Positions 1-64,000 of a DNA stretch of 64,000 nt are shown piece after piece. Within the stretch, counting starts at the first letter, position 1, and every line of letters begins with the position of its first letter. The DNA is from a virus. Location: the IMG/VR virus record IMGVR_UViG_3300024239_000016, positions 1 through 64,000 of that record. One strand, written 5' to 3'. The position numbers were made by a program, and so were the translations under genes. The notes beneath the pieces are model-generated. The model had not been told where the DNA came from and searched no databases. It saw only the letters and a list, made by a program, of their open reading frames with translations.

Positions 1-3
1 ACA

Positions 4-159
4 TCAATTTGCTTTTTTATCCACAACCAACATATGCAACTGGGCTAAGGTGCTCATACCTGGGAGATCTAGATTGACATCGCTTCGATGAATGCGCTCT
101 ATTACAGAAACAAATGTCTCTTGTACTCTTTCGGAATGGAAAAGCAAATTGATGTGCAT
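4..159 (-). CDS. Small hypothetical protein (51 aa)
   Basis: A 51-codon ORF begins at the ATG directly after the stop of the ATP-grasp-like gene (TAA then ATG with no gap), an arrangement typical of translational coupling. An AAAGG lies about 9 nt upstream inside the end of that gene. The protein has no signal peptide or membrane segment and resembles nothing I recognise. The tight junction is the main support. It may be the last gene of this minus-strand operon, but what follows is outside the window. Confidence 0.5.
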   Translation of the reverse strand: MHINLLFHSERVQETFVSVIERIHRSDVNLDLPGMSTLAQLHMLVVDKKAN

Positions 160-1257
160 TTAGGATTTACCTTTATTCAGTTTGTCACTATATGCATTTG
201 CGATAAACTTACGATGTTCGGCGATATATTCGGGACTATGAGACATGTCATCTGTAGTAAACTGATTACAGAATTCGAAGATCCCCCACTTACCATCTTC
301 GGTGAAGAAAAGATCAACTGAGTTCATCGGTGGTAATTTGGACAAGAATGTCTCAATTTCGTAACGCATCTGGAGGGTATGGTCCGCAGGGAATGTGCGG
401 CCCGATGCTCTGAACTCTAATGAATTTGGTATGTAAAACTCACTACCGAAAATAGTCTCAATTGGCTGGTCGCCGTTATCGTAGAACTGAGGAATATCAA
501 ATTTGGCAGCAGTGGCGGCATCTGTACCAATGCTCATCTTTGGTACATTTTTTCTTACTCTACGGATTTCCGTAAAATAAACTTTTGATCTGTAATCAAG
601 ACAAACGCGCGATTCGCAGATGATGTTATCAATTACCTCAGTGACAACCAGGTCTTGAGTCTTTCTATTCTCTAGCTCTGAAACAATAGTTTCATTATGC
701 GCTACCATTCCAATATTGAAAGAGGCCGCATGAGCAAACTTTTGCAAATCGTCTTGACTACCCTTGGATAGCACTAATAAGAATGCGTGGAGATTTGCTC
801 TGCTGGTATCAAAAATACAATTACCTACTCCTCTTGCGCCATGTGAAAAGCGAATGTACAATTTCTTATCTTTCCATCCAGGCAAGATAGCTCTTCCACG
901 AAGAGGCGACGCTGACGATTTGTTATAACACTTAACTGGACGATAGTATCTCAGCGCTATTGAGCTATCGTTTGTTAGTGATTCAGCAATGTCGCTGAGC
1001 ATCATACTCTGCTCAAACTTGCCGTACCTCGGCAATGCAATATCGATAGGCAACATATTGCCATCGATACACGCGTCACGCCAAGTACCAATGAGAAGAT
1101 CATAATTAGAAATCATCTTTCCTGCCTCATCCTGTTGACAAACAGGTGATGCGTCAGTGATAACAAATCGAGTATCGCCATCAATAAAAGATGGACCAAC
1201 GCATTCAAAGTTGTTCAATAAGTATAGATTATTAATAATGACCACACACGTTTCCAT
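160..1257 (-). CDS. ATP-grasp-like protein (365 aa)
   Basis: Preceded by a strong GGGAGG ribosome site 4 nt from the ATG. The middle contains RFSHGARGVGN (around residues 137-147), which resembles the ATP-binding loop of ATP-grasp enzymes. It is followed by a basic stretch with EIRRVRKN (around 227-234) and, near the C-terminus, SVDLFFTEDGKWGIFEFCNQF-like residues, as in the metal-binding end of the fold (acidic residue, then E/N). ATP-grasp enzymes join a carboxylate to an amine, thiol or similar group. Substrate and partner cannot be read here. It lies downstream of the Rad50-like gene, separated by a hairpin. The family call is inferred from motifs only; the protein could be an inactive relative. 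Confidence 0.5.
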   Translation of the reverse strand: METCVVIINNLYLLNNFECVGPSFIDGDTRFVITDASPVCQQDEAGKMISNYDLLIGTWRDACIDGNMLPIDIALPRYGKFEQSMMLSDIAESLTNDSSIALRYYRPVKCYNKSSASPLRGRAILPGWKDKKLYIRFSHGARGVGNCIFDTSRANLHAFLLVLSKGSQDDLQKFAHAASFNIGMVAHNETIVSELENRKTQDLVVTEVIDNIICESRVCLDYRSKVYFTEIRRVRKNVPKMSIGTDAATAAKFDIPQFYDNGDQPIETIFGSEFYIPNSLEFRASGRTFPADHTLQMRYEIETFLSKLPPMNSVDLFFTEDGKWGIFEFCNQFTTDDMSHSPEYIAEHRKFIANAYSDKLNKGKS

Positions 1258-1281
1258 GTAACCTCCCTCTAATTAAATTTA

Positions 1282-1305
1282 ACCACAGGGGACATCCCCT
1301 GTGGT
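1282..1305 (-). terminator. Hairpin between SbcC-like and ATP-grasp-like genes
   Basis: Perfect 10-bp stem (ACCACAGGGG with its complement) and a 4-nt loop. On the minus strand the hairpin follows the SbcC-like stop codon. The sequence after it is AT-rich but lacks a clean T-run, so termination may be partial, setting a lower level for the two downstream genes. Confidence 0.55.
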
Positions 1306-1307
1306 CT

Positions 1308-3833
1308 TTAGTCTATTTCGACGTGATGATTTACTTTATCGGAGACTGGCACAACTACATTTGTGTCGGATAGAACACAAATATCGGCATCTACTAACGG
1401 AGCATAACCGTCCTCGTAATGCGATACCATAAACAGCTGGCTGAATGTATTGTGATTTAGAAGCGAGTTTACTACGTGCGTCGCTGTCTCTCGGTGGGCT
1501 TTATCAAAGGACGCACCAAACTCGTCCAGGAATAGCGGACAACAACCAAGACCCAAGTGCTGGCTGGCTATCATTCTGAAACTTAGATTAAAGATCTCTT
1601 CCATCCCGCGCGACCCTTCGGCCACATCGCTTCGATAACTGGTGTGGTTAACGTAAAAAGGGAACTTGTAATTCAGCTCTACGCTCTCTTCACCAAGAAA
1701 ATCGTTGAACTTAATTTCTAGTGGATAGCTCCATACATTGCTGATGAATTGGTTCATCTGCCGTACGTAAACGGTCATAAATGAATGCAACGATTCAGCT
1801 ATGATTCCATCAGTTGGTGATAGAGATTCGATAAGAACCGCATAAGCTTTTTCCTGCCGTATGTATTTGGCTATATCTTTTTCCAACTCAAGAATATAGC
1901 CTTCGCGAATATCAATTGCTCGCAGGGTGGTTTCTTGCGACGCTAGAGCTGATTCAAGTTCTACAATCAACCTGGAATAACAATCGTCAATACCAGCAAC
2001 AATCATTTTCTCAAACGCCACATCGGTAGCTTTTTCCAAATCAATAGTAGCTTTACGCAGTGCGTTCATTTCCGCAATGCAATCTAACATGGATGTGTAT
2101 GTCTGAATCTTCCCGTTCAGGCCGGCTGCCTTCAGGCTTAAATCTTTAGTCTGATGATCCAGCTCAGACATCCGATCAATCAGTTGCGTAGCTGACCTAG
2201 ATTCAAATTCATTTTCTGTTCTCGCAAATGCCTGTAAAGCTTCTCGTTGTTTGAGTAAGCTTTGGATTTCATCGAAATGTGTGCAATCTGCTTGTAACTG
2301 ATCGAGAAAGCCGGAGATGCCTGCTGGATTGTTGAACAGAAAGTCACTAGCAATGCGATCTCGAATAGGACGAATATAATCGTAAGCCATGTAGCGAGAA
2401 AAGGCAGCCACTTGTCGACCATATTCTCCGATTTCGGAAATGAGTTTATCGAGTTGTTCGATAGACTTAGTGAGATTATCAATGACATCATTTAGCCTCG
2501 CAGCTTCTAACTCCGCATCAGCTAGAGTCTTCTGACAATAACCTTTGCTAAAGATATGTTTACACTTCGGACACTCTGTTTGAGCATGATCCCTCAAATG
2601 AATGTGCTCTCTGATAACAGCATCGATCTTTTTTAGCTTACTGGAAGCTTCTTCTTTCTGAAGAATTAATGAGCGTCGCTCATTTACAGCGCCTTCTTCA
2701 TTTTTACGTGAAAGATGCCTGTCCGGATTTGGAGGGAGCGTTGCAGCCAGCTCTCTCAAGAATGGACTCACAGATTCGATCGCCGCATCTATATTGCCAG
2801 ATCCATTCAGAGAGGCCATCTCTTCGAAAATGTCCAGATGCTTTAATCTTGATTTAATTAACTCAATATTCGAGTCGACTTTCAGAATCGCTGAAATTAA
2901 ATCGGATTGGTTATCGATACCGATGGATCGCATCGTCGTTAAGTTGTTCTCTACCTTAACGTACTCTTCAGAGAGATGGTGTATCGCATCGTTGGTCGAT
3001 CTCAACTGTGCGTTTAAATCGATGAGTATGGCTTCTGCAGATTCTTGATTCTGACCAAAAACCCAAGTAGCTGCGCGACCAGCATATGCCGTTAGCTTTT
3101 TAGCAGATGAGATAAAAAGGTTTCTTGAGGCTTCGTATTCTGATTTCGAACGACTGTGGTCTAGTCGCTCACTGGACATGTTGCGAATTGCGACCGATAG
3201 CTGTTTGCGGCCATCCGCAATACTTCTTCTTAGCTCCTCGACTTCTTCTGGTCGTAAACGCTTTGCGGTCTCTTCAACAAGCGTAAATTTTGCCATGTTC
3301 AAAGCACCGACTACGTCTCTGTGTTTTTCTTTTAATTTTTTAAACACCGAGAGAGCATAGCTGTAGTCATTGCTGCCCATCTTCGTAAACCACTCACGGC
3401 GCCGAATTGGGCTCATTGACGTAAACCGCTCAGAGCCAATCAACAAGTTGTGTGTTTCCTGATCATAGCCAAAGTGCTCGAGCACTAGCTGCTTTTGAAC
3501 AGATAGCGTTCCACCAGGATTTAGATTGGTAGTCATGTCGTCTTTGAAAAACGAATGCTTTTGACTACCATTTGAGAATTTGGTAATAAGCTTGTAATGG
3601 CTGCCGTTCTTCAACCATTCCGTTGTTTTTGATCCATCTTTGCTGAACTGATTCGACAATGCCGGTAACGGTGACATCTCGTACATGAGACTGCTCTTAC
3701 CAGAGCCATTAGTACCGAGGATTAATTGCAGAGTAGATTTGGGTGTTATCTTAATTCGTCGAATGCCGGTAGGTGCCAATCGGTTATTACCGATCAATTC
3801 CAACGACAGCATTGTCATTGATGCGATTGACAT
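1308..3833 (-). CDS. Rad50/SbcC-type recombination ATPase (841 aa)
   Basis: SMC-like ATPase with a Walker A motif near the N-terminus (GTNGSGKSS, around residue 40), long coiled-coil arms in the centre, a zinc-hook-like CPKC at their tip (around residue 420), and a C-terminal Walker B (LFLDEFGASFD, around 770) preceded by a signature-like region (EGSRGMEE). This is the layout of Rad50, SbcC and T4 gp46, which work with an Mre11/SbcD/gp47 nuclease to process DNA ends in recombination-dependent replication. No nuclease partner is visible here; it may lie outside. Only one CxxC is seen, as expected because two proteins pair at the hook. The gene reads away from the early gene at 3954. Confidence 0.85.
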   Translation of the reverse strand: MSIASMTMLSLELIGNNRLAPTGIRRIKITPKSTLQLILGTNGSGKSSLMYEMSPLPALSNQFSKDGSKTTEWLKNGSHYKLITKFSNGSQKHSFFKDDMTTNLNPGGTLSVQKQLVLEHFGYDQETHNLLIGSERFTSMSPIRRREWFTKMGSNDYSYALSVFKKLKEKHRDVVGALNMAKFTLVEETAKRLRPEEVEELRRSIADGRKQLSVAIRNMSSERLDHSRSKSEYEASRNLFISSAKKLTAYAGRAATWVFGQNQESAEAILIDLNAQLRSTNDAIHHLSEEYVKVENNLTTMRSIGIDNQSDLISAILKVDSNIELIKSRLKHLDIFEEMASLNGSGNIDAAIESVSPFLRELAATLPPNPDRHLSRKNEEGAVNERRSLILQKEEASSKLKKIDAVIREHIHLRDHAQTECPKCKHIFSKGYCQKTLADAELEAARLNDVIDNLTKSIEQLDKLISEIGEYGRQVAAFSRYMAYDYIRPIRDRIASDFLFNNPAGISGFLDQLQADCTHFDEIQSLLKQREALQAFARTENEFESRSATQLIDRMSELDHQTKDLSLKAAGLNGKIQTYTSMLDCIAEMNALRKATIDLEKATDVAFEKMIVAGIDDCYSRLIVELESALASQETTLRAIDIREGYILELEKDIAKYIRQEKAYAVLIESLSPTDGIIAESLHSFMTVYVRQMNQFISNVWSYPLEIKFNDFLGEESVELNYKFPFYVNHTSYRSDVAEGSRGMEEIFNLSFRMIASQHLGLGCCPLFLDEFGASFDKAHRETATHVVNSLLNHNTFSQLFMVSHYEDGYAPLVDADICVLSDTNVVVPVSDKVNHHVEID

Positions 3834-3890
3834 GTTTATCTCTCGTATTTGACTGTTTACATTCCATTCGTAGATTATGGAATAAACTAC

Positions 3891-3908
3891 ATTTCAAAGA
3901 TATATTAC
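3891..3908 (+). promoter_or_regulatory. Early promoter ahead of 3954
   Basis: ATTTCA at 3891-3896, then 3 nt, then ATATATTAC ending at 3908. The core TATATTAC equals the phiKZ early consensus. It lies in the divergent gap, 46 nt before the ATG at 3954. The same arrangement recurs at nine other sites in this window. Confidence 0.7.
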
Positions 3909-3953
3909 TAAAATGTATCTGGCAGCTAATTAACTTTTTATATAGGTATCGAC

Positions 3954-4334
3954 ATGAATACTCATTGTGAATCATCTACCCTGGCTCGCGAAGTTTTTAA
4001 AAAAGAAGCGATTCTATTCATGATTGCAAAAATCGAGCTGTTGTTTAAAGATGAAAGCGGTAACGAGCCTGTACCTGGTCGTGATGTATTTGTAATTGGC
4101 GACGGTAAAAACGTAATCGATGATGTATGCGATAGCTGCAAAAGGCTCGATGTCATGATCAGCAAAAGAGTGGCTGATTGTCTGTTCAAATCCGTAATTG
4201 TCGAAGACTTTAAAATATTCTCCATCGCCACGGTTATAACAACAATGACGGATTTATACGATCGCACTCTTAGAATTATTATCAAAGGCGATGATGCCGA
4301 TCTCTTATTGGCGGAAGAGGTAAAAGTACAGTAA
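3954..4334 (+). CDS. Hypothetical early protein (126 aa)
   Basis: First gene after an early promoter. The protein is soluble, with a charged N-terminus, two cysteines near the middle (CDSCKRLD, around residue 60) and no recognisable domain. The CxxC is alone, so zinc binding is uncertain. It is followed 87 nt later by another small gene. The minus-strand reading frame over the same stretch has no ribosome site and is a shadow. Confidence 0.7.
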   Translation: MNTHCESSTLAREVFKKEAILFMIAKIELLFKDESGNEPVPGRDVFVIGDGKNVIDDVCDSCKRLDVMISKRVADCLFKSVIVEDFKIFSIATVITTMTDLYDRTLRIIIKGDDADLLLAEEVKVQ

Positions 4335-4421
4335 GCTATTTATCTCAGAGCAAATCTGAATATAAGAAAGGTAGCAAGTTATGATAGTCACATTTAACTT
4401 TCATAAATGAGGAATGGCTAA

Positions 4422-4808
4422 ATGATCAAGACTCTGAATCAATCCGAAATTCGTCAGCTGTATCTTTCGTTGATTGCTGGCTTAGGGACACTACGTGCCA
4501 ATGAAAATGTCGCTGTAATTGACGGGGATGCAGCTATGGTGTTAGCTGGTGAGCAGGAGACAGCACCAATGCTGACGATTTGTCTCAGTCCGCGTGCAAG
4601 CGCTATTTTGTTTCCGAATCAGTGGTTCGATCACATCTCAGGGACACCCATGAAGGCGATGCTCACTACCAAAGATGATGCACGAATTCTGCTGATCGAG
4701 TCTTGGTGTCCCTTGGCTAATCGAGAAGTATGTATCGATGGCGATGGTTGTGTTTTTTACAAGGAACCAAAAAATGTTGTCTGGGGCATTGACACAAATA
4801 ACGGCTGA
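4422..4808 (+). CDS. Hypothetical protein (128 aa)
   Basis: Start supported by GAGGA about 9 nt upstream. Soluble, mixed alpha/beta composition, no motif I recognise. The 3' end overlaps the start of the next gene by 35 nt, suggesting coupled translation within an early operon. Confidence 0.7.
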   Translation: MIKTLNQSEIRQLYLSLIAGLGTLRANENVAVIDGDAAMVLAGEQETAPMLTICLSPRASAILFPNQWFDHISGTPMKAMLTTKDDARILLIESWCPLANREVCIDGDGCVFYKEPKNVVWGIDTNNG

Positions 4809-5076
4809 TAAAGCCAAGATGGTGGAAGTAACTAAAAACACTCTCCACTCTCTCATTGCGACGCTGAAAGAATTAGGCCTCTCTGCTCCGGCTATTGATG
4901 GGTCTTTGGACGATGTCACCAAAGTTGAATTAGTCTGGAGAGCTGATGGTCGCTGTTATATCAAAGTCTCCAGAGGACATATAGTCAGTGCCGTGTACTA
5001 CGAGTGCGTTAAAGCACCGGTGCGCAAATCGCGCGGTGGTTACAAACGCAAAGAAGAAGTATTTGAACAGGAGTGA
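4774..5076 (+). CDS. Hypothetical protein, paralogue of 9172-9432 (100 aa)
   Basis: The ATG at 4774 is preferred over the upstream in-frame ATG at 4738 because AAGGA lies 8 nt before it and the overlap with the previous gene is smaller. The centre (VTKVELVWRADGRCYIKVSR) matches the centre of the protein at 9172 (ATKLEVTWRDSRRCSVKLTY), and both end in a basic tail, so the two are paralogues in neighbouring early operons. The function is unknown. The basic C-terminus (KSRGGYKRKEE) would suit contact with nucleic acid or an acidic partner, but this is only inference. Confidence 0.75.
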   Translation: MLSGALTQITADKAKMVEVTKNTLHSLIATLKELGLSAPAIDGSLDDVTKVELVWRADGRCYIKVSRGHIVSAVYYECVKAPVRKSRGGYKRKEEVFEQE

Positions 5077-5079
5077 TTT

Positions 5080-5472
5080 ATGACTGATGATAACAAAATT
5101 TATTCTCTCGTATATACCTTTTGTACAGGAGACCAGCAAAAGCGTGGTTATATTGATTCCTTGATTTCCAGTATCGATACCATTATCCGGTCAGTTCTTC
5201 CTAGAGAACACGATACATGTTGGAAATTGAATCTCGGTCCTACTCATATCTGGTTCAAAGAATCGGATATGCTGTTTTGTACAATCGATACCAATATTGC
5301 CAATATTCGTTTGATTGAAAACATTCGCGGACTAGAGATCTCGATCAAGCATCCTGGATCTAGTGCGTGGAAGAGAATTGCTTTAGCGTCAGACGACGAC
5401 TATGTAGTAGTTCTAAACGAGCTTCAGAAACTGAATGCGACGTATCGTAATACGTATCTGGTGCTTTACTAA
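5080..5472 (+). CDS. Hypothetical protein (130 aa)
   Basis: Follows the previous gene by 3 nt, with the ribosome site (CAGGAG) inside that gene's end. No membrane segment or known motif. Last gene of the operon: a strong terminator starts 11 nt after the stop. Confidence 0.75.
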   Translation: MTDDNKIYSLVYTFCTGDQQKRGYIDSLISSIDTIIRSVLPREHDTCWKLNLGPTHIWFKESDMLFCTIDTNIANIRLIENIRGLEISIKHPGSSAWKRIALASDDDYVVVLNELQKLNATYRNTYLVLY

Positions 5473-5483
5473 ACGATCTAACC

Positions 5484-5524
5484 ACACAGCCCCAATTGGG
5501 GCTGTGTGCGTGTATTTTTTTTTT
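5484..5524 (+). terminator. Rho-independent terminator
   Basis: A 10-bp stem (ACACAGCCCC and its complement) with an AATT loop, followed shortly by a run of ten T. Ends the 3954-5472 operon just ahead of the next early promoter. Confidence 0.9.
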
Positions 5525-5533
5525 ATGTGATAT

Positions 5534-5557
5534 GGAGTATTTCAGTTACATATAACC
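5534..5557 (+). promoter_or_regulatory. Early promoter ahead of 5613
   Basis: GGAGTATTTCA at 5534-5544, 3 nt, then ACATATAACC. The upstream half GATATGGAGTATTTCA is the same at 9526-9540, and GAGTATTTCA recurs at 45224. It lies between a terminator and the first gene of an operon. Confidence 0.65.
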
Positions 5558-5612
5558 TTTGTGATCTGCTTTAATAATCCCATTAAAGCTAGCCATTTTT
5601 AGGAGAAGAATC

Positions 5613-5924
5613 ATGGCATATTACAAAATTTTTGGTGAGCAAGCCGATCAAGGTAAGATCGATGACATCATGATCGCTGGTGCTCTTGGTGACTTGTGGG
5701 CTCTTGGTCTTGGCATCAAAGAGATCGAAGTCTGCTATGGCGGTATTCGTCTCTTTACCAAGGATGGTAACATCATCAACTACACGGTCGATGGAGGGCT
5801 TGTGACCATTGCTCTGGCAGCCGACAACTTCGAATCTGTCCCGTTCGAAGTTACCCCGGAGCAAATCACAATCTTCAACAAGCTTACCATGTGGCCTCTC
5901 GGGGCTTTTGGTCATAGTCGTTAA
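5613..5924 (+). CDS. Hypothetical early protein (103 aa)
   Basis: First gene of a four-gene operon, with AGGAG 8 nt before the ATG. Small soluble protein of mixed composition. Its C-terminus (IFNKLTMWPLGAFGHSR) is clearly related to the end of the broken reading frame at 8960-9153 (FFNKLAKWPIGVYSSLK), so the family was duplicated in this phage. No known domain recognised. Confidence 0.75.
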   Translation: MAYYKIFGEQADQGKIDDIMIAGALGDLWALGLGIKEIEVCYGGIRLFTKDGNIINYTVDGGLVTIALAADNFESVPFEVTPEQITIFNKLTMWPLGAFGHSR

Positions 5925-5946
5925 CTCATTTAGCCAGGAGGCTATC

Positions 5947-6228
5947 ATGGAACAACTGAAACTGCAGTACCCCGGTCGTTACCATAATGGCCGGATGTTT
6001 CAATCTGACGTAGCTGAGCCCACTAATGCTCAGCGTGCTGAGAATAAGCGCACTCTCAGTCGCAACATGACCAAGTCTGGAAAGTACATCCTTCCGGCTT
6101 TGGTAGCGATGGGCATTCCTCTCGGGGCTGTGCTCTCTATCGTGGGCACTGAGGCTAAGCGCGATCGCGCTGTCGCTGCCTACAATCGCAACATCATAAC
6201 CGCCCACAACTACATGTCGTGGATGTAA
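5947..6228 (+). CDS. Small membrane protein (93 aa)
   Basis: The start at 5947 has CCAGGAGG 5 nt upstream; the longer in-frame ORF from 5809 would overlap the previous gene and is not used. One hydrophobic segment (around residues 48-69, YILPALVAMGIPLGAVLSIVG) follows a basic N-terminal half, so a single-span inner-membrane protein is likely. Function unknown. Early operon position suggests a role in host takeover, by inference only. Confidence 0.7.
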   Translation: MEQLKLQYPGRYHNGRMFQSDVAEPTNAQRAENKRTLSRNMTKSGKYILPALVAMGIPLGAVLSIVGTEAKRDRAVAAYNRNIITAHNYMSWM

Positions 6229-6257
6229 TCTTTTACGATCATAGAACGGAGAAAATC

Positions 6258-6560
6258 ATGATCAAGACCAATGAGAAGAATCTCGCTGAAGTGCGAGTTG
6301 CTACCGCCTACATCGATGGCGGTAATGGTATCACGTTTGAGGATCACCTCTACTTGGTGGTTGATGAAAGTGGTGTTATCAAGTTTTGCAGTCGCTCTAT
6401 CATCGAAGCTGATGGTGAGCGTGCTGTAAGTGGTCGTGGCATCCGTGAGATGCTGAACAATAAGGCAGCTGTAGTTGGTGCTGCCTGTCTGAGCGTTGGC
6501 ATGACCTTCAAGGAGGTCATGCAACACTGTCTTATTAACAAGCCGTTCTATCCGGCTTAA
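6258..6560 (+). CDS. Hypothetical protein (100 aa)
   Basis: The start at 6258 is supported by CGGAGA 6 nt upstream, the same leader type as its neighbours, and avoids overlap with the previous gene. Soluble; no motif recognised. Member of the 5613-6851 early operon. Confidence 0.7.
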   Translation: MIKTNEKNLAEVRVATAYIDGGNGITFEDHLYLVVDESGVIKFCSRSIIEADGERAVSGRGIREMLNNKAAVVGAACLSVGMTFKEVMQHCLINKPFYPA

Positions 6561-6575
6561 CTGGAGGAAGTACAA

Positions 6576-6851
6576 ATGAGTATCAATGTCGTACTGGCTG
6601 ATGTGAAGGACTATCCCGACCTTGACTTCCAGCGTCTTGGTCATTTGTTCGTTGCAGCAAGTGATGAGTTCAAGCTTCCGGTGCAACAGATCATCCGGGG
6701 TGAGGACGATGTCACGATCAGTGATGGTCGGACTATCATCAGTATGTCCGAGATGACCAAGCCCAATGGTAAGGGCATCAAGGCAAAGGCAGCTGTGCTC
6801 TTCCGCCATATTGAAGCAATGCTTCCGGCTGGCACCTACACTCTTCAGTGA
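6576..6851 (+). CDS. Hypothetical protein (91 aa)
   Basis: CTGGAGG lies 7 nt before the ATG. Small acidic-to-neutral soluble protein without recognisable domains. Last gene of its operon, followed 14 nt later by a terminator. Confidence 0.75.
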   Translation: MSINVVLADVKDYPDLDFQRLGHLFVAASDEFKLPVQQIIRGEDDVTISDGRTIISMSEMTKPNGKGIKAKAAVLFRHIEAMLPAGTYTLQ

Positions 6852-6865
6852 GTGTAGAAAAGATT

Positions 6866-6898
6866 GCTAGGGATTTCTCCTAGCTTTCTTTTTTTTTG
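6866..6898 (+). terminator. Rho-independent terminator
   Basis: A 6-bp stem GCTAGG/CCTAGC with a 7-nt loop and a following T-rich tail including nine T in a row. Confidence 0.8.
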
Positions 6899-7239
6899 TT
6901 TTGTTATGTTACTATATTCTATGTACTGAAACTTGTTCCCATAATGTTCAGTGCCTGGGTCACCCCTAATACCTCCATTAGCTATAGTTAAAAATACTCC
7001 TTATATATCTTCTATCCTTACGGATAGGAATGGGTAGGGTTTATTCTCTTAAAATGATAATACCCTATAAATCATGAGGATTTAGTAATAGAGTAATAGA
7101 TTTAGCAGATAGCTAGCATTTAGAGTTATTTAAAGAATCTATTAAAGAGAGATTGAGATAGATTGTAATTGAAAATAGATAAGAATAAATACATAGCCCT
7201 CTAAGGGGCTATGTAGGATTTATGCTGTTAAAGTTTTTT
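6899..7239. other. Gene-free AT-rich stretch with hairpins
   Basis: No ORF with a ribosome site was found on either strand. It contains CTATCC/GGATAG (around 7007-7022), AATCTAT pairing with ATAGATT (around 7134-7164), and a perfect 9-bp stem with a 6-nt loop at 7191-7214 (ACATAGCCC). The last hairpin lacks a clean T-run. The stretch may hold a short untranslated RNA or just the spacer between two early operons. Confidence 0.5.
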
Positions 7240-7254
7240 GTAAATATATATTAC
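7239..7254 (+). promoter_or_regulatory. Early promoter ahead of 7298
   Basis: TATATTAC at 7247-7254 within ATATATATTAC, preceded by a T-rich box (TTTTTTGTA). It lies 43 nt before the ATG at 7298. Confidence 0.7.
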
Positions 7255-7297
7255 TAAACTGACGTAGTTTAACCATTTCAGTTTTAAAGGTACGATC

Positions 7298-8029
7298 ATG
7301 ATTACTCAAGAACCTATTATTGAAGAGAACAAAGTAATCTATCTCAGTATTGGAGATCTTTGGAATCTAGCTGAGAGAAAAGAAAAAGACGGACATCAGT
7401 GTGACGATTCGTATTTTTTGTTTGATAGCTATTTATTTCTGGCTGACTTTCATAAGTTGGCTATTGCATGTAGTGGGATGATTCCAGTAGCTGCTTTTAA
7501 CGAAAATGTACGTCGTATCTTTTTCAGGAAAGATTGGATATTTGGACAGGTAGCAGCGGAGCTCATTGGCGGTCAATCTGTAAGTGGTATTGTTTTGAAG
7601 GATATCTTCGACGACGCTACAGCGGCTGATACAACTGCCGATCTCGGGAAGATTAAAGAGATCATTCGAATTATGCTGATGCAGTACAATGCAGATATTA
7701 CATCTGCCATTTCGGCATACGGTACTCTGGAAAAGAAAGATCTCTCATTTGTTTTTGAGACTGAATTCCAGCTAAAGGTGAATGCTAATTGTGATAAACG
7801 AGTCGATATTGATTTTGTCACAAATATGCTCTATCTTTACAAGAAAATGAATAATTCGATTATTCAGCACCTCGACCAAAAATTCGTAAGCCCCGATTCC
7901 AAATCTTATCGTTTGATGTTTGGACTTATCGCTATGTTAAGACGGCGAGCAGAACAAAAAACGAAAGAACAGATTCATCACTCTCTCAATTATTTAAAAG
8001 AAACCAAATCAGAACCCAAGGGGATTTAA
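7298..8029 (+). CDS. Hypothetical early protein (243 aa)
   Basis: First gene after the promoter at 7247, with AAAGG upstream of the ATG. Predicted largely helical, with a basic C-terminal third (MLRRRAEQKTKEQ). No membrane segment and no motif I recognise. The next gene begins 2 nt after its stop, so the two are probably translated together. Confidence 0.75.
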   Translation: MITQEPIIEENKVIYLSIGDLWNLAERKEKDGHQCDDSYFLFDSYLFLADFHKLAIACSGMIPVAAFNENVRRIFFRKDWIFGQVAAELIGGQSVSGIVLKDIFDDATAADTTADLGKIKEIIRIMLMQYNADITSAISAYGTLEKKDLSFVFETEFQLKVNANCDKRVDIDFVTNMLYLYKKMNNSIIQHLDQKFVSPDSKSYRLMFGLIAMLRRRAEQKTKEQIHHSLNYLKETKSEPKGI

Positions 8030-8031
8030 AA

Positions 8032-8721
8032 ATGTCAACAGACAATGAATATGCTCGTTTTATTTCGAACCTACGCGATATGGGTGTTGCGGTAGTAAGT
8101 TTCGAAGAACTCAATTTGAAAATTAAGGAGTACCTCAGTAACAATCCTAGCTGGCTTAGAAAGGCAGAAGAAGCCAGGATGCTATCGGTCGCTTATTTGT
8201 TGTTCATATTTACTGTTTTTGGTGGTTTGGTTCCGCGTAAAGTAATTGATCTCATGCCTAGCTATGAAGCATCTATGCTCTTGTTGAGTGAGCTGGTAGA
8301 AAAAACAGATAGGCCAGATTGCCGGCTGATTGGATTTGTCGCATCGGAGCTGCTTACAGAGCAGACCTATCTAGACATTGAGGCAGCGTGTCTCTCCGAT
8401 CCCATTGTTTCGATAGGCGACGCTTTAACTGCTTTTAATACACAATTAAACTCGTACGAAATATCACGTCCAAAGCGATATAGGTTGACTTTTGATCACC
8501 TGAATTTTTATTTACAGTTTGCCGATTCGGCCGAAGACATCGAACTCTTCAAGCACGATTCTGGTGTGATTTTTAAAGCTTTACTGAATAGCATCAGTAT
8601 GTTGGACATGGTCAGGCTACTGACTAACGGCAACGAGGAACAACATACTTTAGCTGTTCGGGCTTCAGCCAACATCGCTGCAGAATGCGAGTTGTTAAGA
8701 TTTCATTTTTTCGACAGTTAA
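8032..8721 (+). CDS. Hypothetical early protein (229 aa)
   Basis: Begins 2 nt after the previous stop with AAGGGG upstream. Contains a hydrophobic stretch (SVAYLLFIFTVFGGLV, around residues 52-67) that might be a buried helix or one membrane span. Otherwise helical; no family recognised. Confidence 0.75.
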   Translation: MSTDNEYARFISNLRDMGVAVVSFEELNLKIKEYLSNNPSWLRKAEEARMLSVAYLLFIFTVFGGLVPRKVIDLMPSYEASMLLLSELVEKTDRPDCRLIGFVASELLTEQTYLDIEAACLSDPIVSIGDALTAFNTQLNSYEISRPKRYRLTFDHLNFYLQFADSAEDIELFKHDSGVIFKALLNSISMLDMVRLLTNGNEEQHTLAVRASANIAAECELLRFHFFDS

Positions 8722-8735
8722 AGGGGGAGGTTTAA

Positions 8736-8939
8736 ATGCTAACATTTAGCAAGTCTGAAGTAGCGGCATTTCGGCATCTGAACAAAGGCAAGCGCTGGGG
8801 CCAGGCATTTTACGATCACTTCAAATTAGGGAAAGTAAGTAATCCCCAAGATAAGGAATTCTGCGATCGTCTGTTTAACGAACCCAATGATACCAAGGCA
8901 AAAGCAATGGTACAAGGCCGTACAGATCAGACTCAATAA
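8736..8939 (+). CDS. Small hypothetical protein (67 aa)
   Basis: Preceded by GGGGGAGG 5 nt before the ATG, one of the strongest ribosome sites here. Short basic protein (LNKGKRWGQAFYDHFKLGK) with no recognised domain. Confidence 0.7.
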   Translation: MLTFSKSEVAAFRHLNKGKRWGQAFYDHFKLGKVSNPQDKEFCDRLFNEPNDTKAKAMVQGRTDQTQ

Positions 8940-8959
8940 TCTTTTAGTAGGAGATTCCC

Positions 8960-9153
8960 ATGGTAAAATGTTTTGATTATGATGCGATTGTTGAGTTTTA
9001 TCAAAACCTTATAGCGACTTACAAAACGCTAAACTTACCGTAATCGGCACATGTGTTAAAAATACAATTATTCATTTTTCCAGTAAGCATGGAAAAGAAT
9101 TTTTTAATAAGCTCGCCAAGTGGCCGATTGGGGTGTATTCATCCTTGAAATAA
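8960..9153 (+). pseudogene. Frameshifted paralogue of the 5613 gene
   Basis: An ATG at 8960 with AGGAG upstream opens a 27-residue frame ending at the TAA at 9041. The -1 frame is open from 8995 to the TAA at 9151 and ends FFNKLAKWPIGVYSSLK, matching the C-terminus of the 5613 protein (IFNKLTMWPLGAFGHSR). Start and end of one protein therefore lie in different frames. No canonical slippery heptamer was found in the overlap, so a one-base indel (real or a sequencing error) is likelier than programmed frameshifting. Confidence 0.65.
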
Positions 9154-9171
9154 AAACAGAGGACTGAGTCA

Positions 9172-9432
9172 ATGTCTGAATCTGCTCTTTTAGTAGAAAT
9201 GCTCAGGGAAGGATTGCTTAAAATCATAACTGAGCTACCTAAGTATAAAAACAATGTCGAGTTTTTAACCAAAGTTAGGGAAGCCACCAAGTTAGAAGTT
9301 ACTTGGCGTGACTCTCGGCGGTGCAGTGTCAAGCTGACGTATAGGGGCATGGTGCATACTTTATATATCGCCGATGTGGTTCCTAAGACAGGTCGGCGTA
9401 TTCGACATCCGGAAATTGTTCAAAAATATTAA
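9172..9432 (+). CDS. Hypothetical protein, paralogue of 4774-5076 (86 aa)
   Basis: The core ATKLEVTWRDSRRCSVKLTY aligns with VTKVELVWRADGRCYIKVSR of the 4774 protein, and both continue into a basic tail (here TGRRIRHPEIVQKY). Last gene of its operon; a strong terminator begins 4 nt after the stop. The ribosome site (AGAGGA, about 11 nt upstream) is acceptable. Function unknown. Confidence 0.75.
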   Translation: MSESALLVEMLREGLLKIITELPKYKNNVEFLTKVREATKLEVTWRDSRRCSVKLTYRGMVHTLYIADVVPKTGRRIRHPEIVQKY

Positions 9433-9435
9433 CAT

Positions 9436-9465
9436 ACACACTAGCCCCACTTGGGGCTAGTGTGT
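9436..9465 (+). terminator. Strong hairpin terminator
   Basis: A 13-bp perfect stem (ACACACTAGCCCC) with an ACTT loop and three T after it. A second terminator-like hairpin follows at 9495. Confidence 0.8.
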
Positions 9466-9494
9466 TTAACTCAGGAGAAAATATAGCCGATTAA

Positions 9495-9520
9495 AATAAC
9501 CTCAAGTAGGTTATTTTTTT
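9495..9520 (+). terminator. Second terminator in tandem
   Basis: An 8-bp stem AATAACCT/AGGTTATT followed by T, directly upstream of the next early promoter. It probably insulates the promoter from read-through. Confidence 0.7.
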
Positions 9521-9530
9521 ATGTGATATG

Positions 9531-9553
9531 GAGTATTTCAAACACATATTTCT
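9531..9553 (+). promoter_or_regulatory. Early promoter ahead of 9608
   Basis: GAGTATTTCA at 9531-9540, 3 nt, then ACATATTTC. The upstream half equals that at 5534. It lies 55 nt before the gene start. Confidence 0.65.
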
Positions 9554-9607
9554 TTAATGAATAGTTCTAACATCTCGTTAGACTTCATCCATGCCAAGGA
9601 GAAAATC

Positions 9608-10231
9608 ATGGAAAACAACAACCTTATCCGCCTCACTCTTCAACGTATAGTGGAGTCTTGCCCTTCGCGCGAATTGGCAAAGTTCCAGGTACAGGTGATG
9701 CTCATGATGGCTGGTATCGGCACGATAAGCTGGACTCCTGAAATCAAGGCCAAGCAAATTGCCATGGGAATTAAGCTCACTCACGATGAAGAAATCATGC
9801 CGTTCGGCACCAAGATAGTGGTGCTGGAGGAGGTCGTTAGCAAACTGAAAGCTTCAGAGCTACAGCTGCTGATCGACCGCCAGGGCGTACTGATTTCTTA
9901 CATCGATGAAAAAAGCATGCAGGAAGCCGCTGATGATCGCACCACCCGGCTTGTCAAGGGCGAGATCACAGCCGGCGAGCTGGCGCAAGAGCTCGAAGAT
10001 AACACCAAGCATGCTGTCCATCTCGAATACGCAGCTGATCGTGCTATGGCCGAGAAGTACTCGCCTCAGCAAATGGCTGATACCCTGCACAGTCAACTGG
10101 CCGCAGTTTGCCAACTGATACATGTACTCAACCAAGCCCAAGGCAACAACATCGGGTACGGCGTAATCATGGCAGATATCATGTCCAACCCTGTCATCGA
10201 CGAGCGCTTCAAGCGGCTCGACTCAATGTAA
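9608..10231 (+). CDS. Hypothetical early protein (207 aa)
   Basis: The start at 9608 follows CCAAGGAGAAAATC; the in-frame ATG at 9557 lacks such a site. About 30 nt of leader through the first codons (catccatgccaaggagaaaatc, then ATG GAA AAC) is shared with the gene at 45302, though the proteins do not clearly align. Helical, acidic, no recognised domain. Followed by a gene for a secreted protein 16 nt on. Confidence 0.75.
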   Translation: MENNNLIRLTLQRIVESCPSRELAKFQVQVMLMMAGIGTISWTPEIKAKQIAMGIKLTHDEEIMPFGTKIVVLEEVVSKLKASELQLLIDRQGVLISYIDEKSMQEAADDRTTRLVKGEITAGELAQELEDNTKHAVHLEYAADRAMAEKYSPQQMADTLHSQLAAVCQLIHVLNQAQGNNIGYGVIMADIMSNPVIDERFKRLDSM

Positions 10232-10247
10232 TTTAAGGAGATCCAAA

Positions 10248-10568
10248 ATGAAAGGCTTTTTCTTCGCTCTCGTTGTCTTCTGCACCAGCATCAGTTTTGC
10301 TGATGCTGCCGAGTTCTCAGCAAGCTGGTCTCACGATAGTATCTTTCCTGGCAAATTCAAGGTAATAACCTTGGTTGCTCGTGACAACACCACAATCACC
10401 GGTGTGACAGTGAATCGCGGCCACTGCAAACTGGCGCCTGCTGGCTGGACAAAGTTTCCAGTCAAGGTCCAGTTTGGCCAGGCCATCAACCTGAAGACGT
10501 ATTACAACTGCCAGATTATCGAACTGGCCGTTAGTACGCCCGATGGCGTATCATCGATTCAGTGGTGA
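10248..10568 (+). CDS. Small secreted or periplasmic protein (106 aa)
   Basis: The N-terminus is a typical signal peptide: MKGFFFALVVFCTSISFADA with cleavage likely after ADA/A (residues 20-21). The mature part is about 85 residues, beta-rich, with two cysteines (in GHCKLA and NCQI) that could form a disulfide. Early position and export suggest action on the host envelope, for example superinfection exclusion, but that is inference. No family recognised. Confidence 0.75.
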   Translation: MKGFFFALVVFCTSISFADAAEFSASWSHDSIFPGKFKVITLVARDNTTITGVTVNRGHCKLAPAGWTKFPVKVQFGQAINLKTYYNCQIIELAVSTPDGVSSIQW

Positions 10569-10572
10569 TAAA

Positions 10573-10606
10573 AATAGCCCCTTTCCCGGGGCTATTTTTT
10601 TTTTCT
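10573..10606 (+). terminator. Rho-independent terminator
   Basis: A 9-bp stem AATAGCCCC/GGGGCTATT with a TTTCCC loop and about ten T after it. Confidence 0.9.
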
Positions 10607-10651
10607 AATTTAGTTAGCCGAATCCAATGATAAACTTCAAGGCGGTGCCAT

Positions 10652-11584
10652 ATGTCAAATTTTCAATTATCTCAGTTCCACATCTATTCTTACGGTGTGG
10701 TTGCTGAGAACAAATTAACTAGTTCGAAGAAAGTCTATGTACGCCCAGAGGAAACATTTCCCATTACAGATGGCGAATCAACAACTGTAGCAGTTGTAGA
10801 AAAAGGAAAAGGGTTCGATCAATCTGGCGCAGCGTATGAAGAACAAACTGTCAGCACTGAACCTATCGAGTGCGAGTGGCTTCCGTTCGATGGAAGCGGC
10901 AACCGTGTAACCTCTCCAGATGTCCGTCGCGGTGAACGTGTTGTTATTTATCAATTTGGTAATGAGCAAAAATACTACTGGACTACGTTGGGTATTGATT
11001 TAAAACTGAGAAAGTTAGAAACAGTAATTTATGCGTTCTCTGGCACAACCGTCGAAAGTGCAGAAGTGAACGCTGACAATTACTACTATATCGAAATCTC
11101 AACTCATCGAAAATTAGTGCATTTCCATACATCGCAGGCTAACGGCGAACCTTTCGGGTATGACGTGCAATTCGATACAGGAACTGGTATCTTTACTCTA
11201 ACCGATACGGTTGGAAACCATATTGTTTTGAATTCAAAAGAGACAAGACTATTTTTCAGTAACAAAAACAATACATCACTGGAGCTTGTTAAGAATGATC
11301 TCAACGTTAATGTACCTGGTAACACTACCGTCAATACTACTAGTAATACCGTTGTTAATTCTGGCGGTAATACCACCATTGAATCAAAAGGCGTAAACAC
11401 AATCAAGGGAATCAGAAACATAATGATTGGCCCATTGCAGCTGAGCGTTGGTGATTCAGCAGACGGCGAAGGAAACACAATCACTGGCAGTGTCCATATT
11501 GACAAAGCAACAATTGATCTCTTGACTGTTAATTCGGTTATCGAAGCCCCTGGAATAAATGGCTTTGCGAGAAGTATTGGTTAA
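10652..11584 (+). CDS. Baseplate spike-like virion protein (310 aa)
   Basis: The N-terminal two thirds is beta-rich. Residues about 215-245 hold a repetitive stretch of Asn, Thr and Val in short alternating strands (NVPGNTTVNTTSNTVVNSGGNTT), the pattern of intertwined triple-stranded beta-helices in T4 gp5 and other membrane-piercing spikes. A short globular tip follows. The likely role is a trimeric central spike under the baseplate. The family call rests on the repeat pattern; no catalytic domain is visible. Start supported by CAAGGCGG upstream. Confidence 0.6.
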   Translation: MSNFQLSQFHIYSYGVVAENKLTSSKKVYVRPEETFPITDGESTTVAVVEKGKGFDQSGAAYEEQTVSTEPIECEWLPFDGSGNRVTSPDVRRGERVVIYQFGNEQKYYWTTLGIDLKLRKLETVIYAFSGTTVESAEVNADNYYYIEISTHRKLVHFHTSQANGEPFGYDVQFDTGTGIFTLTDTVGNHIVLNSKETRLFFSNKNNTSLELVKNDLNVNVPGNTTVNTTSNTVVNSGGNTTIESKGVNTIKGIRNIMIGPLQLSVGDSADGEGNTITGSVHIDKATIDLLTVNSVIEAPGINGFARSIG

Positions 11585-11590
11585 GGATAT

Positions 11591-11622
11591 ATACATCACG
11601 CCCCAGATGGGGCGTGATGTAT
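11591..11622. terminator. Bidirectional terminator between convergent genes
   Basis: A 14-bp perfect stem (ATACATCACGCCCC) with a 4-nt AGAT loop between the ends of the plus-strand spike-like gene and the minus-strand gene at 11626. The same CACGCCCC-type hairpin is used at 25664 and 45192. Confidence 0.8.
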
Positions 11623-11625
11623 AGT

Positions 11626-12240
11626 TTATAGATTTAAAGCAATGTACTGTTCTAGCTCAGCAATTCGATCAAGCGCTACTGCGTAGCTTGATCTTAGGCG
11701 GTTGAGTTCCGCACTTGGTGTATTTGCGAAATCTATTGTTTGTTGTCGGTTTGCGACAATAGCGTTATGCGCTTCAGAGCTGACATAAGTGACGCCACTA
11801 AGAGCAATTGGAGTTATGCCACCGATCGGATCAATGCCGGCGTACGTCTTAACAGCATCTCTCACCGCTGCGATTATGGGCGCCATATCAGTCTGATTAT
11901 ACATCGAACCGATGCTCACTGTGAGTCCCATAACCGCGTACGGATAACCACCGAGAGTCGGAAACTCCTCAATGAACGAAGATGGGATCCGATAGACCTG
12001 ACCAGCTGCATCCGACAAAGTAACAATGGCCTCGCCATTGGCATCGTCAGTCTGATAAACAGCATTGGTTAAGCCACGGGGTGAGTAATATTGAGCAAAT
12101 GGATCAATACCTTGTTTATGCAGATCGTGAAATCGACGAACAGCAATGCAGGTATAAACAACATCACTGCTAACAAGAGTATTGAAAGGGGCCTTTATTT
12201 TAAAATGCCCCATTGCTCCTATTTGTGGGAATAGTGCCAT
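11626..12240 (-). CDS. Putative virion protein (204 aa)
   Basis: Start supported by AAAGGG upstream. Follows the 440-residue gene in the same minus-strand operon, 10 nt apart. Beta-rich N-terminal half, and a helical C-terminus (LNRLRSSYAVALDRIAELEQYIALNL) that could form a short coiled coil. Not recognised; the virion role is inferred from its place among structural-type genes. Confidence 0.7.
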   Translation of the reverse strand: MALFPQIGAMGHFKIKAPFNTLVSSDVVYTCIAVRRFHDLHKQGIDPFAQYYSPRGLTNAVYQTDDANGEAIVTLSDAAGQVYRIPSSFIEEFPTLGGYPYAVMGLTVSIGSMYNQTDMAPIIAAVRDAVKTYAGIDPIGGITPIALSGVTYVSSEAHNAIVANRQQTIDFANTPSAELNRLRSSYAVALDRIAELEQYIALNL

Positions 12241-12250
12241 TTATAACCCT

Positions 12251-13573
12251 TTACATTTCCGGTACTTCACCACGCGGTAGGTTTTGACTATAGAGACTCT
12301 GCTTGGTCAGCACCAGATATTGCACGTTGTGAAAATTGAAAGCAATGAAATCACATCCATTGCGCCGCACACGACTCAGATTTGCCGGGATATTGAAATT
12401 GGGGCTATAGTCCTCAGCTGCCTTGATTGCGGCGTTGAGTAGATTTACCCATTGTTGCGTTTTCAGCTGCATGCGATTGAAGTCGGTACTCATGGTACTA
12501 ACCGCAATATAGTCCGGAAAGTGATCGGTGATTTTATTCATCCCGTTCAGATTTTCGGGACTACCGATCACGCTGGTGATCATAGACCGATACGTGAGAG
12601 ACATTACTTGCGTATTCTCATCGACGTAATATTCGGCCGAATCAATCCAGCTAGGATCGATATATTTGCTGATCAGTTTCGCCTCAACGATCGGGGAATA
12701 AATACCGGCCTGGGTCTCCATCTCGTTGATCGCATAGCGATTGGCCATAGGAACAAAGATGAACTCAGTCCTACGAAAAAGATCAGGTAGAATCTCTACC
12801 CACTCCTCTCGTGTGCGGGTACTCTTGGAGAGGATGTCTTTCACCAATGCGTCTTTGATGGCATCCAGGTTATTACCAGCCCAGCCATAGATCACAGCAC
12901 TGAAGTTGACAGGTGTTCGATCCATGCTATCGTTTGGATTGATGTATTCGAACGTGAAAGTACGGATGCTTGTTTGTGGATTGTTGCCGATTGTCTCGTT
13001 GATCTTCTCAATGAGATTGGTTTGAGTGATGTTGGCAATCAACTGCTTAACGGTAGCCGGCTGTTGGAAGAACAAATCGACGTTATCGAACGGCAACACA
13101 GTACGGATTTCAGAGATGTCATATTGAGACCGAAACGCTTCATCCGAAAACCATACACGGAAACTTACCTCGCCGTCGCTAGTGCTCCAGCTAAGCCATT
13201 CGGGCAAATCATAAGCACCGCTGATGATGTTACCGCTAGCTGGCTCTGCAAAAGTAGCAGGGAATTCAGTCATCAAACGCTGCATTAAGTCAGTGGCATC
13301 TGACGTGTTTTCGTCCAGCATCAGCTCATGAATTTTAGCCAGAATAGCCATTCCTTGCTGAATCTGATGATCAGTTGCCTGCGCCGCTTCGGTATTCTCT
13401 TCCTGGATGCTGAAGATACGGAGATTTAAAGCAGGCGCCAAGCTAGATGTGTGAATGCCTATTTCAGTGGAATAGGTCTTGGATACAGCCGAGAGTTCTC
13501 CAAGAGGAGCAACTACGCCTAGAGCGTTGTTAGCAAATGATGGGAACTCCACGAATCCTTTTACAAAAATCAC
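12251..13573 (-). CDS. Putative virion structural protein (440 aa)
   Basis: Strong ribosome site AAGGAG 9 nt before the ATG. The protein starts MIFVKGFVEFPSF, then a helical section and a long mixed region without signal peptide, membrane segment or enzymatic motif. Size and location beside the spike-like gene suggest a tail or baseplate component. Divergent from the small membrane protein gene at 13652. Confidence 0.7.
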   Translation of the reverse strand: MIFVKGFVEFPSFANNALGVVAPLGELSAVSKTYSTEIGIHTSSLAPALNLRIFSIQEENTEAAQATDHQIQQGMAILAKIHELMLDENTSDATDLMQRLMTEFPATFAEPASGNIISGAYDLPEWLSWSTSDGEVSFRVWFSDEAFRSQYDISEIRTVLPFDNVDLFFQQPATVKQLIANITQTNLIEKINETIGNNPQTSIRTFTFEYINPNDSMDRTPVNFSAVIYGWAGNNLDAIKDALVKDILSKSTRTREEWVEILPDLFRRTEFIFVPMANRYAINEMETQAGIYSPIVEAKLISKYIDPSWIDSAEYYVDENTQVMSLTYRSMITSVIGSPENLNGMNKITDHFPDYIAVSTMSTDFNRMQLKTQQWVNLLNAAIKAAEDYSPNFNIPANLSRVRRNGCDFIAFNFHNVQYLVLTKQSLYSQNLPRGEVPEM

Positions 13574-13651
13574 AGTAATCTCCTTGGAGTGTTTAAAAAA
13601 TAAATTACCTATAGGCCATAAAATTGCCTATGTTGAATGGGGAGGTATGGT

Positions 13652-14038
13652 GTGTCGGTCTTTAAACTGTTATTTATTCTAATTAGAGAAATGATTCTTG
13701 GGAAGCTGACCTTTAAACAGGCTTTCCGAGAAAATAAAATCAGATTGTTTTTCTTTCTTCTGGTCATCATTTCTTTTTACGCAAACTATGTGACGTTGCC
13801 GAAGATTTACGCGATTACCGAGCAAAAGGTAATTATGGAGCGTAGCTACAAAGAGCAAATCGAAACGCTACAGTCTCAATTACGCGAGTGTCGTACAGGT
13901 AAACAATCTCTCGCTAGTGGAGATCCCAATACCCCGGATATTCTCAAATGGTGTCTCCAAGAGTTGGTTAACGTGACCGATAAACCCATCGCGCATAAGC
14001 CAACTACTAAAGACAGTAAAATTCATTTAAGTCCATGA
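13652..14038 (+). CDS. Membrane-anchored coiled-coil protein (128 aa)
   Basis: I place the start at the GTG at 13652, because GGAGG at 13641-13645 lies 6 nt before it; the upstream ATG at 13637 would put the site inside the gene. A hydrophobic span (IRLFFFLLVIISFYANYV, around residues 30-48) is followed by a coiled-coil-like segment (VIMERSYKEQIETLQSQLREC). The layout recalls inner-membrane spanins (Rz type), but no partner lipoprotein is seen, so function is open. Confidence 0.65.
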   Translation: MSVFKLLFILIREMILGKLTFKQAFRENKIRLFFFLLVIISFYANYVTLPKIYAITEQKVIMERSYKEQIETLQSQLRECRTGKQSLASGDPNTPDILKWCLQELVNVTDKPIAHKPTTKDSKIHLSP

Positions 14039-14054
14039 ATTATGTAGGATACAA

Positions 14055-14078
14055 CGTGACATTGAATGTCATGTTTTA
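14055..14078 (+). terminator. Weak terminator-like hairpin
   Basis: The palindrome CGTGACATTGAATGTCATG is followed by TTTT, between the membrane protein gene and the RNase H gene. Confidence 0.4.
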
Positions 14079-14101
14079 ATATTTAAGGACTGGAGTTTGG
14101 A

Positions 14102-15643
14102 ATGGACACCAAAGTAAAAGATAGCGAAGATACCACCCAAGGTGCAGATGGTCTGGTCCTCTACACCGACGGTGGTAGTCGAGGCCCATCATCTGGTCCT
14201 GGCTATGGTGGTTCTGGCATGCACGGATACAGCTACTCTCTTGATAGTCCGAAAAAGGGAACTGGTAACACCAGTGTCAAGCTAACTACTGTCGGATACA
14301 TTGTAAACGACGAAGTCAAAACAGAACACCAGCTCGTGACCCCGTTAGGTTACATCGACTCAGTTACTTCTTTTAGTGGCTGGGTGACCAACAACGTAGC
14401 TGAGCTGACAGCCGGTATCATGGCCCTTCAGAAAGCCATCAGCACAAAAGCAGCCAATGTATATATTCTTGCTGACTCCATGTACTTTGTGGATGGCTCG
14501 AATAAATGGTTAAATACCTGGAAGTCAAATGGGTGGAAGAAACGGGATGGTTCGCCAGTCAGTAACATGGACCTCTGGCAGACTATCATGCAGCTCATCG
14601 ATAAGCTAGCTGAAAACAAACAGTCTTTGACCATTGCCCACATTTACGCACACTCTGGTTTCCTTGGAAACGAGATGGCCGACAGATTGGCTACGATCGG
14701 CATTACCCGATCGATGGCTAACATAGTGAATACTCTCGAGAAGAACTACCCGCCGACAAAGTACTGGGACAAAAATTCCTATACTGACGACGCAGGCAAT
14801 CAGATTCGTATCGAAAAGCATCCATTCTTTGGTATGCCTCGCTTTATGTTCTCGACTCACTCTGAGTCGCTGGTACCGGGTCGGTATCTTCTGTCAAGTG
14901 CTATTCGGGATGACGATCTCTCGATGATCGGATCGGTAGATCCCAATCGTTCTTTGGCTGTTGTTTATATGGACGAGCCAGAGCCAGTGATTGAATCGTT
15001 TATCGAATATCAGTGCAAATTCGCTATGGACTTACCGTCCATTATTGTTGGTCGACTCGATTACTTGATGAAGCCAACCAACTACATTGATATCCTGACT
15101 TACGGAACGAATATCTTTCTGAGAAGCAGCCCTCTCAAAATGGATCTTTGCGATGTCAGTGATCAGCCAGTTTCTCGTGAGCTGAAGCCAGCGCGTAAAG
15201 CTCAATGGGAAGTGGACGAATACAACAATCTGAATACGGTTTTGAAGAGTTTCCAAGCCGGTGAAAAGGATATCGTTGTCACGGACATCACCCCTCGAAT
15301 CTACGACGTTGAAGAGAACGAGAAAACCAAAGAGACAAAATACAAACTGAATGACGAGTTTGTAGTTGGCTTAACTCACTTCAATACACCAGTCGCTTTT
15401 GCCAGCGCAGATGGTATAGAGACTACCGATTGCCGTTTTACCCTTGGCATTGATATCGTTGAGCGCAATATCCTTAAACGTCTCGAGGACCGCCGCCCAA
15501 AGGTCTCAGCCATTACTTGGTGCGATCATACGCCTGCAGCCGGCGTTGTAAAATCGTTCCGCGTTGCAACAATCATTGAAGTAACAGGTGGAATTGGAAT
15601 ATGGTCAGGTGTATATTCCAATCTCCGTATTGTTAACATCTAA
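14102..15643 (+). CDS. rnhA: Ribonuclease H with long C-terminal extension (513 aa)
   Basis: Residues 17-200 form an RNase HI domain with all four acidic residues in place: D23 in YTDGGS, E101 in NVAELTAG, D125 in LADS and D194 in GNEMADRLA, plus the H184 region (AHSG). RNase H cuts RNA in RNA-DNA hybrids, removing primers during replication. Ordinary RNase HI is about 155 residues; here some 310 extra residues follow with no recognised domain. A related RNase H (gp155) is known in phiKZ. The extra part may target the enzyme to the replication complex, which is a guess. GACTGGAG upstream supports the start. Confidence 0.9.
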   Translation: MDTKVKDSEDTTQGADGLVLYTDGGSRGPSSGPGYGGSGMHGYSYSLDSPKKGTGNTSVKLTTVGYIVNDEVKTEHQLVTPLGYIDSVTSFSGWVTNNVAELTAGIMALQKAISTKAANVYILADSMYFVDGSNKWLNTWKSNGWKKRDGSPVSNMDLWQTIMQLIDKLAENKQSLTIAHIYAHSGFLGNEMADRLATIGITRSMANIVNTLEKNYPPTKYWDKNSYTDDAGNQIRIEKHPFFGMPRFMFSTHSESLVPGRYLLSSAIRDDDLSMIGSVDPNRSLAVVYMDEPEPVIESFIEYQCKFAMDLPSIIVGRLDYLMKPTNYIDILTYGTNIFLRSSPLKMDLCDVSDQPVSRELKPARKAQWEVDEYNNLNTVLKSFQAGEKDIVVTDITPRIYDVEENEKTKETKYKLNDEFVVGLTHFNTPVAFASADGIETTDCRFTLGIDIVERNILKRLEDRRPKVSAITWCDHTPAAGVVKSFRVATIIEVTGGIGIWSGVYSNLRIVNI

Positions 15644-15685
15644 ACGAGGGAGCGGTAACCAACAATTACCGCCACTTAATCGAAA

Positions 15686-16147
15686 ATGCCCACAACACTG
15701 AAACCTGCACATCTCAAGTATTACAAACCTGGATGCGGCGCCAAGCAAAAAATACTGCAATGTTTAACGAAGCTGTTTACTGCCATCTTTCCAAGATCAA
15801 GGCGGCGAATTCTTCTGTTATCATCGCTGATGCCGATTTTGTTTGGCGCAGAGGCCGCTAGTGAGCGACATCGTTCATTGGTGAACACAACGCTATCTGT
15901 AGGACTTACGGACGATGTTCTTGTTCTTCCGATCTATCTGTATCGACTGATTTATTCAGATGATCAAATTAGCGAGATCTCAGATCTGGCTAACTCGAAA
16001 TCTCTGTCAAGCAATCATGAATGTGTGGAAGTGGCATCACAGATCTATAAGCACATACCAAAATGGATTCTGTACGAAGAACCAGCAGACGTGGTTACTG
16101 ATGTGACCACCCTCTTAGCCTTGCGTCGAATTCTCAACGGTCAGTAA
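15686..16147 (+). CDS. Hypothetical protein, possibly frameshifted (153 aa)
   Basis: The C-terminal half (from about residue 58) reads like an ordinary soluble protein. The first 57 residues are rich in Arg/Ile/Leu with unusual codons (AGA, AGG, CGG, CGA together). Over the same stretch, the preceding frame is open from 15637 to a TAG at 15859 and gives a more natural composition (HLIENAHNTETCTSQVLQTW), but without a standard start codon. A +1 shift near 15855 would join it to the C-terminal half. No good ribosome site precedes the ATG at 15686. Product unknown; treat the N-terminus with caution. Confidence 0.5.
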   Translation: MPTTLKPAHLKYYKPGCGAKQKILQCLTKLFTAIFPRSRRRILLLSSLMPILFGAEAASERHRSLVNTTLSVGLTDDVLVLPIYLYRLIYSDDQISEISDLANSKSLSSNHECVEVASQIYKHIPKWILYEEPADVVTDVTTLLALRRILNGQ

Positions 16148-16154
16148 TACACAA

Positions 16155-16189
16155 ATACACCACGACGCCCAATGGGCGTCGTGGTGTAT
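16155..16189. terminator. Bidirectional terminator
   Basis: A 16-bp perfect stem (ATACACCACGACGCCC) with a 3-nt loop between convergent genes. No long T-run on either side. Confidence 0.75.
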
Positions 16190-16196
16190 GATGCTT

Positions 16197-17045
16197 TTAG
16201 CTCTCGTTCAGGATTGCCTTAAGTTTGTTTGTCGATTCTTTGAAAGCTTCAGCGAAGCCAAGCGCGTCGTAATAGACAATAGAGTACAACTCAACACTAC
16301 GGGCAGTGGCCTCGATGTACTCTGTGAGACGCAGAAGCATCTCAGGAGAGACATCCGACATGTTACCCTGGTTAGCTGATGCGCGGAGCGTCTTGAGGTA
16401 GTTAACAGCCTTGTTGACCTTGCCTTCCATGGCCTTCGGTGAGATCTTCTTCAGGAGATTGTCGACCTCATTCATCTTGGAGATGATATCGCGCCATTGG
16501 TTGTTTGATTCCACCAGAGTTTCCAACTTTGCAGAGGCCTCATTTCCGCCTGTCACAAAGCAAGATTGTCGAGCTGAATGGATTGTTGACATTTCGGTGT
16601 AACGGCTCTCGGTGATGGCGGATGTACCGGCATACATATCGTTGATGGCGATACGATCTTGGCGATTATTAACAATTCGCCCAATAAAGCCAGTGAAGCC
16701 ATCGATTTGAGCAATTACATCAGAGCAGTAATTCGCGCCAGGAACCAAATATCCTGTCAGTAGTTCCAGGAAGGTAACCTTCAGACCAGCAGGCTTTGGG
16801 ATATGGATCTGTGCGAGATCCGCATAGTTGTGTTTGGCAACGAGCGTAAGCAGATCGCGCTGCGGCCCGCTGAAGTCACGATACAACGAGATGCGTCCTG
16901 ATAAAGCTGACAGAGCATTATCGCTAACATCCGAGAGGCTCGAAATGATAGCATCGACTCGCGATGCCAGTCCCACTGCGTCCCCAGCTTCCAAGCTGAT
17001 AAGGTTACGCATGCGAGCAAGTTTGTTTTCTAGTTCAGTGTTCAC
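16197..17045 (-). CDS. Putative virion or internal-head protein (282 aa)
   Basis: The start is placed at the GTG at 17045, because GAGGA lies 7-8 nt upstream; the longer frame to 17090 has no such site. The protein is almost entirely helical (LENKLARMRNLISLEAG at the start, long heptad-like stretches later) with no enzymatic motif. It resembles in style the 393-residue protein at 43622. An early S-x-E (SLE, about residue 20) would fit the prohead protease specificity known for phiKZ, but that is inference. Confidence 0.65.
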   Translation of the reverse strand: MNTELENKLARMRNLISLEAGDAVGLASRVDAIISSLSDVSDNALSALSGRISLYRDFSGPQRDLLTLVAKHNYADLAQIHIPKPAGLKVTFLELLTGYLVPGANYCSDVIAQIDGFTGFIGRIVNNRQDRIAINDMYAGTSAITESRYTEMSTIHSARQSCFVTGGNEASAKLETLVESNNQWRDIISKMNEVDNLLKKISPKAMEGKVNKAVNYLKTLRASANQGNMSDVSPEMLLRLTEYIEATARSVELYSIVYYDALGFAEAFKESTNKLKAILNES

Positions 17046-17176
17046 TTGACATCCTCGTCTATGAATAGGGTTATAAAGATTCCATAGCATTTAAGGTCCA
17101 CGCTAGCCAAATTAATAAAAATCATCAGACCAAAATATCTTGACTAAAACAACTTTACTAATTGAGGTACTTGCAA

Positions 17177-18619
17177 ATGATGCTAAGACCGAGTTTCGAA
17201 GAAGCTCCTGAAATCAAACCTCTGGTAAACGTAGGTGCTGGACTCGATGTACCTTATGGATATTACCTAAGAGGAGTCCATGGTGAGAACGTTCTAAATG
17301 GCGGTGCTTCGTTCGGCGTAGGTGTCGTCGGTAAGGAGAACATGTTCAAGTCGACTTTCATGGAGTATCTCTTCCTGACCGTTTGCGCACGACTTGGCGT
17401 TTTGTCAATGGATATCTACGATACCGAACTGAACGTTCATCGCCCAGGTATTCGTCGGCTGTATTCCGCTATTCGCGAATTTCGCGGCGAAGATTTGTTC
17501 GAAACCAAACGCCTCCGGGTTACAGATGGTACTCGTTACTTTGGTAACAAGTGGTACGAGGTGTTGAAAGAATACCTCAAAGACAAGATCAAGTATTTCA
17601 AGAATGGAACAAAAGGCGCTTATGTTGAGCTGCCATTCCTCGATGGTACGACCGGTAAGCCATATCGGATTCCTGTTCCATCGGCTAGCGCAATGGATTC
17701 GTTTTCTGAGTTCAAGACAGAAGATATCGTCGGAATTCAGGAAGCCAACGAAATCGGTGACTCGAAACGCCAGACGATCCATATGCGCCAGGGCCTCGCT
17801 AAAGTGGCGCTGATTACCGAAATTCCGTTCTATCTGAATTCGGCTTGCCACTGGCTTTTCATGACAGCCCAGCTCGGCAAAGAGATGATGCAAGATCCAT
17901 ATGCGTCGCCAACAGCCAATGTCAGGCTGCAGCATCTGAGGAATAACGACAAGATCATGGGCGCAACTCGGAAGTTCAACTATCTGACTACCGATTGCTA
18001 CCACATGATCCATGCTAGTGTCTTCCGCAACGATCGTACAAAAGGCGCTCAATATCCTCGTGTTCCTGGCGAAGAAGTGCCAATGGATCCGGACCTGAAC
18101 ATCGTTCAGATTCAAAACCTCCGAGGTAAAGCTGGCATGTCCGGCTATGTGCAAGAAATTGTTGTTTCCCAAAAAGACGGCATCTTGCCGAGCCTATCCG
18201 AGTTTAACTATTTGAAGAAAAATAAATTCGGTTTTGAGGGCAATGATCAGAACTATGCACTTGAGTGTTTGCCGGACTGCTCTTTGTCAAGAACTACAAT
18301 TCGCTCAAAGATAGATACCGATGCGCGTTTGCGCCGTGCTCTCACACTGAGCTGTGAGTTGCTACAGCACGATATGCTCGACAATCTCCGACTCACTGCC
18401 GAAGTTGTGACCCCCGCACAACTGATGCACGACCTGGTTAAGCTCGGTTACAACTGGGAGCAGTTGATGGATACTCGCAGCTGGTGGGCACCTATTGGCG
18501 TGCATGACGAAACCGCGTTTCTCAGTACTCTGGATATGCTGAAGATGCGTACTGGCGAATACATTCCTTACTGGCTACCTGATTCGGAGAAATCCAAAAT
18601 CAAAGCCAATTTCAAATAA
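17177..18619 (+). CDS. RecA/UvsX-like ATPase (480 aa)
   Basis: The start at 17177 follows GAGG by 9 nt. A P-loop occurs at GVVGKENMFKST (around residues 50-61). It lacks the usual GK[ST] but has the FKS form found in T4 UvsX (SKSFKS). A Walker B-like AMDSFSEF (around 176) and a downstream FMTAQLGKEM (around 230) fit the RecA core. The likely role is strand exchange in recombination-dependent replication, alongside the Rad50-like protein at 1308. At 480 residues it is longer than UvsX (about 390). The next gene begins 12 nt later. It could instead be a DnaB-like or other RecA-fold ATPase. Confidence 0.65.
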   Translation: MMLRPSFEEAPEIKPLVNVGAGLDVPYGYYLRGVHGENVLNGGASFGVGVVGKENMFKSTFMEYLFLTVCARLGVLSMDIYDTELNVHRPGIRRLYSAIREFRGEDLFETKRLRVTDGTRYFGNKWYEVLKEYLKDKIKYFKNGTKGAYVELPFLDGTTGKPYRIPVPSASAMDSFSEFKTEDIVGIQEANEIGDSKRQTIHMRQGLAKVALITEIPFYLNSACHWLFMTAQLGKEMMQDPYASPTANVRLQHLRNNDKIMGATRKFNYLTTDCYHMIHASVFRNDRTKGAQYPRVPGEEVPMDPDLNIVQIQNLRGKAGMSGYVQEIVVSQKDGILPSLSEFNYLKKNKFGFEGNDQNYALECLPDCSLSRTTIRSKIDTDARLRRALTLSCELLQHDMLDNLRLTAEVVTPAQLMHDLVKLGYNWEQLMDTRSWWAPIGVHDETAFLSTLDMLKMRTGEYIPYWLPDSEKSKIKANFK

Positions 18620-18631
18620 GAGAGAATCACC

Positions 18632-19324
18632 ATGAACGAAAACATTCTTGGAAAAGCAGACTCAGCAGAGCTCCAAGTGGCTGAGGAAGGCATCACAGCC
18701 CCCGGGGTTTACATCGAAGAAAAAGAGACCAACATCATCGCTCCGCCGCCGATCTATGAAGTTGGCCAATTGGAGTTTGGAACAAGCCCAGAGATCTACC
18801 TGGTAATGAAGGTTCTGAATCGCGAAACAGGTGAGGTCAGCACTCAGGAAGTGACCAACGAAGAATACCTCATGCTCCGTGCTCGTGAATTCGATCCCGA
18901 ACACAACATGCCCGCGTTGTTGGGATCACTCATTCGAGTAGTCCTCAGCGATGGGGCGCTCCAGAACATCCCGCAGACCATCCAGGTAATCGTCGACCGC
19001 GTTCACTCTGCCGTCTTCAATCCAGCAACCACAGTGCCGATCCAGATCAATCTCATCAACCGCACTCTCCGCGCATTTCTTGGCGGCATGCCGTTTGAAA
19101 CGATGGCCGCTCGCATCACGCTGCAGGATGTGATTATCGAACCTGGTCAATGGGCACTCATCTTCCGGAAATTCATTGTGCCATGTCTCATTCAGTACGA
19201 GAATTACCTGAATACGCCGCTGGAGCGCCAGACGGATGTAGATCAGGCAGCAAGTGCGGAGTCCGTCTCTACAATCGAGTGCGAAAATATTTCGCCAGCC
19301 GAGGACACGCCGCAAGAATCCTAA
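18632..19324 (+). CDS. Hypothetical protein (230 aa)
   Basis: GAGAG lies about 10 nt before the ATG. Acidic at both ends, with a central mixed region (residues about 90-190) and a disordered Ser/Glu-rich C-terminus. No motif recognised. It lies between the UvsX-like gene and a SLOG-like gene, so a replication, recombination or transcription role is possible but unproven. Confidence 0.7.
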   Translation: MNENILGKADSAELQVAEEGITAPGVYIEEKETNIIAPPPIYEVGQLEFGTSPEIYLVMKVLNRETGEVSTQEVTNEEYLMLRAREFDPEHNMPALLGSLIRVVLSDGALQNIPQTIQVIVDRVHSAVFNPATTVPIQINLINRTLRAFLGGMPFETMAARITLQDVIIEPGQWALIFRKFIVPCLIQYENYLNTPLERQTDVDQAASAESVSTIECENISPAEDTPQES

Positions 19325-20169
19325 CCAAGCGGCGTCCCACTCAACTGCAAATTGATACCGACATTGTGGACTACAGTTATTTCGATAACGAGATCTGCAT
19401 TGTCGGGTCCCCTTCTTTTAATGATTTCGATATGTTTAGTGAGATCATTAATAAAAACATAGGTGGTCTTAGCATTCAGAAAACCATCTTTGTGATAGCA
19501 AATACCGATTTTGGTACGTCCGGACTGATGAAGCTCTGGTGTCAGCAACATGACGGCAGGTATAGGGTGGTCGATCCAATGGTGTTTGACGGTAAGCTGA
19601 ATGTTTATCGCCCATCACTACTTCCATTCAAGAGCCAGTCGTCCGGACTTATTTTTCTCGGCGAAGATAAATACTCAAAAGAATACAGAGTTAGCGTCAG
19701 AGATAAGAAAAAGAATTTCTCTCTGCAGATGATCGATCTAGGCAACATAGCCCCAGCGACGAAAACAGAAATAGCGATAATCGATCCGTACCAGATTAAA
19801 GAGTTTATTGCCAAGCAATACGCCATTGTCCATATTGGATTACAACGATATACTTTAGGTAAAGCTCGAACCAATATTCCATTCATCCCTGATTTCCGAT
19901 GGTTGGATGATATATCGGACGATAGAATGGATGTTCAGATTTTCAAAGATCAGTATCGCAACAGAATGCGATCTATGCAGGACCTCTTTCCAAATCACTG
20001 GAGATTGACTTTAGAAAGACCAAGGCTAGCTATTTGTAATTATCGTGATGTGTACGATTATGATTACAGTATGGACTTTGTTCAAGAGTTAGCTATCTTT
20101 CTTGAGAGGCATTGGATGGATGCAAATATCACCAATGCTCAAAATCAAGGAGTACATAATGGCTGGTAA
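19279..20169 (+). CDS. SLOG/DUF2493-like protein (about 296 aa)
   Basis: The open frame begins far inside the previous gene; the start is uncertain and I place it at the GTG at 19279, with no clear ribosome site. The first recognisable segment, EICIVGSPSFNDFDMF followed by KTIFVIANTDFGTSGL, resembles the first two strands of nucleotide-binding SLOG proteins (IVGSRSFND, then a GG-A-GAD turn), but the glycine-rich second motif is altered. The C-terminal 170 residues are not recognised. Known SLOG members bind or cleave nucleotides. The 3' end overlaps the next start by 11 nt. Confidence 0.55.
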   Translation: MRKYFASRGHAARILTKRRPTQLQIDTDIVDYSYFDNEICIVGSPSFNDFDMFSEIINKNIGGLSIQKTIFVIANTDFGTSGLMKLWCQQHDGRYRVVDPMVFDGKLNVYRPSLLPFKSQSSGLIFLGEDKYSKEYRVSVRDKKKNFSLQMIDLGNIAPATKTEIAIIDPYQIKEFIAKQYAIVHIGLQRYTLGKARTNIPFIPDFRWLDDISDDRMDVQIFKDQYRNRMRSMQDLFPNHWRLTLERPRLAICNYRDVYDYDYSMDFVQELAIFLERHWMDANITNAQNQGVHNGW

Positions 20170-20836
20170 TCGTAAAAAAGCCCAGGCTGTGTTGTTAGGT
20201 ATGTTTGAGAAGTTAGACGCCGATGGTTTTGACTATGAGCGTCTAAAGGCTACCGTTACGAAAATGTCGGATAAAGAGTTCGATGCATTTATGGTAGCTT
20301 TAGAAAACCAAACCGTTGAACTCAGCATCACTGTACCAATTGGCGACAGTAAGAAGTTTGATATGGATCATATCTTCGCTTGTGCTGATCAGTTTGGACA
20401 TGAATTCTTCGAACACGTATGGATTGACCGTAAAGATGGCTCGCCGCCTTTCAAATCAAACCACCCATATCTGATCATCGATGGTCCTGTTCGCAGACAG
20501 GCGCAGCACTTCTCTAAGAAGGCATCTGTGCCAGTAGATAACTCCACAATCGATCATTTGACCGGACAGGTAACCGGCCCAAGTAAGGGTACCACTGTTT
20601 CAGGCCCAGAAGGCAACGTAGCTGTGGCCCTTGGCATGGTTGAATCGCTCACTGAGTTTTACAAAATCCGCGGTGGCGATAACAAAGCGCTCAACGCCAT
20701 GAATCGCGAAATCGCTCAGCGTGGCGGCGCATCGATGGATGAAATTCTCAAACTCGGTACCAAAGTAAAATCAACTCAAGCGGTGCAAACAATCCTCACA
20801 GGCATGCACCTTAAATCAACCTTAATGGATCCCTGA
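20159..20836 (+). CDS. RNA polymerase beta-subunit C-terminal part (225 aa)
   Basis: The ATG at 20159 follows AAGGAG by 5 nt; the upstream in-frame ATG at 20102 is inside the previous gene. The central segment IDHLTGQVTGPSKGTTVSGPE has the glycine-rich pattern seen at the C-terminal end of bacterial beta ([20 protein letters not shown] region), followed by a helical tail. phiKZ-like phages split beta into a long N-part and a short C-part (phiKZ gp149) encoded near RNase H and UvsX-like genes, as here. It should join the 34107 and 35742 products in the virion RNA polymerase. The call rests on motif pattern plus gene order. Confidence 0.65.
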   Translation: MAGNRKKAQAVLLGMFEKLDADGFDYERLKATVTKMSDKEFDAFMVALENQTVELSITVPIGDSKKFDMDHIFACADQFGHEFFEHVWIDRKDGSPPFKSNHPYLIIDGPVRRQAQHFSKKASVPVDNSTIDHLTGQVTGPSKGTTVSGPEGNVAVALGMVESLTEFYKIRGGDNKALNAMNREIAQRGGASMDEILKLGTKVKSTQAVQTILTGMHLKSTLMDP

Positions 20837-20837
20837 G

Positions 20838-21626
20838 ATGAAAGACGAGTCGCTAGTCAAACGAGTTTTGATAGCTCTCGATTGTTTGTTCGATACCCGC
20901 CTTGCTTGCATAAGTCTGATTTCCGCTGCTCACGCAGCGGAAATTATGACCAAAGGTTATTTCGAACGGCAGTCAGATGAGTTTTGGAGATACTCAGATA
21001 TCGATGAGCAGGCATACCGTGAGCTCTACAAGAACAGAGGAACAAATCCCAAAGTTCTTGAAAACTCAATGATGACCATGTTCGCTGCAATCGCATTACC
21101 ATCGATGGTAAAAGAATTGATAAAGGAAGTTCTGGAGTCCCCATTCTCTTCAGGATTTGAGATTCACATTAACGAGTACCCCCACCTCCTATCGGATGAC
21201 GAACGTTTTCAGATGGCCGAAGTGATTAAAGATTTTGTTGGGGTTGACTTCGAGATCAAGTTTCAGCGGTTGCATCCAAGTCAACTAACCCCCGGCTTTG
21301 TGTCCAATCACTACGCCATGCTGACGATGTACGATTACGAGGAGTTTATTCGAGCCCAAGGTGAGAGTTTGATAAAGTCTCCTCTCACTGAGGTCAAGTT
21401 GTATGGTCCTGCTATTTTTGGACAAAAAGTTCCAAATATGGAAGAGATGCAAGAGATGATGAACGCTCAAGTCGATCCATTCTCAGAGGTGAGGCTCATC
21501 GCCTCACCTATGATTGATTTAGAGCTTTTACCTATTGCAAATTTCTCTGTAATTGACATCAACGCTCATCGCATCAAAGAGAAGAAAACGCACCTCGATG
21601 CCCTGTTTGGTATCTCTAATCCTTGA
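20838..21626 (+). CDS. Hypothetical protein (262 aa)
   Basis: Starts 1 nt after the stop of the RNA polymerase part, so translation is probably coupled. Mostly helical, acidic, with a Met-rich stretch (NMEEMQEMMN, around residue 205). No family recognised. The position after the polymerase part suggests co-expression with it. The end overlaps the convergent gene at 21616 by 11 nt. Confidence 0.75.
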   Translation: MKDESLVKRVLIALDCLFDTRLACISLISAAHAAEIMTKGYFERQSDEFWRYSDIDEQAYRELYKNRGTNPKVLENSMMTMFAAIALPSMVKELIKEVLESPFSSGFEIHINEYPHLLSDDERFQMAEVIKDFVGVDFEIKFQRLHPSQLTPGFVSNHYAMLTMYDYEEFIRAQGESLIKSPLTEVKLYGPAIFGQKVPNMEEMQEMMNAQVDPFSEVRLIASPMIDLELLPIANFSVIDINAHRIKEKKTHLDALFGISNP

Positions 21627-22152
21627 GATTGTCGGTTCTCTTTTTGAAATCCTCGATTGTCTCCTGGACGTAAGTGCCACTTAGCTCACCTTCGACTAAC
21701 TTGGCCTCTACGAGAGTAACGCATTCCATCGGAATCTCCGGCAAAGTCCGTTCAACGGGAATGCCGGCTGTATAGACATCACGAGCAACTGTGTTGAGAA
21801 GATTGGTGATCGATAGAGTGGCTGCAGCTAGTTCGTTAGCTTGATTGACTTCTGCATCCACTCGTTTCTTGTTGATGACCTGGCGATCTAAACCATCCAA
21901 CACATTGGTAAGAAGGTTGCGATCGCTTTTATCTTCAGGAATCTTTCCATTAGCTAAGAGCTTACTGGCGATTCCGATACGCGCATTTTGTGTAAATGCC
22001 AGGATCTCGTCATCTGACATTTGCTGCGGAGTTGTGGTTACAGACTGCACGACTTGATTAGCGGAGCTTTCGCCAGCTAAAATCACTTCGGTTGGCTCGA
22101 GAGCAGGCAGCTCAGCGAGATCGTCATTGTCACTCGATTCCATGATGGTCAT
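21616..22152 (-). CDS. Hypothetical coiled-coil protein (178 aa)
   Basis: ATG preceded by GGGA 6 nt upstream. The N-terminal 50 residues are acidic and disordered; the rest is helical (EVNQANELAAATLSITNLLNTVARDV). Single minus-strand gene between plus-strand operons. Possibly a small virion or assembly protein, by context only. Confidence 0.7.
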   Translation of the reverse strand: MTIMESSDNDDLAELPALEPTEVILAGESSANQVVQSVTTTPQQMSDDEILAFTQNARIGIASKLLANGKIPEDKSDRNLLTNVLDGLDRQVINKKRVDAEVNQANELAAATLSITNLLNTVARDVYTAGIPVERTLPEIPMECVTLVEAKLVEGELSGTYVQETIEDFKKRTDNLKD

Positions 22153-22175
22153 GATTGTCCCATTTCGATTAAATA

Positions 22176-22195
22176 TTTTTTCAATGACATATTAC
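22176..22195 (+). promoter_or_regulatory. Early promoter ahead of 22225
   Basis: TTTTTTCA at 22176-22183, 3 nt, then ACATATTAC at 22187-22195, 29 nt before the gene. The core is partly palindromic with the following ATATATGT, so it could also fire toward the minus-strand gene. Confidence 0.65.
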
Positions 22196-22224
22196 ATATA
22201 TGTCTAGTAGCGAGATCTCCACAT

Positions 22225-22731
22225 GTGAAAAACCAAATTCTGAAATGGAACTGGCTCTTATGGAGGCTGTTTCACAGAGGGCTTTTTTCGGATATTAACA
22301 GCTCCGCTAAAATACCCAATGTGCAGCGTCTTCACAAGATATTGACTCGACTAAATGTAGATTTAATTAAATATCTCTACGAACATGGGGGAAAGACCAA
22401 AACATTCTACAGCTTTCATGCTGATATTCTTCAATTGCGTACGGAAATAAGGAGGCGCATAACTGAAATAAAAACCAGAAGTTCATTTGCGAATGAATCA
22501 ATTTCTGAAGGCACGATCTTCGTCAGAGACTTTTATGTAGATAAGGACAGAAGAGAGTACATTCAGTTTTCTAAACATAGTCTCGGATTGGTGAACGATG
22601 CCTTAGATTTACTCCGAGTCCTTGAAGAAGTAACTGAACCAAATGAAACCTTTCTCGATAACCATGCATCGAGAAGAAGTGCAAAAATGCTCTTGAGCGT
22701 TGAGCGCTTCGTATTAGCAATCTGTCAATAG
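22225..22731 (+). CDS. Hypothetical early protein (168 aa)
   Basis: Opens with GTG at 22225 (KNQILKWNWLLWRLF). The ribosome site is weak (CGAGA), so the start could be later. Basic and helical with no known motif. First gene of the operon that carries the NADAR-like genes. Confidence 0.65.
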   Translation: MKNQILKWNWLLWRLFHRGLFSDINSSAKIPNVQRLHKILTRLNVDLIKYLYEHGGKTKTFYSFHADILQLRTEIRRRITEIKTRSSFANESISEGTIFVRDFYVDKDRREYIQFSKHSLGLVNDALDLLRVLEEVTEPNETFLDNHASRRSAKMLLSVERFVLAICQ

Positions 22732-22743
22732 ACAGGAGACTGT

Positions 22744-23211
22744 ATGAACCCGATTGGGACAAAACAGCCGTTCAATGGGAGACCCAAAAATAGCCATCTA
22801 CCAGAAGATCAGTTGTTGGCTTATATGTGGAACCTCATCCGGCGTAATTTGAAAATAACTGACGCTGAATTTGAGCGTTGTCTGAACGATTATCTTGAAG
22901 ACCCTCGGAATGTACCGGAGCCTGAAAAGCTGAGTAGCACTCGCGCTTGCATCAAACGTCAACTGAGTGAACTGCAGATGACAATGAAAACTTTCACGAA
23001 AGGACTGAAAATCATTAAGGTGGCGGAATTTGACCTGATTATGAATACCAGGCGTTCCGGTCGTACCGACATCCATCATCATGCGCTGCATGTCAACCTT
23101 GAAAAACTAATTCCAAAAACGAACCATGACGACAACACCGCAAACACCGCCGCGCCGCAAGAAGAAACCAACACCAGTGATTCTTCCAGCGGAGCTGATC
23201 CAGCAGAATAA
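22744..23211 (+). CDS. Hypothetical protein (155 aa)
   Basis: AGGAG 5 nt before the ATG. Helical, basic in the first 100 residues, then an Asn/Thr/Ser/Glu-rich tail that overlaps the next gene by 86 nt in another frame. No recognised family. Confidence 0.7.
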   Translation: MNPIGTKQPFNGRPKNSHLPEDQLLAYMWNLIRRNLKITDAEFERCLNDYLEDPRNVPEPEKLSSTRACIKRQLSELQMTMKTFTKGLKIIKVAEFDLIMNTRRSGRTDIHHHALHVNLEKLIPKTNHDDNTANTAAPQEETNTSDSSSGADPAE

Positions 23212-23710
23212 CGATAGTCGTTACAAGCCTGAAATGGATGGCGTCGACCACATCAATGTACATACGTGGTCCAAGACACCTCTCGGTAAGTTGTTAGCTG
23301 CTGAAGCGGATTGTCGTTTCCAGCATCCAGAATTCGGCCCATTCAGATCAATCAATGCTTTCTATTTCTGGGTCACACATGTAAACGTACCCGACGAAAT
23401 CCGAGACGCATACGGCACGAAGATGCAACAGCGCTTCGGTAGGTTCAAGGTTCGTCAGATCGGCAATCTGAACGAGTTAGTGATTGGAGCTCACATTGCA
23501 AAGATTTCTCAAAACGTAGCATTGATTAAAATGCTCAGGGATTGCATCCTGCCGTTCACGTGCTATTACACAAATAAAGCTGGCCTAATAATTGAAGTGC
23601 CGGCCCGTCAGCCACTGTTGCAATTCTTGGAAGAATATCGCGCATATATTCAGCGCGGCTGTAAGCCAAGCGAGTTCAGTTACAAAACTCAGGATACCGA
23701 TCAGTACTGA
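23126..23710 (+). CDS. NADAR-like (YbiA fold) protein, copy 1 (194 aa)
   Basis: After a disordered Pro/Lys-rich N-terminus, residues about 37-75 (DHINVHTWSKTPLGKLL, then FQHPEFGPFRSINAFYFW) follow the opening of NADAR/YbiA-type proteins in T-even-like phages: a short strand, K-x-LG, a strand, then H-x-x-G-x-F-x-S-x-E/N-x-F/W. The later G-x-F-K-V-R and LPFTCYY segments also fit. NADAR proteins remove ADP-ribose from, or hydrolyse, modified nucleotides. A paralogue lies at 24098. No ribosome site is seen before the ATG at 23126; the ATG at 23233 is an alternative. The usual Glu after S is Asn here (SINAFYF), which may affect activity. Confidence 0.6.
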   Translation: MTTTPQTPPRRKKKPTPVILPAELIQQNNDSRYKPEMDGVDHINVHTWSKTPLGKLLAAEADCRFQHPEFGPFRSINAFYFWVTHVNVPDEIRDAYGTKMQQRFGRFKVRQIGNLNELVIGAHIAKISQNVALIKMLRDCILPFTCYYTNKAGLIIEVPARQPLLQFLEEYRAYIQRGCKPSEFSYKTQDTDQY

Positions 23711-23721
23711 TCTGACAAAAA

Positions 23722-23754
23722 CCGGAGGGGGATCCCCTCCGGCTTATCTTTTTT
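23722..23754 (+). terminator. Rho-independent terminator
   Basis: A 9-bp stem CCGGAGGGG/CCCCTCCGG with a 3-nt loop, then CTTATC and a run of T. Confidence 0.85.
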
Positions 23755-23779
23755 ATATAAGAATAATCAAAGGTATAAA

Positions 23780-24094
23780 ATGTTTCCTAAACATATGCCC
23801 GATGAAGTAAAGAAGTTAAGACCAAAACCAGTTGGCTGTAGGGTCAGCTCGTCTATTGGGTACAATGCCAATACTAGCTTTGACTACATTTTGTCAAAGA
23901 CAGACTTTAATGAACGAGTTATTAAACAGAACGGATTCGTTCTGAACGATCTACTATCTAACGGCGTTCGTAAAGAATATAGCTTAACGACGCCTGGGAA
24001 GCAAGAGATCAACATTATCCTGATCGAGGATATCCATATCACGACAGGGGTTCTTAACGCACCAATAAAAAGATTTGTCCAATGGGATAATTAA
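23780..24094 (+). CDS. Hypothetical protein (104 aa)
   Basis: AAAGG 6 nt before the ATG. Small soluble protein between the two NADAR-like genes, ending 3 nt before the second. No motif recognised. Confidence 0.7.
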   Translation: MFPKHMPDEVKKLRPKPVGCRVSSSIGYNANTSFDYILSKTDFNERVIKQNGFVLNDLLSNGVRKEYSLTTPGKQEINIILIEDIHITTGVLNAPIKRFVQWDN

Positions 24095-24097
24095 TCG

Positions 24098-24652
24098 ATG
24101 GATTCAGAAAAGCCAATTCCAATCTTCTCGTTCAAACCAGAAGAGGACGGAATAAGTCACATCAACATCTACTCGAACGGTAAAACACCATTGGGTAGAT
24201 TCCTCACTCACTTCGCCCCAGTTGCAGTTTTGCACCCAAAGCTAGGTAGTTTTTCTACAATGGAAAACTTTTACCATTATGTAAGAACGGGATGTAAGGA
24301 AGAGGCTTTTCGAACAATGTCCCCGTTATTGGTAAAGGTAAAATCAAGGCAGTACTTAGATACGCGCCCAAGTGACTTTGATGACATGATACGCGATATG
24401 AACAGATCCAAGGTCCTGAGTAATCAAAAGGCTTACTTGGCATTCATTCGCTCAATGTTACCATTTGATCATTACTACATGATGACAGACAAAAAGACAG
24501 GTTTAGCTTTCAAGGTTAGGCCAAGAGAAGCTGATAAATTTGTCATCATGTTTGAATGCATGAGAATTGACTTGAGGAAGAATTATGACGACGCCCAGGC
24601 TAGCATTGCCAACCTTTGTAACGGGACCTCTGGACTCACTAAAAGCAATTGA
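24098..24652 (+). CDS. NADAR-like (YbiA fold) protein, copy 2 (184 aa)
   Basis: Residues about 17-60 (DGISHINIYSNGKTPLGRFL, then LHPKLGSFSTMENFYHYV) align with the first copy and with phage NADAR-like proteins. This copy keeps Glu in STMENFYHY, where the family has its conserved S-x-E. The rest (KVKSRQ, MLPFDHYYMM) also matches. Probably the better-conserved paralogue. Known NADAR enzymes act on ADP-ribosylated nucleobases or riboflavin precursors; the substrate here is unknown. Its end overlaps the next gene by 68 nt. Confidence 0.65.
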   Translation: MDSEKPIPIFSFKPEEDGISHINIYSNGKTPLGRFLTHFAPVAVLHPKLGSFSTMENFYHYVRTGCKEEAFRTMSPLLVKVKSRQYLDTRPSDFDDMIRDMNRSKVLSNQKAYLAFIRSMLPFDHYYMMTDKKTGLAFKVRPREADKFVIMFECMRIDLRKNYDDAQASIANLCNGTSGLTKSN

Positions 24653-25661
24653 TATCTACGACGTGGCATCGACTGCTCCGTTAAACGATATTACATCTGT
24701 CCTCGATAAACTCGACTCGAGTATTATTGATGGCATGCTCCCCAAATTCAACACGGGTGCTTTACAGGGCATTTTAAAAGATGCCAATGCAGCAGTCAAT
24801 CAGGCTACGTCTGTAATTGCTGAGGTAGAGGCAAAAGCTAAACAGTTAACTCCTGAGAAGCTTCTCCAACAAGGCAGAGCATTGGTCCCAGACCTAGCGA
24901 GTGCCCTTGATGGCGCTGGATCGAGTATTAAAGCCAGCGTCTTAGATTCGATAAAACAATTCGAAATCTCCCCGGTTATAACGTCCAATTTAGAGAATGT
25001 ATTTGGCTCTACATCGATGGACAAGCTCCTGCAGCAGAGCGGAGTAAAGAGTTTTGTTGATACGGTGAAGAATCTCGCTCTCTCCGGTAATTTGGATTTA
25101 GGTAATAAGAAGCAGACGTCACTTTTACTTAGTGGCGTTATTCATCAAGGTATCAAATCTGGTTTAGGTGGATTTGTTAAGGATATTCTTGAAGCAGTCG
25201 TAGATCCGCAAACTGCGAATCTGATATCCGGATTAGTGCTTACATCAGTTACAAGAGCCGGCTGGCTCAGTGATCTTTTCAGTATCAGTGAAAAAACATC
25301 GTATGGTTACGTCAGAGCTATTGCCCCTACAACAATTCCTAACTTTGTAAGAAGCTACCGTGCTTATTACGACACATATGGAAACAGAAACCTAGAGCAA
25401 GAACTGATTACCATCGAGACGACCTTCAACCGAATTGATCCATACTGGCATAGCCAGCGCCTCAATAATGGTCAGTTGATTCAGTCTTTCGAGCAACTGA
25501 TGGGAGCTAGTCGAGAATTTTTGGATGTGGCGAAATACGCTTCACACAGATATCCGGCTATACCGGTGCGTAGAAATCTAGCACATCTTGCCAATGTACA
25601 GCAATTGTCAGTTTCGTCAACTCTCACAAAAGAATTCCCAACTTTAGTATTTAAACGATAG
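24585..25661 (+). CDS. Putative virion structural protein (358 aa)
   Basis: Start supported by GAGGAAG 4 nt upstream, inside the previous gene. The N-terminal 220 residues are Ala/Ser/Leu-rich and helical with long amphipathic stretches. The C-terminal 140 residues hold aromatic-rich segments (RSYRAYYDTYGNRNLEQE). No enzyme motif. The structural assignment is inferred from style and location beside the large virion genes at 25705-34079. Confidence 0.6.
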   Translation: MTTPRLALPTFVTGPLDSLKAIDIYDVASTAPLNDITSVLDKLDSSIIDGMLPKFNTGALQGILKDANAAVNQATSVIAEVEAKAKQLTPEKLLQQGRALVPDLASALDGAGSSIKASVLDSIKQFEISPVITSNLENVFGSTSMDKLLQQSGVKSFVDTVKNLALSGNLDLGNKKQTSLLLSGVIHQGIKSGLGGFVKDILEAVVDPQTANLISGLVLTSVTRAGWLSDLFSISEKTSYGYVRAIAPTTIPNFVRSYRAYYDTYGNRNLEQELITIETTFNRIDPYWHSQRLNNGQLIQSFEQLMGASREFLDVAKYASHRYPAIPVRRNLAHLANVQQLSVSSTLTKEFPTLVFKR

Positions 25662-25663
25662 AC

Positions 25664-25706
25664 ATACACCACGCCCCAGATGGGGCGTGGTGTATATTTT
25701 TTTTTT
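25664..25706. terminator. Terminator between convergent operons
   Basis: A 14-bp stem ATACACCACGCCCC with an AGAT loop and about ten T after it on the plus strand. It ends the 22225-25661 operon and abuts the minus-strand gene end. Confidence 0.9.
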
Positions 25707-27855
25707 AGTTTCTGATAGTACCGTTGAAACCGAAGGTACCAGTACCGCGCATGATTTGTCCCGCTAAGCGAACCGGCATGATGTCGCTAGCAAACGATGC
25801 AAAGTGTGCTGCGGAGAAGAACGTATCGAAGTTCTGTAATGCTCGGCTGATATTCAGTTTCCATTTGTTGTACGCGTATATCTGATCTTGCATGCCCATG
25901 CCAGACAGTACGTTGAGATAGTCAGTAAACGCACTATCTTCGCTAAACATAATCTTGGTAGGATTGAATGTCAGCCCTGTGGTGATTGGCATAGCTACGA
26001 TTGTATCTAGAGGCATAATCGTCAGATTAACTTCAACAGCAAGAGCTCTCCAGTTATCCGTAAATCCGAGATTACCAACGCCTCGGTTAAAGCTGAGCGC
26101 ACTGACGCAAGCTAGTCTGGATTGCGACCTACCTCGATCGTAGTACTCGAGAAAGAACGGAGAAGTGTAAGACTGAGGACCAGTTGCCCTTGGTAATCCC
26201 ATTGCCAAAAAGCAAGCTAGAGGGATATCGATGTCGATCAGTTGCGATATTGGATTGCCGTAAGGACCACCTAAACGAATTGTGTAATTTGCAGTCGGGA
26301 GATTTGCCGTAGCTGATTCCCAAACCATCGGGATATCAGTAAACGCATTACCGGCTAGTACATGAAGTCCCTGAACGCTAAATTGTTCAAGAGTGCCGCC
26401 AATAAAGCCCTTAACGGCATCAAGTACTTCGTTCATTAGTCCGCCCGCAAGATTACCATCCGCAAAGTTGAATCGAGCATTGCGAGCTTTGCTAGACAGG
26501 CTATTCATGGTACTTTGAATCTCAGACTGACCAAAGGAATTTGAAAACGATTCCTGGACAGGGCCAGCGTAATCTGGTCTGAAAGAGAAGAAAGCACCGC
26601 CGTGATCTAGTTCCGAAGTAAAGAACTCTCCGAATCTTTCAAACGCATTTGTGCGATTTGCAATAGATTCACTGGTCTCGGTTCCAGATTCATCCATGAC
26701 CGGCTCAAGGATGACCTCATACTCACCTGAATTAGATCTACCAGTACCATCCTGCGCTGGAATCTTAGACGTAGGGTCGGTACTCTGCGTCTGTTGAGTC
26801 GGTGTAGTTGCTTCTTTGGGTTTTTCTTGAGCCTCATCGATAGCAGCTCCAAGAGTAGTTGGCACTTTACCAACCTCACCTTTATTTCCTCCAGCTATGG
26901 AAGGATCATTGGCATTGCCGCCACCCTTCTCGAAATACATCTGCATATACGAAGGAGACTCATCGCCTTCTCGTGAAAGGAGATTTGGTGGTTTTTGATC
27001 AACGTATCTTTGACCGTAGATAGCATTTATAGCCTCTAGGAGCGATCCATGAGTTCTCATGGCGTTCTCCATATTCAAATAGACTTTGCGTGCAATACGT
27101 TGGGCTCTATTAGCTACAGCGTAGACGTTAATTGATCCATCTTTTTCGAAGATATCAGGAAGGATTTTACTGAACTCTTCCATCTCGCTTGCTGAATAGC
27201 CGTAGTTACGTTCACCGGTCTGACTCTGTTCGCGATCGTCCATGAATCTCGGAACAATACCTTTATTAACAGTTAGCTGATTGACAATATAAGTTGCAGC
27301 ATTCCAGAAAATCGGCATTGTTGGTTTCAGATAGTAGAACTTGGTAGTAGGATGTCCTAACAACATCCGTATACCAGCAGCAGCTAGCTGAATTGCCATA
27401 ATCGGCCAAAAGATAATAGAGACGACAAAACCAGCAGCCCGACCCAGCAGGAAGAACGGATCAAAGGTCCGACCAGTTCTAGCTAGACGCCCGGCGTCTG
27501 TATCGTACAGATTACCAAAGAAGCGAGTCAGCGAGTTATGTTTCGCTACTCCCATGCGACAATGTACTTGCTGCATATTGTCGTCAATGGCCTCACTGTA
27601 ATAGGGACCTTGACCATGCATTACTGGGTCGCCAGAAACCTCGCCTCGAAAAATACCAGGTAGAGGAATGTCGGCAGACTCTGTAAATTGATACGGGGGG
27701 TTAATTACCGTATTACCACCTACCGATGAATCGGTAAATTTAATCGACGCTGTTGAAAAGAAGCGGCGACTTTTGTATTCGTTTTCGCCAGATGAATCAG
27801 GCATGATAAAAGCCCGCTTAATCCACTGGGTGTCTCTTGCATAGACGTTAGCCAT
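25705..27855 (-). CDS. Large virion structural protein (716 aa)
   Basis: AAGGA 6 nt before the ATG. Contains one hydrophobic span around residues 139-160 (GFVVSIIFWPIMAIQLAAAGI) and a disordered Thr/Gln/Ser/Pro linker around 340-380; the rest is mixed. Directly downstream of the transglycosylase-bearing virion gene, matching the position of the structural gene next to phiKZ gp181. The hydrophobic span could insert into the host membrane during DNA entry, but this is inference. Confidence 0.7.
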   Translation of the reverse strand: MANVYARDTQWIKRAFIMPDSSGENEYKSRRFFSTASIKFTDSSVGGNTVINPPYQFTESADIPLPGIFRGEVSGDPVMHGQGPYYSEAIDDNMQQVHCRMGVAKHNSLTRFFGNLYDTDAGRLARTGRTFDPFFLLGRAAGFVVSIIFWPIMAIQLAAAGIRMLLGHPTTKFYYLKPTMPIFWNAATYIVNQLTVNKGIVPRFMDDREQSQTGERNYGYSASEMEEFSKILPDIFEKDGSINVYAVANRAQRIARKVYLNMENAMRTHGSLLEAINAIYGQRYVDQKPPNLLSREGDESPSYMQMYFEKGGGNANDPSIAGGNKGEVGKVPTTLGAAIDEAQEKPKEATTPTQQTQSTDPTSKIPAQDGTGRSNSGEYEVILEPVMDESGTETSESIANRTNAFERFGEFFTSELDHGGAFFSFRPDYAGPVQESFSNSFGQSEIQSTMNSLSSKARNARFNFADGNLAGGLMNEVLDAVKGFIGGTLEQFSVQGLHVLAGNAFTDIPMVWESATANLPTANYTIRLGGPYGNPISQLIDIDIPLACFLAMGLPRATGPQSYTSPFFLEYYDRGRSQSRLACVSALSFNRGVGNLGFTDNWRALAVEVNLTIMPLDTIVAMPITTGLTFNPTKIMFSEDSAFTDYLNVLSGMGMQDQIYAYNKWKLNISRALQNFDTFFSAAHFASFASDIMPVRLAGQIMRGTGTFGFNGTIRN

Positions 27856-27887
27856 TGCTTTTCCTTGCCGGTTAAAACAAAATAGAG

Positions 27888-27919
27888 AGGATAGGGAATC
27901 AGAAGATTCCCTATCCTCA
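27888..27919 (-). terminator. Terminator after the 2050-aa gene
   Basis: A 14-bp perfect stem GAGGATAGGGAATC with a 4-nt loop. On the minus strand it is followed by TCTATTTTGTTTT. Confidence 0.85.
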
Positions 27920-27926
27920 TTACTGC

Positions 27927-30900
27927 TTATGCAGACCGTCGTAAACTGACGGCCTCAGTTGGCATCGGTCTCCCAGAAACTTGTTTAGCCCCACTTCGAG
28001 GATCAGGAGTCGCAGCATTTGGTATCGCCGACGCTCCATTTTTCAGAGTGTTGGAGATTTCTCTCAGTAGCAACTCAGAACGCATCTGCGTAGCAAGAGA
28101 CTCTTTGAGAATTGCTGTGACTTCAGCTGAGCTAACTGTTTGTTTCTGATTGACTTCTTCTTGCCGCGCCTTTTGAGTTGCAGCGGCATCGCCTGACGAC
28201 GGCATCACTGGGCTAGGAGCAGGTGCTCCAACTGGCAACATACCATCGGCAGTACCGCCCTTAGATACATCGCTGCCAGCAGTTACGGTTGGCGTGTTTG
28301 CTGGTGAGCCGCCCATTCCAGCAGGTGTAGGAGCTGCAGCAGATTGTCCGTCTGGACCTATTCCACCACCAGCGTTAGCCGCAGCACCACTGCCGTTATT
28401 GGCATCCGCAATAGCTCCTTCCTTATCGGCCGGAGTCTGCAGATCGGTATCGCTCAGCTTAATGCCCCAGCGCTCGGCTTGTTTCTTAAACTTCGTTGCG
28501 AAGTCAGAGAGTATCTCGCCGAGAGATTTGGCGCGACCACTCTTATCAAGAAACACCCACGGATTAGCCTTTACAGCATCCGGCATTAGCGGAGCCAGGA
28601 TTGTTTCCGGACTATGCTTTAGTACGCGAGACGCGCCAGGAGCACCTAGGAAGTGAGCCATGTAGGCCTCAACAAACGTAACGGGACGACCAAGAGCCTT
28701 TTTCAGATGCTCAATATTCGTCTTCAGAAACTGAGCGCCCATGAGCGCAGCGGCTCGCGGATCAGTCGGCGAAGCGAACATACTGATACCGAACATCTTG
28801 CCAAACTTTGCCAGCATGCTTTGCCAGGTACTCTTGATAAATTGGAACAGTCCGGCTGCCGATGATAGAGCTTTTCCGTTCTTATCGATTGGCCTAGCTG
28901 ATGGATTGAAACTGGATTCGATAGCACAGATGATCGCAAGTAGAGTCGGATTCACACCCACCATTTTAGCCGCTGCATCTAGTAGCTCTTTAAATGCCTG
29001 ATAGCCACTTCCAGGCTTTGGCATTGGCAGCTGATCGATCTTACCACCAGTACCATCAGAGACGTCAGCTGTACTACCGGCCAGTCCCAAAGACTGAGCA
29101 ATGTACCTACCAGCGCCGGCTACACCAGAAGCCGTAGCCATAGCAGCTCTACCAACAGCCGATGCCATGCTAGATGCTGTATTGGAAATCCAATTAGCAG
29201 CGCGTGAGAACATCCCTGGCTGTGAACCAGAGCCACTACTGATATTGGATTTTGCAGCCTCTGCAGTTTTCACAGAGTCATTTGTGCTCATGTGGCGGTT
29301 CGCTTCTTCTTTTAGCGTAGCGCCTTCTTTTGCCTTGTTGGCAATTACATCGATGAACGCAGATACCGATTCGGGACTTGTCGTGAGAGTATAATCCCTG
29401 AACGGAGAATCGGTAAATGACCAAACCGGATTCCCTTGGTAAGTAGCCCCGCTCATCGCGTTAGCTAGATTTACCATCTGGATCGGATTGAGTTTACCCT
29501 GATCACCATCCTTATTAAACGATCCAACTACCTTAAAGATATTGGTCAGATACGCTAGGTACGTCGGTAAGAATCTACGGACGAACCAACGCTGCCACAT
29601 CTCTCCATGGTCGCTATTTAGAGTGGAGAATTGGAATAAACCAGATACGCGATTAGCGATAGCGAAGACATCGCCCTTCCAGACAACTACATCGCCTTGA
29701 GTTGCGGTATTTGGTAGAACTAATGCCTCTAGTCTTAGGATCGCACTTACTTTCAAGCTATCCGAGCTAGTTAGTCCATATACCCGCATCCGAATCGATT
29801 CGATCGGAGTCAGCTCGCGAACGTTCATCTGAACAACATTGGCAGAAGAGTCAGGACTAAATACAGTCGCCCTACCGACCATAGTCGATGCCGCGGCAGC
29901 TGCAGCAGAGCCCGGCTGTCCGATCATGCTAGTGACGGCAGCATTTTTAGAGCCGCCTTCATTTTGCTTATCGGCTACCTTTGATAGCTGAGTGGCCGCG
30001 ATAGCTGTACCAGCCGTAGCTGCTTGAGTTTCCGTAATCTGAGATTTAGTCGTCTCAGTCTGCGCTGATTTCTCCAATGTAGCAGTCAGTACCTTTACAG
30101 CATTAGCTACAGTCGAAGAGCTAGATGGAAGCGACTTCAAATCCTTAAACGGAGAAGTATTGTACCCATAAGGACCATCGGGGAAAGCCACGAGCTTCAG
30201 AAGCGCTAACTTATCTTGAGCGGATAAGCTATCAGCAGCACTGATCTTCTTACCGCCGGTATTCTTCATGGCAGTTAGCCATGTCAGATACACTGGTTTG
30301 AAGCGTTCTTGGTACCAACTAATGAAGCGATTGACATCGGTCCTGCTTTCCGGATTTAAGCCAAAGTCCTTAACGATCTCGGCGGTTTCGATACCACTGT
30401 CATCGATCGTTAGAGAACCACCTTCCCCGGTTTTAACAAATTTCTCGATCTTTAATTCAAGATCCATTACCTGTTGGAAATGACCTTGGTCATCCGCAGC
30501 AAAACCATATTGCTGATAACGAATGCTCGACATGTCACCAAAGCGATGGGCAGTTAAGGCTTTATATCCTCTGTAAGCTAGATAACCAGCGCCAGCGATA
30601 GCAGCCGCGATAAGGAGAGGCTTAATGCCAACGGTCATTACTACAGCCTTAGCGAGAGGCCATGCAACGCGAGTGGCTGCATTCTTAGCCAACCACCAGC
30701 CAGCTTTACCAAGAGTAGCCAGGCCAGCCAGCCCTGTCTTTAAAGGACTCTTCAGGAGATTGCGACCAAACTGTTTGGTCTTACTCCAGAGACCTGGCTT
30801 ACCTTTAGGACTCTTGCTCTTTCCTTTACCCTTGCCTTTCTTTTCATCATCGCCGTCGCCGCCGATATCTAAAGAACCGCCAGCGACAATTGTGTCACCG

Positions 30901-33900
30901 TCATCTTCCTCATCTTCTTCTTTAGCATCGTCTTTCTTACCTTTGCCTGAGAACAACCCAGCCAGGCCGGCTAATATTCCGCCGTTCTTACTCTCAGCGC
31001 CGGTACCAGCGGCAGCTTTCTCTTTATTCTCCGCATACTCATCAGCGTATTGGTCTTGCCACGTTCCTTCAGCGTAACCATTGCCATCCTTATCGCCAGC
31101 GCGATTAGGTAGACGAGCATCTAGTAGCTTATAGATAGCGGATAAAATATCCACAGTCTTCTGCGTATTGCGTCCGAGGACACCGCCACCTAGTAGGCGC
31201 TGAGTTAGACTCTTAGCAGCATCGATGCCGCTTCCAGCTAACCATCCTAATCCGCTACCAAGCTTACCGAACGCTCGGCCGATGCCACCCGATTCCGATT
31301 GACTAGATCCATCTCCGGACATTCCTCTACGGAATGCTCCAAATTTATCACCTATCCAATCGCCAGCCCTGGACAAGCGACCACCAGTTTTACCAGCCTG
31401 GTCCATAGTCCACTTACCGGCGTTAGTTCCCCATTCTGTCATAGTGGGGAGTGCGGTATCTCGGCCGAACTCATAGGCGGCCTCTGCGCCGGCCTTGGTT
31501 TTATCCCAAGCGTACTTGCCAGCGTTTATCGCCTTGTCTTTTGTCCAGCCGTATGCCGAGGTTCCGAGTCTCTTACCGAAGTTAAGAGCAGCGCCGCCCC
31601 ACTTCTTACCAAAATCCCAAATGGATTTAGCGCGATCTCTAGTAGAGGTGAGGAATTTACGAGTACCTTCAAACTTCTCAGACCACTTACCGAGCTTGCC
31701 CTTAAACCACTGCTGTACCTTACTGCCGTACCCAGCCATTTTATCAAACATGCCTGGCCGATTACCACCAAACTCTTTTTCGAGCATGATGAGCTCAATG
31801 CGCTGTAGAGTTTCAGATTGCTGAGTGGCAATAGATCGGATGTTTGCGTCACGGATCGCATCGACCAAACGGTCGATATCCGCGCCACCACCTGAACCAA
31901 CTCCGGTATGCATGTAGTTACTTGCGTTGATGTCGTCCGCAACACCAGTGGCTGCTCTGTTCAGGTCCTTAGTACCCCATGACCTAACAGCATGGCCAGC
32001 CTTACGGCGGTTAGTTCTGCGGAAACCAAAGCCTTCGTAATCCGGACTATTTTCAATTCCAGAAGAGTCAAAGTTAGCACCAGACATGTAATCGTACAAC
32101 TGCTGCTTATTGAGGTTGCCTTCAGAATCAAGAAGGCCAGTAGCCTTTAGTTCGTCAGCATAACCAGCGTTGATTAGCGTCTGCAAGACCATCTGCTGGT
32201 GATCCATTTGACCGGAGCTGTTCCTGTAGAGCTCTTGGAATTTGGATCGCTTATCCGAAAATCCATTAGTCTGCAGCGCTTTCCCGCTTTCATCGTAACC
32301 AAATTTATTACGGAAAATAGCAGTTAGCTTATCAGCGTCATCGCCAGTAATGCCAGCGCGCAAATATGCATCGGTGTCGGTGTAACGGCGAGCATCGCTA
32401 TTCTTCCCATGAATAGAGTCCTCCATTAACAAGTTGAAGAATTTATCACGAGCTTCTCTGGATACATTCGAGTTTTCATCGAATAGATAGTTCTCCAAAG
32501 CTTCCTTGTTGTTCGCGATATTGGCACGAGTGCTCTGATTGATTACCTTACTAAAGACGGTGTCCGTCATTTGTTTCTTAGAGACGAACTCATCTTTGAA
32601 ATGATCGTAAGTAATCATCTCAACGTTGGTGTTCCCAGTACGCAGCATTGTGAGCTCACGTAACTGACGAGCTAGCAATTCCGGGATTACTTTATTGATT
32701 GTCTTGTCGGTCTTAGCCGTATAGATCGCATTCCCTTGTAGGTCACCCACGCCTAGTTTACTAAGCGCTACATCGGGAGACATATTTGGGAAGAGATCTT
32801 TGAGCGCTCGTACAAATGGCAACGAATCACCAGCTGTGCTTTCCCTGAAGGCATCAGCGGCCCCAGGAATATCGCCAGCATACCGCAGACCTTCTTTAGT
32901 AAAGTAGTGAAACTTCTGTGCGTATTTATTATTACGCAAGAAGTTTCCAACAGGGCTTTTACGTGAACGCTTTCCGAGCTCCATCATGAATTTCTCCATG
33001 ATGCCCTGCCCAGCTTGTTCAGAGAGCATATCGGTCATGCTCATTCCGTCGCCCATACCGGCCATGCTATCCATCATCTCAGCCTGATCGCCAAGAGCAT
33101 CCATCGCCATTGTGCCGGTTTCAAATGCCTCGCGCAACCGATCCATCTTCTCGCTCATGGCGCTCTTGAGATTAGCTCCAAACTTCTCCATGAATTCACG
33201 AGAACGATTACCGACATTATCGAGAGACTTCCCAATAAAGCGATTTCTGACAGCTTCACCGAAACGCTCGCTTGCTCGCAATTTAGCGTACTCAGGCAAA
33301 GCGGTATTCCGCATGATGCCATCAAGGCGCTGCATAGTCTCAGCAGCAAATCTACGTCCGTCATTTAGCGACTCAGCCTGCAAACTCAACATTCGCAAAT
33401 TGATCTCTAAACTCTTACGCTGATAATTGACAGTAACCGAGGTATTGTAGTTATCGATATTCTGCGAGGAGATACGGATGGCATTCAGGTACTTGACAGC
33501 TTCATTGTGCTGAAGCCCAAGCATCTTGTTACCGATTGCTGTCTGAACCAATTGCTGTTGCGCTAATGCAGTTTGAGCTTGACCTTGCCCCATTGCCATG
33601 GCGACTTGATTCTGGAGAGCAAGCTCGCGCAACTCGTCGGGAGACGGCCCACGACTACCATTATCACCTGACGGTAGTTTGGCAGCAAAGGCATCTATCT
33701 TAATGCCAATACCACCAGGTAGTTCCTTACCAATCGCAGGCAGAGCACGCTTAGCGCTCTTCGAAAGATCCCTAAATGCAGGATCTAATTCTTTAAGACT
33801 TTTATCGTATAGATCCCTGGCGACCGAGACGCCTTGGCTGAAAGCACGATCGACTTCCCCGAACTCTCTTGGAAGAGCTTTCAGGATAACTTTCTTGATA

Positions 33901-34079
33901 GTTCCGAAACCAGTGAGTGCATTAAAAGCACCACGGAACACACCACGACCTACTTTCGTAATAGCTGAGCGTTCGTCTGCTTTAGGCTCTTGGTACAGTG
34001 AGTCGTAACTTTCGAACTTGAAATCCAAGTCCATGTCGACATCAAAGTTATCCATCGCCATTCGTTCTTTTCTTGCCAT
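27927..34079 (-). CDS. Giant virion protein with lytic transglycosylase domain (2050 aa)
   Basis: AGAGGA 6 nt before the ATG. Residues 1-1000 are helical and charged. Near 1150-1200 come Gly/Asp/Glu- and Gly/Lys-rich linkers (EEDEEDDGD, KGKGKGKSKS), then an Ala-rich hydrophobic segment (VIGIKPLL-like, GAGYLAYRG, around 1230-1255). An SLT domain lies about 1690-1840 with the catalytic Glu in AIICAIESSFNPSA and the helper motif AAGLFQFIKSTW. The tail is Ala/Pro/Gly-rich. It cuts peptidoglycan at infection as part of the tail or injected proteins. Size and neighbours match phiKZ gp181. Confidence 0.88.
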   Translation of the reverse strand: MARKERMAMDNFDVDMDLDFKFESYDSLYQEPKADERSAITKVGRGVFRGAFNALTGFGTIKKVILKALPREFGEVDRAFSQGVSVARDLYDKSLKELDPAFRDLSKSAKRALPAIGKELPGGIGIKIDAFAAKLPSGDNGSRGPSPDELRELALQNQVAMAMGQGQAQTALAQQQLVQTAIGNKMLGLQHNEAVKYLNAIRISSQNIDNYNTSVTVNYQRKSLEINLRMLSLQAESLNDGRRFAAETMQRLDGIMRNTALPEYAKLRASERFGEAVRNRFIGKSLDNVGNRSREFMEKFGANLKSAMSEKMDRLREAFETGTMAMDALGDQAEMMDSMAGMGDGMSMTDMLSEQAGQGIMEKFMMELGKRSRKSPVGNFLRNNKYAQKFHYFTKEGLRYAGDIPGAADAFRESTAGDSLPFVRALKDLFPNMSPDVALSKLGVGDLQGNAIYTAKTDKTINKVIPELLARQLRELTMLRTGNTNVEMITYDHFKDEFVSKKQMTDTVFSKVINQSTRANIANNKEALENYLFDENSNVSREARDKFFNLLMEDSIHGKNSDARRYTDTDAYLRAGITGDDADKLTAIFRNKFGYDESGKALQTNGFSDKRSKFQELYRNSSGQMDHQQMVLQTLINAGYADELKATGLLDSEGNLNKQQLYDYMSGANFDSSGIENSPDYEGFGFRRTNRRKAGHAVRSWGTKDLNRAATGVADDINASNYMHTGVGSGGGADIDRLVDAIRDANIRSIATQQSETLQRIELIMLEKEFGGNRPGMFDKMAGYGSKVQQWFKGKLGKWSEKFEGTRKFLTSTRDRAKSIWDFGKKWGGAALNFGKRLGTSAYGWTKDKAINAGKYAWDKTKAGAEAAYEFGRDTALPTMTEWGTNAGKWTMDQAGKTGGRLSRAGDWIGDKFGAFRRGMSGDGSSQSESGGIGRAFGKLGSGLGWLAGSGIDAAKSLTQRLLGGGVLGRNTQKTVDILSAIYKLLDARLPNRAGDKDGNGYAEGTWQDQYADEYAENKEKAAAGTGAESKNGGILAGLAGLFSGKGKKDDAKEEDEEDDGDTIVAGGSLDIGGDGDDEKKGKGKGKSKSPKGKPGLWSKTKQFGRNLLKSPLKTGLAGLATLGKAGWWLAKNAATRVAWPLAKAVVMTVGIKPLLIAAAIAGAGYLAYRGYKALTAHRFGDMSSIRYQQYGFAADDQGHFQQVMDLELKIEKFVKTGEGGSLTIDDSGIETAEIVKDFGLNPESRTDVNRFISWYQERFKPVYLTWLTAMKNTGGKKISAADSLSAQDKLALLKLVAFPDGPYGYNTSPFKDLKSLPSSSSTVANAVKVLTATLEKSAQTETTKSQITETQAATAGTAIAATQLSKVADKQNEGGSKNAAVTSMIGQPGSAAAAAASTMVGRATVFSPDSSANVVQMNVRELTPIESIRMRVYGLTSSDSLKVSAILRLEALVLPNTATQGDVVVWKGDVFAIANRVSGLFQFSTLNSDHGEMWQRWFVRRFLPTYLAYLTNIFKVVGSFNKDGDQGKLNPIQMVNLANAMSGATYQGNPVWSFTDSPFRDYTLTTSPESVSAFIDVIANKAKEGATLKEEANRHMSTNDSVKTAEAAKSNISSGSGSQPGMFSRAANWISNTASSMASAVGRAAMATASGVAGAGRYIAQSLGLAGSTADVSDGTGGKIDQLPMPKPGSGYQAFKELLDAAAKMVGVNPTLLAIICAIESSFNPSARPIDKNGKALSSAAGLFQFIKSTWQSMLAKFGKMFGISMFASPTDPRAAALMGAQFLKTNIEHLKKALGRPVTFVEAYMAHFLGAPGASRVLKHSPETILAPLMPDAVKANPWVFLDKSGRAKSLGEILSDFATKFKKQAERWGIKLSDTDLQTPADKEGAIADANNGSGAAANAGGGIGPDGQSAAAPTPAGMGGSPANTPTVTAGSDVSKGGTADGMLPVGAPAPSPVMPSSGDAAATQKARQEEVNQKQTVSSAEVTAILKESLATQMRSELLLREISNTLKNGASAIPNAATPDPRSGAKQVSGRPMPTEAVSLRRSA

Positions 34080-34106
34080 AACGAAATCCTCTTTAGGTTA
34101 AGCCCA

Positions 34107-35735
34107 ATGAAAAAGATCCTTACTCCGTTTAACCTGTTTCTGATGTTCCCTACCGAAGATGACCTGGAGGGAATTCGTCCAGTTACAGTCCTCGATACGT
34201 TCGCAGCTAACAAAGTTGACTTCCATGCAGACGGTCTTTTTTCGACCGAAATTTTTGGAAGAATCGGCGATGAGATTCGCGACTACCGCTACTCTTTCAT
34301 TGATATCCGGGCTCATATCTTCCATCCCATTATTTACGATAGCCTAATCCGATATAAATCGTTGTACGGCGGGATTATGTCTGGTAAGGAATTTGCTGTC
34401 TGGAATCCTGAAACCAATGACTTCGATCGGTCAAACGCTATCGATGGTAAAACAGGCTATCATTTCTTCATGAAGCACTGGATCGATATAAAGTTCAACG
34501 ATAGCTCATCGCGATATCGTAAAGAGATCACTGATACCCTTAACAAATATCAGCAGAATCCAACGTCCGATAAAGTCATCGTGATTCCAGCTGGCATTCG
34601 TGATGTTGAAATGGAAGCCGATGGTCGTGTAACAAAGAGTGAAGTCAATGAGTTTTATCAGCGGCTCATCTCTATCTCAAATGTGATCGATCGCCAAGCG
34701 CTCAAAAATAACCCAGAGTTCCTCGATAACTCGCGGTACTCACTGCAGATTACTTTCAATAACCTCTTTGATTATTTCCTGGACCTGATTGATGGCAAGA
34801 AGAAATTAGTTCCCGGAAAGTTTATGTCGCGTCGAGTTGCCTATGGTAATCGTAACGTCATTACGGCTATGGGTCCGACTATCAAAGAGGTTGGCGCGGC
34901 CGGTAACGTGACCATCAATCATACGCAGATTGGTATGTTCCATACTCTTAAGGGACTAGCTCCTATCGCTAAGTTCGCTATGCGGGAGAAGTTCCTTAAT
35001 AAGGTCTTTTATCGCCCCGATCAAATTGTTGAGCTGATTGATCCAAAGACCCTACAGCTGACGGAAGTAAAGCTTTCGCGGAAGCTCTACGACAATTGGT
35101 CCTCAGATGAAGGCGTTGAAAAACTGATTGAAAAGTTCCGGCCGGATGTCGGTCGACACGATCCAGTTAAAATCAACGGTCATTACCTGGCGTTAGTTTA
35201 TAAAGGCGATGACAATACCTTTAAAATCTTCCGTGATATTCGCGAACTCCCTGGTAACCTGAATACAGCAAATGTCAGTCCCATTACCTGGGCCGAGTTC
35301 TTATATCTTTCGGTTTACGAACGAGCCAATAAATACCCATTATGGATCTGTCGCTACCCTGTAGCGGGGAATGGATCGAACTATCCGTCCTTTACCTACA
35401 TCCGTACTACGGTGAAGACTCGCCAGATGCGAGAGCTGGACGATGCCTGGAATGTCGATTTGCAAAACACTGACAGGATAGCATGGCAGTTCCCGATTAC
35501 CGGTGAAGCTTTTGTCAATTCCACAATTCCTCATGGGTGTCAGATAGCTGGACTATCAGCTGACTTTGATGGCGATATGGTTTCGTCTAATTTTACCATG
35601 ACAGATGAGGCGATGAGAGAAACCCATGAGTATTTTGCCTCAAGACGCGCATATATTGGCACAGACGGCAAATTATCACGGAGTGTTTTCTCTATGTCTA
35701 TAAACCTGGTTAAACACAATCTTTTACGGAGTTAA
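34107..35735 (+). CDS. RNA polymerase beta'-type N-terminal part (542 aa)
   Basis: Near the C-terminus is SADFDGDMV, the metal-binding motif of cellular beta' (NADFDGD), with D486, D488 and D490 in place to hold the catalytic magnesium. The gene ends about 50 residues beyond, so only the N-terminal half of a beta' is present; a C-terminal half is not found in this window. It lies 6 nt before the beta gene. Position next to the transglycosylase protein matches phiKZ gp180 of the virion RNA polymerase, which is packaged and injected to transcribe early genes. Divergent from the gene at 27927 with only 27 nt between. Confidence 0.9.
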   Translation: MKKILTPFNLFLMFPTEDDLEGIRPVTVLDTFAANKVDFHADGLFSTEIFGRIGDEIRDYRYSFIDIRAHIFHPIIYDSLIRYKSLYGGIMSGKEFAVWNPETNDFDRSNAIDGKTGYHFFMKHWIDIKFNDSSSRYRKEITDTLNKYQQNPTSDKVIVIPAGIRDVEMEADGRVTKSEVNEFYQRLISISNVIDRQALKNNPEFLDNSRYSLQITFNNLFDYFLDLIDGKKKLVPGKFMSRRVAYGNRNVITAMGPTIKEVGAAGNVTINHTQIGMFHTLKGLAPIAKFAMREKFLNKVFYRPDQIVELIDPKTLQLTEVKLSRKLYDNWSSDEGVEKLIEKFRPDVGRHDPVKINGHYLALVYKGDDNTFKIFRDIRELPGNLNTANVSPITWAEFLYLSVYERANKYPLWICRYPVAGNGSNYPSFTYIRTTVKTRQMRELDDAWNVDLQNTDRIAWQFPITGEAFVNSTIPHGCQIAGLSADFDGDMVSSNFTMTDEAMRETHEYFASRRAYIGTDGKLSRSVFSMSINLVKHNLLRS

Positions 35736-35741
35736 GCGCTC

Positions 35742-38700
35742 ATGCGTGATTATTATCAGTTTTTCTTCCGTAGCGTGGGTGCATGGAAGAGCGAATTAAT
35801 TACGAATCCGCAACTGCATCCGTTCGAAGGATTGCAGCTGCCTCGTAATTCAGCGTACCACATCTTGCCGGATGGTAGTGACTCTCCAACACCAAATCCC
35901 AATGATCCAATTCTGAAGGGATGGAGCAAGCCCATAAGCTTGCTCAACGTCCATCAGCTGGCTGTACTGGATGGAGAGCCACGTAAACTGGCTTACGATG
36001 TTGTTAGTGAATTCAATAAGTTCCTGACAGCAAACAACATGCAATTCCGTCGGATGAAATCCCTAGAACAGGTCGTCCCTGATGATCAAGCTCTGGTGGC
36101 AATTTCGTACATGGCTATCCCAAGGGCGTACTATTACGCCCAGACGAACTACTCAGAATGGCACTCGTATTACAACTTGATGAAAACTGTTTTTCAAAAA
36201 GTTGAGGAATTGGCGAACAACAGTAGCCGCCATCAGTTCCTGGTTTTCGATGCACCGGAGTTGGTGCCATCTCTAGAGTTGTTAAAATACGCCGAGCGCT
36301 CAGCAGAACTTGAGCGAAAGATTGTTAAGGACTTCAACACTCCAGGACGCCGCCTTGTTCTTGAGCTATTCAAATGGCTGGGAGCTGGCTATAACCAAAA
36401 CTCTCTTTTCTCACTGATCTCGCTGGCAAATCTAAGTAAGGTGAATTTGATTCTTCGCCACAAAGGAAATTTCATCCTGATCAATCTGGGCCTTTTGTTC
36501 TCTTGGAGATCTGCTCCAAAGACTGAAAAAGAAGTCTGGGAATTCTTCGGTAAAGAAGCAGGCCGCGGACAGATGCCGCTCCAGTACCAGCGCTGGTTGA
36601 TTCGGTTCTTTGCTGTTATTTCGAAGCTGGAAACGCCGAGTGTCGACGTTGAAAAATTGGACGCTGAGCTAAAGGCAGCCGGCGAAGAAATCATCGACGA
36701 TGCTTCCTCAGTTCCGTCCATCGCTAATAAAGCTGGCGCCGTGACTCAGGTAAACGATGACATGGATGAGGAAATGGATGATGGTCTGTTAGATGACAGG
36801 CCTTCTACCCCAGCAGAAAAAATTGATTTCGCTATCACGGAAGAGTTGGAAAAAGAGCTCGAGCGTGAGTTGGCCGTTCTCTCCAGAAAGAATGACAAGT
36901 ATGGTGAGGATGAGGAAGATATTCCTGTCACCGAAGTAGCGGAGATCTCCGATATCGATGCTCCGACCATCTACAATGCAGTTACTCGGAAATGCGATTA
37001 CCTGGCTGATCAGGGAGTTCTTAGCGCCGCAGAGTACAAGCGACATATTCGGCTATCTGAGAGCTTCAAGAAAATTAAGATCGACGGTAAGCCAGTCGAA
37101 GACTTAATTAAGAGAGATCCGATTAGCGTTGCTCTAGCTGAGCCGAAGTTGATACCGGATGCCGCAGGCGTTAAAGATAAGCGCATGCTTAAGTCATCTA
37201 TTTCGGAGCTGAACGAAGAGTATCAGAAACGCGGAATGTTGGCGGATACAGTAAGTTGCATCATGGCTATTCAGAAAGCCGCTATCTCGGTCACAGAGAT
37301 AGAAAAAGATCGCATCGATACCATCATGGGCAGCAGTGACGTTTATTCTGTTCGTTTGGTACCCGTTGAGGGCGAGCCCAGCACAATCAAAATTCGTGTA
37401 TCGGCTTGCAATGACGACGGTAGTTTTGTAGCCAATGGCACCAAGTATCGTCTTCGCCGCCAGAAGGCAGATGTGCCTATTCGCAAAATCAGCCCAAATG
37501 AGGTTGTGCTTTCCAGCTATTACGGCCCAAAGCAATTCATCACGCGAGGAGCTCGTAAGAACAACAGCTACGAAATCTGGTTAGCAGCTCAGATTCGTGC
37601 TATCGGTTTGGATGAAAATAACCAAACGATCACGGATTTGCATGTTGGAAATGATTTCGACCACGATTTCCGCTGCAACTATACGTACTCGGTTCTCGCT
37701 AGGAACTTCGCAGGATTCAATCTGAAAGGATTTGAATGCTCTTTCAACCATAAATTGCGAGAAGAGAGATTCGGCGCCGAGGCTATCAAGTTGTACGAGG
37801 GCGATAAAAAGCATGGTCGATTGATTTTTGGGAAATCGAAAGATGACCAATATCTGATCTTTGGCACCGATGGTCTAGTTTATATTGGCGCTGATAAAAC
37901 ATCGCGGTTGGTTGGCTCTTTTGAAGATTACGTTGGAATCGAAGAGTTCTCACCTGTTGAGCGGGCAGACATGCGCATCATCGACAAGAATATTCCGCTT
38001 GGAGTTATTCTGTCTTACGAGATGGGTCTGGAGACCATGCTCAAAGCGCTGCGTGTTAAATATGACAAGTTCGAGGGCAATATTCGGATGATGTCAAAAA
38101 GTAATACGCACTATGTCTTGCGATTCAAGGATTGTTGTTTAGTGATTTATCGCGATCGTGGCCGCTTGGATATGATCATCGGTGGTCTGATGGAGTACGA
38201 TGACTTCCTAAAGACTCGCACTCTGCGTGAGTTTAATAAGAAGGACATCTATCTACCGCTCTTAGAGAGCCGCAAGCTGACGCTGCGCTACTTGACAGAA
38301 ATCGACAACCTGTACGATCTGTTTATTGACCCAATCACTGAGTTGAACCTCAAGCGAATGAATGAGCCAACGACGTTCCGTGGGCTACTGTTGAGAGCCG
38401 TTGAGTTATTATTGATCGACTGGCATCCAACAGAAATGGATACAGAATACCAACAGCTCAAAGGTAACGAACGTATGGCCGGAGCTATTTACCGCGAACT
38501 GGTACGTAGCGTACGGAGACATCGTTCAAGATCCGATCGCGCTAGAGCTCCAATTGAGCTGAAGCCGCACGCTGTATGGAAAGCAATTGCTGATGACTCA
38601 GCTAAATTGCTAATGGATGAAATCAATCCAATTGCCCATCTGAAAGAAATCGAAGCCGTAACTTTCTCAGGAACTGGTGGTCGTACAGCTGAGACTATGA

Positions 38701-40037
38701 TGGCTAAATCGCGGATTTATACCAAGAAAGATATGGGTATTATTTCCGAAGCTAACGTTGACTCAGGCGATGTGGGCGTTAACATCTGGACATCGGCTAA
38801 CCCAAACCTTACCACTATTTACGGTAACACAAAACAGCTGGATGGAGATTACGACCCCACTAAGTTGTTTAGCACAACTACTCTGCTAGCTCCATTCGCT
38901 GAGAATGAAGATATGAAGCGAGCAGTTTTTACGGGAATTCAAAACCAGCACACCGTAGCATGTCACGGGTATAAACCACCACAGGTTCGTACCGGCTATG
39001 AATATGTGATTCCTCATCGAGTCGGTGATCTTTTCTGTACTACAGCTAAACAAGCCGGTGTCGTTGAGTCAGTAACAGATGACGGGATTGTTGTTAAATA
39101 CGCAGACGGTACGGTAAAGGGAGTTCAGCTAGGTCGTGTTTACGGCATTAGTTGCGGTAGTGTCGTGTCTCATTCACTGGTTTCAGAAATGAAACCAGGT
39201 CAGAAGTTCAAAGAAGGGGACGTCATCGCTTACAATAGCAATTTCTTTGCCAAGGATTATTTCGATCCGACAAAAGTGATGTTGAAGTTTAACACCACTG
39301 CAAAGATTGCTCTGTATGAGGCAGCGCTGACAAATGACGATTCCTCAATGATCTCCGTTGAGCTATCTGAGCGTCTGCGTTGCGATACGCCGCACGATCG
39401 CATGGTTGTTGTTAGTTTCCAGGATCATCTATCGAAAGTAGTTGGTGTCGGTACTGAAGTTGAGCCCGATGACATTCTCTGTTACATTAGTCCGAGCGTA
39501 GCCAGCTCAGCGACTGGTATTACAGATCAAGTGGCACTGGATGCCCTTACTGAGTGGAGTAATCAAACACCAACCGCTAAGTACAAAGGACGTATTGAGT
39601 ACATCGAGTGTTTCTATCATGGCGACCTCGAAAACATGTCTGAAACTGTGCGGAAGTTAGCTGAAGCATCTGACCGTCAGCGTAAACAGAAGCAAAAGGC
39701 AGCCGCTATGCCTATCTACTCCAGTATGGTCGATGATTCGTTCCGCAAAGATGGCGAGGCTATCCCCGTGGATAGTATGGTCATCAAGTTTTATATCGCA
39801 AGTAGCGAGCCAGCGGCTGTAGCCGATAAAGTGGTGTATGGTAATCAGTTAAAATCAGTCATTGGTGAAGTGATCAGTGGTGAGATTGTAACTGAGTCTG
39901 GTGTGCAGATTGAGGCTGTCTTCGGCCAGGCATCTATTGATAATCGAATTATTGATAGCTTTCCGCGTATCGGTGCCCTTACTACGCTTCTGAAGCTTAT
40001 CGCTACAAAAACAGTTTCAGCTTACCGTAATCAATAA
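35742..40037 (+). CDS. RNA polymerase beta-type large subunit (1431 aa)
   Basis: Residues about 1060-1090 (KRAVFTGIQNQHTVACHGY, then PPQVRTGYE) align with the beta segment NRALMGANMQRQAVP, then GTGME. Further on, MKPGQKFKEGDVIAYNSNFF and KFNTTAKIALYEAALTNDD match the following beta region (RGDVLADG, then the stretch ending NFEDSILVS). The extreme C-terminal beta sequence is missing and is probably supplied by the 20159 gene. The first 600 residues contain an acidic linker (around 330-390, DDMDEEMDDG) and lack clear similarity. Length and context match phiKZ gp178. Co-transcribed with the beta' part. Confidence 0.88.
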   Translation: MRDYYQFFFRSVGAWKSELITNPQLHPFEGLQLPRNSAYHILPDGSDSPTPNPNDPILKGWSKPISLLNVHQLAVLDGEPRKLAYDVVSEFNKFLTANNMQFRRMKSLEQVVPDDQALVAISYMAIPRAYYYAQTNYSEWHSYYNLMKTVFQKVEELANNSSRHQFLVFDAPELVPSLELLKYAERSAELERKIVKDFNTPGRRLVLELFKWLGAGYNQNSLFSLISLANLSKVNLILRHKGNFILINLGLLFSWRSAPKTEKEVWEFFGKEAGRGQMPLQYQRWLIRFFAVISKLETPSVDVEKLDAELKAAGEEIIDDASSVPSIANKAGAVTQVNDDMDEEMDDGLLDDRPSTPAEKIDFAITEELEKELERELAVLSRKNDKYGEDEEDIPVTEVAEISDIDAPTIYNAVTRKCDYLADQGVLSAAEYKRHIRLSESFKKIKIDGKPVEDLIKRDPISVALAEPKLIPDAAGVKDKRMLKSSISELNEEYQKRGMLADTVSCIMAIQKAAISVTEIEKDRIDTIMGSSDVYSVRLVPVEGEPSTIKIRVSACNDDGSFVANGTKYRLRRQKADVPIRKISPNEVVLSSYYGPKQFITRGARKNNSYEIWLAAQIRAIGLDENNQTITDLHVGNDFDHDFRCNYTYSVLARNFAGFNLKGFECSFNHKLREERFGAEAIKLYEGDKKHGRLIFGKSKDDQYLIFGTDGLVYIGADKTSRLVGSFEDYVGIEEFSPVERADMRIIDKNIPLGVILSYEMGLETMLKALRVKYDKFEGNIRMMSKSNTHYVLRFKDCCLVIYRDRGRLDMIIGGLMEYDDFLKTRTLREFNKKDIYLPLLESRKLTLRYLTEIDNLYDLFIDPITELNLKRMNEPTTFRGLLLRAVELLLIDWHPTEMDTEYQQLKGNERMAGAIYRELVRSVRRHRSRSDRARAPIELKPHAVWKAIADDSAKLLMDEINPIAHLKEIEAVTFSGTGGRTAETMMAKSRIYTKKDMGIISEANVDSGDVGVNIWTSANPNLTTIYGNTKQLDGDYDPTKLFSTTTLLAPFAENEDMKRAVFTGIQNQHTVACHGYKPPQVRTGYEYVIPHRVGDLFCTTAKQAGVVESVTDDGIVVKYADGTVKGVQLGRVYGISCGSVVSHSLVSEMKPGQKFKEGDVIAYNSNFFAKDYFDPTKVMLKFNTTAKIALYEAALTNDDSSMISVELSERLRCDTPHDRMVVVSFQDHLSKVVGVGTEVEPDDILCYISPSVASSATGITDQVALDALTEWSNQTPTAKYKGRIEYIECFYHGDLENMSETVRKLAEASDRQRKQKQKAAAMPIYSSMVDDSFRKDGEAIPVDSMVIKFYIASSEPAAVADKVVYGNQLKSVIGEVISGEIVTESGVQIEAVFGQASIDNRIIDSFPRIGALTTLLKLIATKTVSAYRNQ

Positions 40038-40050
40038 TTCAAGAAAGGAT

Positions 40051-40078
40051 GGGGCGGGCAAATAACCCGCTCCTTTTT
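40051..40078 (+). terminator. Terminator after the RNA polymerase genes
   Basis: An 8-bp stem GGGGCGGG/CCCGCTCC (one G-T pair) with a 7-nt loop, followed by TTTTT. It argues against the upstream ATG at 40049 as a start for the next gene. Confidence 0.75.
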
Positions 40079-40084
40079 CTAAAT

Positions 40085-40288
40085 ATGAACATGCAAGTAG
40101 GACAATCACATCAAGTGCGCACAGCTGTGGCTGTGGGTAATCTGATCGATTTGACGTTCGCAATCGTGAACTCGATCGCTGGTAACGATATCTCGGACCA
40201 ACTGAATGGTGCTCCCATGACTCGCGAGGGTGTCGGTCAGTTGGTTATCGCCGATATCAACTCTTCAACCAAATACGCTCAGGGGTAA
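40085..40288 (+). CDS. Small hypothetical protein (67 aa)
   Basis: Start chosen at 40085 because the longer frame from 40049 would run through the terminator hairpin; no clear ribosome site precedes either. The product (MNMQVGQSHQVRTAVAVG) is small and soluble. It ends 3 nt before the 505-residue virion gene and may be a small assembly or structural partner. Confidence 0.55.
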   Translation: MNMQVGQSHQVRTAVAVGNLIDLTFAIVNSIAGNDISDQLNGAPMTREGVGQLVIADINSSTKYAQG

Positions 40289-40291
40289 GTC

Positions 40292-41809
40292 ATGCTGTCA
40301 AGAACATCTGTTGAGCAAGGCTTGCTTCTGGCGACTGCTCTTGATCAAGCTTTCAATGGCAAGCCAATGAGCTTGGTGCCAGTGGAAGGATCGCCACTGG
40401 CTGCGCTGGTCCGCATAACTGGCGCTACCGATCCTGGCGATGACTATGCGAAGTATCTGACTCGCATGGTGGCTGAGGCCGTAACTACCGATGACAAGAT
40501 CGATTCGACTCGCACTCTCATCGACGGCATTCTGTATCACACAAACAGCGAAGATCCAGTGACCAAACTGGTTCCTCACGACACAGTCCAGGAAGAGTTA
40601 GTCGAACTCCATGCTCCGGTTGTTGCTCAGCAGCTGGCGCACGCTCGCAATGTCGTCAAGCCCATGATTGAGCGCTTGATGACTATGGTCACGACTGAAC
40701 TGAATGGTCGCGTCAACAGCGCACTACTGGCTGCTAATGTGATCGAAGTTCGTACCCCTGTTGTCTTTAATGACCCAGGTATGATTCGGGCTCTTGAAAA
40801 GTACACGACTCTCAATTACAATCCAGACATGGTTTGTAGTTTTGCTCTTCCAGTTATGTCAGATGAAGCGCTTCGCGATCTGATCAAGACAGGTAGCCCA
40901 GAAACTGATGCGGCTATCGATGCTTGGTTGAGCACCGAAGGTGAAGGCTGGTTGACCCGTCTTTATACGGATTTCTTCACAGCCGCTACGTCAATTCGCG
41001 ATACGCAGAACCTGCATGGCTTCCTTCGCTATACTGCAAAAAATGTGGTATATGCACGCAATCTGCCCAATGTTGACATCTGTCGTGTCATCGGCCTTTT
41101 CATCCTGGCTGATGCGCTCTATGACAATCCGATTGAAGGCACTGCTGTTAAGCTGGAAGACTACAATCGGTACATGTCTGATCTCCGTGATTCACTCGGC
41201 GCTCTGTTGGTCAATGAGCGCGCAGAGTACTACCGGATGATCAATGATGAGCGACAGCTTGTCATTCGCGTTGAGGACAACACGACGCTGGTACGTGAGG
41301 AGCTCTATGAGCAATTCCTTGCGGAAGGAGGCGATGTCGAGATGCTGTATGGCAACGGTCTTCGTACCAAGCCCTACAGCTCTATCGATGAGCTACGTGC
41401 CCACTCCGATGAACTCCGTAGCGAGTGGCACCGTCATGTAGCCATTGCTCGTCAGGTAGAAGAGCGCAATATCGAGACCATCACGCGGAATATTTTCCGC
41501 CGTGCGGTGATCGACGTTATCGCGAGCCTCGATGAAGATCTGAAGAAGCACACCGAGCACATCTCTCGTATCTGGGAGCAGACGCTGGAAAACACAAGCA
41601 ACAAAGACCTACGAGACATATGCATGGTATCGACGCGTCTCATTTGTCGTGCAGTGTTCCCGCACACCGATGCCGAAATCATTATCGGTCTGACCAATGA
41701 AGTTGCTTCCAAGAATCCGGACATGAGCATTCGCGATGTGGTACTCGTTGCCACCATCAACTATGTTTGTGCTTGGGGTCGCAAACAACTGAAGCTGGTG
41801 CAGCAATAA
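40292..41809 (+). CDS. Putative virion structural protein (505 aa)
   Basis: AGGGG 7 nt before the ATG. Helical, acidic, without membrane segments or catalytic motifs. Lies between the RNA polymerase and the prohead protease, where phiKZ has virion genes gp177/gp176. Ends at a terminator. Confidence 0.7.
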   Translation: MLSRTSVEQGLLLATALDQAFNGKPMSLVPVEGSPLAALVRITGATDPGDDYAKYLTRMVAEAVTTDDKIDSTRTLIDGILYHTNSEDPVTKLVPHDTVQEELVELHAPVVAQQLAHARNVVKPMIERLMTMVTTELNGRVNSALLAANVIEVRTPVVFNDPGMIRALEKYTTLNYNPDMVCSFALPVMSDEALRDLIKTGSPETDAAIDAWLSTEGEGWLTRLYTDFFTAATSIRDTQNLHGFLRYTAKNVVYARNLPNVDICRVIGLFILADALYDNPIEGTAVKLEDYNRYMSDLRDSLGALLVNERAEYYRMINDERQLVIRVEDNTTLVREELYEQFLAEGGDVEMLYGNGLRTKPYSSIDELRAHSDELRSEWHRHVAIARQVEERNIETITRNIFRRAVIDVIASLDEDLKKHTEHISRIWEQTLENTSNKDLRDICMVSTRLICRAVFPHTDAEIIIGLTNEVASKNPDMSIRDVVLVATINYVCAWGRKQLKLVQQ

Positions 41810-41814
41810 ATAGG

Positions 41815-41845
41815 ACTAGCCTGGCCTTACGGCCGGGCTAGTTTT
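41815..41845 (+). terminator. Rho-independent terminator
   Basis: Stem ACTAGCC-T-GGCC / GGCC-G-GGCTAGT with a TTAC loop and TTTT. Confidence 0.8.
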
Positions 41846-41860
41846 AATGAGGATCTGAAA

Positions 41861-42580
41861 ATGGATTTTAAAAAGCTTAAAAGGGATCCTAAGTATGTTT
41901 TAGGATTTCTTAAAACAGTCGGGAAACAAAGAGTCGCCACAAAAGAAATGCGCGTTCTCTTTCCATCCAGATTTACTGAACGAGGTCTTGCATCTCTTGG
42001 CCATGACAATTATGTCATTGGGTACGTGGCAATTGTTGTGGATGATAAGTTTACCACAATGAATGTACCGGCGATGGTCTTGTTTACTCCGTCTCTAATC
42101 AATGAGACTGAAGTGGGTGGAGTTGATTATCACGAATTTGTTTTCAATGCTGGCGATGTAGTTATTGGAAATACCGATATCGTTCAGCGAGATACCCTGA
42201 TTTACTATATCCTGGCAGAGTTCTTTTCAAAAGGGAATTTGCCGGCGTATATTGGGTTCTACGAATTCTCAGCAATTTTCGATAACGCAGACCGTTTTGC
42301 TGGAACTAAAGTGGTTTCGCAGCGGAAAGTTATTGAACTTTGGATCTCCCTCTTAGCGCGAAATCCAAAGAAACCGACTCAGTATTACGCTGAGACCATC
42401 GAATCCGAGAATGATATTGTGACGAGACCGCCTGAGATTGTGGGAATGCGTAATGTATCACTGATTGCATCAGGTACGCTAAACCGTTTCGGTGGTAGCT
42501 ATATGTACGATGGCATCATTAGCTCCCTTCTGAATCCTTCTACAGAGGTAGGGCTACTGGAGTCTGTTTACAGACAATAA
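41861..42580 (+). CDS. Putative virion protein (239 aa)
   Basis: GAGGAT about 10 nt before the ATG. Mixed alpha/beta, basic first 45 residues (KKLKRDPKYVLGFLKTVGK). No motif recognised. Directly upstream of the prohead protease, so a head-assembly or virion role is likely. Confidence 0.7.
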   Translation: MDFKKLKRDPKYVLGFLKTVGKQRVATKEMRVLFPSRFTERGLASLGHDNYVIGYVAIVVDDKFTTMNVPAMVLFTPSLINETEVGGVDYHEFVFNAGDVVIGNTDIVQRDTLIYYILAEFFSKGNLPAYIGFYEFSAIFDNADRFAGTKVVSQRKVIELWISLLARNPKKPTQYYAETIESENDIVTRPPEIVGMRNVSLIASGTLNRFGGSYMYDGIISSLLNPSTEVGLLESVYRQ

Positions 42581-42603
42581 TCATTTTTCGGAAAGTAAAG
42601 AAA

Positions 42604-43350
42604 ATGGCAAACCAAAATGCAATTCATTATGTCAGTACTGCGTTAGTTGATGCAAACAAATGTGGTAAGTTGAAGCGCGATAAGGAAGGCTACTACGAGA
42701 TCGTGCTCGGTGGCCTGAACGTCATTAACTCCACAGGCGCGGTATACACGATGGAAGGTGCCAGTGCACTGATGGATAAATCCAACTTGCTGAACCGCCG
42801 CTTGATGGCTCAGCGTTTGAATTCCGAACTAGGTCATCCGAAGCGTCTTCCTGGCCAGTCTGATGACGAATATTTTGCTCGCATTCTTTCGATCGAAGAG
42901 ACAAACGTTTGCAGCCACATTCGTGAGTTCCGTCTGGAGCCGCGCCAAGGTAGCGAAGAAGTGATGATCATCGGCTGGGTTAAGCCGAGTGGTCCGCATG
43001 GCGCGCATCTCGAGGCATCGTTCAACAATCCGAATGAAAATGTTTGTTATTCCATTCGTTCGTTTACTGATGACTTCCGTCACGGCTATACCCGTAAGAA
43101 AGTTCTGAAGACAGTGGTTACTTGGGATAAGGTAAATGACCCAGGTATTCATTTCGCAAACAAGCTGGACACACCCTCGCTTGAAGAACTCGATCACAGC
43201 ATCTTCACGCGCTCTCAGCTGGAGCGCATGATAAAGGATGCCAACGATGGTGGTCCCAGCATGGAGAGCATGCTGCTGTCGGCTCGCGATTTGCTATCAG
43301 CGCTGGGGCAGCCGATCGCGTCATCGACATCAGCGTTTATGCGCTGGTAA
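42604..43350 (+). CDS. Prohead protease, T4 gp21 type (248 aa)
   Basis: The histidine motif SELGHP (H at about residue 79) and the serine motif VCYSIRSF (S at about 142) match the His/Ser pair of T4 gp21 and phiKZ gp175 proteases. These serine proteases sit in the prohead, cleave scaffold and internal proteins after S/A/G-x-E sites, then destroy themselves. Its position downstream of the virion RNA polymerase genes matches phiKZ. The 393-residue protein at 43622 is a candidate substrate. Confidence 0.9.
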   Translation: MANQNAIHYVSTALVDANKCGKLKRDKEGYYEIVLGGLNVINSTGAVYTMEGASALMDKSNLLNRRLMAQRLNSELGHPKRLPGQSDDEYFARILSIEETNVCSHIREFRLEPRQGSEEVMIIGWVKPSGPHGAHLEASFNNPNENVCYSIRSFTDDFRHGYTRKKVLKTVVTWDKVNDPGIHFANKLDTPSLEELDHSIFTRSQLERMIKDANDGGPSMESMLLSARDLLSALGQPIASSTSAFMRW

Positions 43351-43352
43351 TT

Positions 43353-43439
43353 ATGTCCGCCCGTGCCGACTTCAATGCGGTCTTAGAGATTGCTTCGGAT
43401 AAGGTCAGGAAAGATACACAAGTGGTAGAGGCTGTTTAG
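43353..43439 (+). CDS. Possible 28-aa peptide
   Basis: A short frame starting 2 nt after the protease stop (MSARADFNAVLEIAS). Its 3' end runs into the 15-bp hairpin at 43417. Codon choice is plausible, but the ribosome site is absent except for coupling. Could be chance. Confidence 0.25.
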   Translation: MSARADFNAVLEIASDKVRKDTQVVEAV

Positions 43440-43457
43440 AGACCTCTACCACTTGTG
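43417..43457 (+). terminator. 15-bp hairpin after the protease gene
   Basis: Perfect stem CACAAGTGGTAGAGG with an 11-nt loop. There is no T-run after it, so it may be an mRNA 3'-end stabiliser or processing site rather than a classic terminator. Confidence 0.6.
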
Positions 43458-43569
43458 ATCCATATCACACCTAATCACTCAAGTCACAAAGCTGGAATTT
43501 CAAAATAAGAAATTATTAGAAGTTTCAACTGAGGCTAAAAAAAAACGGCATTTATGACATGGTGACATT

Positions 43570-43596
43570 TTTCCAGAGGGGACACCCCTCTGGAAA
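43570..43596 (+). terminator. 12-bp hairpin ahead of 43622
   Basis: Perfect stem TTTCCAGAGGGG with a 3-nt loop, 26 nt before the next gene. The T-rich arm precedes rather than follows it, so termination direction is unclear. Confidence 0.5.
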
Positions 43597-43621
43597 GTGC
43601 TTAGATTAACAAGGAAAGAAA

Positions 43622-44803
43622 ATGAAACGAAATGCTCCATCTGGTCTATTTACTCCTGATCCACGTACATATGCCTTCTCTCTTGAAGAGGCTCTTCTTG
43701 ATCTTGGTGCTGATTCTCTGGACGGCATTCAAGAGGTAATTGCTGAAATGGACGATGGTCCTGAGCTCACTCCAGAGACCGTTATCTCAGAAGAAGGAAT
43801 CGGAACAGATATCCGTAATGGTTTCGATGATCTCTTCCAGTACCAAGTTCTGCACTGGAAACATTTCCGCGATGTTCAGAATGATTTCTTCTCGGAGACC
43901 AATCCGAAGATAGCCCGCTACAACCAGAAGCTGAATGAAACGTGGCGTGAGTTTCAGGAAAAGAAGCACAAGTTCCGCGATGGAGAGCACCATCTATCAC
44001 TGATGGAGCTGTGGTACTTCTTCTCCAACAAGCAAGGTGCCTCGCGTAATGTGATTCGTGATCTACAGCAAGATACGGAATTCTCCAAGTTTGTCTTGGT
44101 AACCTATCGCAAGGCTGTCATCGATCAACTCTCCGCGCTGGCATCTATCGTTCAAGGAGCACGGCTGCATAGCTTGGCAGATTGCCATAAAGTTATCGAA
44201 GCCATTCAACGCTTGAAAACTATCGATGAGCTTTTCGATGACAAGTGGCTTGGCGAGGGACGTTACTTCAACGTCACTTCAGTTATCAAATCGGCAGGCA
44301 GTGTTGGTAAGGATTTTGAATTCGATGGTAAGTCATACTCGCGCGCCACTGAGCTGAGCTCCGGTGCGCGAGTTGTCGAGAAGAAATCAAAGGGCCATAC
44401 AGCCATGAAAGTTGTTGCTAATGTAACCAACATTGGCGCAGCTATCAAGGGATCATCGATCGCCCCAATGGAAATCTCTACCAATGAAATTGGCGAGATC
44501 ATCATGTTCGGTAAAGATTACGTTGCCAATCTCGATACTGGTCTGGAGCTCAGCAACAGCGCTGAGCGAGCAACCAATGCGCTCATGCGTGGCGTCGAAG
44601 CAATGCGTGGGAGCTCTCACATTCCTGCTGACGATATTCCCGAACTGCGTAAGTTTGTGAAATTCGTTGGTCAGGTTGCGGATAGTTATATTGCCGCGCT
44701 GAAGCAACCATTTGGTGCAGAAGTCATTCGCTCTATCAAAGGAGCCAAGTACTGCTACTACATTGGTCTGCGTTGCATATACAACGCCTCCAAATACATC
44801 TGA
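43622..44803 (+). CDS. Putative internal-head or virion protein (393 aa)
   Basis: AAGGA 7 nt before the ATG. The acidic N-terminal about 60 residues (SLEEALLDLGADS, AEMDDGPELTPE) are followed by a helical body. Propeptides of phiKZ internal head proteins are acidic and removed at an x-x-E site by the prohead protease, and AEM/ISEE positions here would fit; this is inference. Located 272 nt after the protease. The stop overlaps the start of the HAD gene. Confidence 0.65.
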   Translation: MKRNAPSGLFTPDPRTYAFSLEEALLDLGADSLDGIQEVIAEMDDGPELTPETVISEEGIGTDIRNGFDDLFQYQVLHWKHFRDVQNDFFSETNPKIARYNQKLNETWREFQEKKHKFRDGEHHLSLMELWYFFSNKQGASRNVIRDLQQDTEFSKFVLVTYRKAVIDQLSALASIVQGARLHSLADCHKVIEAIQRLKTIDELFDDKWLGEGRYFNVTSVIKSAGSVGKDFEFDGKSYSRATELSSGARVVEKKSKGHTAMKVVANVTNIGAAIKGSSIAPMEISTNEIGEIIMFGKDYVANLDTGLELSNSAERATNALMRGVEAMRGSSHIPADDIPELRKFVKFVGQVADSYIAALKQPFGAEVIRSIKGAKYCYYIGLRCIYNASKYI

Positions 44804-45183
44804 TGCAAAAGTCGATCATTCTTATTGATTTCGATGGCACCTGTTGTAAATCTAAGTATCCTGAAATCGGTGAGGATATTGGAGCAGAGCCGGTGCTAAA
44901 GAAATTAGTGGCTAAAGGCCATAAGCTGATCCTGTACACTATGCGATCAGGTAAGCAGCTAGATGATGCGGTCAGGTGGTTTGCTACACGTCAGATTCCG
45001 CTTTATGCGGTTGGTAAAGATCCTAACCAGCACAAATGGACATCCTCTAACAAATGCGCTGGCGATTTGGTTATTGATGATATCGGCCTTGGTATTCCTT
45101 TAATTCAGCCGTTAATTGGCGAACAGGCATACGTGGATTGGAAGGCAGTCGAAAGACTGCTGATAGATAGAGGGTATCTTTAA
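44803..45183 (+). CDS. HAD-superfamily phosphatase (126 aa)
   Basis: Starts at the ATG overlapping the previous stop (TGATG). Motif I is LIDFDGTC with D9 as nucleophile and D11 as acid/base, motif II is LYTMRS, and the terminal motif is LVIDDIGLG. At 126 residues it lacks a cap domain, as in small HAD phosphatases for nucleotides or polynucleotide ends. Substrate unknown. Although fused in translation to a virion-type gene, it is followed by a strong hairpin. Confidence 0.8.
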   Translation: MQKSIILIDFDGTCCKSKYPEIGEDIGAEPVLKKLVAKGHKLILYTMRSGKQLDDAVRWFATRQIPLYAVGKDPNQHKWTSSNKCAGDLVIDDIGLGIPLIQPLIGEQAYVDWKAVERLLIDRGYL

Positions 45184-45191
45184 TTAATCTC

Positions 45192-45222
45192 ATACCACAC
45201 GCCCCAGTGGGGCGTGTGGTAT
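45192..45222 (+). terminator. 14-bp hairpin terminator
   Basis: Stem ATACCACACGCCCC with a 3-nt loop, directly abutting the early promoter at 45224. No T-run. Confidence 0.7.
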
Positions 45223-45223
45223 A

Positions 45224-45246
45224 GAGTATTTCATTTACATATAACC
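45224..45246 (+). promoter_or_regulatory. Early promoter ahead of 45302
   Basis: GAGTATTTCA, 3 nt, ACATATAACC. Differs from the site at 5534 only in the 3-nt spacer and flanks. Confidence 0.65.
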
Positions 45247-45301
45247 TTACTGAATAGCTTTAACAATTCCGTTAAAGCGCATCCATGCCAAGGAGAAAAT
45301 C

Positions 45302-45703
45302 ATGGAAAACTTTGAAATGCTTCAGAATGAATTCCGCAACAAGCGAATCGGCAATGAGCAGTTCCAAATCATGTTGGCGATGATCCAGGAGATCGCCAAT
45401 TGCTCTGATGAAGAGCACACGAAGTTCTATCAAATGGCAACTGCCAATGAAGGCTGCGAGACAGTGAAAGCTGTGCTGGCAGACGCATCGAAGATGCGGA
45501 TTGCATTTGGTGCGATCGCTGGTGCGATGCAGCGCACCGGCGCATGTCCTGAAACTAAGGACAAGGTCAAGTTCGACGAATTCATCAACGCATTCATCGA
45601 TGAGCTGATCTTCATTGACCGGCTCAACCAGGGCGAAATCGAAGCCCTTGTGGCATCTATGACCAGAGACTGGATGGAACAAAATGCAGCCAATCCGTAC
45701 TGA
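45302..45703 (+). CDS. Hypothetical early protein (133 aa)
   Basis: The leader and start (ATCCATGCCAAGGAGAAAAT, then C and ATG GAA AAC) are the same as for the gene at 9608. Helical acidic protein of unknown function. Its 3' end overlaps the start of a tiny membrane peptide. Confidence 0.75.
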   Translation: MENFEMLQNEFRNKRIGNEQFQIMLAMIQEIANCSDEEHTKFYQMATANEGCETVKAVLADASKMRIAFGAIAGAMQRTGACPETKDKVKFDEFINAFIDELIFIDRLNQGEIEALVASMTRDWMEQNAANPY

Positions 45704-45797
45704 AAAGCGCAGTCTTGACAAAAACCAGCCTACTTGGTTGGTTCGTAGTATCATGTTGATGATTATTGCCGGCGCTCTGTTAGCGTTGGCGATTTAA
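45684..45797 (+). CDS. Tiny membrane peptide (37 aa)
   Basis: A 37-codon frame overlapping the end of the previous gene by 20 nt and finishing 3 nt before a terminator. Basic N-terminus, then one hydrophobic span (IMLMIIAGALLALAI). Single-span phage peptides of this kind often act on host membrane proteins. Ribosome site weak (GGATGGA). Confidence 0.55.
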   Translation: MQPIRTEKRSLDKNQPTWLVRSIMLMIIAGALLALAI

Positions 45798-45800
45798 CAA

Positions 45801-45829
45801 AACAGCCCCAAAAGGGCTGTTTTTTTTTT
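45801..45829 (+). terminator. Rho-independent terminator
   Basis: An 8-bp stem AACAGCCC/GGGCTGTT followed by about nine T. Confidence 0.9.
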
Positions 45830-45887
45830 GTTCAAAACCAAAGATATTGTGCTTAGCTCGTATTAATAAATCCACCGAGGACTCATC

Positions 45888-47228
45888 GTGAAACAACATC
45901 TTGAACTGGCTAAAGACATCATCGAAAATGGCAGCTATCGGCCTGGTCGCGGCAATCAACCGACGCGTGCATTATTCGGCAAGCAGATGACTTTCGATCT
46001 GATGGACGGATTACCAATCTCTACTACGCAATACATCGATTTTCGTTCGTTGCTGGCTGAACTTTTCTGGTTTCTTTCTGGCAGTACCAACAACGATGAG
46101 CTAATTCATCTTGGCGCAAAATTCTGGACTCCCTGGGCGCTCGAGGAAAATGTTCTCAAGAACACTCCCGTCGATGGTTATACTCGTGCTTGCTCGCTGG
46201 CTATCAAAATGAACCAGAGCGTTTCGGAAATGATCAAGCATCTGAATGGGCTATCTATGGGAGATGCTGAAGCTCTGATGCAAGAGTACGGCATTAAAGA
46301 CCACGAGTCAGTCGTCGCTATCAAAAAAGGATCGCTTGGCCCGATCTACGGGGAGATGTGGCGGAATTTCAATGGTGCGGATCAGATCGCTCAGCTGGTG
46401 AAAAATTTACTCAGCAATCCATATTCGCGGCGCCATGTTGTTAGTAGCTGGAATCCCAGCCTACTCCCAGATGAGGCTCTGTCCCATAGTCAGAATGTAA
46501 TGGCTGGTAAACAGGTTCTGCCTCCATGCCATCCGCTGTGGCAGGTATTTGTTGCTCCCGTCACACCTAAGCAGCTGGTCAAATATCTTCAACATAATCG
46601 GTTCGTTCTGCCATATATGATCAACTGCCAGGAGATGATCAACGAGATAATCTCAGAGCTGCAAAAACTATCTACCGATGGCTCGCGTTTATCAGCCAAT
46701 GAGAGAGATGAGCGGCTGAAAGAGATCGTTTCGATGTACCAATTCGAAAACACGTGTGAGCTAGTCGGGTATAGCGATAGTTTTAAACGTGAGAAGATCT
46801 CTCTTCCGATCAACCGCCTATCATTGCAGCTGTATGCTCGCTCGCAGGATTTCATGGTTGGTACAGTTGTGAATGTTCCGTCGTATGCAGTACTGACGCA
46901 TATTCTGGCCGCAGTGATCAATGCTGTTCCTGGCGATTACATCCACACCATGGGCGATTGCCACATCTACGAGAACCAGATCGATCAAGCACAATTGCAG
47001 CTGGATCGCAGACCTATGCCTCTACCAGCATTAGCTCTACCGGATCATTTTTACTCATACAACTGGGAGAAATATGTTCACTCCCGGCCGCAATACATGA
47101 TGAATATCTTTACTGATAGATCATTAGATCCTTACGGTCTTGCCGATGGCCATCCATTCTCACTTGATGATTTTAAACTATTGGGTTACGATCATCACGA
47201 GAAGATCAAGTACAAAGTTTTGGTGTGA
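45888..47228 (+). CDS. thyA: Thymidylate synthase with two insertions (446 aa)
   Basis: The GTG start follows CGAGG by 8 nt. The ThyA signature is present: KKGSLGPIYGEMWRNF, SRRHVVSSWNP, the nucleophile C214 in LPPCHPLW, and LQLYARSQDFMVGTVVNVPSYA. ThyA methylates dUMP to dTMP using methylene-tetrahydrofolate. Standard enzymes are about 264 residues. Here about 65 extra residues precede the GPIYG motif and about 80 lie between C214 and LQLYARS. The core looks complete, so activity is likely. A 5-hydroxymethyl-type pyrimidine synthase cannot be excluded. Confidence 0.85.
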   Translation: MKQHLELAKDIIENGSYRPGRGNQPTRALFGKQMTFDLMDGLPISTTQYIDFRSLLAELFWFLSGSTNNDELIHLGAKFWTPWALEENVLKNTPVDGYTRACSLAIKMNQSVSEMIKHLNGLSMGDAEALMQEYGIKDHESVVAIKKGSLGPIYGEMWRNFNGADQIAQLVKNLLSNPYSRRHVVSSWNPSLLPDEALSHSQNVMAGKQVLPPCHPLWQVFVAPVTPKQLVKYLQHNRFVLPYMINCQEMINEIISELQKLSTDGSRLSANERDERLKEIVSMYQFENTCELVGYSDSFKREKISLPINRLSLQLYARSQDFMVGTVVNVPSYAVLTHILAAVINAVPGDYIHTMGDCHIYENQIDQAQLQLDRRPMPLPALALPDHFYSYNWEKYVHSRPQYMMNIFTDRSLDPYGLADGHPFSLDDFKLLGYDHHEKIKYKVLV

Positions 47229-47234
47229 TCCAAG

Positions 47235-47254
47235 TTTTTTCAAGTATATATTTC
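47235..47254 (+). promoter_or_regulatory. Early promoter ahead of 47335
   Basis: TTTTTTCA at 47235-47242, 3 nt, then ATATATTTC. About 80 nt before the ATG. Confidence 0.6.
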
Positions 47255-47334
47255 ATATATGAGTCGTAGCCTGATTTGTACTTCAAGTTACGGTTCGCAG
47301 ATATCTTAAGCCCATTCAAGTCAAGGAGTCTCGC

Positions 47335-48708
47335 ATGACCATCAATCGCAACATCGGCTCAGCCGAAGTCGTTACCGATATTCTGACCGAAGATCAGGTT
47401 ACCAGCAATGTCAGTCAGCCGTGCACCGCTGGCGACCCCCCGCCATCGTCTTTGGCTGCCGCACTCACGGCAGCGCTTGTGAATGTCCAGGTTAGCACCA
47501 AGTCGGAAAATCCCACCGATCTGAAGAACCTGGCAGACTATCATGCAGCTCGGCAAGCAGCAATGTGCTCCGGCTCTGGCGTCGAAGTTGATACGGAGGA
47601 ATTCGACAAGCCAATCAACCACTGCTATTCGACGACCGTTCCCAGCGGCGAATCGAATCAGGGCGCGCTGGCCGAAGCAACCGAAGATACCCTCCGGGGT
47701 ATGACCCCGCCGACATGTACCTACCACGATCTGCCGGAAGTCGTAGCAAGTCCTATTTCTTTGCCGGTAGAAGAATTATCGCCGGTCGATGATATTGCGT
47801 CGGATAATGCTTTGGCCGATGACTCCACTGTGCCTCTTCAGCAGAATACAGCGACGTCGCACATCTATAGCGAACTGCTCGAAGCAGATCTCACTGAGCG
47901 TGTCATTGGTGGGGCCCCGGGCCAAAAAGCACCGACCATTCAGTCTGCTGAAGACCTGGGCGATGCGACGGCAGCGGCTGCGTCTCAGAACAAACCGACC
48001 ATCAAGCCGAAAAAGAAGCCGAAACCGGCCAAGGTAGCAAAACCGGCACCGGTCGCTCAGCCAGCTCCGCGGCCTTATCAGGAAAAGATCTATAATCCTG
48101 ATGGCGTCACACAGGTCGCCAGCAATGTGCTGAATGTCGAACTGGCATTTGCGCTCAGGACCCACAAGGGCTATGAGTTCAATCCCGATTTCGGGAAAGA
48201 ACCCATGGAGACAACCGCAGTCGACTTTCGTCGGGTCATCCAGAAGCTGATCGACAGCGACAAGCTGTTGCCGCAGTCGGCTGACAGCCATTACCAATTC
48301 ATCGGTCGGTTTGTGCAGCTGTTTGGTTTGGTGCGCGCTGCTGTTATTCGCTCACCTGCTTGCTACAACACTTTCCGTGAAATGTACAATCAGGCTGTGC
48401 TGAATGACGCTCGTCCCAAGATCGAAGCCGAGATCATGCAGAAGATCGAGGAAGAATCGAAATTCAACTTCGCCACCACTGGCGATGCTGAGTACGATGA
48501 ATTCCTCGTGGATGTTGTGAAGTTCAACTGGGAGTTCGAGAAGACCGACTCCCGGATGGAATACGCTTTGTGCATTCAGCGGCTCAATTCGCTCGCACGG
48601 CGTGCTTACGAGAAAGCCGATCAGGGTAACCACATGTATCGGGTTACTCTGTATCATTACGCGACTGCCAGTGGCGTCAATCTGACGACACTGCTGGCCG
48701 GCTTGTAA
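47335..48708 (+). CDS. Large early protein with disordered N-terminal half (457 aa)
   Basis: AAGGAG 7 nt before the ATG. Residues 1-245 are low-complexity, rich in Ala, Pro, Thr, Ser and Glu, ending in a Lys/Pro/Ala linker (KPKKKPKPAKVAKPAPVAQP). Residues about 250-457 are a helical domain (EFNPDFGKEPMETTAVDFRR onward). GC content is higher than in neighbouring genes. Sole gene between promoter and terminator, so strongly and separately expressed. No family recognised. Confidence 0.75.
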   Translation: MTINRNIGSAEVVTDILTEDQVTSNVSQPCTAGDPPPSSLAAALTAALVNVQVSTKSENPTDLKNLADYHAARQAAMCSGSGVEVDTEEFDKPINHCYSTTVPSGESNQGALAEATEDTLRGMTPPTCTYHDLPEVVASPISLPVEELSPVDDIASDNALADDSTVPLQQNTATSHIYSELLEADLTERVIGGAPGQKAPTIQSAEDLGDATAAAASQNKPTIKPKKKPKPAKVAKPAPVAQPAPRPYQEKIYNPDGVTQVASNVLNVELAFALRTHKGYEFNPDFGKEPMETTAVDFRRVIQKLIDSDKLLPQSADSHYQFIGRFVQLFGLVRAAVIRSPACYNTFREMYNQAVLNDARPKIEAEIMQKIEEESKFNFATTGDAEYDEFLVDVVKFNWEFEKTDSRMEYALCIQRLNSLARRAYEKADQGNHMYRVTLYHYATASGVNLTTLLAGL

Positions 48709-48725
48709 TCTGCAGTACGCATTAA

Positions 48726-48768
48726 ACAATAGAGGAGCCGTTAGGCTCCTCTATTGTATTTTTTTTTT
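48726..48768 (+). terminator. Rho-independent terminator
   Basis: A 14-bp stem ACAATAGAGGAGCC/GGCTCCTCTATTGT with a GTTA loop and about ten T after it. Confidence 0.9.
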
Positions 48769-48785
48769 ACGCTATAGGACACAAA

Positions 48786-49052
48786 ATGATCATTGCACAA
48801 ACGAAACCTAAACCGGCCGGTATTAAGCTATCGGCAGTTCAGTTCAATGGCGACCCATCTGTTCATCCGAACATTTTTCATAGCACCGACCCAAAGCCGC
48901 ACTGGCGATTTGGTGGCGAAGACCACGGTGGTCCATATGACAGCGGCAGTTCTTACTTAGAGGAAGGGACATGGATTATTGGAACCGGAGTAAATTCTTT
49001 CCTAGTCGATAGCAAGACGTTTGAGAGAGACTGGCAGATAGTTTCTTTTTAA
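48786..49052 (+). CDS. Small hypothetical phage protein (88 aa)
   Basis: The C-terminal part (EEGTWIIGTGVNSFLVDSK, then FERDW) resembles the small widespread phage proteins with a G-D-W-I-V...V-D/K-P...F-x-x-x-Y pattern, whose function is unknown. The ribosome site is weak (GGACAC), and the gene sits directly after a terminator. Confidence 0.65.
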   Translation: MIIAQTKPKPAGIKLSAVQFNGDPSVHPNIFHSTDPKPHWRFGGEDHGGPYDSGSSYLEEGTWIIGTGVNSFLVDSKTFERDWQIVSF

Positions 49053-49072
49053 CGGAATGTGTTAGAAAAAAA

Positions 49073-49088
49073 TATAAGTATATATTCC
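49073..49088 (+). promoter_or_regulatory. Early promoter-like site
   Basis: TATATTCC at 49081-49088 within AAGTATATATTCC, preceded by A/T-rich sequence but without the TTTCA box. A terminator hairpin follows only 16 nt later. Confidence 0.45.
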
Positions 49089-49103
49089 ATACACGTATGT
49101 GTT

Positions 49104-49132
49104 GTTCTTATGAGAACTTTTTCTTTTTTTTT
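49104..49132 (+). terminator. Rho-independent terminator
   Basis: A 5-bp stem GTTCT/AGAAC with a TATG loop, followed by a T-rich run of about 15 nt. It lies between two promoter-like sites. Confidence 0.7.
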
Positions 49133-49147
49133 CTAACAATGTAAAAA

Positions 49148-49165
49148 ATCACAACCATATATTAC
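49148..49165 (+). promoter_or_regulatory. Early promoter ahead of 49208
   Basis: TATATTAC at 49158-49165, 43 nt before the ATG, with an A-rich ATCACAAC upstream. It leads the long operon 49208-54718. Confidence 0.65.
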
Positions 49166-49207
49166 AGCTATGACGGTAGTTAAATAATCTCAACGAAAGG
49201 AAAGCAA

Positions 49208-49762
49208 ATGAGTTATCCTGGGTTTCCAAATAGGGCTGGAATGCCTGTAATTGAAAACAACGCTATTCTGGATGCTGAACTTCAAGCAGCTGGAATCATT
49301 CCCATTTATGAGCAAGTGAGCAGAGAGCTAACCTCCGTGAAAAACGGACAGAGAGATAAGTTCACTCTTGAATCATGGGCAAAGAGCACTCTAGCAAATT
49401 TTGTCATTGAAGGATCTGGAGAAGTAAAAACGCACATTATCGGTTTCCTTCATGGCTGGGAATTCAAGCGCAATTGGTATTACTGGGTAGCGAAAGGACC
49501 TGGCATACCTCCTGAATATGCGTCGCAGCTACATCAGCTCCATGGGGCTTACGTCCGCGTCGATGGCCATGCATCTGGACCAGATCCGATCGAGTACTGT
49601 AAAGGATTTGCGGTCGGTAGCTACCATATCGACAAACCTGTCGGATTGCATGCTTTTGCGACAATGTTGAATCAGATCGTTGAGGATAATTTGAAATTCA
49701 GGGAAGCCAGAGCTTTTAAAAGACAGATTGCAAATCTTCGACCGAGACAAACTGGGAGGTAA
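49208..49762 (+). CDS. Hypothetical early protein (184 aa)
   Basis: AAAGGAAAG 5 nt before the ATG. Soluble, with Gly/Pro/His-rich centre (WVAKGPGIPPEYASQLHQLHG) and a basic C-terminus. Not recognised. It ends 4 nt before the HD gene, giving a tight operon. Confidence 0.75.
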   Translation: MSYPGFPNRAGMPVIENNAILDAELQAAGIIPIYEQVSRELTSVKNGQRDKFTLESWAKSTLANFVIEGSGEVKTHIIGFLHGWEFKRNWYYWVAKGPGIPPEYASQLHQLHGAYVRVDGHASGPDPIEYCKGFAVGSYHIDKPVGLHAFATMLNQIVEDNLKFREARAFKRQIANLRPRQTGR

Positions 49763-49766
49763 GAGT

Positions 49767-50387
49767 ATGTTGAACTATAGCGACTTCGATCCGGTCTACT
49801 ATATACGGGCCATCAAAGAGGCCTATAGAGAACGCTGGGTTTTAAACGACCCTGCCCACAGAGAAGATCACTTCGACAATGTCTATGCAACGGCACTGAA
49901 GATCAATGATGATCTGCAGCTTGGGTATGATGAGAAGAGGATTGCAATTTTCGCCTATTTCCACGATTTGTTTGCATGGTCTCGTATCAACCACCATCAG
50001 CTCAGCTGTGCGTTCGTCCTAACTACAGACGACAAATTGATCTCAGACGTCGTTGGTCCACCAGACGTTCCGTTACTTGACAGATCGATTATTGCCTACG
50101 GATGTCTGGAGCACCGAGCCACGTTTAAGGGTAAATATTCTCATCATTTTTCCGAGCTGTGCTCAGCAGCCGATCGGGGCCTACCAACGGATGTACAGAC
50201 CTTAGTAGATCGAGCGATCAAATATAGAGCGCGCGATGGGGAGGTCACCAGCAGCATCGTGAGCGATGCGATCGCTCATGTGAAAGAGAAATTTGGCCGC
50301 CACGGCTATGCCAGGTACCCAAAACTGTACCATGATGCATTTGGCGACACTATCGAGAAACGCTATCAGGATATTGACAATCTTTGA
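49767..50387 (+). CDS. HD-domain phosphohydrolase (206 aa)
   Basis: The start at 49767 follows GGGAGG; the in-frame ATG at 49728 lies within the previous gene. The metal-binding set of an HD domain is visible: H in HREDHF (around residues 26-31), HD in FAYFHDLF (around 62-69), and a later AADRG (around 133). HD enzymes hydrolyse nucleotides, cyclic nucleotides or (p)ppGpp. The substrate here is unknown. Early expression would suit nucleotide-pool or alarmone control, by inference. Confidence 0.75.
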   Translation: MLNYSDFDPVYYIRAIKEAYRERWVLNDPAHREDHFDNVYATALKINDDLQLGYDEKRIAIFAYFHDLFAWSRINHHQLSCAFVLTTDDKLISDVVGPPDVPLLDRSIIAYGCLEHRATFKGKYSHHFSELCSAADRGLPTDVQTLVDRAIKYRARDGEVTSSIVSDAIAHVKEKFGRHGYARYPKLYHDAFGDTIEKRYQDIDNL

Positions 50388-50403
50388 TATGCCGGAAGTT
50401 CAA

Positions 50404-50895
50404 ATGAAAAAATTACTGGCTCTTAACAAAGGTAGCAAGATGCGAGAAAGCATGCTCGCTTCTGTAATTCGCTCAGCGGTTGCTCTATCTATGAGTTCCG
50501 TAAAAAAGAAATTTTTTCTGTCGCTTAAGTACGGGGAAGAGTTACGTTGGTCAAATGACCTAGCACTGAATATCCGAGCGGAAATCGTCTTTAATCCATT
50601 AGAAAAATCAATTCAGATACATTCCCCATCGATAGATGGGGAATGTATCCCTGTTAAACTTGACATCGGTATCAATACCAGGGGCTTAAATCCATCGTCG
50701 ATCAAAGACGCTCTCTTTGCCGAGTGTATAAATCACGTCATTAAGGTGATTTTTCCAAAAGCCGAAATAAATCTAACCAAAGATAATCTAACTGATTTTC
50801 TTATTCAGCAAATAGAGCACACCTCCCCAGCGAAAATGAGAGAGGATCTTTACATTCGTTTAAGATGGATCAGTAGTAACTGTACATTTTTCTAA
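50404..50895 (+). CDS. Hypothetical protein (163 aa)
   Basis: The ATG at 50404 has GGAAG 5 nt upstream and is preferred to earlier in-frame starts that overlap the HD gene. Basic N-terminus, beta-rich middle, helical end. The sequence GGGGAATGTATC and its inverse at 50620-50650 form a hairpin inside the gene. Not recognised. Confidence 0.7.
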   Translation: MKKLLALNKGSKMRESMLASVIRSAVALSMSSVKKKFFLSLKYGEELRWSNDLALNIRAEIVFNPLEKSIQIHSPSIDGECIPVKLDIGINTRGLNPSSIKDALFAECINHVIKVIFPKAEINLTKDNLTDFLIQQIEHTSPAKMREDLYIRLRWISSNCTFF

Positions 50896-50917
50896 ATACC
50901 CAACCTGGAGTAAAGAT

Positions 50918-51307
50918 ATGTCTGATTCCTTGAAAATCTCGATTGTAAGGCTTCTGGTTTTGAGACCAGATTTGCACATCGAAGACATAAAAGTAACTCG
51001 TAACAATCTGGATAACGGCATTGAAGTGTGCGTGAATCAATCAGTACAAGTTGTTATACTGCCTGATGATGGAGTATGCTTGGCGCAAGTAAACAAAACC
51101 ACCTACTGCGGAAACATTGTCAATCCGATTGACCAAACAGTTGAGTATTATATCACAGCAACTGTAGATATCTCGACTGGAGCGATATCTACCGTCAGCA
51201 ATACCAGAATAAACGGATCTATCCAAGAGATCAATCACGTGATTGATGTTTATTTTGACATTTCCGCTACTCGCTCTAATAAGAGAAGCAAAAGGAGGAC
51301 CCAATGA
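50918..51307 (+). CDS. Hypothetical protein (129 aa)
   Basis: TGGAG 9 nt before the ATG. Beta-rich, with a basic C-terminal tail (SATRSNKRSKRRTQ). Stop and next start overlap by 4 nt (ATGA). Unknown function. Confidence 0.75.
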   Translation: MSDSLKISIVRLLVLRPDLHIEDIKVTRNNLDNGIEVCVNQSVQVVILPDDGVCLAQVNKTTYCGNIVNPIDQTVEYYITATVDISTGAISTVSNTRINGSIQEINHVIDVYFDISATRSNKRSKRRTQ

Positions 51308-51699
51308 ACATTGGCTTTAATATCAATACAACCCAAACAACGGAAGAGATTAAAGAGCTCCTCCGTAAGCGCATGCTGGACTTTGCGAAAAAGGAAATTG
51401 ATAACATGCTTATCACTCCTACTCAGATTGCAAATATGTCATCCAGGGAACTAAAAGAGCTGAACAATCAGACTGGAATGCTGCACGCTCTCATCAGCGA
51501 TAAGTTGAATAACTTTGCGCTAGAATACGCGGCTTCCGGTAAAATTGAAGCTTACATCGAGCGTAACGTTGATCACGCCATGGAGGTCGCAGTCAATAAA
51601 GCACTCGAACATAAAGCCAATGCGCTTGCTTTCAAAGCCATAAAGGATAGGAAATTCCCGATACCACTGGGCATCCCTGATATCCCTTTGATGGGTTAG
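51304..51699 (+). CDS. Hypothetical helical protein (131 aa)
   Basis: AAGGAGG 5 nt before the ATG, and ATGA overlap with the previous gene. Helical, amphipathic (EIKELLRKRMLDFAKKEIDNML). Likely oligomeric; not recognised. Followed by a hairpin. Confidence 0.75.
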   Translation: MNIGFNINTTQTTEEIKELLRKRMLDFAKKEIDNMLITPTQIANMSSRELKELNNQTGMLHALISDKLNNFALEYAASGKIEAYIERNVDHAMEVAVNKALEHKANALAFKAIKDRKFPIPLGIPDIPLMG

Positions 51700-51710
51700 C
51701 TGCATCTATA

Positions 51711-51739
51711 GGTAGGCTAGCATAGTTTGTTAGCCTACC
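51711..51739 (+). terminator. 9-bp hairpin without T-run
   Basis: GGTAGGCTA/TAGCCTACC with an 11-nt loop. May attenuate rather than stop transcription toward 51774. Confidence 0.5.
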
Positions 51740-51773
51740 AGTATATAGTGGCTTAATTAATTGGTAAAACGTC

Positions 51774-52100
51774 ATGAGCTCAAAGATCACGTATCAAAAA
51801 AGAAATGAACTTCTGCATGAGAAAATAAAAGATATCTGGAAGGATTGGTTGGGCTCTGAAGCAAAGCTTTTCAATGCGGTAATATCCGCCAACAAACAGT
51901 TGCTCAAGCCAATTCCAGGATCAAATGGATTATCGGTTTTAGTCATCGCGCACCCACGGGCCGATCAAGTATCGCTAATTGAAGACGTAACCGATGCTGA
52001 TTGGTGTTACGACCACGATGATCGGCTGCAAAATTTCCAGCTATCATTTTTTGGCAGGCTCTCGCGATCAGTGGTCAAAGAAAACACTCTTTCTATATAA
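51774..52100 (+). CDS. Hypothetical protein, possibly truncated by frameshift (108 aa)
   Basis: Soluble, with a clear alpha/beta core (LSVLVIAHPRADQVSLIE). The -1 frame is open from about 52022, past this gene's stop, to the TAG at 52340, and reads as credible protein (DCLAFKVYIRCMLMALYIHD). There is no start codon in that frame before 52175. A single-base change in 52022-52100 would fuse the two. The ribosome site is weak. Confidence 0.6.
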   Translation: MSSKITYQKRNELLHEKIKDIWKDWLGSEAKLFNAVISANKQLLKPIPGSNGLSVLVIAHPRADQVSLIEDVTDADWCYDHDDRLQNFQLSFFGRLSRSVVKENTLSI

Positions 52101-52174
52101 AGAAATCAATCGATGTATGTTCCAACTATGTACATCTGGAAGACTGCTTAGCGTTTAAGGTCTATATTCGCTGT

Positions 52175-52342
52175 ATGCTAATGGCGCTCTACATCCATGA
52201 TGTTAGCGAACAAGATGGCTGGAGTGTCTGGTTTAGCTTCAATAAGAAAAGAATTAAGAATTTTCCAGAGCACGACAAAATAAAAGAATTTCGTCGCTTC
52301 CTGAATCAGCAGTCGATCGCCAAGATAATTGAATTAAAATAG
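52175..52342 (+). CDS. Small ORF, possibly the 3' part of the preceding gene (55 aa)
   Basis: ATG at 52175 without a visible ribosome site. The product is basic and helical (KIKEFRRFLNQQSIAKIIELK). The frame is open a further 150 nt upstream, overlapping the end of the 51774 gene, so it may be a detached C-terminal part. The next gene starts 9 nt after. Confidence 0.5.
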   Translation: MLMALYIHDVSEQDGWSVWFSFNKKRIKNFPEHDKIKEFRRFLNQQSIAKIIELK

Positions 52343-52351
52343 GGGAAGGCA

Positions 52352-52591
52352 ATGAGATTTTTCAAATGGTTAGAAGATCTGTTCTGCTCAATGTTTGAAA
52401 CTGACCTCGATTACGAACCAATCAGCACCCGTGAATCTCAAAACGAGGCAAAAGAGCCCCTGGAATTCACCAATGTCGAAGATCTCAGTCCCCAAGTAAA
52501 ACACGAATTGGCTACAGAACTAATTAGCCGGACCAAATCGGAATTTACCTGGCGCAAAGCCAACCCATTACAAAATAAAACTGGAGAGTGA
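52352..52591 (+). CDS. Small hypothetical protein (79 aa)
   Basis: GGGGAAGG upstream of the ATG. Acidic middle (EAKEPLEFTNVEDLSPQVKHE); the next gene begins 1 nt after its stop. Not recognised. Confidence 0.7.
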   Translation: MRFFKWLEDLFCSMFETDLDYEPISTRESQNEAKEPLEFTNVEDLSPQVKHELATELISRTKSEFTWRKANPLQNKTGE

Positions 52592-52592
52592 T

Positions 52593-53303
52593 ATGTCAGA
52601 TAGCGATAAGGTTAACATTGAGGATTTTTTCTTCGATGGAAAAATAGCCATTATGGCAGCTGAGTGGAACGTCAGTGAATGCGATTCGTTTATTTACTCG
52701 CATGGCCTAACAACCGCTGTTGTTAGCGATTCTTCTTCAGCGATACAGGCCGCGGTTGAAAAGCTCACCAAAGAAACTGGATTCAAGCACGACTTCAGCA
52801 TGTCAGCTGGCCGAGCTATTATCAAGCGTGCCCCAGTTAAGATCGGTACCGTAGTTTGGTTCAACAAAGCAAACTGGTTCCCAATTTCAGATCTGAAGCA
52901 TCTTGAAGAAATGCAAGCTAAGTTTGTGCTTGAAATTTCCAAGTTGAAAAAGAATCTGCGTGAGTCAGAGCTGGCAGAAGTAATACTCAACTGCCAAGAT
53001 ATCGATTGCATCGATATTGATCGTAAATACAGCTTTACGGCAATCAATCCGTGTAGCGGCAATGTGCATTCAGAAAGAGACGCGGTTTTGTTCCTAGCAA
53101 AGGACAAAGCGTTTCTAGAGGGAGCGCTGCCAGGATATCGTGCTAAGTGTATCGAACTTGGTGCCAATCCCGCACATATTGAATCGATAGATTTGCTGAT
53201 TGCGCGTGTCGCCGATTATCAGAAGAAGATTGAGTCCAAAATCCCAGATACGGACCTACCATGTGAGATTCGTCGATGCGTGGATGGTGAAGGAGTCCAA
53301 TGA
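52593..53303 (+). CDS. Hypothetical protein (236 aa)
   Basis: TGGAGAG before the ATG. Mixed alpha/beta with a coiled-coil-like section (LEEMQAKFVLEISKLKKNLRE, around residues 106-126). The stop overlaps the ligase-like start by 4 nt, so the two are translated together and may interact. No family recognised. Confidence 0.75.
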   Translation: MSDSDKVNIEDFFFDGKIAIMAAEWNVSECDSFIYSHGLTTAVVSDSSSAIQAAVEKLTKETGFKHDFSMSAGRAIIKRAPVKIGTVVWFNKANWFPISDLKHLEEMQAKFVLEISKLKKNLRESELAEVILNCQDIDCIDIDRKYSFTAINPCSGNVHSERDAVLFLAKDKAFLEGALPGYRAKCIELGANPAHIESIDLLIARVADYQKKIESKIPDTDLPCEIRRCVDGEGVQ

Positions 53304-54718
53304 ACTCGGATAAAGTAATGTGGCTGCTTGAAAAAATAGCAGCCACTGAATCGACCAGACAAAAAGAATCGATGCTGTCAAAATACGCAGAGCATCTTGA
53401 GCTACGCAGAGTGCTGGATTATGCATATAACCCGTACAAGCACTATGGCATCATCGATTTTGATTCTTTGGTTAGCGCGATAGAATCTGGTACATCGATT
53501 GGCTTCAAGCCATTCACTCCGCTAACTTGGTCGGTTCTGAATAAGATCATCGGTAAAAATGTACGTGGTATAACCGTGGATCAGTTATTACTACGGACTA
53601 TCGAGAGCATGACAAAAGAATCCGCATTGTTGTTAGTGCGAATCCTTAAAAAGAATCTACAAGCCGGCATCTCAGCGGCCGTTATTAATAAAGCAATACC
53701 AGAACTGATTCCTATTTTCCCGTATATGCGTTGTTCTGTTGCCAGCAGCAATTTATTGGATAGATACGACTTTGCAAATGGGGTGTTTGTTCAAAATCAA
53801 ATTGATGGCATGTATGTGGCGGTCTCTAAGCACTCGCACGATGACTGGTGTGTCACTACCAAAAATGGCGATGTAATTCCTAACGTCGTGATGAAGCCTA
53901 TTTTTACGTCGCTGAACAAGATGCCAGTTGGTTATCAGTTACATGGGGCTATAACTGTCAGTCAGGATGGAAAGCAGTTAGGTCGTGTAGCTGCTGAAAG
54001 TATTTTGAACGATCTAATGAGTACGTATAGCGATACCAGCTCAATCATTGACCTTGATGATCATGTAGAGCTAGTGTTTCATATATGGGACGTTATCAAT
54101 CACAGCGATTTAACCGCTGGTCGATGTGACCTCATGTACGGGATCCGTTACAAAATGCTTAGCGATTGCATCTCTAAGCGACCCAGGTATGTTAAGTTAG
54201 TAAAGTCAGAGATCTGCCACTCCCTCGATGAAGTATTAAAAGTGACTGGTAGAAATGTTAAAAATGGTTTTGAAGGGACTATAATCAAAAATTGGTTTGG
54301 TCCATGGACAGATGGCATCAGTCCAGATCAGGCGAAGATAAAACCAACATTCGAAACTAATCTTAAAATCGTAGGCATTCTTCACGGCTTACCTGGTACG
54401 AGGTTAGAGAATAAACCGGCGTCATGTATTTGCGAAACTGAGGACGGCTCGTTAACATCTGTAATCCCCATTGAAGAAATAGGAATGCAAAAATCCATCC
54501 AGCGCAATCAGGATCGTTGGTTAGGTCGAGTAATTAAGGTAGCTGCAAGTAACGTAACTACCAATTCGCTCGACGGTATGAAATCGCACTCACTCTTACA
54601 CGCTTACTTTAGCGCACCTCATTTTCGAACGGATTCAGATGTAGCGGATTCGATCGAACAAGTGTTTGCTCAATGTAAAGTCATGCTCAAAGGTAACATA
54701 GAACTAAAACCAGAATAG
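53300..54718 (+). CDS. T4-type DNA ligase homologue lacking catalytic lysine (472 aa)
   Basis: AAGGAG 5 nt before the ATG. Aligns end to end with ATP-dependent T4 gp30. The N-terminal domain matches (LLVRILKKNLQAGISAAVINKAIPE), as do motif IV (NGFEGTIIKN, E325) and motif V (AKIKPTF, K346/K348). Motif I, which should be K-x-D-G and carry AMP on lysine, reads QIDG with Q167 (codon CAA at 53798). Motif III, normally DGE, reads HGA with A217. Two central active-site residues are thus lost while the fold is kept. It may be a dead ligase with a binding role, or use another residue. See findings. Confidence 0.85.
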   Translation: MNSDKVMWLLEKIAATESTRQKESMLSKYAEHLELRRVLDYAYNPYKHYGIIDFDSLVSAIESGTSIGFKPFTPLTWSVLNKIIGKNVRGITVDQLLLRTIESMTKESALLLVRILKKNLQAGISAAVINKAIPELIPIFPYMRCSVASSNLLDRYDFANGVFVQNQIDGMYVAVSKHSHDDWCVTTKNGDVIPNVVMKPIFTSLNKMPVGYQLHGAITVSQDGKQLGRVAAESILNDLMSTYSDTSSIIDLDDHVELVFHIWDVINHSDLTAGRCDLMYGIRYKMLSDCISKRPRYVKLVKSEICHSLDEVLKVTGRNVKNGFEGTIIKNWFGPWTDGISPDQAKIKPTFETNLKIVGILHGLPGTRLENKPASCICETEDGSLTSVIPIEEIGMQKSIQRNQDRWLGRVIKVAASNVTTNSLDGMKSHSLLHAYFSAPHFRTDSDVADSIEQVFAQCKVMLKGNIELKPE

Positions 54719-54738
54719 GCCCCTCGGGGCCTATTCTG
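54711..54738 (+). terminator. Hairpin overlapping the ligase-like stop
   Basis: CAGAATAGGCCCC/GGGGCCTATTCTG, an almost perfect inverted repeat with a 2-nt centre that includes the TAG stop. Followed by a weak T-rich stretch. Confidence 0.7.
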
Positions 54739-54787
54739 TCCTCATTATTTATGGTGGCGATAACAGTTTAACTTTAGGATCCAACAA

Positions 54788-55477
54788 ATGACAACATTAA
54801 TTTCAAACGGTAATGTTTTCCTTGCTGATAAACGCACTAGCAGAAGCTCTGGCGATCAAAATAAACGCATGATTTGCCATAACTGCGGCGAATCAAAAGG
54901 AGCGTTCACTGACAATAAATCAAAAATTATTATACCGTCAGATGATGAACCTATGTATATCAATGGTGAGCGAGTTTTGGTAATCGGTTTTACCGGCTCA
55001 GTCATACCTTGTCTAGAGCTTCAGCTATTTATGTTAAAAGACAATGATATTGGTCTTTTCATGAAATCTTCGATAGCTGTACCAAATGCGATATCTAACC
55101 CATGGCCACTGAAGCAATTTAAGGGCACCGGATTTTTAGCAATCACAACAGATAATACTGGTAAGCGACAAACGCATAAGGTTAGTATTACTGACAGTCT
55201 CTTTTCCACCAGCCACTACGTCACCAAGAGCGGGATTGTTATTGGTCATGGGAGTGGGAATAAGTACGCACAAGCTATTTCAACGCTAGCCGGCGGAGAC
55301 ATAGGTGATCCAATTGCACACATGCGAATTGCCGCGTTCTTTGATAAAAGCACATCGGATAATTCATTTGATATCGCCACCATAAATAACGACAATAGTG
55401 TTAGTGTCCAAAAAAATTGTCACTATAAATCAACAAGCAGCGATTTAAAAGAATTTATAATGAGCAAACTTTTCTGA
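54788..55477 (+). CDS. HslV/proteasome-like Ntn-hydrolase (229 aa)
   Basis: Starts MTTLIS like HslV (MTTIVS), so removal of Met would expose Thr2 as nucleophile. LADKR supplies the conserved Asp (D14), and FTDNKSK a Lys (K44 or K46) in the place of proteasome Lys33. VIGFTGSV matches HslV AGFAGG-type residues, and GHGSGNKYAQAIS matches IGSGGPYAQAA. A CxxC insert (ICHNCGE, residues 29-35) lies between Asp and Lys. HslV forms a ring peptidase driven by HslU; no HslU-like ATPase is seen here. AGGAT lies 8 nt upstream. Confidence 0.75.
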   Translation: MTTLISNGNVFLADKRTSRSSGDQNKRMICHNCGESKGAFTDNKSKIIIPSDDEPMYINGERVLVIGFTGSVIPCLELQLFMLKDNDIGLFMKSSIAVPNAISNPWPLKQFKGTGFLAITTDNTGKRQTHKVSITDSLFSTSHYVTKSGIVIGHGSGNKYAQAISTLAGGDIGDPIAHMRIAAFFDKSTSDNSFDIATINNDNSVSVQKNCHYKSTSSDLKEFIMSKLF

Positions 55478-55531
55478 TCGCATTAAGTAAACTAAGTAGC
55501 TATTTATTTAATTTTAAGGAAAATAACCACA

Positions 55532-56449
55532 ATGTTTTCATTTGAAAAATGGCATACCTCAAAAGAGGTAAATGAGCGTAGCGCAACACAAGTGGTCGGA
55601 GTATCCTCGATAGTTTTTCGCAACTGCAAGAAGCACATCACTTTTTCGCAACAGCTGAACAGCAGTCATTTTGTGCTCCCATTTGTGGATGAAATACCAA
55701 ATGACCTACCGCTAATTAGCGAGCGGATCATCAATGTTTCGATTCCAATGGAAACTGGGGTTTTTAAAAGAACCAGGATTAGTGAGATTGGTATCCAGAT
55801 GAGAGGTTGTATCCTTCGTGAGACAGGGAAATTTTACATCGAAAAACCAAAGCTGTCTTTCATTGATGTTGATTTATCTGGGCATCAGTTAGTTGAGTTC
55901 CTGGAAGCGATGACTGGTTACCTCAAGCCAATGGAATTCACGTTGCGTTGTATTGTCGCGGCTGCGTCAAGTGGCTTGGAGCTATCTGTAGATGAAGCTT
56001 TGCAAAATACCGATCCACTGATAACAGCTGTCATCTGGGATCCTAAGCGCGCTGATCAGGATCCCGGCCTCTATTTGTTTGGCAATGAGCACAACGAGCA
56101 GGTTGAACTGGCTATGGCCCGTTTTATTAAGCGTAATAATGGAAGATGCCCGGTCATGATTGGTTCGCCTAATATGGGCTCGTTAGAAAAGTTTACCTCG
56201 ATTAACGATGAAAAAGTAATAGGACATTTTACAGATGTGCGCAAAGAAGGAAATGTATTCCTTGGTGAGTTAGTAAAATCAAAGGGCACACTAGCGGCGG
56301 CATTACTCGATAAACCACTGCAATCGGAATTTGGTCTACGCACACTATGCAGGCATGTGCTTAACACCAATACAGGTGAAATGGAAAAGCAATTAGTCGA
56401 GATTTTATCAATTGGACTAATTGCCCCACCGAATGAAAAAGGGAATTAA
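55532..56449 (+). CDS. Hypothetical protein (305 aa)
   Basis: TTAAGGA about 12 nt before the ATG. Mixed fold, several basic stretches, with no signal peptide, membrane span or known motif. First of three unknown genes between the Ntn-hydrolase and the fibre-like gene. Confidence 0.75.
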   Translation: MFSFEKWHTSKEVNERSATQVVGVSSIVFRNCKKHITFSQQLNSSHFVLPFVDEIPNDLPLISERIINVSIPMETGVFKRTRISEIGIQMRGCILRETGKFYIEKPKLSFIDVDLSGHQLVEFLEAMTGYLKPMEFTLRCIVAAASSGLELSVDEALQNTDPLITAVIWDPKRADQDPGLYLFGNEHNEQVELAMARFIKRNNGRCPVMIGSPNMGSLEKFTSINDEKVIGHFTDVRKEGNVFLGELVKSKGTLAAALLDKPLQSEFGLRTLCRHVLNTNTGEMEKQLVEILSIGLIAPPNEKGN

Positions 56450-56508
56450 AGTACGTTCCATCAAAGCAGCAATCGACGATCTACAATCTACCATGAGGAG
56501 ATGTTATC

Positions 56509-57078
56509 ATGAAAGCACAACAAGATTTAATCCGTATCCGTCCGCAAGATCCAGAAAAGCAATATCTAGAGATAGACGAAATGCGCTCTCTGATCAGCAC
56601 CAGTATAATCTCCAAAGACGAAAATTCGTCAGATAGCGACAATATCGCCGATTATCCTCGTGTATTTATCGACGAGTTGTTTTTCATGATCGGTAGCAGT
56701 GTGGTTTGTATGGACGCCGAGATAGAGCTGCCATTGCTATCTGAGCCAACTAATCCACCCGGATTAATGATACCCGTGGCGCACGAGCCATTGGTTGTCT
56801 GTAATCTTACAACAGACGAAGGGTATTCATTTAAAGTGACGTTACAATTCCATTTGTACGTAAATATACCGAAGTGGTTTGGTGGTAAACAGAAACACAA
56901 TGATTGTGATAATTTCTTTGGTATTTCCAGCTCTCCGGTTTGGATTCATCGAGTAGAAGTGATTGGTCCTGTTTTGGAAACAGCGGCGATTGATCTCAGC
57001 TGTCAAATTCTTGGCTATAATCTAGCAGTATTGCGAACACCCAAGAAATCCAATACTGCGCTCATCGCCGACGAGTAG
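56509..57078 (+). CDS. Hypothetical protein (189 aa)
   Basis: GAGGAG 9 nt before the ATG. Acidic, beta-rich (FIDELFFMIGSSVVCMDAEIELPLL from about residue 56). The shorter frame at 56421 is a shadow. Ends 4 nt before the next gene. Confidence 0.75.
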   Translation: MKAQQDLIRIRPQDPEKQYLEIDEMRSLISTSIISKDENSSDSDNIADYPRVFIDELFFMIGSSVVCMDAEIELPLLSEPTNPPGLMIPVAHEPLVVCNLTTDEGYSFKVTLQFHLYVNIPKWFGGKQKHNDCDNFFGISSSPVWIHRVEVIGPVLETAAIDLSCQILGYNLAVLRTPKKSNTALIADE

Positions 57079-57082
57079 TGAG

Positions 57083-57646
57083 ATGAAACTATCATTTGCG
57101 ATCGTTCCAGCAACAGGAGCTCCATTCGAGTTTACCGAGGATTCCATCTCTTGGCTGATTGGTGTTATACCAGACCAAGGGGGTATGCGAGCAAATCAGC
57201 TTTCGTGCCATGCTGAGGAATTTACTCTTTCTTTAGATTCCGCTGGTCTAGATACCAACGCCATCAAAGTTTTTGTACTGGATTTTGGGGATGTAGAGAT
57301 TCAGGAGATGAGCGAGAGCTCATTATACCTTTTCATTGAGCTCAATAATAAACGCTGGATGGATCCAGAATTGTTAAGAGCCGATACCGTTGGTTCTGAC
57401 GCTAGATTTTCGAAGTTTTACGAAGAGCATCAACCGTTGTTAAAAGCTATTCTCAAATCTATCAAAGATGGATTTTTGAATTGTTCCATCGATGGGATTG
57501 AAGATCCTTTCATCCCTCTGATGAGCGGCGATATGATCATTGAGTTACCGCAGACCCAAAACAAATCCGTTGCCGATCTGATATCTTCGAGATTGGAAGA
57601 TAAACCATTACTTGAACTGGAAATACCATCAAGAACGATGCACTAA
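57083..57646 (+). CDS. Hypothetical protein (187 aa)
   Basis: Begins 4 nt after the previous stop, probably coupled. Acidic, mixed fold, no motif recognised. Followed by a 30-nt perfect palindrome. Confidence 0.75.
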   Translation: MKLSFAIVPATGAPFEFTEDSISWLIGVIPDQGGMRANQLSCHAEEFTLSLDSAGLDTNAIKVFVLDFGDVEIQEMSESSLYLFIELNNKRWMDPELLRADTVGSDARFSKFYEEHQPLLKAILKSIKDGFLNCSIDGIEDPFIPLMSGDMIIELPQTQNKSVADLISSRLEDKPLLELEIPSRTMH

Positions 57647-57651
57647 ACTAG

Positions 57652-57681
57652 ATACCGATCCGGCTTAAGCCGGATCGGTAT
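57652..57681. terminator. 30-nt perfect palindrome
   Basis: ATACCGATCCGGCTT and its exact complement with no spacer. As RNA it folds into a tight hairpin; as DNA it is also a possible binding site for a dimer. T-rich sequence comes about 35 nt later, so simple termination is not certain. Confidence 0.6.
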
Positions 57682-57737
57682 TAGATGATAGCAGCAGGGG
57701 ATTTTTTCTTTTTATAAATTGCGCAAAGGAAAGCAAA

Positions 57738-59240
57738 ATGCTTCAACAGAATTTACAGGTCCTGGCAAGTGCTCTTGGTCTTGATATTCATTATCTTCGT
57801 GAAAACGGCGGCGATCTCTCACAGCTGAGTGATGGTGACAAGACAAGCCTAGTAGCAGCACTGAACTCATTAAAAGAATACGCAAATTCTTACTTGGATG
57901 GCGTCATTCATGACGCATCTCAGTCGTCAGATCACGCGTACTCATCCAACAAGATTGAAGCCACTATTCAGTCAGCGATTGACCTGATCAAGGTAGGCGC
58001 TCCCGAGGCATACGACACGCTGAAGGAAATCGCTGACTACATCGCTCAAGATCAGACACAGATGTCAGGTATTTTGACATCGATGGAAAAGCTTGTGCGC
58101 TACGATCAGACCATGTCTTTGACTGAGCCGGAAAAGGCAAACCTTCACAACACTCTTGCCCTGGCCATCAGTCAGATTGGCATCGAGAGCATCTACGCCG
58201 GCTTCCAGCCCAAGCAATTCAAAGATGTGGAATTCTACGTTCCTCACTCTCTAGGCGGACGTATCTTCCAGATCATTGGCGATGATGTCTCGCAGGTAGC
58301 TATCGCCAACACATCGACACGTGCCCCGTATCCACCGAATCAGTTCATCAGCACTGAGTTCAGTAGCGATGGCGAGTTCTTCCTCTCGCATGAAGGTTAC
58401 CTGTCCGGTTATCCGAAGGTTCGTGTTGTGGCCCACAAGCGCAATGCCAATGGCACATTTGCAGAAACTGGCTATTACGATAACGTCCTTGCTCAATCCA
58501 TGCTGGCAAGTAAGCAGTATCCAAAGGTCGTCTACAAGCAGACTGCAAATCAAACTCAAAACTGGGCTCAGATCCTCGGCGTTAATGCGATTGATCGCAG
58601 CGATCCAGTTCAGCCTGTTGCAGCCGCCATCCATGGCAAAATGGCAGAAACTCGCGATGGTAGTAAACTAGCTGTCGCTATGGCTAATGGCAGTCTGCAT
58701 ATCCTCAGTGTTACGGATGGCAATCCGATGTCTTTTGCTCAGGCTGGTTCTGTGCCGGCTTCGCAATTCACAAATGCGATTTGCAATAACAGTATGGCAT
58801 TTAGCCCGGATGGCAAGATCCTAGCAGGCGCTTCGCGATACAATGCAACGAAGCAACTGGCTATTGTGGCTACTAGCGGTGGCGATTTTACTCAGCGCGT
58901 TTTACATGCGTTTGATACCGAGCAGGCGCTCCAGCCACGACTCTTCTGGGTTGACTCCAACACCATCGTTGTACAACAGAATACCAACTTGCAATTCTAC
59001 CGTATTCTGTTCGATGGAGTGAATGTCAGCGTGAGTCTCGTCAAGACGCTACCAGTGCCAGTCGGTATGATCATCGACGGCGTGACCGATGACGGCCGGC
59101 ATATCTTCATGCGTACTTTGGCAGGAGGAATGCGAATTCTTCGCCATGTCAGTGATTACCAGTACGATGTTCTTGCCAATATCACCACTGGTCCGACCAC
59201 ACTGGAATTGTCGCACACAAACTCTCGCCTTCTCGATTAA
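57738..59240 (+). CDS. Tail-fibre-like or adsorption protein (500 aa)
   Basis: AAAGGAAAG 5 nt before the ATG. Residues about 40-105 carry the attachment segment common in phage fibres (AYSSNKIEATIQSAIDLIKVG, then APEAYDTLKEIADYI). Residues about 160-500 are beta-rich with repeated SPDG- and SSDGE-type turns (FSSDGEFFLS, FSPDGKILAG), suggesting a beta-propeller that could bind the host surface. Single-gene unit ending at a very strong terminator, which suits high late expression. Confidence 0.7.
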   Translation: MLQQNLQVLASALGLDIHYLRENGGDLSQLSDGDKTSLVAALNSLKEYANSYLDGVIHDASQSSDHAYSSNKIEATIQSAIDLIKVGAPEAYDTLKEIADYIAQDQTQMSGILTSMEKLVRYDQTMSLTEPEKANLHNTLALAISQIGIESIYAGFQPKQFKDVEFYVPHSLGGRIFQIIGDDVSQVAIANTSTRAPYPPNQFISTEFSSDGEFFLSHEGYLSGYPKVRVVAHKRNANGTFAETGYYDNVLAQSMLASKQYPKVVYKQTANQTQNWAQILGVNAIDRSDPVQPVAAAIHGKMAETRDGSKLAVAMANGSLHILSVTDGNPMSFAQAGSVPASQFTNAICNNSMAFSPDGKILAGASRYNATKQLAIVATSGGDFTQRVLHAFDTEQALQPRLFWVDSNTIVVQQNTNLQFYRILFDGVNVSVSLVKTLPVPVGMIIDGVTDDGRHIFMRTLAGGMRILRHVSDYQYDVLANITTGPTTLELSHTNSRLLD

Positions 59241-59251
59241 GTCGATATTCT

Positions 59252-59295
59252 ATACATCACTACCGGGCAATGCCCGGTAGTGATGTATTTTTTTA
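59252..59295 (+). terminator. 17-bp terminator after the fibre-like gene
   Basis: Stem ATACATCACTACCGGGC with its full complement and a 3-nt loop, followed by TTTTTTT. Confidence 0.9.
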
Positions 59296-59309
59296 TAAAA
59301 ACATATTAC
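59288..59309 (+). promoter_or_regulatory. Early promoter ahead of 59353 and the tRNA region
   Basis: CATATTAC at 59302-59309 within AAAACATATTACTTTACTG, with a T-run just upstream that also serves the terminator. It could drive 59353 and the RNA/tRNA cluster behind it. Confidence 0.6.
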
Positions 59310-59352
59310 TTTACTGATTTCCTACCATTGTTAATTTGGGAGAAGCAAATAC

Positions 59353-59733
59353 ATGAACAACCGACGCATTCGTCTCAAATCAATTCGCGCGAAGCTTTAT
59401 AAAGAGAACTGTATTATTCCGACCATAATCAGGAATGGTAAAGTCCTACGCAGAGCTCAACTGCGTTACGCCTACATCGAAAGCCGCCCACGTAAAAACA
59501 ATAAATCAAAACACAAATACGATACCTTTGCACATATCACATGCCCAAGTTGCGATGGCTTTGCTAGTCAGTACCGCTATGCCGAAACCGAAGAAGAACA
59601 AGCATATGAAGAAAAACAAATGTTGAAGCGCGGAGGCATTTTTCCGTATGCTGACATGTACGCATGTCGTGCAAAAATCGGCAATGGTGTATGTAGTAGC
59701 GGTTATAGCAACAAGCGCTATCGGTTTTCTTAG
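59353..59733 (+). CDS. Small basic protein with possible zinc ribbon (126 aa)
   Basis: GGGAG about 10 nt before the ATG. Strongly basic N-terminal half (RRIRLKSIRAKLYK, RPRKNNKSKHKY). CPSC (around residues 64-67) and later single cysteines (ACRAK, GVCSS) could bind zinc. Probably binds nucleic acid. It directly precedes the structured RNA region, but a link is speculative. Confidence 0.7.
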   Translation: MNNRRIRLKSIRAKLYKENCIIPTIIRNGKVLRRAQLRYAYIESRPRKNNKSKHKYDTFAHITCPSCDGFASQYRYAETEEEQAYEEKQMLKRGGIFPYADMYACRAKIGNGVCSSGYSNKRYRFS

Positions 59734-60498
59734 TGATTTAATTCGCAGCACATTTATGTGATGTAAAGTAACAAACAAAGGGCACCTGCTAATAAACTAT
59801 CGGTAGTCAACGTGGCTGGCTATTAGAAATAATACCACGCTGCGATGGCGTAACGATAGAGTCGAAAGAAGCATAAAACATCTATTCATTTTGGCACGCG
59901 TAAAACCTTAAAAAGATAGATGGGTGAATCTGTTCAAAGTCGGCGAATGCTGCGTCCGTTAGGACACGCTAACGCCGAGCCAAAACAAGTTGTCCTATTC
60001 AGCCTAACCTACCTTTAGTCGGATGTACTTGACCGGTAGTATGGCGGGGATGTAAATGCTAGTTCAGGTAAAACACTACGGTGTAACTAGAATCTCGGGA
60101 GAGATCTAAAGACAGGCATTCTTGTGAGGTGTAGAGAGATGATGGACAGGACCTAAGTCTGCTGGCGATGATGTTTGTCGTTAAAACGAAGTTAACTCGA
60201 TAGTGATATGGATAAATTGCCTATCATGATGACCGTGTTAGCGTAAGGAAGCAGATATGGTAAAGGCGATCTCCGGACTACAACAATAGATGGACATGAC
60301 GCGTGCGTTGCGAGACAGCACAAATCACATACATCTCTGATCGTCGTAAGACGATGTAGTGAGTTTCCTTAAACTAAAAGTGCATCCCAGTGCTGGCCTT
60401 ATTAGCATTGCGTAGCCTGACAGCGTAACAGGTTAATTCTAGTTAAAGAAGAAAGTGCTCATGGATTAATACTAGGTAATCGCATCCATGACAGATGT
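59734..60498 (+). ncRNA. Candidate large structured RNA (765 nt) 5' of tRNA-Leu
   Basis: No credible ORF on either strand. Nested helices run through it: CTATCG 59797-59802 with CGATAG 59854-59859, enclosing CGTGG/CCACG (59811-59839); CATCTAT/ATAGATG (59879-59922); CGGCG/CGCCG (59941-59977) around GTCC-GTTA-GGAC; CTAGTT/AACTAG (60059-60090) around ACAC-TACG-GTGT; ATCTC-GGGA-GAGAT (60092-60105) and ATCGTC-GTAA-GACGAT (60340-60355), both with GNRA loops; CATGGA/TCCATG (60460-60490). It ends 8 nt before a tRNA. Size and tRNA context recall the GOLLD and ROOL phage RNAs; family unproven. Confidence 0.55.
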
Positions 60499-60583
60499 GC
60501 CCAGGTGGCGAAATTGGTAGACGCACCAGATTTAGGTTCTGGCGCCTTCGGGTGTAGGGGTTCGATTCCCCTCTTGGGCACCA
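60499..60583 (+). tRNA. tRNA-Leu (UAG)
   Basis: Acceptor GCCCAGG/CTTGGGC (one G-U), anticodon loop TTTAGGT giving UAG, long variable arm with a CTTCGG loop, T-loop TTCGATT and an encoded CCA. Reads CUA/CUN leucine codons. Confidence 0.95.
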
Positions 60584-60585
60584 AA

Positions 60586-60673
60586 GGAGATATGGCTGAG
60601 TGACTTAAGGTACTCCCCTGCTAAGGGAGCGTACAGAAATGTATCGTTGGCTCGAATCCAACTATCTCCGCCA
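60586..60673 (+). tRNA. tRNA-Ser (GCU)
   Basis: Acceptor GGAGATA/TATCTCC, discriminator G and CCA; anticodon stem CTCCC/GGGAG with loop CTGCTAA (anticodon GCU); long variable arm. It follows the tRNA-Leu by 2 nt, so they are probably processed from one transcript. Confidence 0.93.
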
Positions 60674-60708
60674 AGAATTCAATAGTTGTTTTCATTGTGA
60701 GGGATCGA

Positions 60709-61221
60709 ATGAAAAATCGTGTCAGTAAATACTTGACTAAGAAGTGCGCTCTGGAACTGCGTATCGTAATTGAGAATTTCAATTACGATAAAATCACCGA
60801 TGTTCAGCACATGACCGGTGTGACCGGTAGGCTTTGGCAAGCAGTTGGCTCGGAATTTGATGCACTCCAGTTAATTTTAATTGATTTTGAGCTGCTCCCA
60901 GATAACAAAACCGAAGCTACCTGCTATATTTTCGTGAGTATCGGCTACAATCCATCTGATGCTCTGCCCGCGTTACATCAGCTCCAGTTGTTTATTGACA
61001 AATACTCAGCGCGACTTGCCGATACAGACGTAACTCCCGCTAAGCTTCGTATGGATGGGGTATCAAAAGCATTTCGCTTACAAGCATCAAAGCGCGCCGA
61101 ATTTTTAGGTGATAAACTTGACGCCTCTATTTTCTTCAATCCTTTGCGTAAGAAAGTGTTGCGTGTCATTGCGGATGTGCACGAAAACTGCACAGGAACT
61201 CTGTGCATTGAGCTAAAGTAA
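60709..61221 (+). CDS. Hypothetical protein (170 aa) inside the tRNA cluster
   Basis: GAGGG 6 nt before the ATG at 60709; the GTG further upstream is not needed. Mixed alpha/beta with basic N- and C-terminal regions. Not recognised. It sits between tRNA-Ser and tRNA-Thr in the same orientation. Confidence 0.75.
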   Translation: MKNRVSKYLTKKCALELRIVIENFNYDKITDVQHMTGVTGRLWQAVGSEFDALQLILIDFELLPDNKTEATCYIFVSIGYNPSDALPALHQLQLFIDKYSARLADTDVTPAKLRMDGVSKAFRLQASKRAEFLGDKLDASIFFNPLRKKVLRVIADVHENCTGTLCIELK

Positions 61222-61226
61222 AGACC

Positions 61227-61300
61227 GCCCCCGTAGCATGAAGGTCGTGCAGTTGATTTGTAATCATCAGGTGACAGTTCGATTCTGTCCGGGAGCACCA
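61227..61300 (+). tRNA. tRNA-Thr (UGU)
   Basis: Acceptor GCCCCCG/CGGGAGC with one C-A mismatch, anticodon loop TTTGTAA (UGU) on a stem with one T-T mismatch, T-arm GACAG-TTCGATT-CTGTC, and A plus CCA at the end. Two mismatches make it slightly degenerate, but all landmarks are present. Confidence 0.85.
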
Positions 61301-61328
61301 ATTTAAAATTTCAATCAGGAGAATTACC

Positions 61329-61517
61329 ATGTGGCCAGATCCAGCATGGTACTTCGATGATTTAAGTATTTTCAAATACTGGGTAGATCAATTCTATTCG
61401 ATGGCTTGCAAACTCCGCTCCATCTTTAGCTGGCAGGCTGAAGAGGACCCATCCGTTACTGCCATGACGGAAGACGGTAGCAAGCTCGATTGGAAATTAC
61501 CGCCCCTTCGGGGGTAA
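61329..61517 (+). CDS. Small hypothetical protein (62 aa)
   Basis: AGGAGAA 6 nt before the ATG. Aromatic-rich N-terminus (MWPDPAWYFDDLSIFKYW). The 3' end lies in a CCCC-TTCG-GGGG hairpin, which may stabilise the transcript end. Function unknown. Confidence 0.6.
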   Translation: MWPDPAWYFDDLSIFKYWVDQFYSMACKLRSIFSWQAEEDPSVTAMTEDGSKLDWKLPPLRG

Positions 61518-61834
61518 TCATCAGAGTACCACACAAACCGGAACCAGTTCCTGTACCGGTAGCTTTAAGCTCAATAGCCTCGTAGGAGGGTGAGGGATAG
61601 TTAATGGGCGCTATATCGACTTTGTCGTGATACCCATGAAATCGGTTAGCAGAGCCGATGGGCGACTTCTGTTAGTATCAAGCGTTGAGGCTATGTTCAG
61701 GATTGTATTTGGGCATTCGACCATCTGTTTTAGATGTCTGGTTCGACTCCAGTAATGATACGATCTAGGGATCCCTTGGGTCCCTATTCTAAAGTGATTT
61801 ATTTTACAATTATTTTAGAATAGTAAACTTTAAT
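61518..61834 (+). ncRNA. Candidate structured RNA (317 nt) 5' of second tRNA-Leu
   Basis: No ORF with a start signal. Helices: ACCGG 61537-61541 with CCGGT 61556-61560; ATAGCCTC 61574-61581 with GAGGCTAT 61687-61694, enclosing ATGGG/CCCAT (61604-61637) and ATCGG/CCGAT (61641-61659); then a tRNA-like element; then AGGGA/TCCCT (61767-61784) and TATTCTAAA/TTTAGAATA (61785-61822), just before the tRNA. Same style as the 59734 region. Alternatively the relic of decayed tRNA genes. Confidence 0.45.
61675..61761 (+). other. tRNA-like element (degenerate)
   Basis: GTATCA at 61675 pairs with TGATAC at 61756-61761 as an acceptor-like stem. A CATCT/AGATG stem (61722-61736) sits where the anticodon arm would be, and CTGG-TTCGACT-CCAG (61738-61752) is a good T-arm. 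U33 and a normal 7-nt anticodon loop are missing, and no CCA follows. Probably a decayed tRNA or a mimic within the larger RNA. Confidence 0.45.
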
Positions 61835-61919
61835 CCGCGGGTGGCGAAATTGGTAGACGCATGAGACTTAAAATCTCACACCGAAAGGTATATGGGTTCG
61901 ACTCCCATACCGCGGACCA
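61835..61919 (+). tRNA. tRNA-Leu (UAA)
   Basis: Acceptor CCGCGGG/ACCGCGG (last pair G-A), D-arm as in the other tRNA-Leu (TGGCGAAATTGGTAGACGC identical), anticodon loop CTTAAAA (UAA), T-arm ATGGG-TTCGACT-CCCAT, A and CCA. Reads UUA/UUG. Confidence 0.93.
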
Positions 61920-61950
61920 TATCTTCTTAATCAACGAAAGAAAGAAAATT

Positions 61951-62298
61951 ATGTCACGTAAAGAACATAAAGGTCAAAAATTCGATCTTGCTTACGGCGT
62001 AGATCGCTATAGTGGGGCTTTCGTTCAGCTCTTCCAATCTCCGATGGACGATCAAGATGGCGCTTTCCTCAACGTGGATTCCCACGGAGTGCGTCTCGAT
62101 GAAGATCATCCCGAACTGCCCACTGAGCTCACCAAAGTGATCTCGGGGCTGAAATTGGCTTTCTGCCGTTATAAGGAAGCTCACAACGATAATCCGAATC
62201 TCTCGGTCGATCATGTGCTGCATGTTGCCCGCGCAGCTGATCAATTCGATACCTTCTCGGAAAAAGAAGTGTATCAGGTCTTTGGCGATAACGCTTGA
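61951..62298 (+). CDS. Hypothetical protein (115 aa)
   Basis: The start at 61951 follows GAAAGAAAG; the frame upstream lies in the tRNA. Acidic soluble protein (RKEHKGQKFDLAYGVDRYSG, then DDQDGAFLNVDSHG). Not recognised. Confidence 0.75.
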   Translation: MSRKEHKGQKFDLAYGVDRYSGAFVQLFQSPMDDQDGAFLNVDSHGVRLDEDHPELPTELTKVISGLKLAFCRYKEAHNDNPNLSVDHVLHVARAADQFDTFSEKEVYQVFGDNA

Positions 62299-62884
62299 AA
62301 AAAAAAAAGCATGTGCTCGCTATTGTCTGAATAGTAAAGAAAGCACGGACTTACTGAGTCCGATAGTGAGGCAGTCCTGCATTGTCGTCAGATCAAGGCC
62401 TATTCATGATAGGTACAGTTTGACATCAGACTCTGGCAGTTAGGCTGATCAGAAGTGGAGCCGTGATAGTTCCGGATTTCGCAAAACCCTCAGATTACTT
62501 CTGTGGTCAGATGCGAGAGATGATGGAGTACCAGTGTCGAAGAGTGTGCGAGGGTGAACCTAGCGCTCTTAAACGGTCGACTAAATCAGAACTGATATTT
62601 GGCTATCGGCGATGAGGATTGGTTTAGAATCATGCCAATGTTCGAAATCCAAGTTCAAGGAGTTTATTGGGTAGTGATGAGAGAACTATCCTAGATACGT
62701 TTTCTCATCACTAGAACAGACGACATCCAGGCGAAACTGGGTTAAGTGAACTAGACCCACCAATCCATAGCACATAGGTGAATACGCACTCCCTTAGGTC
62801 TAGAGTGTCAGTAGTTCGCGCGGACTACCTCGACAGCATCGCCCTTGCAAAGCGGTGCTGTCCTGGAAGTGCGCATGAAATTGT
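62299..62884 (+). ncRNA. Candidate large structured RNA (586 nt) 5' of tRNA-Pro
   Basis: Gene-free and rich in helices: CTATT/AATAG (62320-62334), CGGACT/AGTCCG (62346-62362), CCTAT/ATAGG (62399-62413), CAGAAGT 62450-62456 with ACTTCTG 62497-62503, ATCAG/CTGAT (62585-62596), 11-bp TAGTGATGAGA 62672-62682 with 62703-62713, CTAGACC 62751-62757 with GGTCTAG 62797-62803, GTAGT/ACTAC (62811-62828), 11-bp GACAGCATCGC/GCGGTGCTGTC (62832-62862). Shares the 13-mer GAGAGATGATGGA with the 59734 region. Ends directly at a tRNA. Confidence 0.5.
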
Positions 62885-62961
62885 CCGTTCGTAGCGCAGC
62901 CTGGTAGCGCATCTGTTTTGGGAACAGAGGGTCGCAAGTTCGAATTTTGCCGGGCGGACCA
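62885..62961 (+). tRNA. tRNA-Pro (UGG)
   Basis: Acceptor CCGTTCG/CGGGCGG (G-U pairs), D-arm TAGCGCAGCCTGGTAGCGCA as in bacterial tRNA-Pro, anticodon loop TTTGGGA (UGG), T-arm with TTCGAAT, A and CCA. Confidence 0.94.
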
Positions 62962-62985
62962 TTCTTATTTTACCAAGAGGTAATC

Positions 62986-63228
62986 ATGCAATCAAACCAT
63001 AAAAAAGATGGCGTTGAAGCAATAAAAGAGCTGATCAAAGAAGTATGGAATACGCTCAAACGGCTTATCGAAGACTGTTTCATTAAACTGATGCAAAAGC
63101 ACATCAGGTGCTCTAGCAAAAAGAATTGGGTAGCGCGCAGCTCAAGTATTTTTTCTTTGGGCGACCGCAAATTACTTGGCATCAGGCGACATACCCCTGA
63201 TCGTTGGCTAGGTTATATTCGGAATTAG
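62986..63228 (+). CDS. Small basic hypothetical protein (80 aa)
   Basis: AAGAGG 8 nt before the ATG at 62986. Basic, helical N-terminus and a C-terminal part with RHTPDRWLGYIRN. Function unknown. Confidence 0.65.
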   Translation: MQSNHKKDGVEAIKELIKEVWNTLKRLIEDCFIKLMQKHIRCSSKKNWVARSSSIFSLGDRKLLGIRRHTPDRWLGYIRN

Positions 63229-63249
63229 TAACATTGGGAGCGGTGTAAC

Positions 63250-63675
63250 ATGAATCTTCATTTCACATCCCCTAGCGTTGGGAGCGATGTATGGATTGTC
63301 AAGGAGGATAAAATCCTTGGCACTGGCGCTGTAGTGGGATTTGATGGACAAGATCGACTGAGTGTGATGTTAAAAGACGCTGCAGCGAACGATCTACTTC
63401 CTCTGACTACCGATGACTTAAAAAGCATTGGTTATGGTTATTTATTTATCGGCTATGATGCGAATACGTGCGATTTACATCGTAATCAGGCAATAGTCGA
63501 TCTTATCAAAGATGACAGCCCTCTAATTGGCACTTCCATTGTTGATAAATTTAAACTCCGCTATGGTCTTGTTAACGACCGTTTCAAAAATGTCCCTGGT
63601 TATCGCGAAGCGTGCATCATGGAAGTCGGCCAGTCATTGACTGAACTACCCCAGAGGTCCTGTGATGGTGCGTAG
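63250..63675 (+). CDS. Hypothetical protein (141 aa)
   Basis: GGGAG 9-10 nt before the ATG. Beta-rich first half (DVWIVKEDKILGTGAVVGFDG), helical second half. Overlaps the Nudix gene start by 11 nt. Not recognised. Confidence 0.75.
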   Translation: MNLHFTSPSVGSDVWIVKEDKILGTGAVVGFDGQDRLSVMLKDAAANDLLPLTTDDLKSIGYGYLFIGYDANTCDLHRNQAIVDLIKDDSPLIGTSIVDKFKLRYGLVNDRFKNVPGYREACIMEVGQSLTELPQRSCDGA

Positions 63676-64000
63676 AATATTTCAGAGCAGGGATTTACCG
63701 TGGCGTCAGCGTGTTACAATTGTTGTTGTCAACGATAACGGGAATGTCCTCATCGCTAATCAGCCCCCGTTACCGCCTTATAACGAAAAAATGCTGACCC
63801 TACCTGGAGGCGGCATTGAGCCAGGACAGACTCCAGAAGAGGCAGTAGCAGCTGAGCTTCTTGAAGAGGTTGGCGTCAAAGTAAGCGGCATTCAGGTACT
63901 TGACTGTCATACATTCGAAGAGCCGTTTACCGTGCTAAAGCCAGGAGAAGGTACCCCAGTTCAAATCGAGCGTCGCAAGTTGTTTAAAGGCGTACAATCT
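63665..64000 (+). CDS. Nudix hydrolase, 3' end outside window (112+ aa)
   Basis: ATG at 63665 with AGAGG 8 nt upstream, overlapping the previous gene. The Nudix box reads GGGIEPGQTPEEAVAAELLEEVGV (around residues 46-69 in the frame), with the metal-binding EL-x-EE intact, the usual Arg replaced by Ala, and the first Glu by Gln. Nudix enzymes split nucleoside diphosphates linked to other groups (mutagenic dNTPs, NADH, ADP-ribose, RNA caps). The frame is open to position 64000. Confidence 0.85.
   Translation, partial: MVRRIFQSRDLPWRQRVTIVVVNDNGNVLIANQPPLPPYNEKMLTLPGGGIEPGQTPEEAVAAELLEEVGVKVSGIQVLDCHTFEEPFTVLKPGEGTPVQIERRKLFKGVQS

Follow-up and report, generated by a model that had tools for sequence, protein, structure and literature searches.

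A probable orphan group I intron, still folded, in the tRNA island of a phiKZ-like phage

Results

The window analyzed here covers the first 64 kb of a virus record of 194,227 bases, and the RNA under study, which we call w1, lies within positions 59734-60498. The window encodes a 1431-aa protein (35742-40037), identified as the beta subunit of the phiKZ-like phage RNA polymerase (PHROG 3148), with at most 37% identity to named phages (tblastn) and at most 44% identity to IMG/VR contigs (best segment). This match, together with the low identities, indicates that the source is a phiKZ-like phage without a close relative in the collections searched; one candidate for a close relative from neighbor-gene searches, L002, was a false match. 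Elsewhere in the window, a 446-aa thymidylate synthase ORF (45888-47228) matches PHROG 160 end to end, and since that profile is only about 335 long, the gene may hold an internal insertion.

Our locus opens a tRNA island with the gene order Leu, Ser, Thr, Leu, Pro, Ser; on a simple codon-usage gene map, the genome's longest gene-free gaps lie in this island. A strong terminator isolates this tRNA unit from the upstream gene (Table 1). The initial annotation placed a promoter at 59302, but sigma-70-like sites are no commoner here than in shuffles and none is found at that position; phiKZ-like phages use promoters other than sigma-70-like ones. Further long gene-free stretches lie in the same island, at 61518-61834 and 62299-62884 of the window and at 65326-66911, 68529-69297, and 72533-73612 of the genome, and these gave neither an Rfam match above threshold nor a match to the intron covariance model described below. 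At about 61674-61760, ARAGORN reports a tRNA-like sequence at relaxed thresholds only.

Between the stop of the upstream ORF (59733) and the start of tRNA-Leu (60499) lie 765 nt that are gene-free, with no internal ORF longer than about 43 aa, and the original description was right to see in the stretch a non-coding RNA, large and structured, next to tRNAs. Its predicted fold reaches -216.3 kcal/mol compared to -199.1 kcal/mol for shuffled sequences (z = -2.45) and beats 20 of 20 dinucleotide shuffles, a modest excess given that only 20 shuffles were used. The inverted repeats named in the initial annotation do exist, although many of the 26 repeats are what chance would produce. A long-range helix reported at 59797/59854 around another hairpin is present (CTATCG/CGATAG) and corresponds to P2 of the intron described below, a GTAA-capped hairpin at 60340-60355 corresponds to P9.1, and a GGGA-capped hairpin is found within 60088-60106. 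The supposed closing helix, CATGGA/TCCATG, is real as TCATGGAT/ATCCATGA (60459-60466/60484-60491) and ends 7 nt short of tRNA-Leu, but it falls outside the intron. Decayed coding sequence was rejected by ORF analysis of the stretch, and decayed tRNA was rejected at covariance-model sensitivity. When Rfam 15 was scanned, tRNA alone scored above threshold and nothing relevant appeared up to E = 10; every other Rfam family was rejected for w1, having no match.

Table 1. Features of the w1 locus (window coordinates).
Feature	Position	Strand	Basis or remark
Intrinsic terminator of upstream gene	59252..59288	+	17-pair stem and T tail
Upstream ORF, 126 aa, possible 5' neighbor or exon	59353..59733	+	stop at 59733
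Candidate internal guide sequence GGGCACC (P1 3' strand)	59779..59785	+	alignment with L162, L185, L205, L281
P2 domain, CTATCG 59797-59802 / CGATAG 59854-59859, inner hairpin	59797..59859	+	6/6 pairs, folds alone
Conserved post-P2 motif GGCGTAAC..CGAAAG..AAAACA	59847..59880	+	HMM; blastn to L281
P3 5' strand CTGTTC	59930..59935	+	6/6 pairs with 60144-60149
P4 5' strand TCGGCG	59940..59945	+	6/6 pairs with CGCCGA 59973-59978
P5 hairpin with J4/5 and J5/4 adenosines	59946..59972	+	
Q element TAACGCCGAGCCAA, P4 3' strand and P6 5' strand	59970..59983	+	exact in w2 and many phage introns
P6 domain, GCC closes with GGT 60128-60130	59979..60130	+	3/3 pairs; GGGA-capped hairpin inside
R element GGTGTAGAGAGAT with P7 5' strand (G60134, bulged A60135, GAGAT 60136-60140)	60128..60140	+	
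P3 3' strand GGACAG	60144..60149	+	pairs with 59930-59935
P8 domain, ACC 60151-60153 closes with GGT 60259-60261	60151..60261	+	3/3 pairs
P7 3' strand ATCTCC in S element AAAGGCGATCTCCGGACTAC	60269..60274	+	6/6 pairs
P9 closing helix ACTAC 60277-60281 / GTAGT 60356-60360	60277..60360	+	homologous to ACCAC/GTGGT in tRNA introns
P9.1 GNRA hairpin ATCGTC-GTAA-GACGAT	60340..60355	+	6/6 pairs; relatives show covariation in the homologous hairpin
Predicted terminal G, 3' splice site after it	60363..60363	+	alignment of GTAGTGAG with intron end GTGGTAAG
3' flank / tRNA-Leu leader, outside ribozyme, with TCATGGAT hairpin	60364..60498	+	
Intact tRNA-Leu, anticodon TAG	60499..60583	+	

No DNA homolog of w1 was found in the named-phage collection, and 48 records with relatives of the phage RNA polymerase gave chance-level matches only. 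The same genome carries a paralog, w2, at genome positions 64220-65237, just outside the window and 4.3 kb downstream of w1, which lies directly upstream of an intact tRNA-Ser(TGA) with about 120 nt between them and has in common with w1 a 15-mer (CTAACGCCGAGCCAA) and a 14-mer (AAAGTCGGCGAATG). Another phage contig, L117, also has in its tRNA island a run of collinear matches, mostly to w2. Both homologs were found without Rfam input, and the blocks common to w1, w2, and L117 have the form of group I P, Q, R, and S elements. The Rfam group I model (RF00028) matched the L117 homolog at 22.8 bits (E = 0.003), below its cut-off, and no match was called for w1, which is probably explained by insertions of about 145 nt in P6 and about 105 nt in P8.

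Viral contigs were scanned for exact matches to two motifs, the Q motif shared by w1 and w2 and an S motif absent from both, and 34 further introns were retrieved beyond w1, w2, and L117. About 30 related introns in other viral contigs (IMG/VR, among L129-L302) sit for the most part in phage tRNA genes, mostly interrupting the anticodon loop, and a typical member closes with GTGGTAAG, with a tRNA T-arm some 20-30 nt further on. When the flanks were joined in silico, a tRNA formed across the junction in 23 of 33 relatives, and no junction-spanning tRNA was obtained for w1, w2, L117, or L261. Several members interrupt tRNA-Leu after GACTT, where the intron of cyanobacterial tRNA-Leu(UAA) also sits. 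Among 14 short members that were aligned, covariation is strong, with 20 of 34 pairs changing on both sides and a covariation score of 0.483 compared to 0.161 in shuffles, and a second, overlapping alignment of introns agrees.

By blastn, similar DNA also turned up in huge-phage LR756501, Agrobacterium phage Atu_ph07, and other named records, where no intron is annotated. The L117 intron (4960-6280, minus strand), homologous and in another phage's tRNA island, contains a degenerate tRNA-like element inside its P6 loop (RF00005, 36 bits), and a pair of tRNA halves follows it by eye. The P5 loop of w2 holds a T-arm-like GGATGTTCGAATCGTCC at 64790-64806; the P2 loop of the L205 intron holds, by eye, a nested tRNA-like or half-tRNA sequence in which ARAGORN finds no tRNA; and the L261 intron has a T-arm in its P5 loop, with an intact tRNA-Leu(TAA) 8 nt past the intron end.

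A covariance model trained solely on 14 introns, all from other phages, was run over the whole record and matched w2 at 49.9 bits (E = 5.8e-10) and w1 at 28.5 bits (E = 8.4e-5), while the next match in the 194 kb had E = 1. Since 6 of these 14 introns had been retrieved with the Q motif, we made two checks, a model from S-motif introns only and matching with Q masked. The stricter, shorter model, from 8 introns retrieved with the S motif only and with no motif of w1, gave w2 at E = 5e-5 and w1 at E = 0.63, the record's only two matches up to E = 10, the value for w1 being weak alone. With Q masked, w1 matched introns in four collinear blocks, namely, the P2 3' side, P3/P4, R, and S; the 35-nt P3/P4 block matches L281 at E = 5.8e-6, and the 30-nt S block matches L219 at E = 0.003. 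The top masked score was 41.9 bits compared to a maximum of 32.8 among 100 shuffles, and five matches of at least 28 bits were obtained in w1 compared to a mean of 0.03 in 100 shuffles. A descriptor of the S element, drawn up with w1's own P7 strand, was found in 0 of 5000 shuffles. For the post-P2 motif, motif HMMs from five other phages placed w2 first and w1 second among sites of the genome, at weak E values (0.05 and 0.7); for the guide region, w2 came first and w1 sixth. Together, we take w1 to be almost certainly a group I intron ribozyme.

The initial annotation considered instead that the stretch was a large ornate phage RNA, either GOLLD or ROOL or one of a new class. GOLLD and ROOL are, like w1, large structured phage RNAs beside tRNAs, and the size and tRNA neighborhood agree (PMC12286853). 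However, w1 has no sequence or structure match to them, Rfam 15 giving none at E ≤ 10, and contains a splicing-ribozyme core, and the homologs we retrieved belong to the group I introns, most of them lying in phage tRNA genes, rather than to a new class. We therefore consider this explanation extremely improbable. Nor does the RNA reach as far as the tRNA; its 3' end falls near 60363.

We place the ribozyme at about 59779-60363. Its P3-P9 core, with the P3/P7 pseudoknot, pairs at homologous positions in every helix, and the P2, P6, P8, and P9 segments each close on themselves when folded separately. A P2 helix of different sequence stands at the corresponding place in w2 and in five tRNA introns, and the candidate guide GGGCACC aligns with GGGTCAC / GAGCACC of tRNA introns. 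In P7, the guanosine-binding pair is kept (G60136-C60273, with A60135 bulged), and w1 has GAGAT/ATCTC where relatives have GACTA/TAGTC, amounting to three compensated changes; compensatory changes also occur in P2, P3, and P9.1. Since the letters of the relatives differ at P2, P3, P9.1, and three P7 pairs, pairing has been kept through compensatory change. In its sequence, w1 has kept the catalytic architecture, comprising P2-P9.1, the P7 G-C pair and bulged A, the J4/5 adenosines, and the terminal G.

The flanks differ from those of typical members. By eye on the alignment with relatives, w1 has no convincing P1 or 5' splice site, and the GGGC at 59779 has no 5' strand; in w2, a plausible 5' splice site is seen by eye, with GAAGCTT before CAATTAGGGC. 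The 135 nt after the w1 3' end contain no tRNA 3' half or T-arm, and no tRNA halves or other exons are recognizable around w1.

Discussion

Since w1 lacks both a 3' tRNA half and a junction-spanning tRNA, we read it as an intron whose exons are lost or hidden, that is, an orphan, still-folded group I intron, with a probability of roughly 80%. It comes from a group I lineage that interrupts phage tRNA genes and has been enlarged by its P6 and P8 insertions. Full pairing despite divergence argues for a recent or present function, and catalytic activity of w1 is, on balance, somewhat favored.

Alternatively, w1 could be an ordinary active intron with unrecognized exons, in the 126-aa ORF or in a divergent tRNA, whose spliced product went undetected. 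The core is intact, the ORF stops near the intron 5' end while one frame from 60364 reads 16 more codons, and several phiKZ-like relatives carry Rfam-detectable group I introns; however, none of the tested w1 junctions gives a tRNA as those of most relatives do, and the ORF matches no known family against which a missing C-terminus could be recognized. We regard this explanation as possible but unlikely. It is also doubtful, and somewhat more so, that w1 is a dead relic whose tRNA exons have decayed and whose ribozyme is decaying too. Its exons and P1 were not found and its model score is low compared to that of w2, but the divergent helices are still fully paired via compensatory changes, three of them in P7, and both copies in the one genome retain the core.

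Under our preferred reading of an orphan intron, the w1 RNA would be transcribed together with the tRNA array, bind guanosine, and excise itself through the standard pair of transesterifications; its 3' end would be cut just past G60363, and the upstream leader would be rejoined to the tRNA-Leu leader. The original tRNA exons have apparently been lost or become unrecognizable, so that w1 would now be an orphan intron in the tRNA-Leu leader, and its excision or cleavage may free the tRNA precursor of the ORF transcript. Domestication of the ribozyme for processing the tRNA array, with selection for cutting the tRNA leader and not for splicing, is a still less probable explanation than decay; w1, w2, and L261 each lie directly upstream of an intact tRNA, but the cases are few and this placement may merely reflect exon loss. 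More broadly, we speculate, with low confidence, that jumbo phages might hold exon-free, tRNA-intron-derived group I ribozymes selected as tRNA leader-cleavers, some relatives having loops that nest tRNA-like pieces.

Group I introns of tRNA genes, such as those of cyanobacterial and plastid tRNA-Leu(UAA) and of phages, have, like w1, P2-P9, P/Q/R/S elements, and a 3' terminal G, and the approximately 30 phage introns share the same sequence blocks, whereas w1 has no flanking tRNA halves, no recognized 5' splice site, and large P6/P8 insertions. Phage protein-gene introns (T4 td, Twort, Bastille, SPO1) are likewise phage-borne group I ribozymes, but w1 has no coding exons in view and no homing endonuclease ORF. 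The phage group I introns known at the time of a 2014 review were all in protein genes, despite the many phage tRNA genes (Hausner et al. 2014, PMC3984707), and a 2025 work surveyed the genes of Bastillevirinae (PMC11878797). In the open-access literature, we found no paper describing the intron lineage of w1.

Our comparison set reveals that group I introns of one lineage occur in phage tRNA genes on many viral contigs; w1 and w2 are large members of this lineage, missed by Rfam, exon-less, and beside intact tRNAs. Altogether, gene-free stretches of phage tRNA islands can conceal catalytic RNAs, and phage tRNA counts may overlook split tRNAs.
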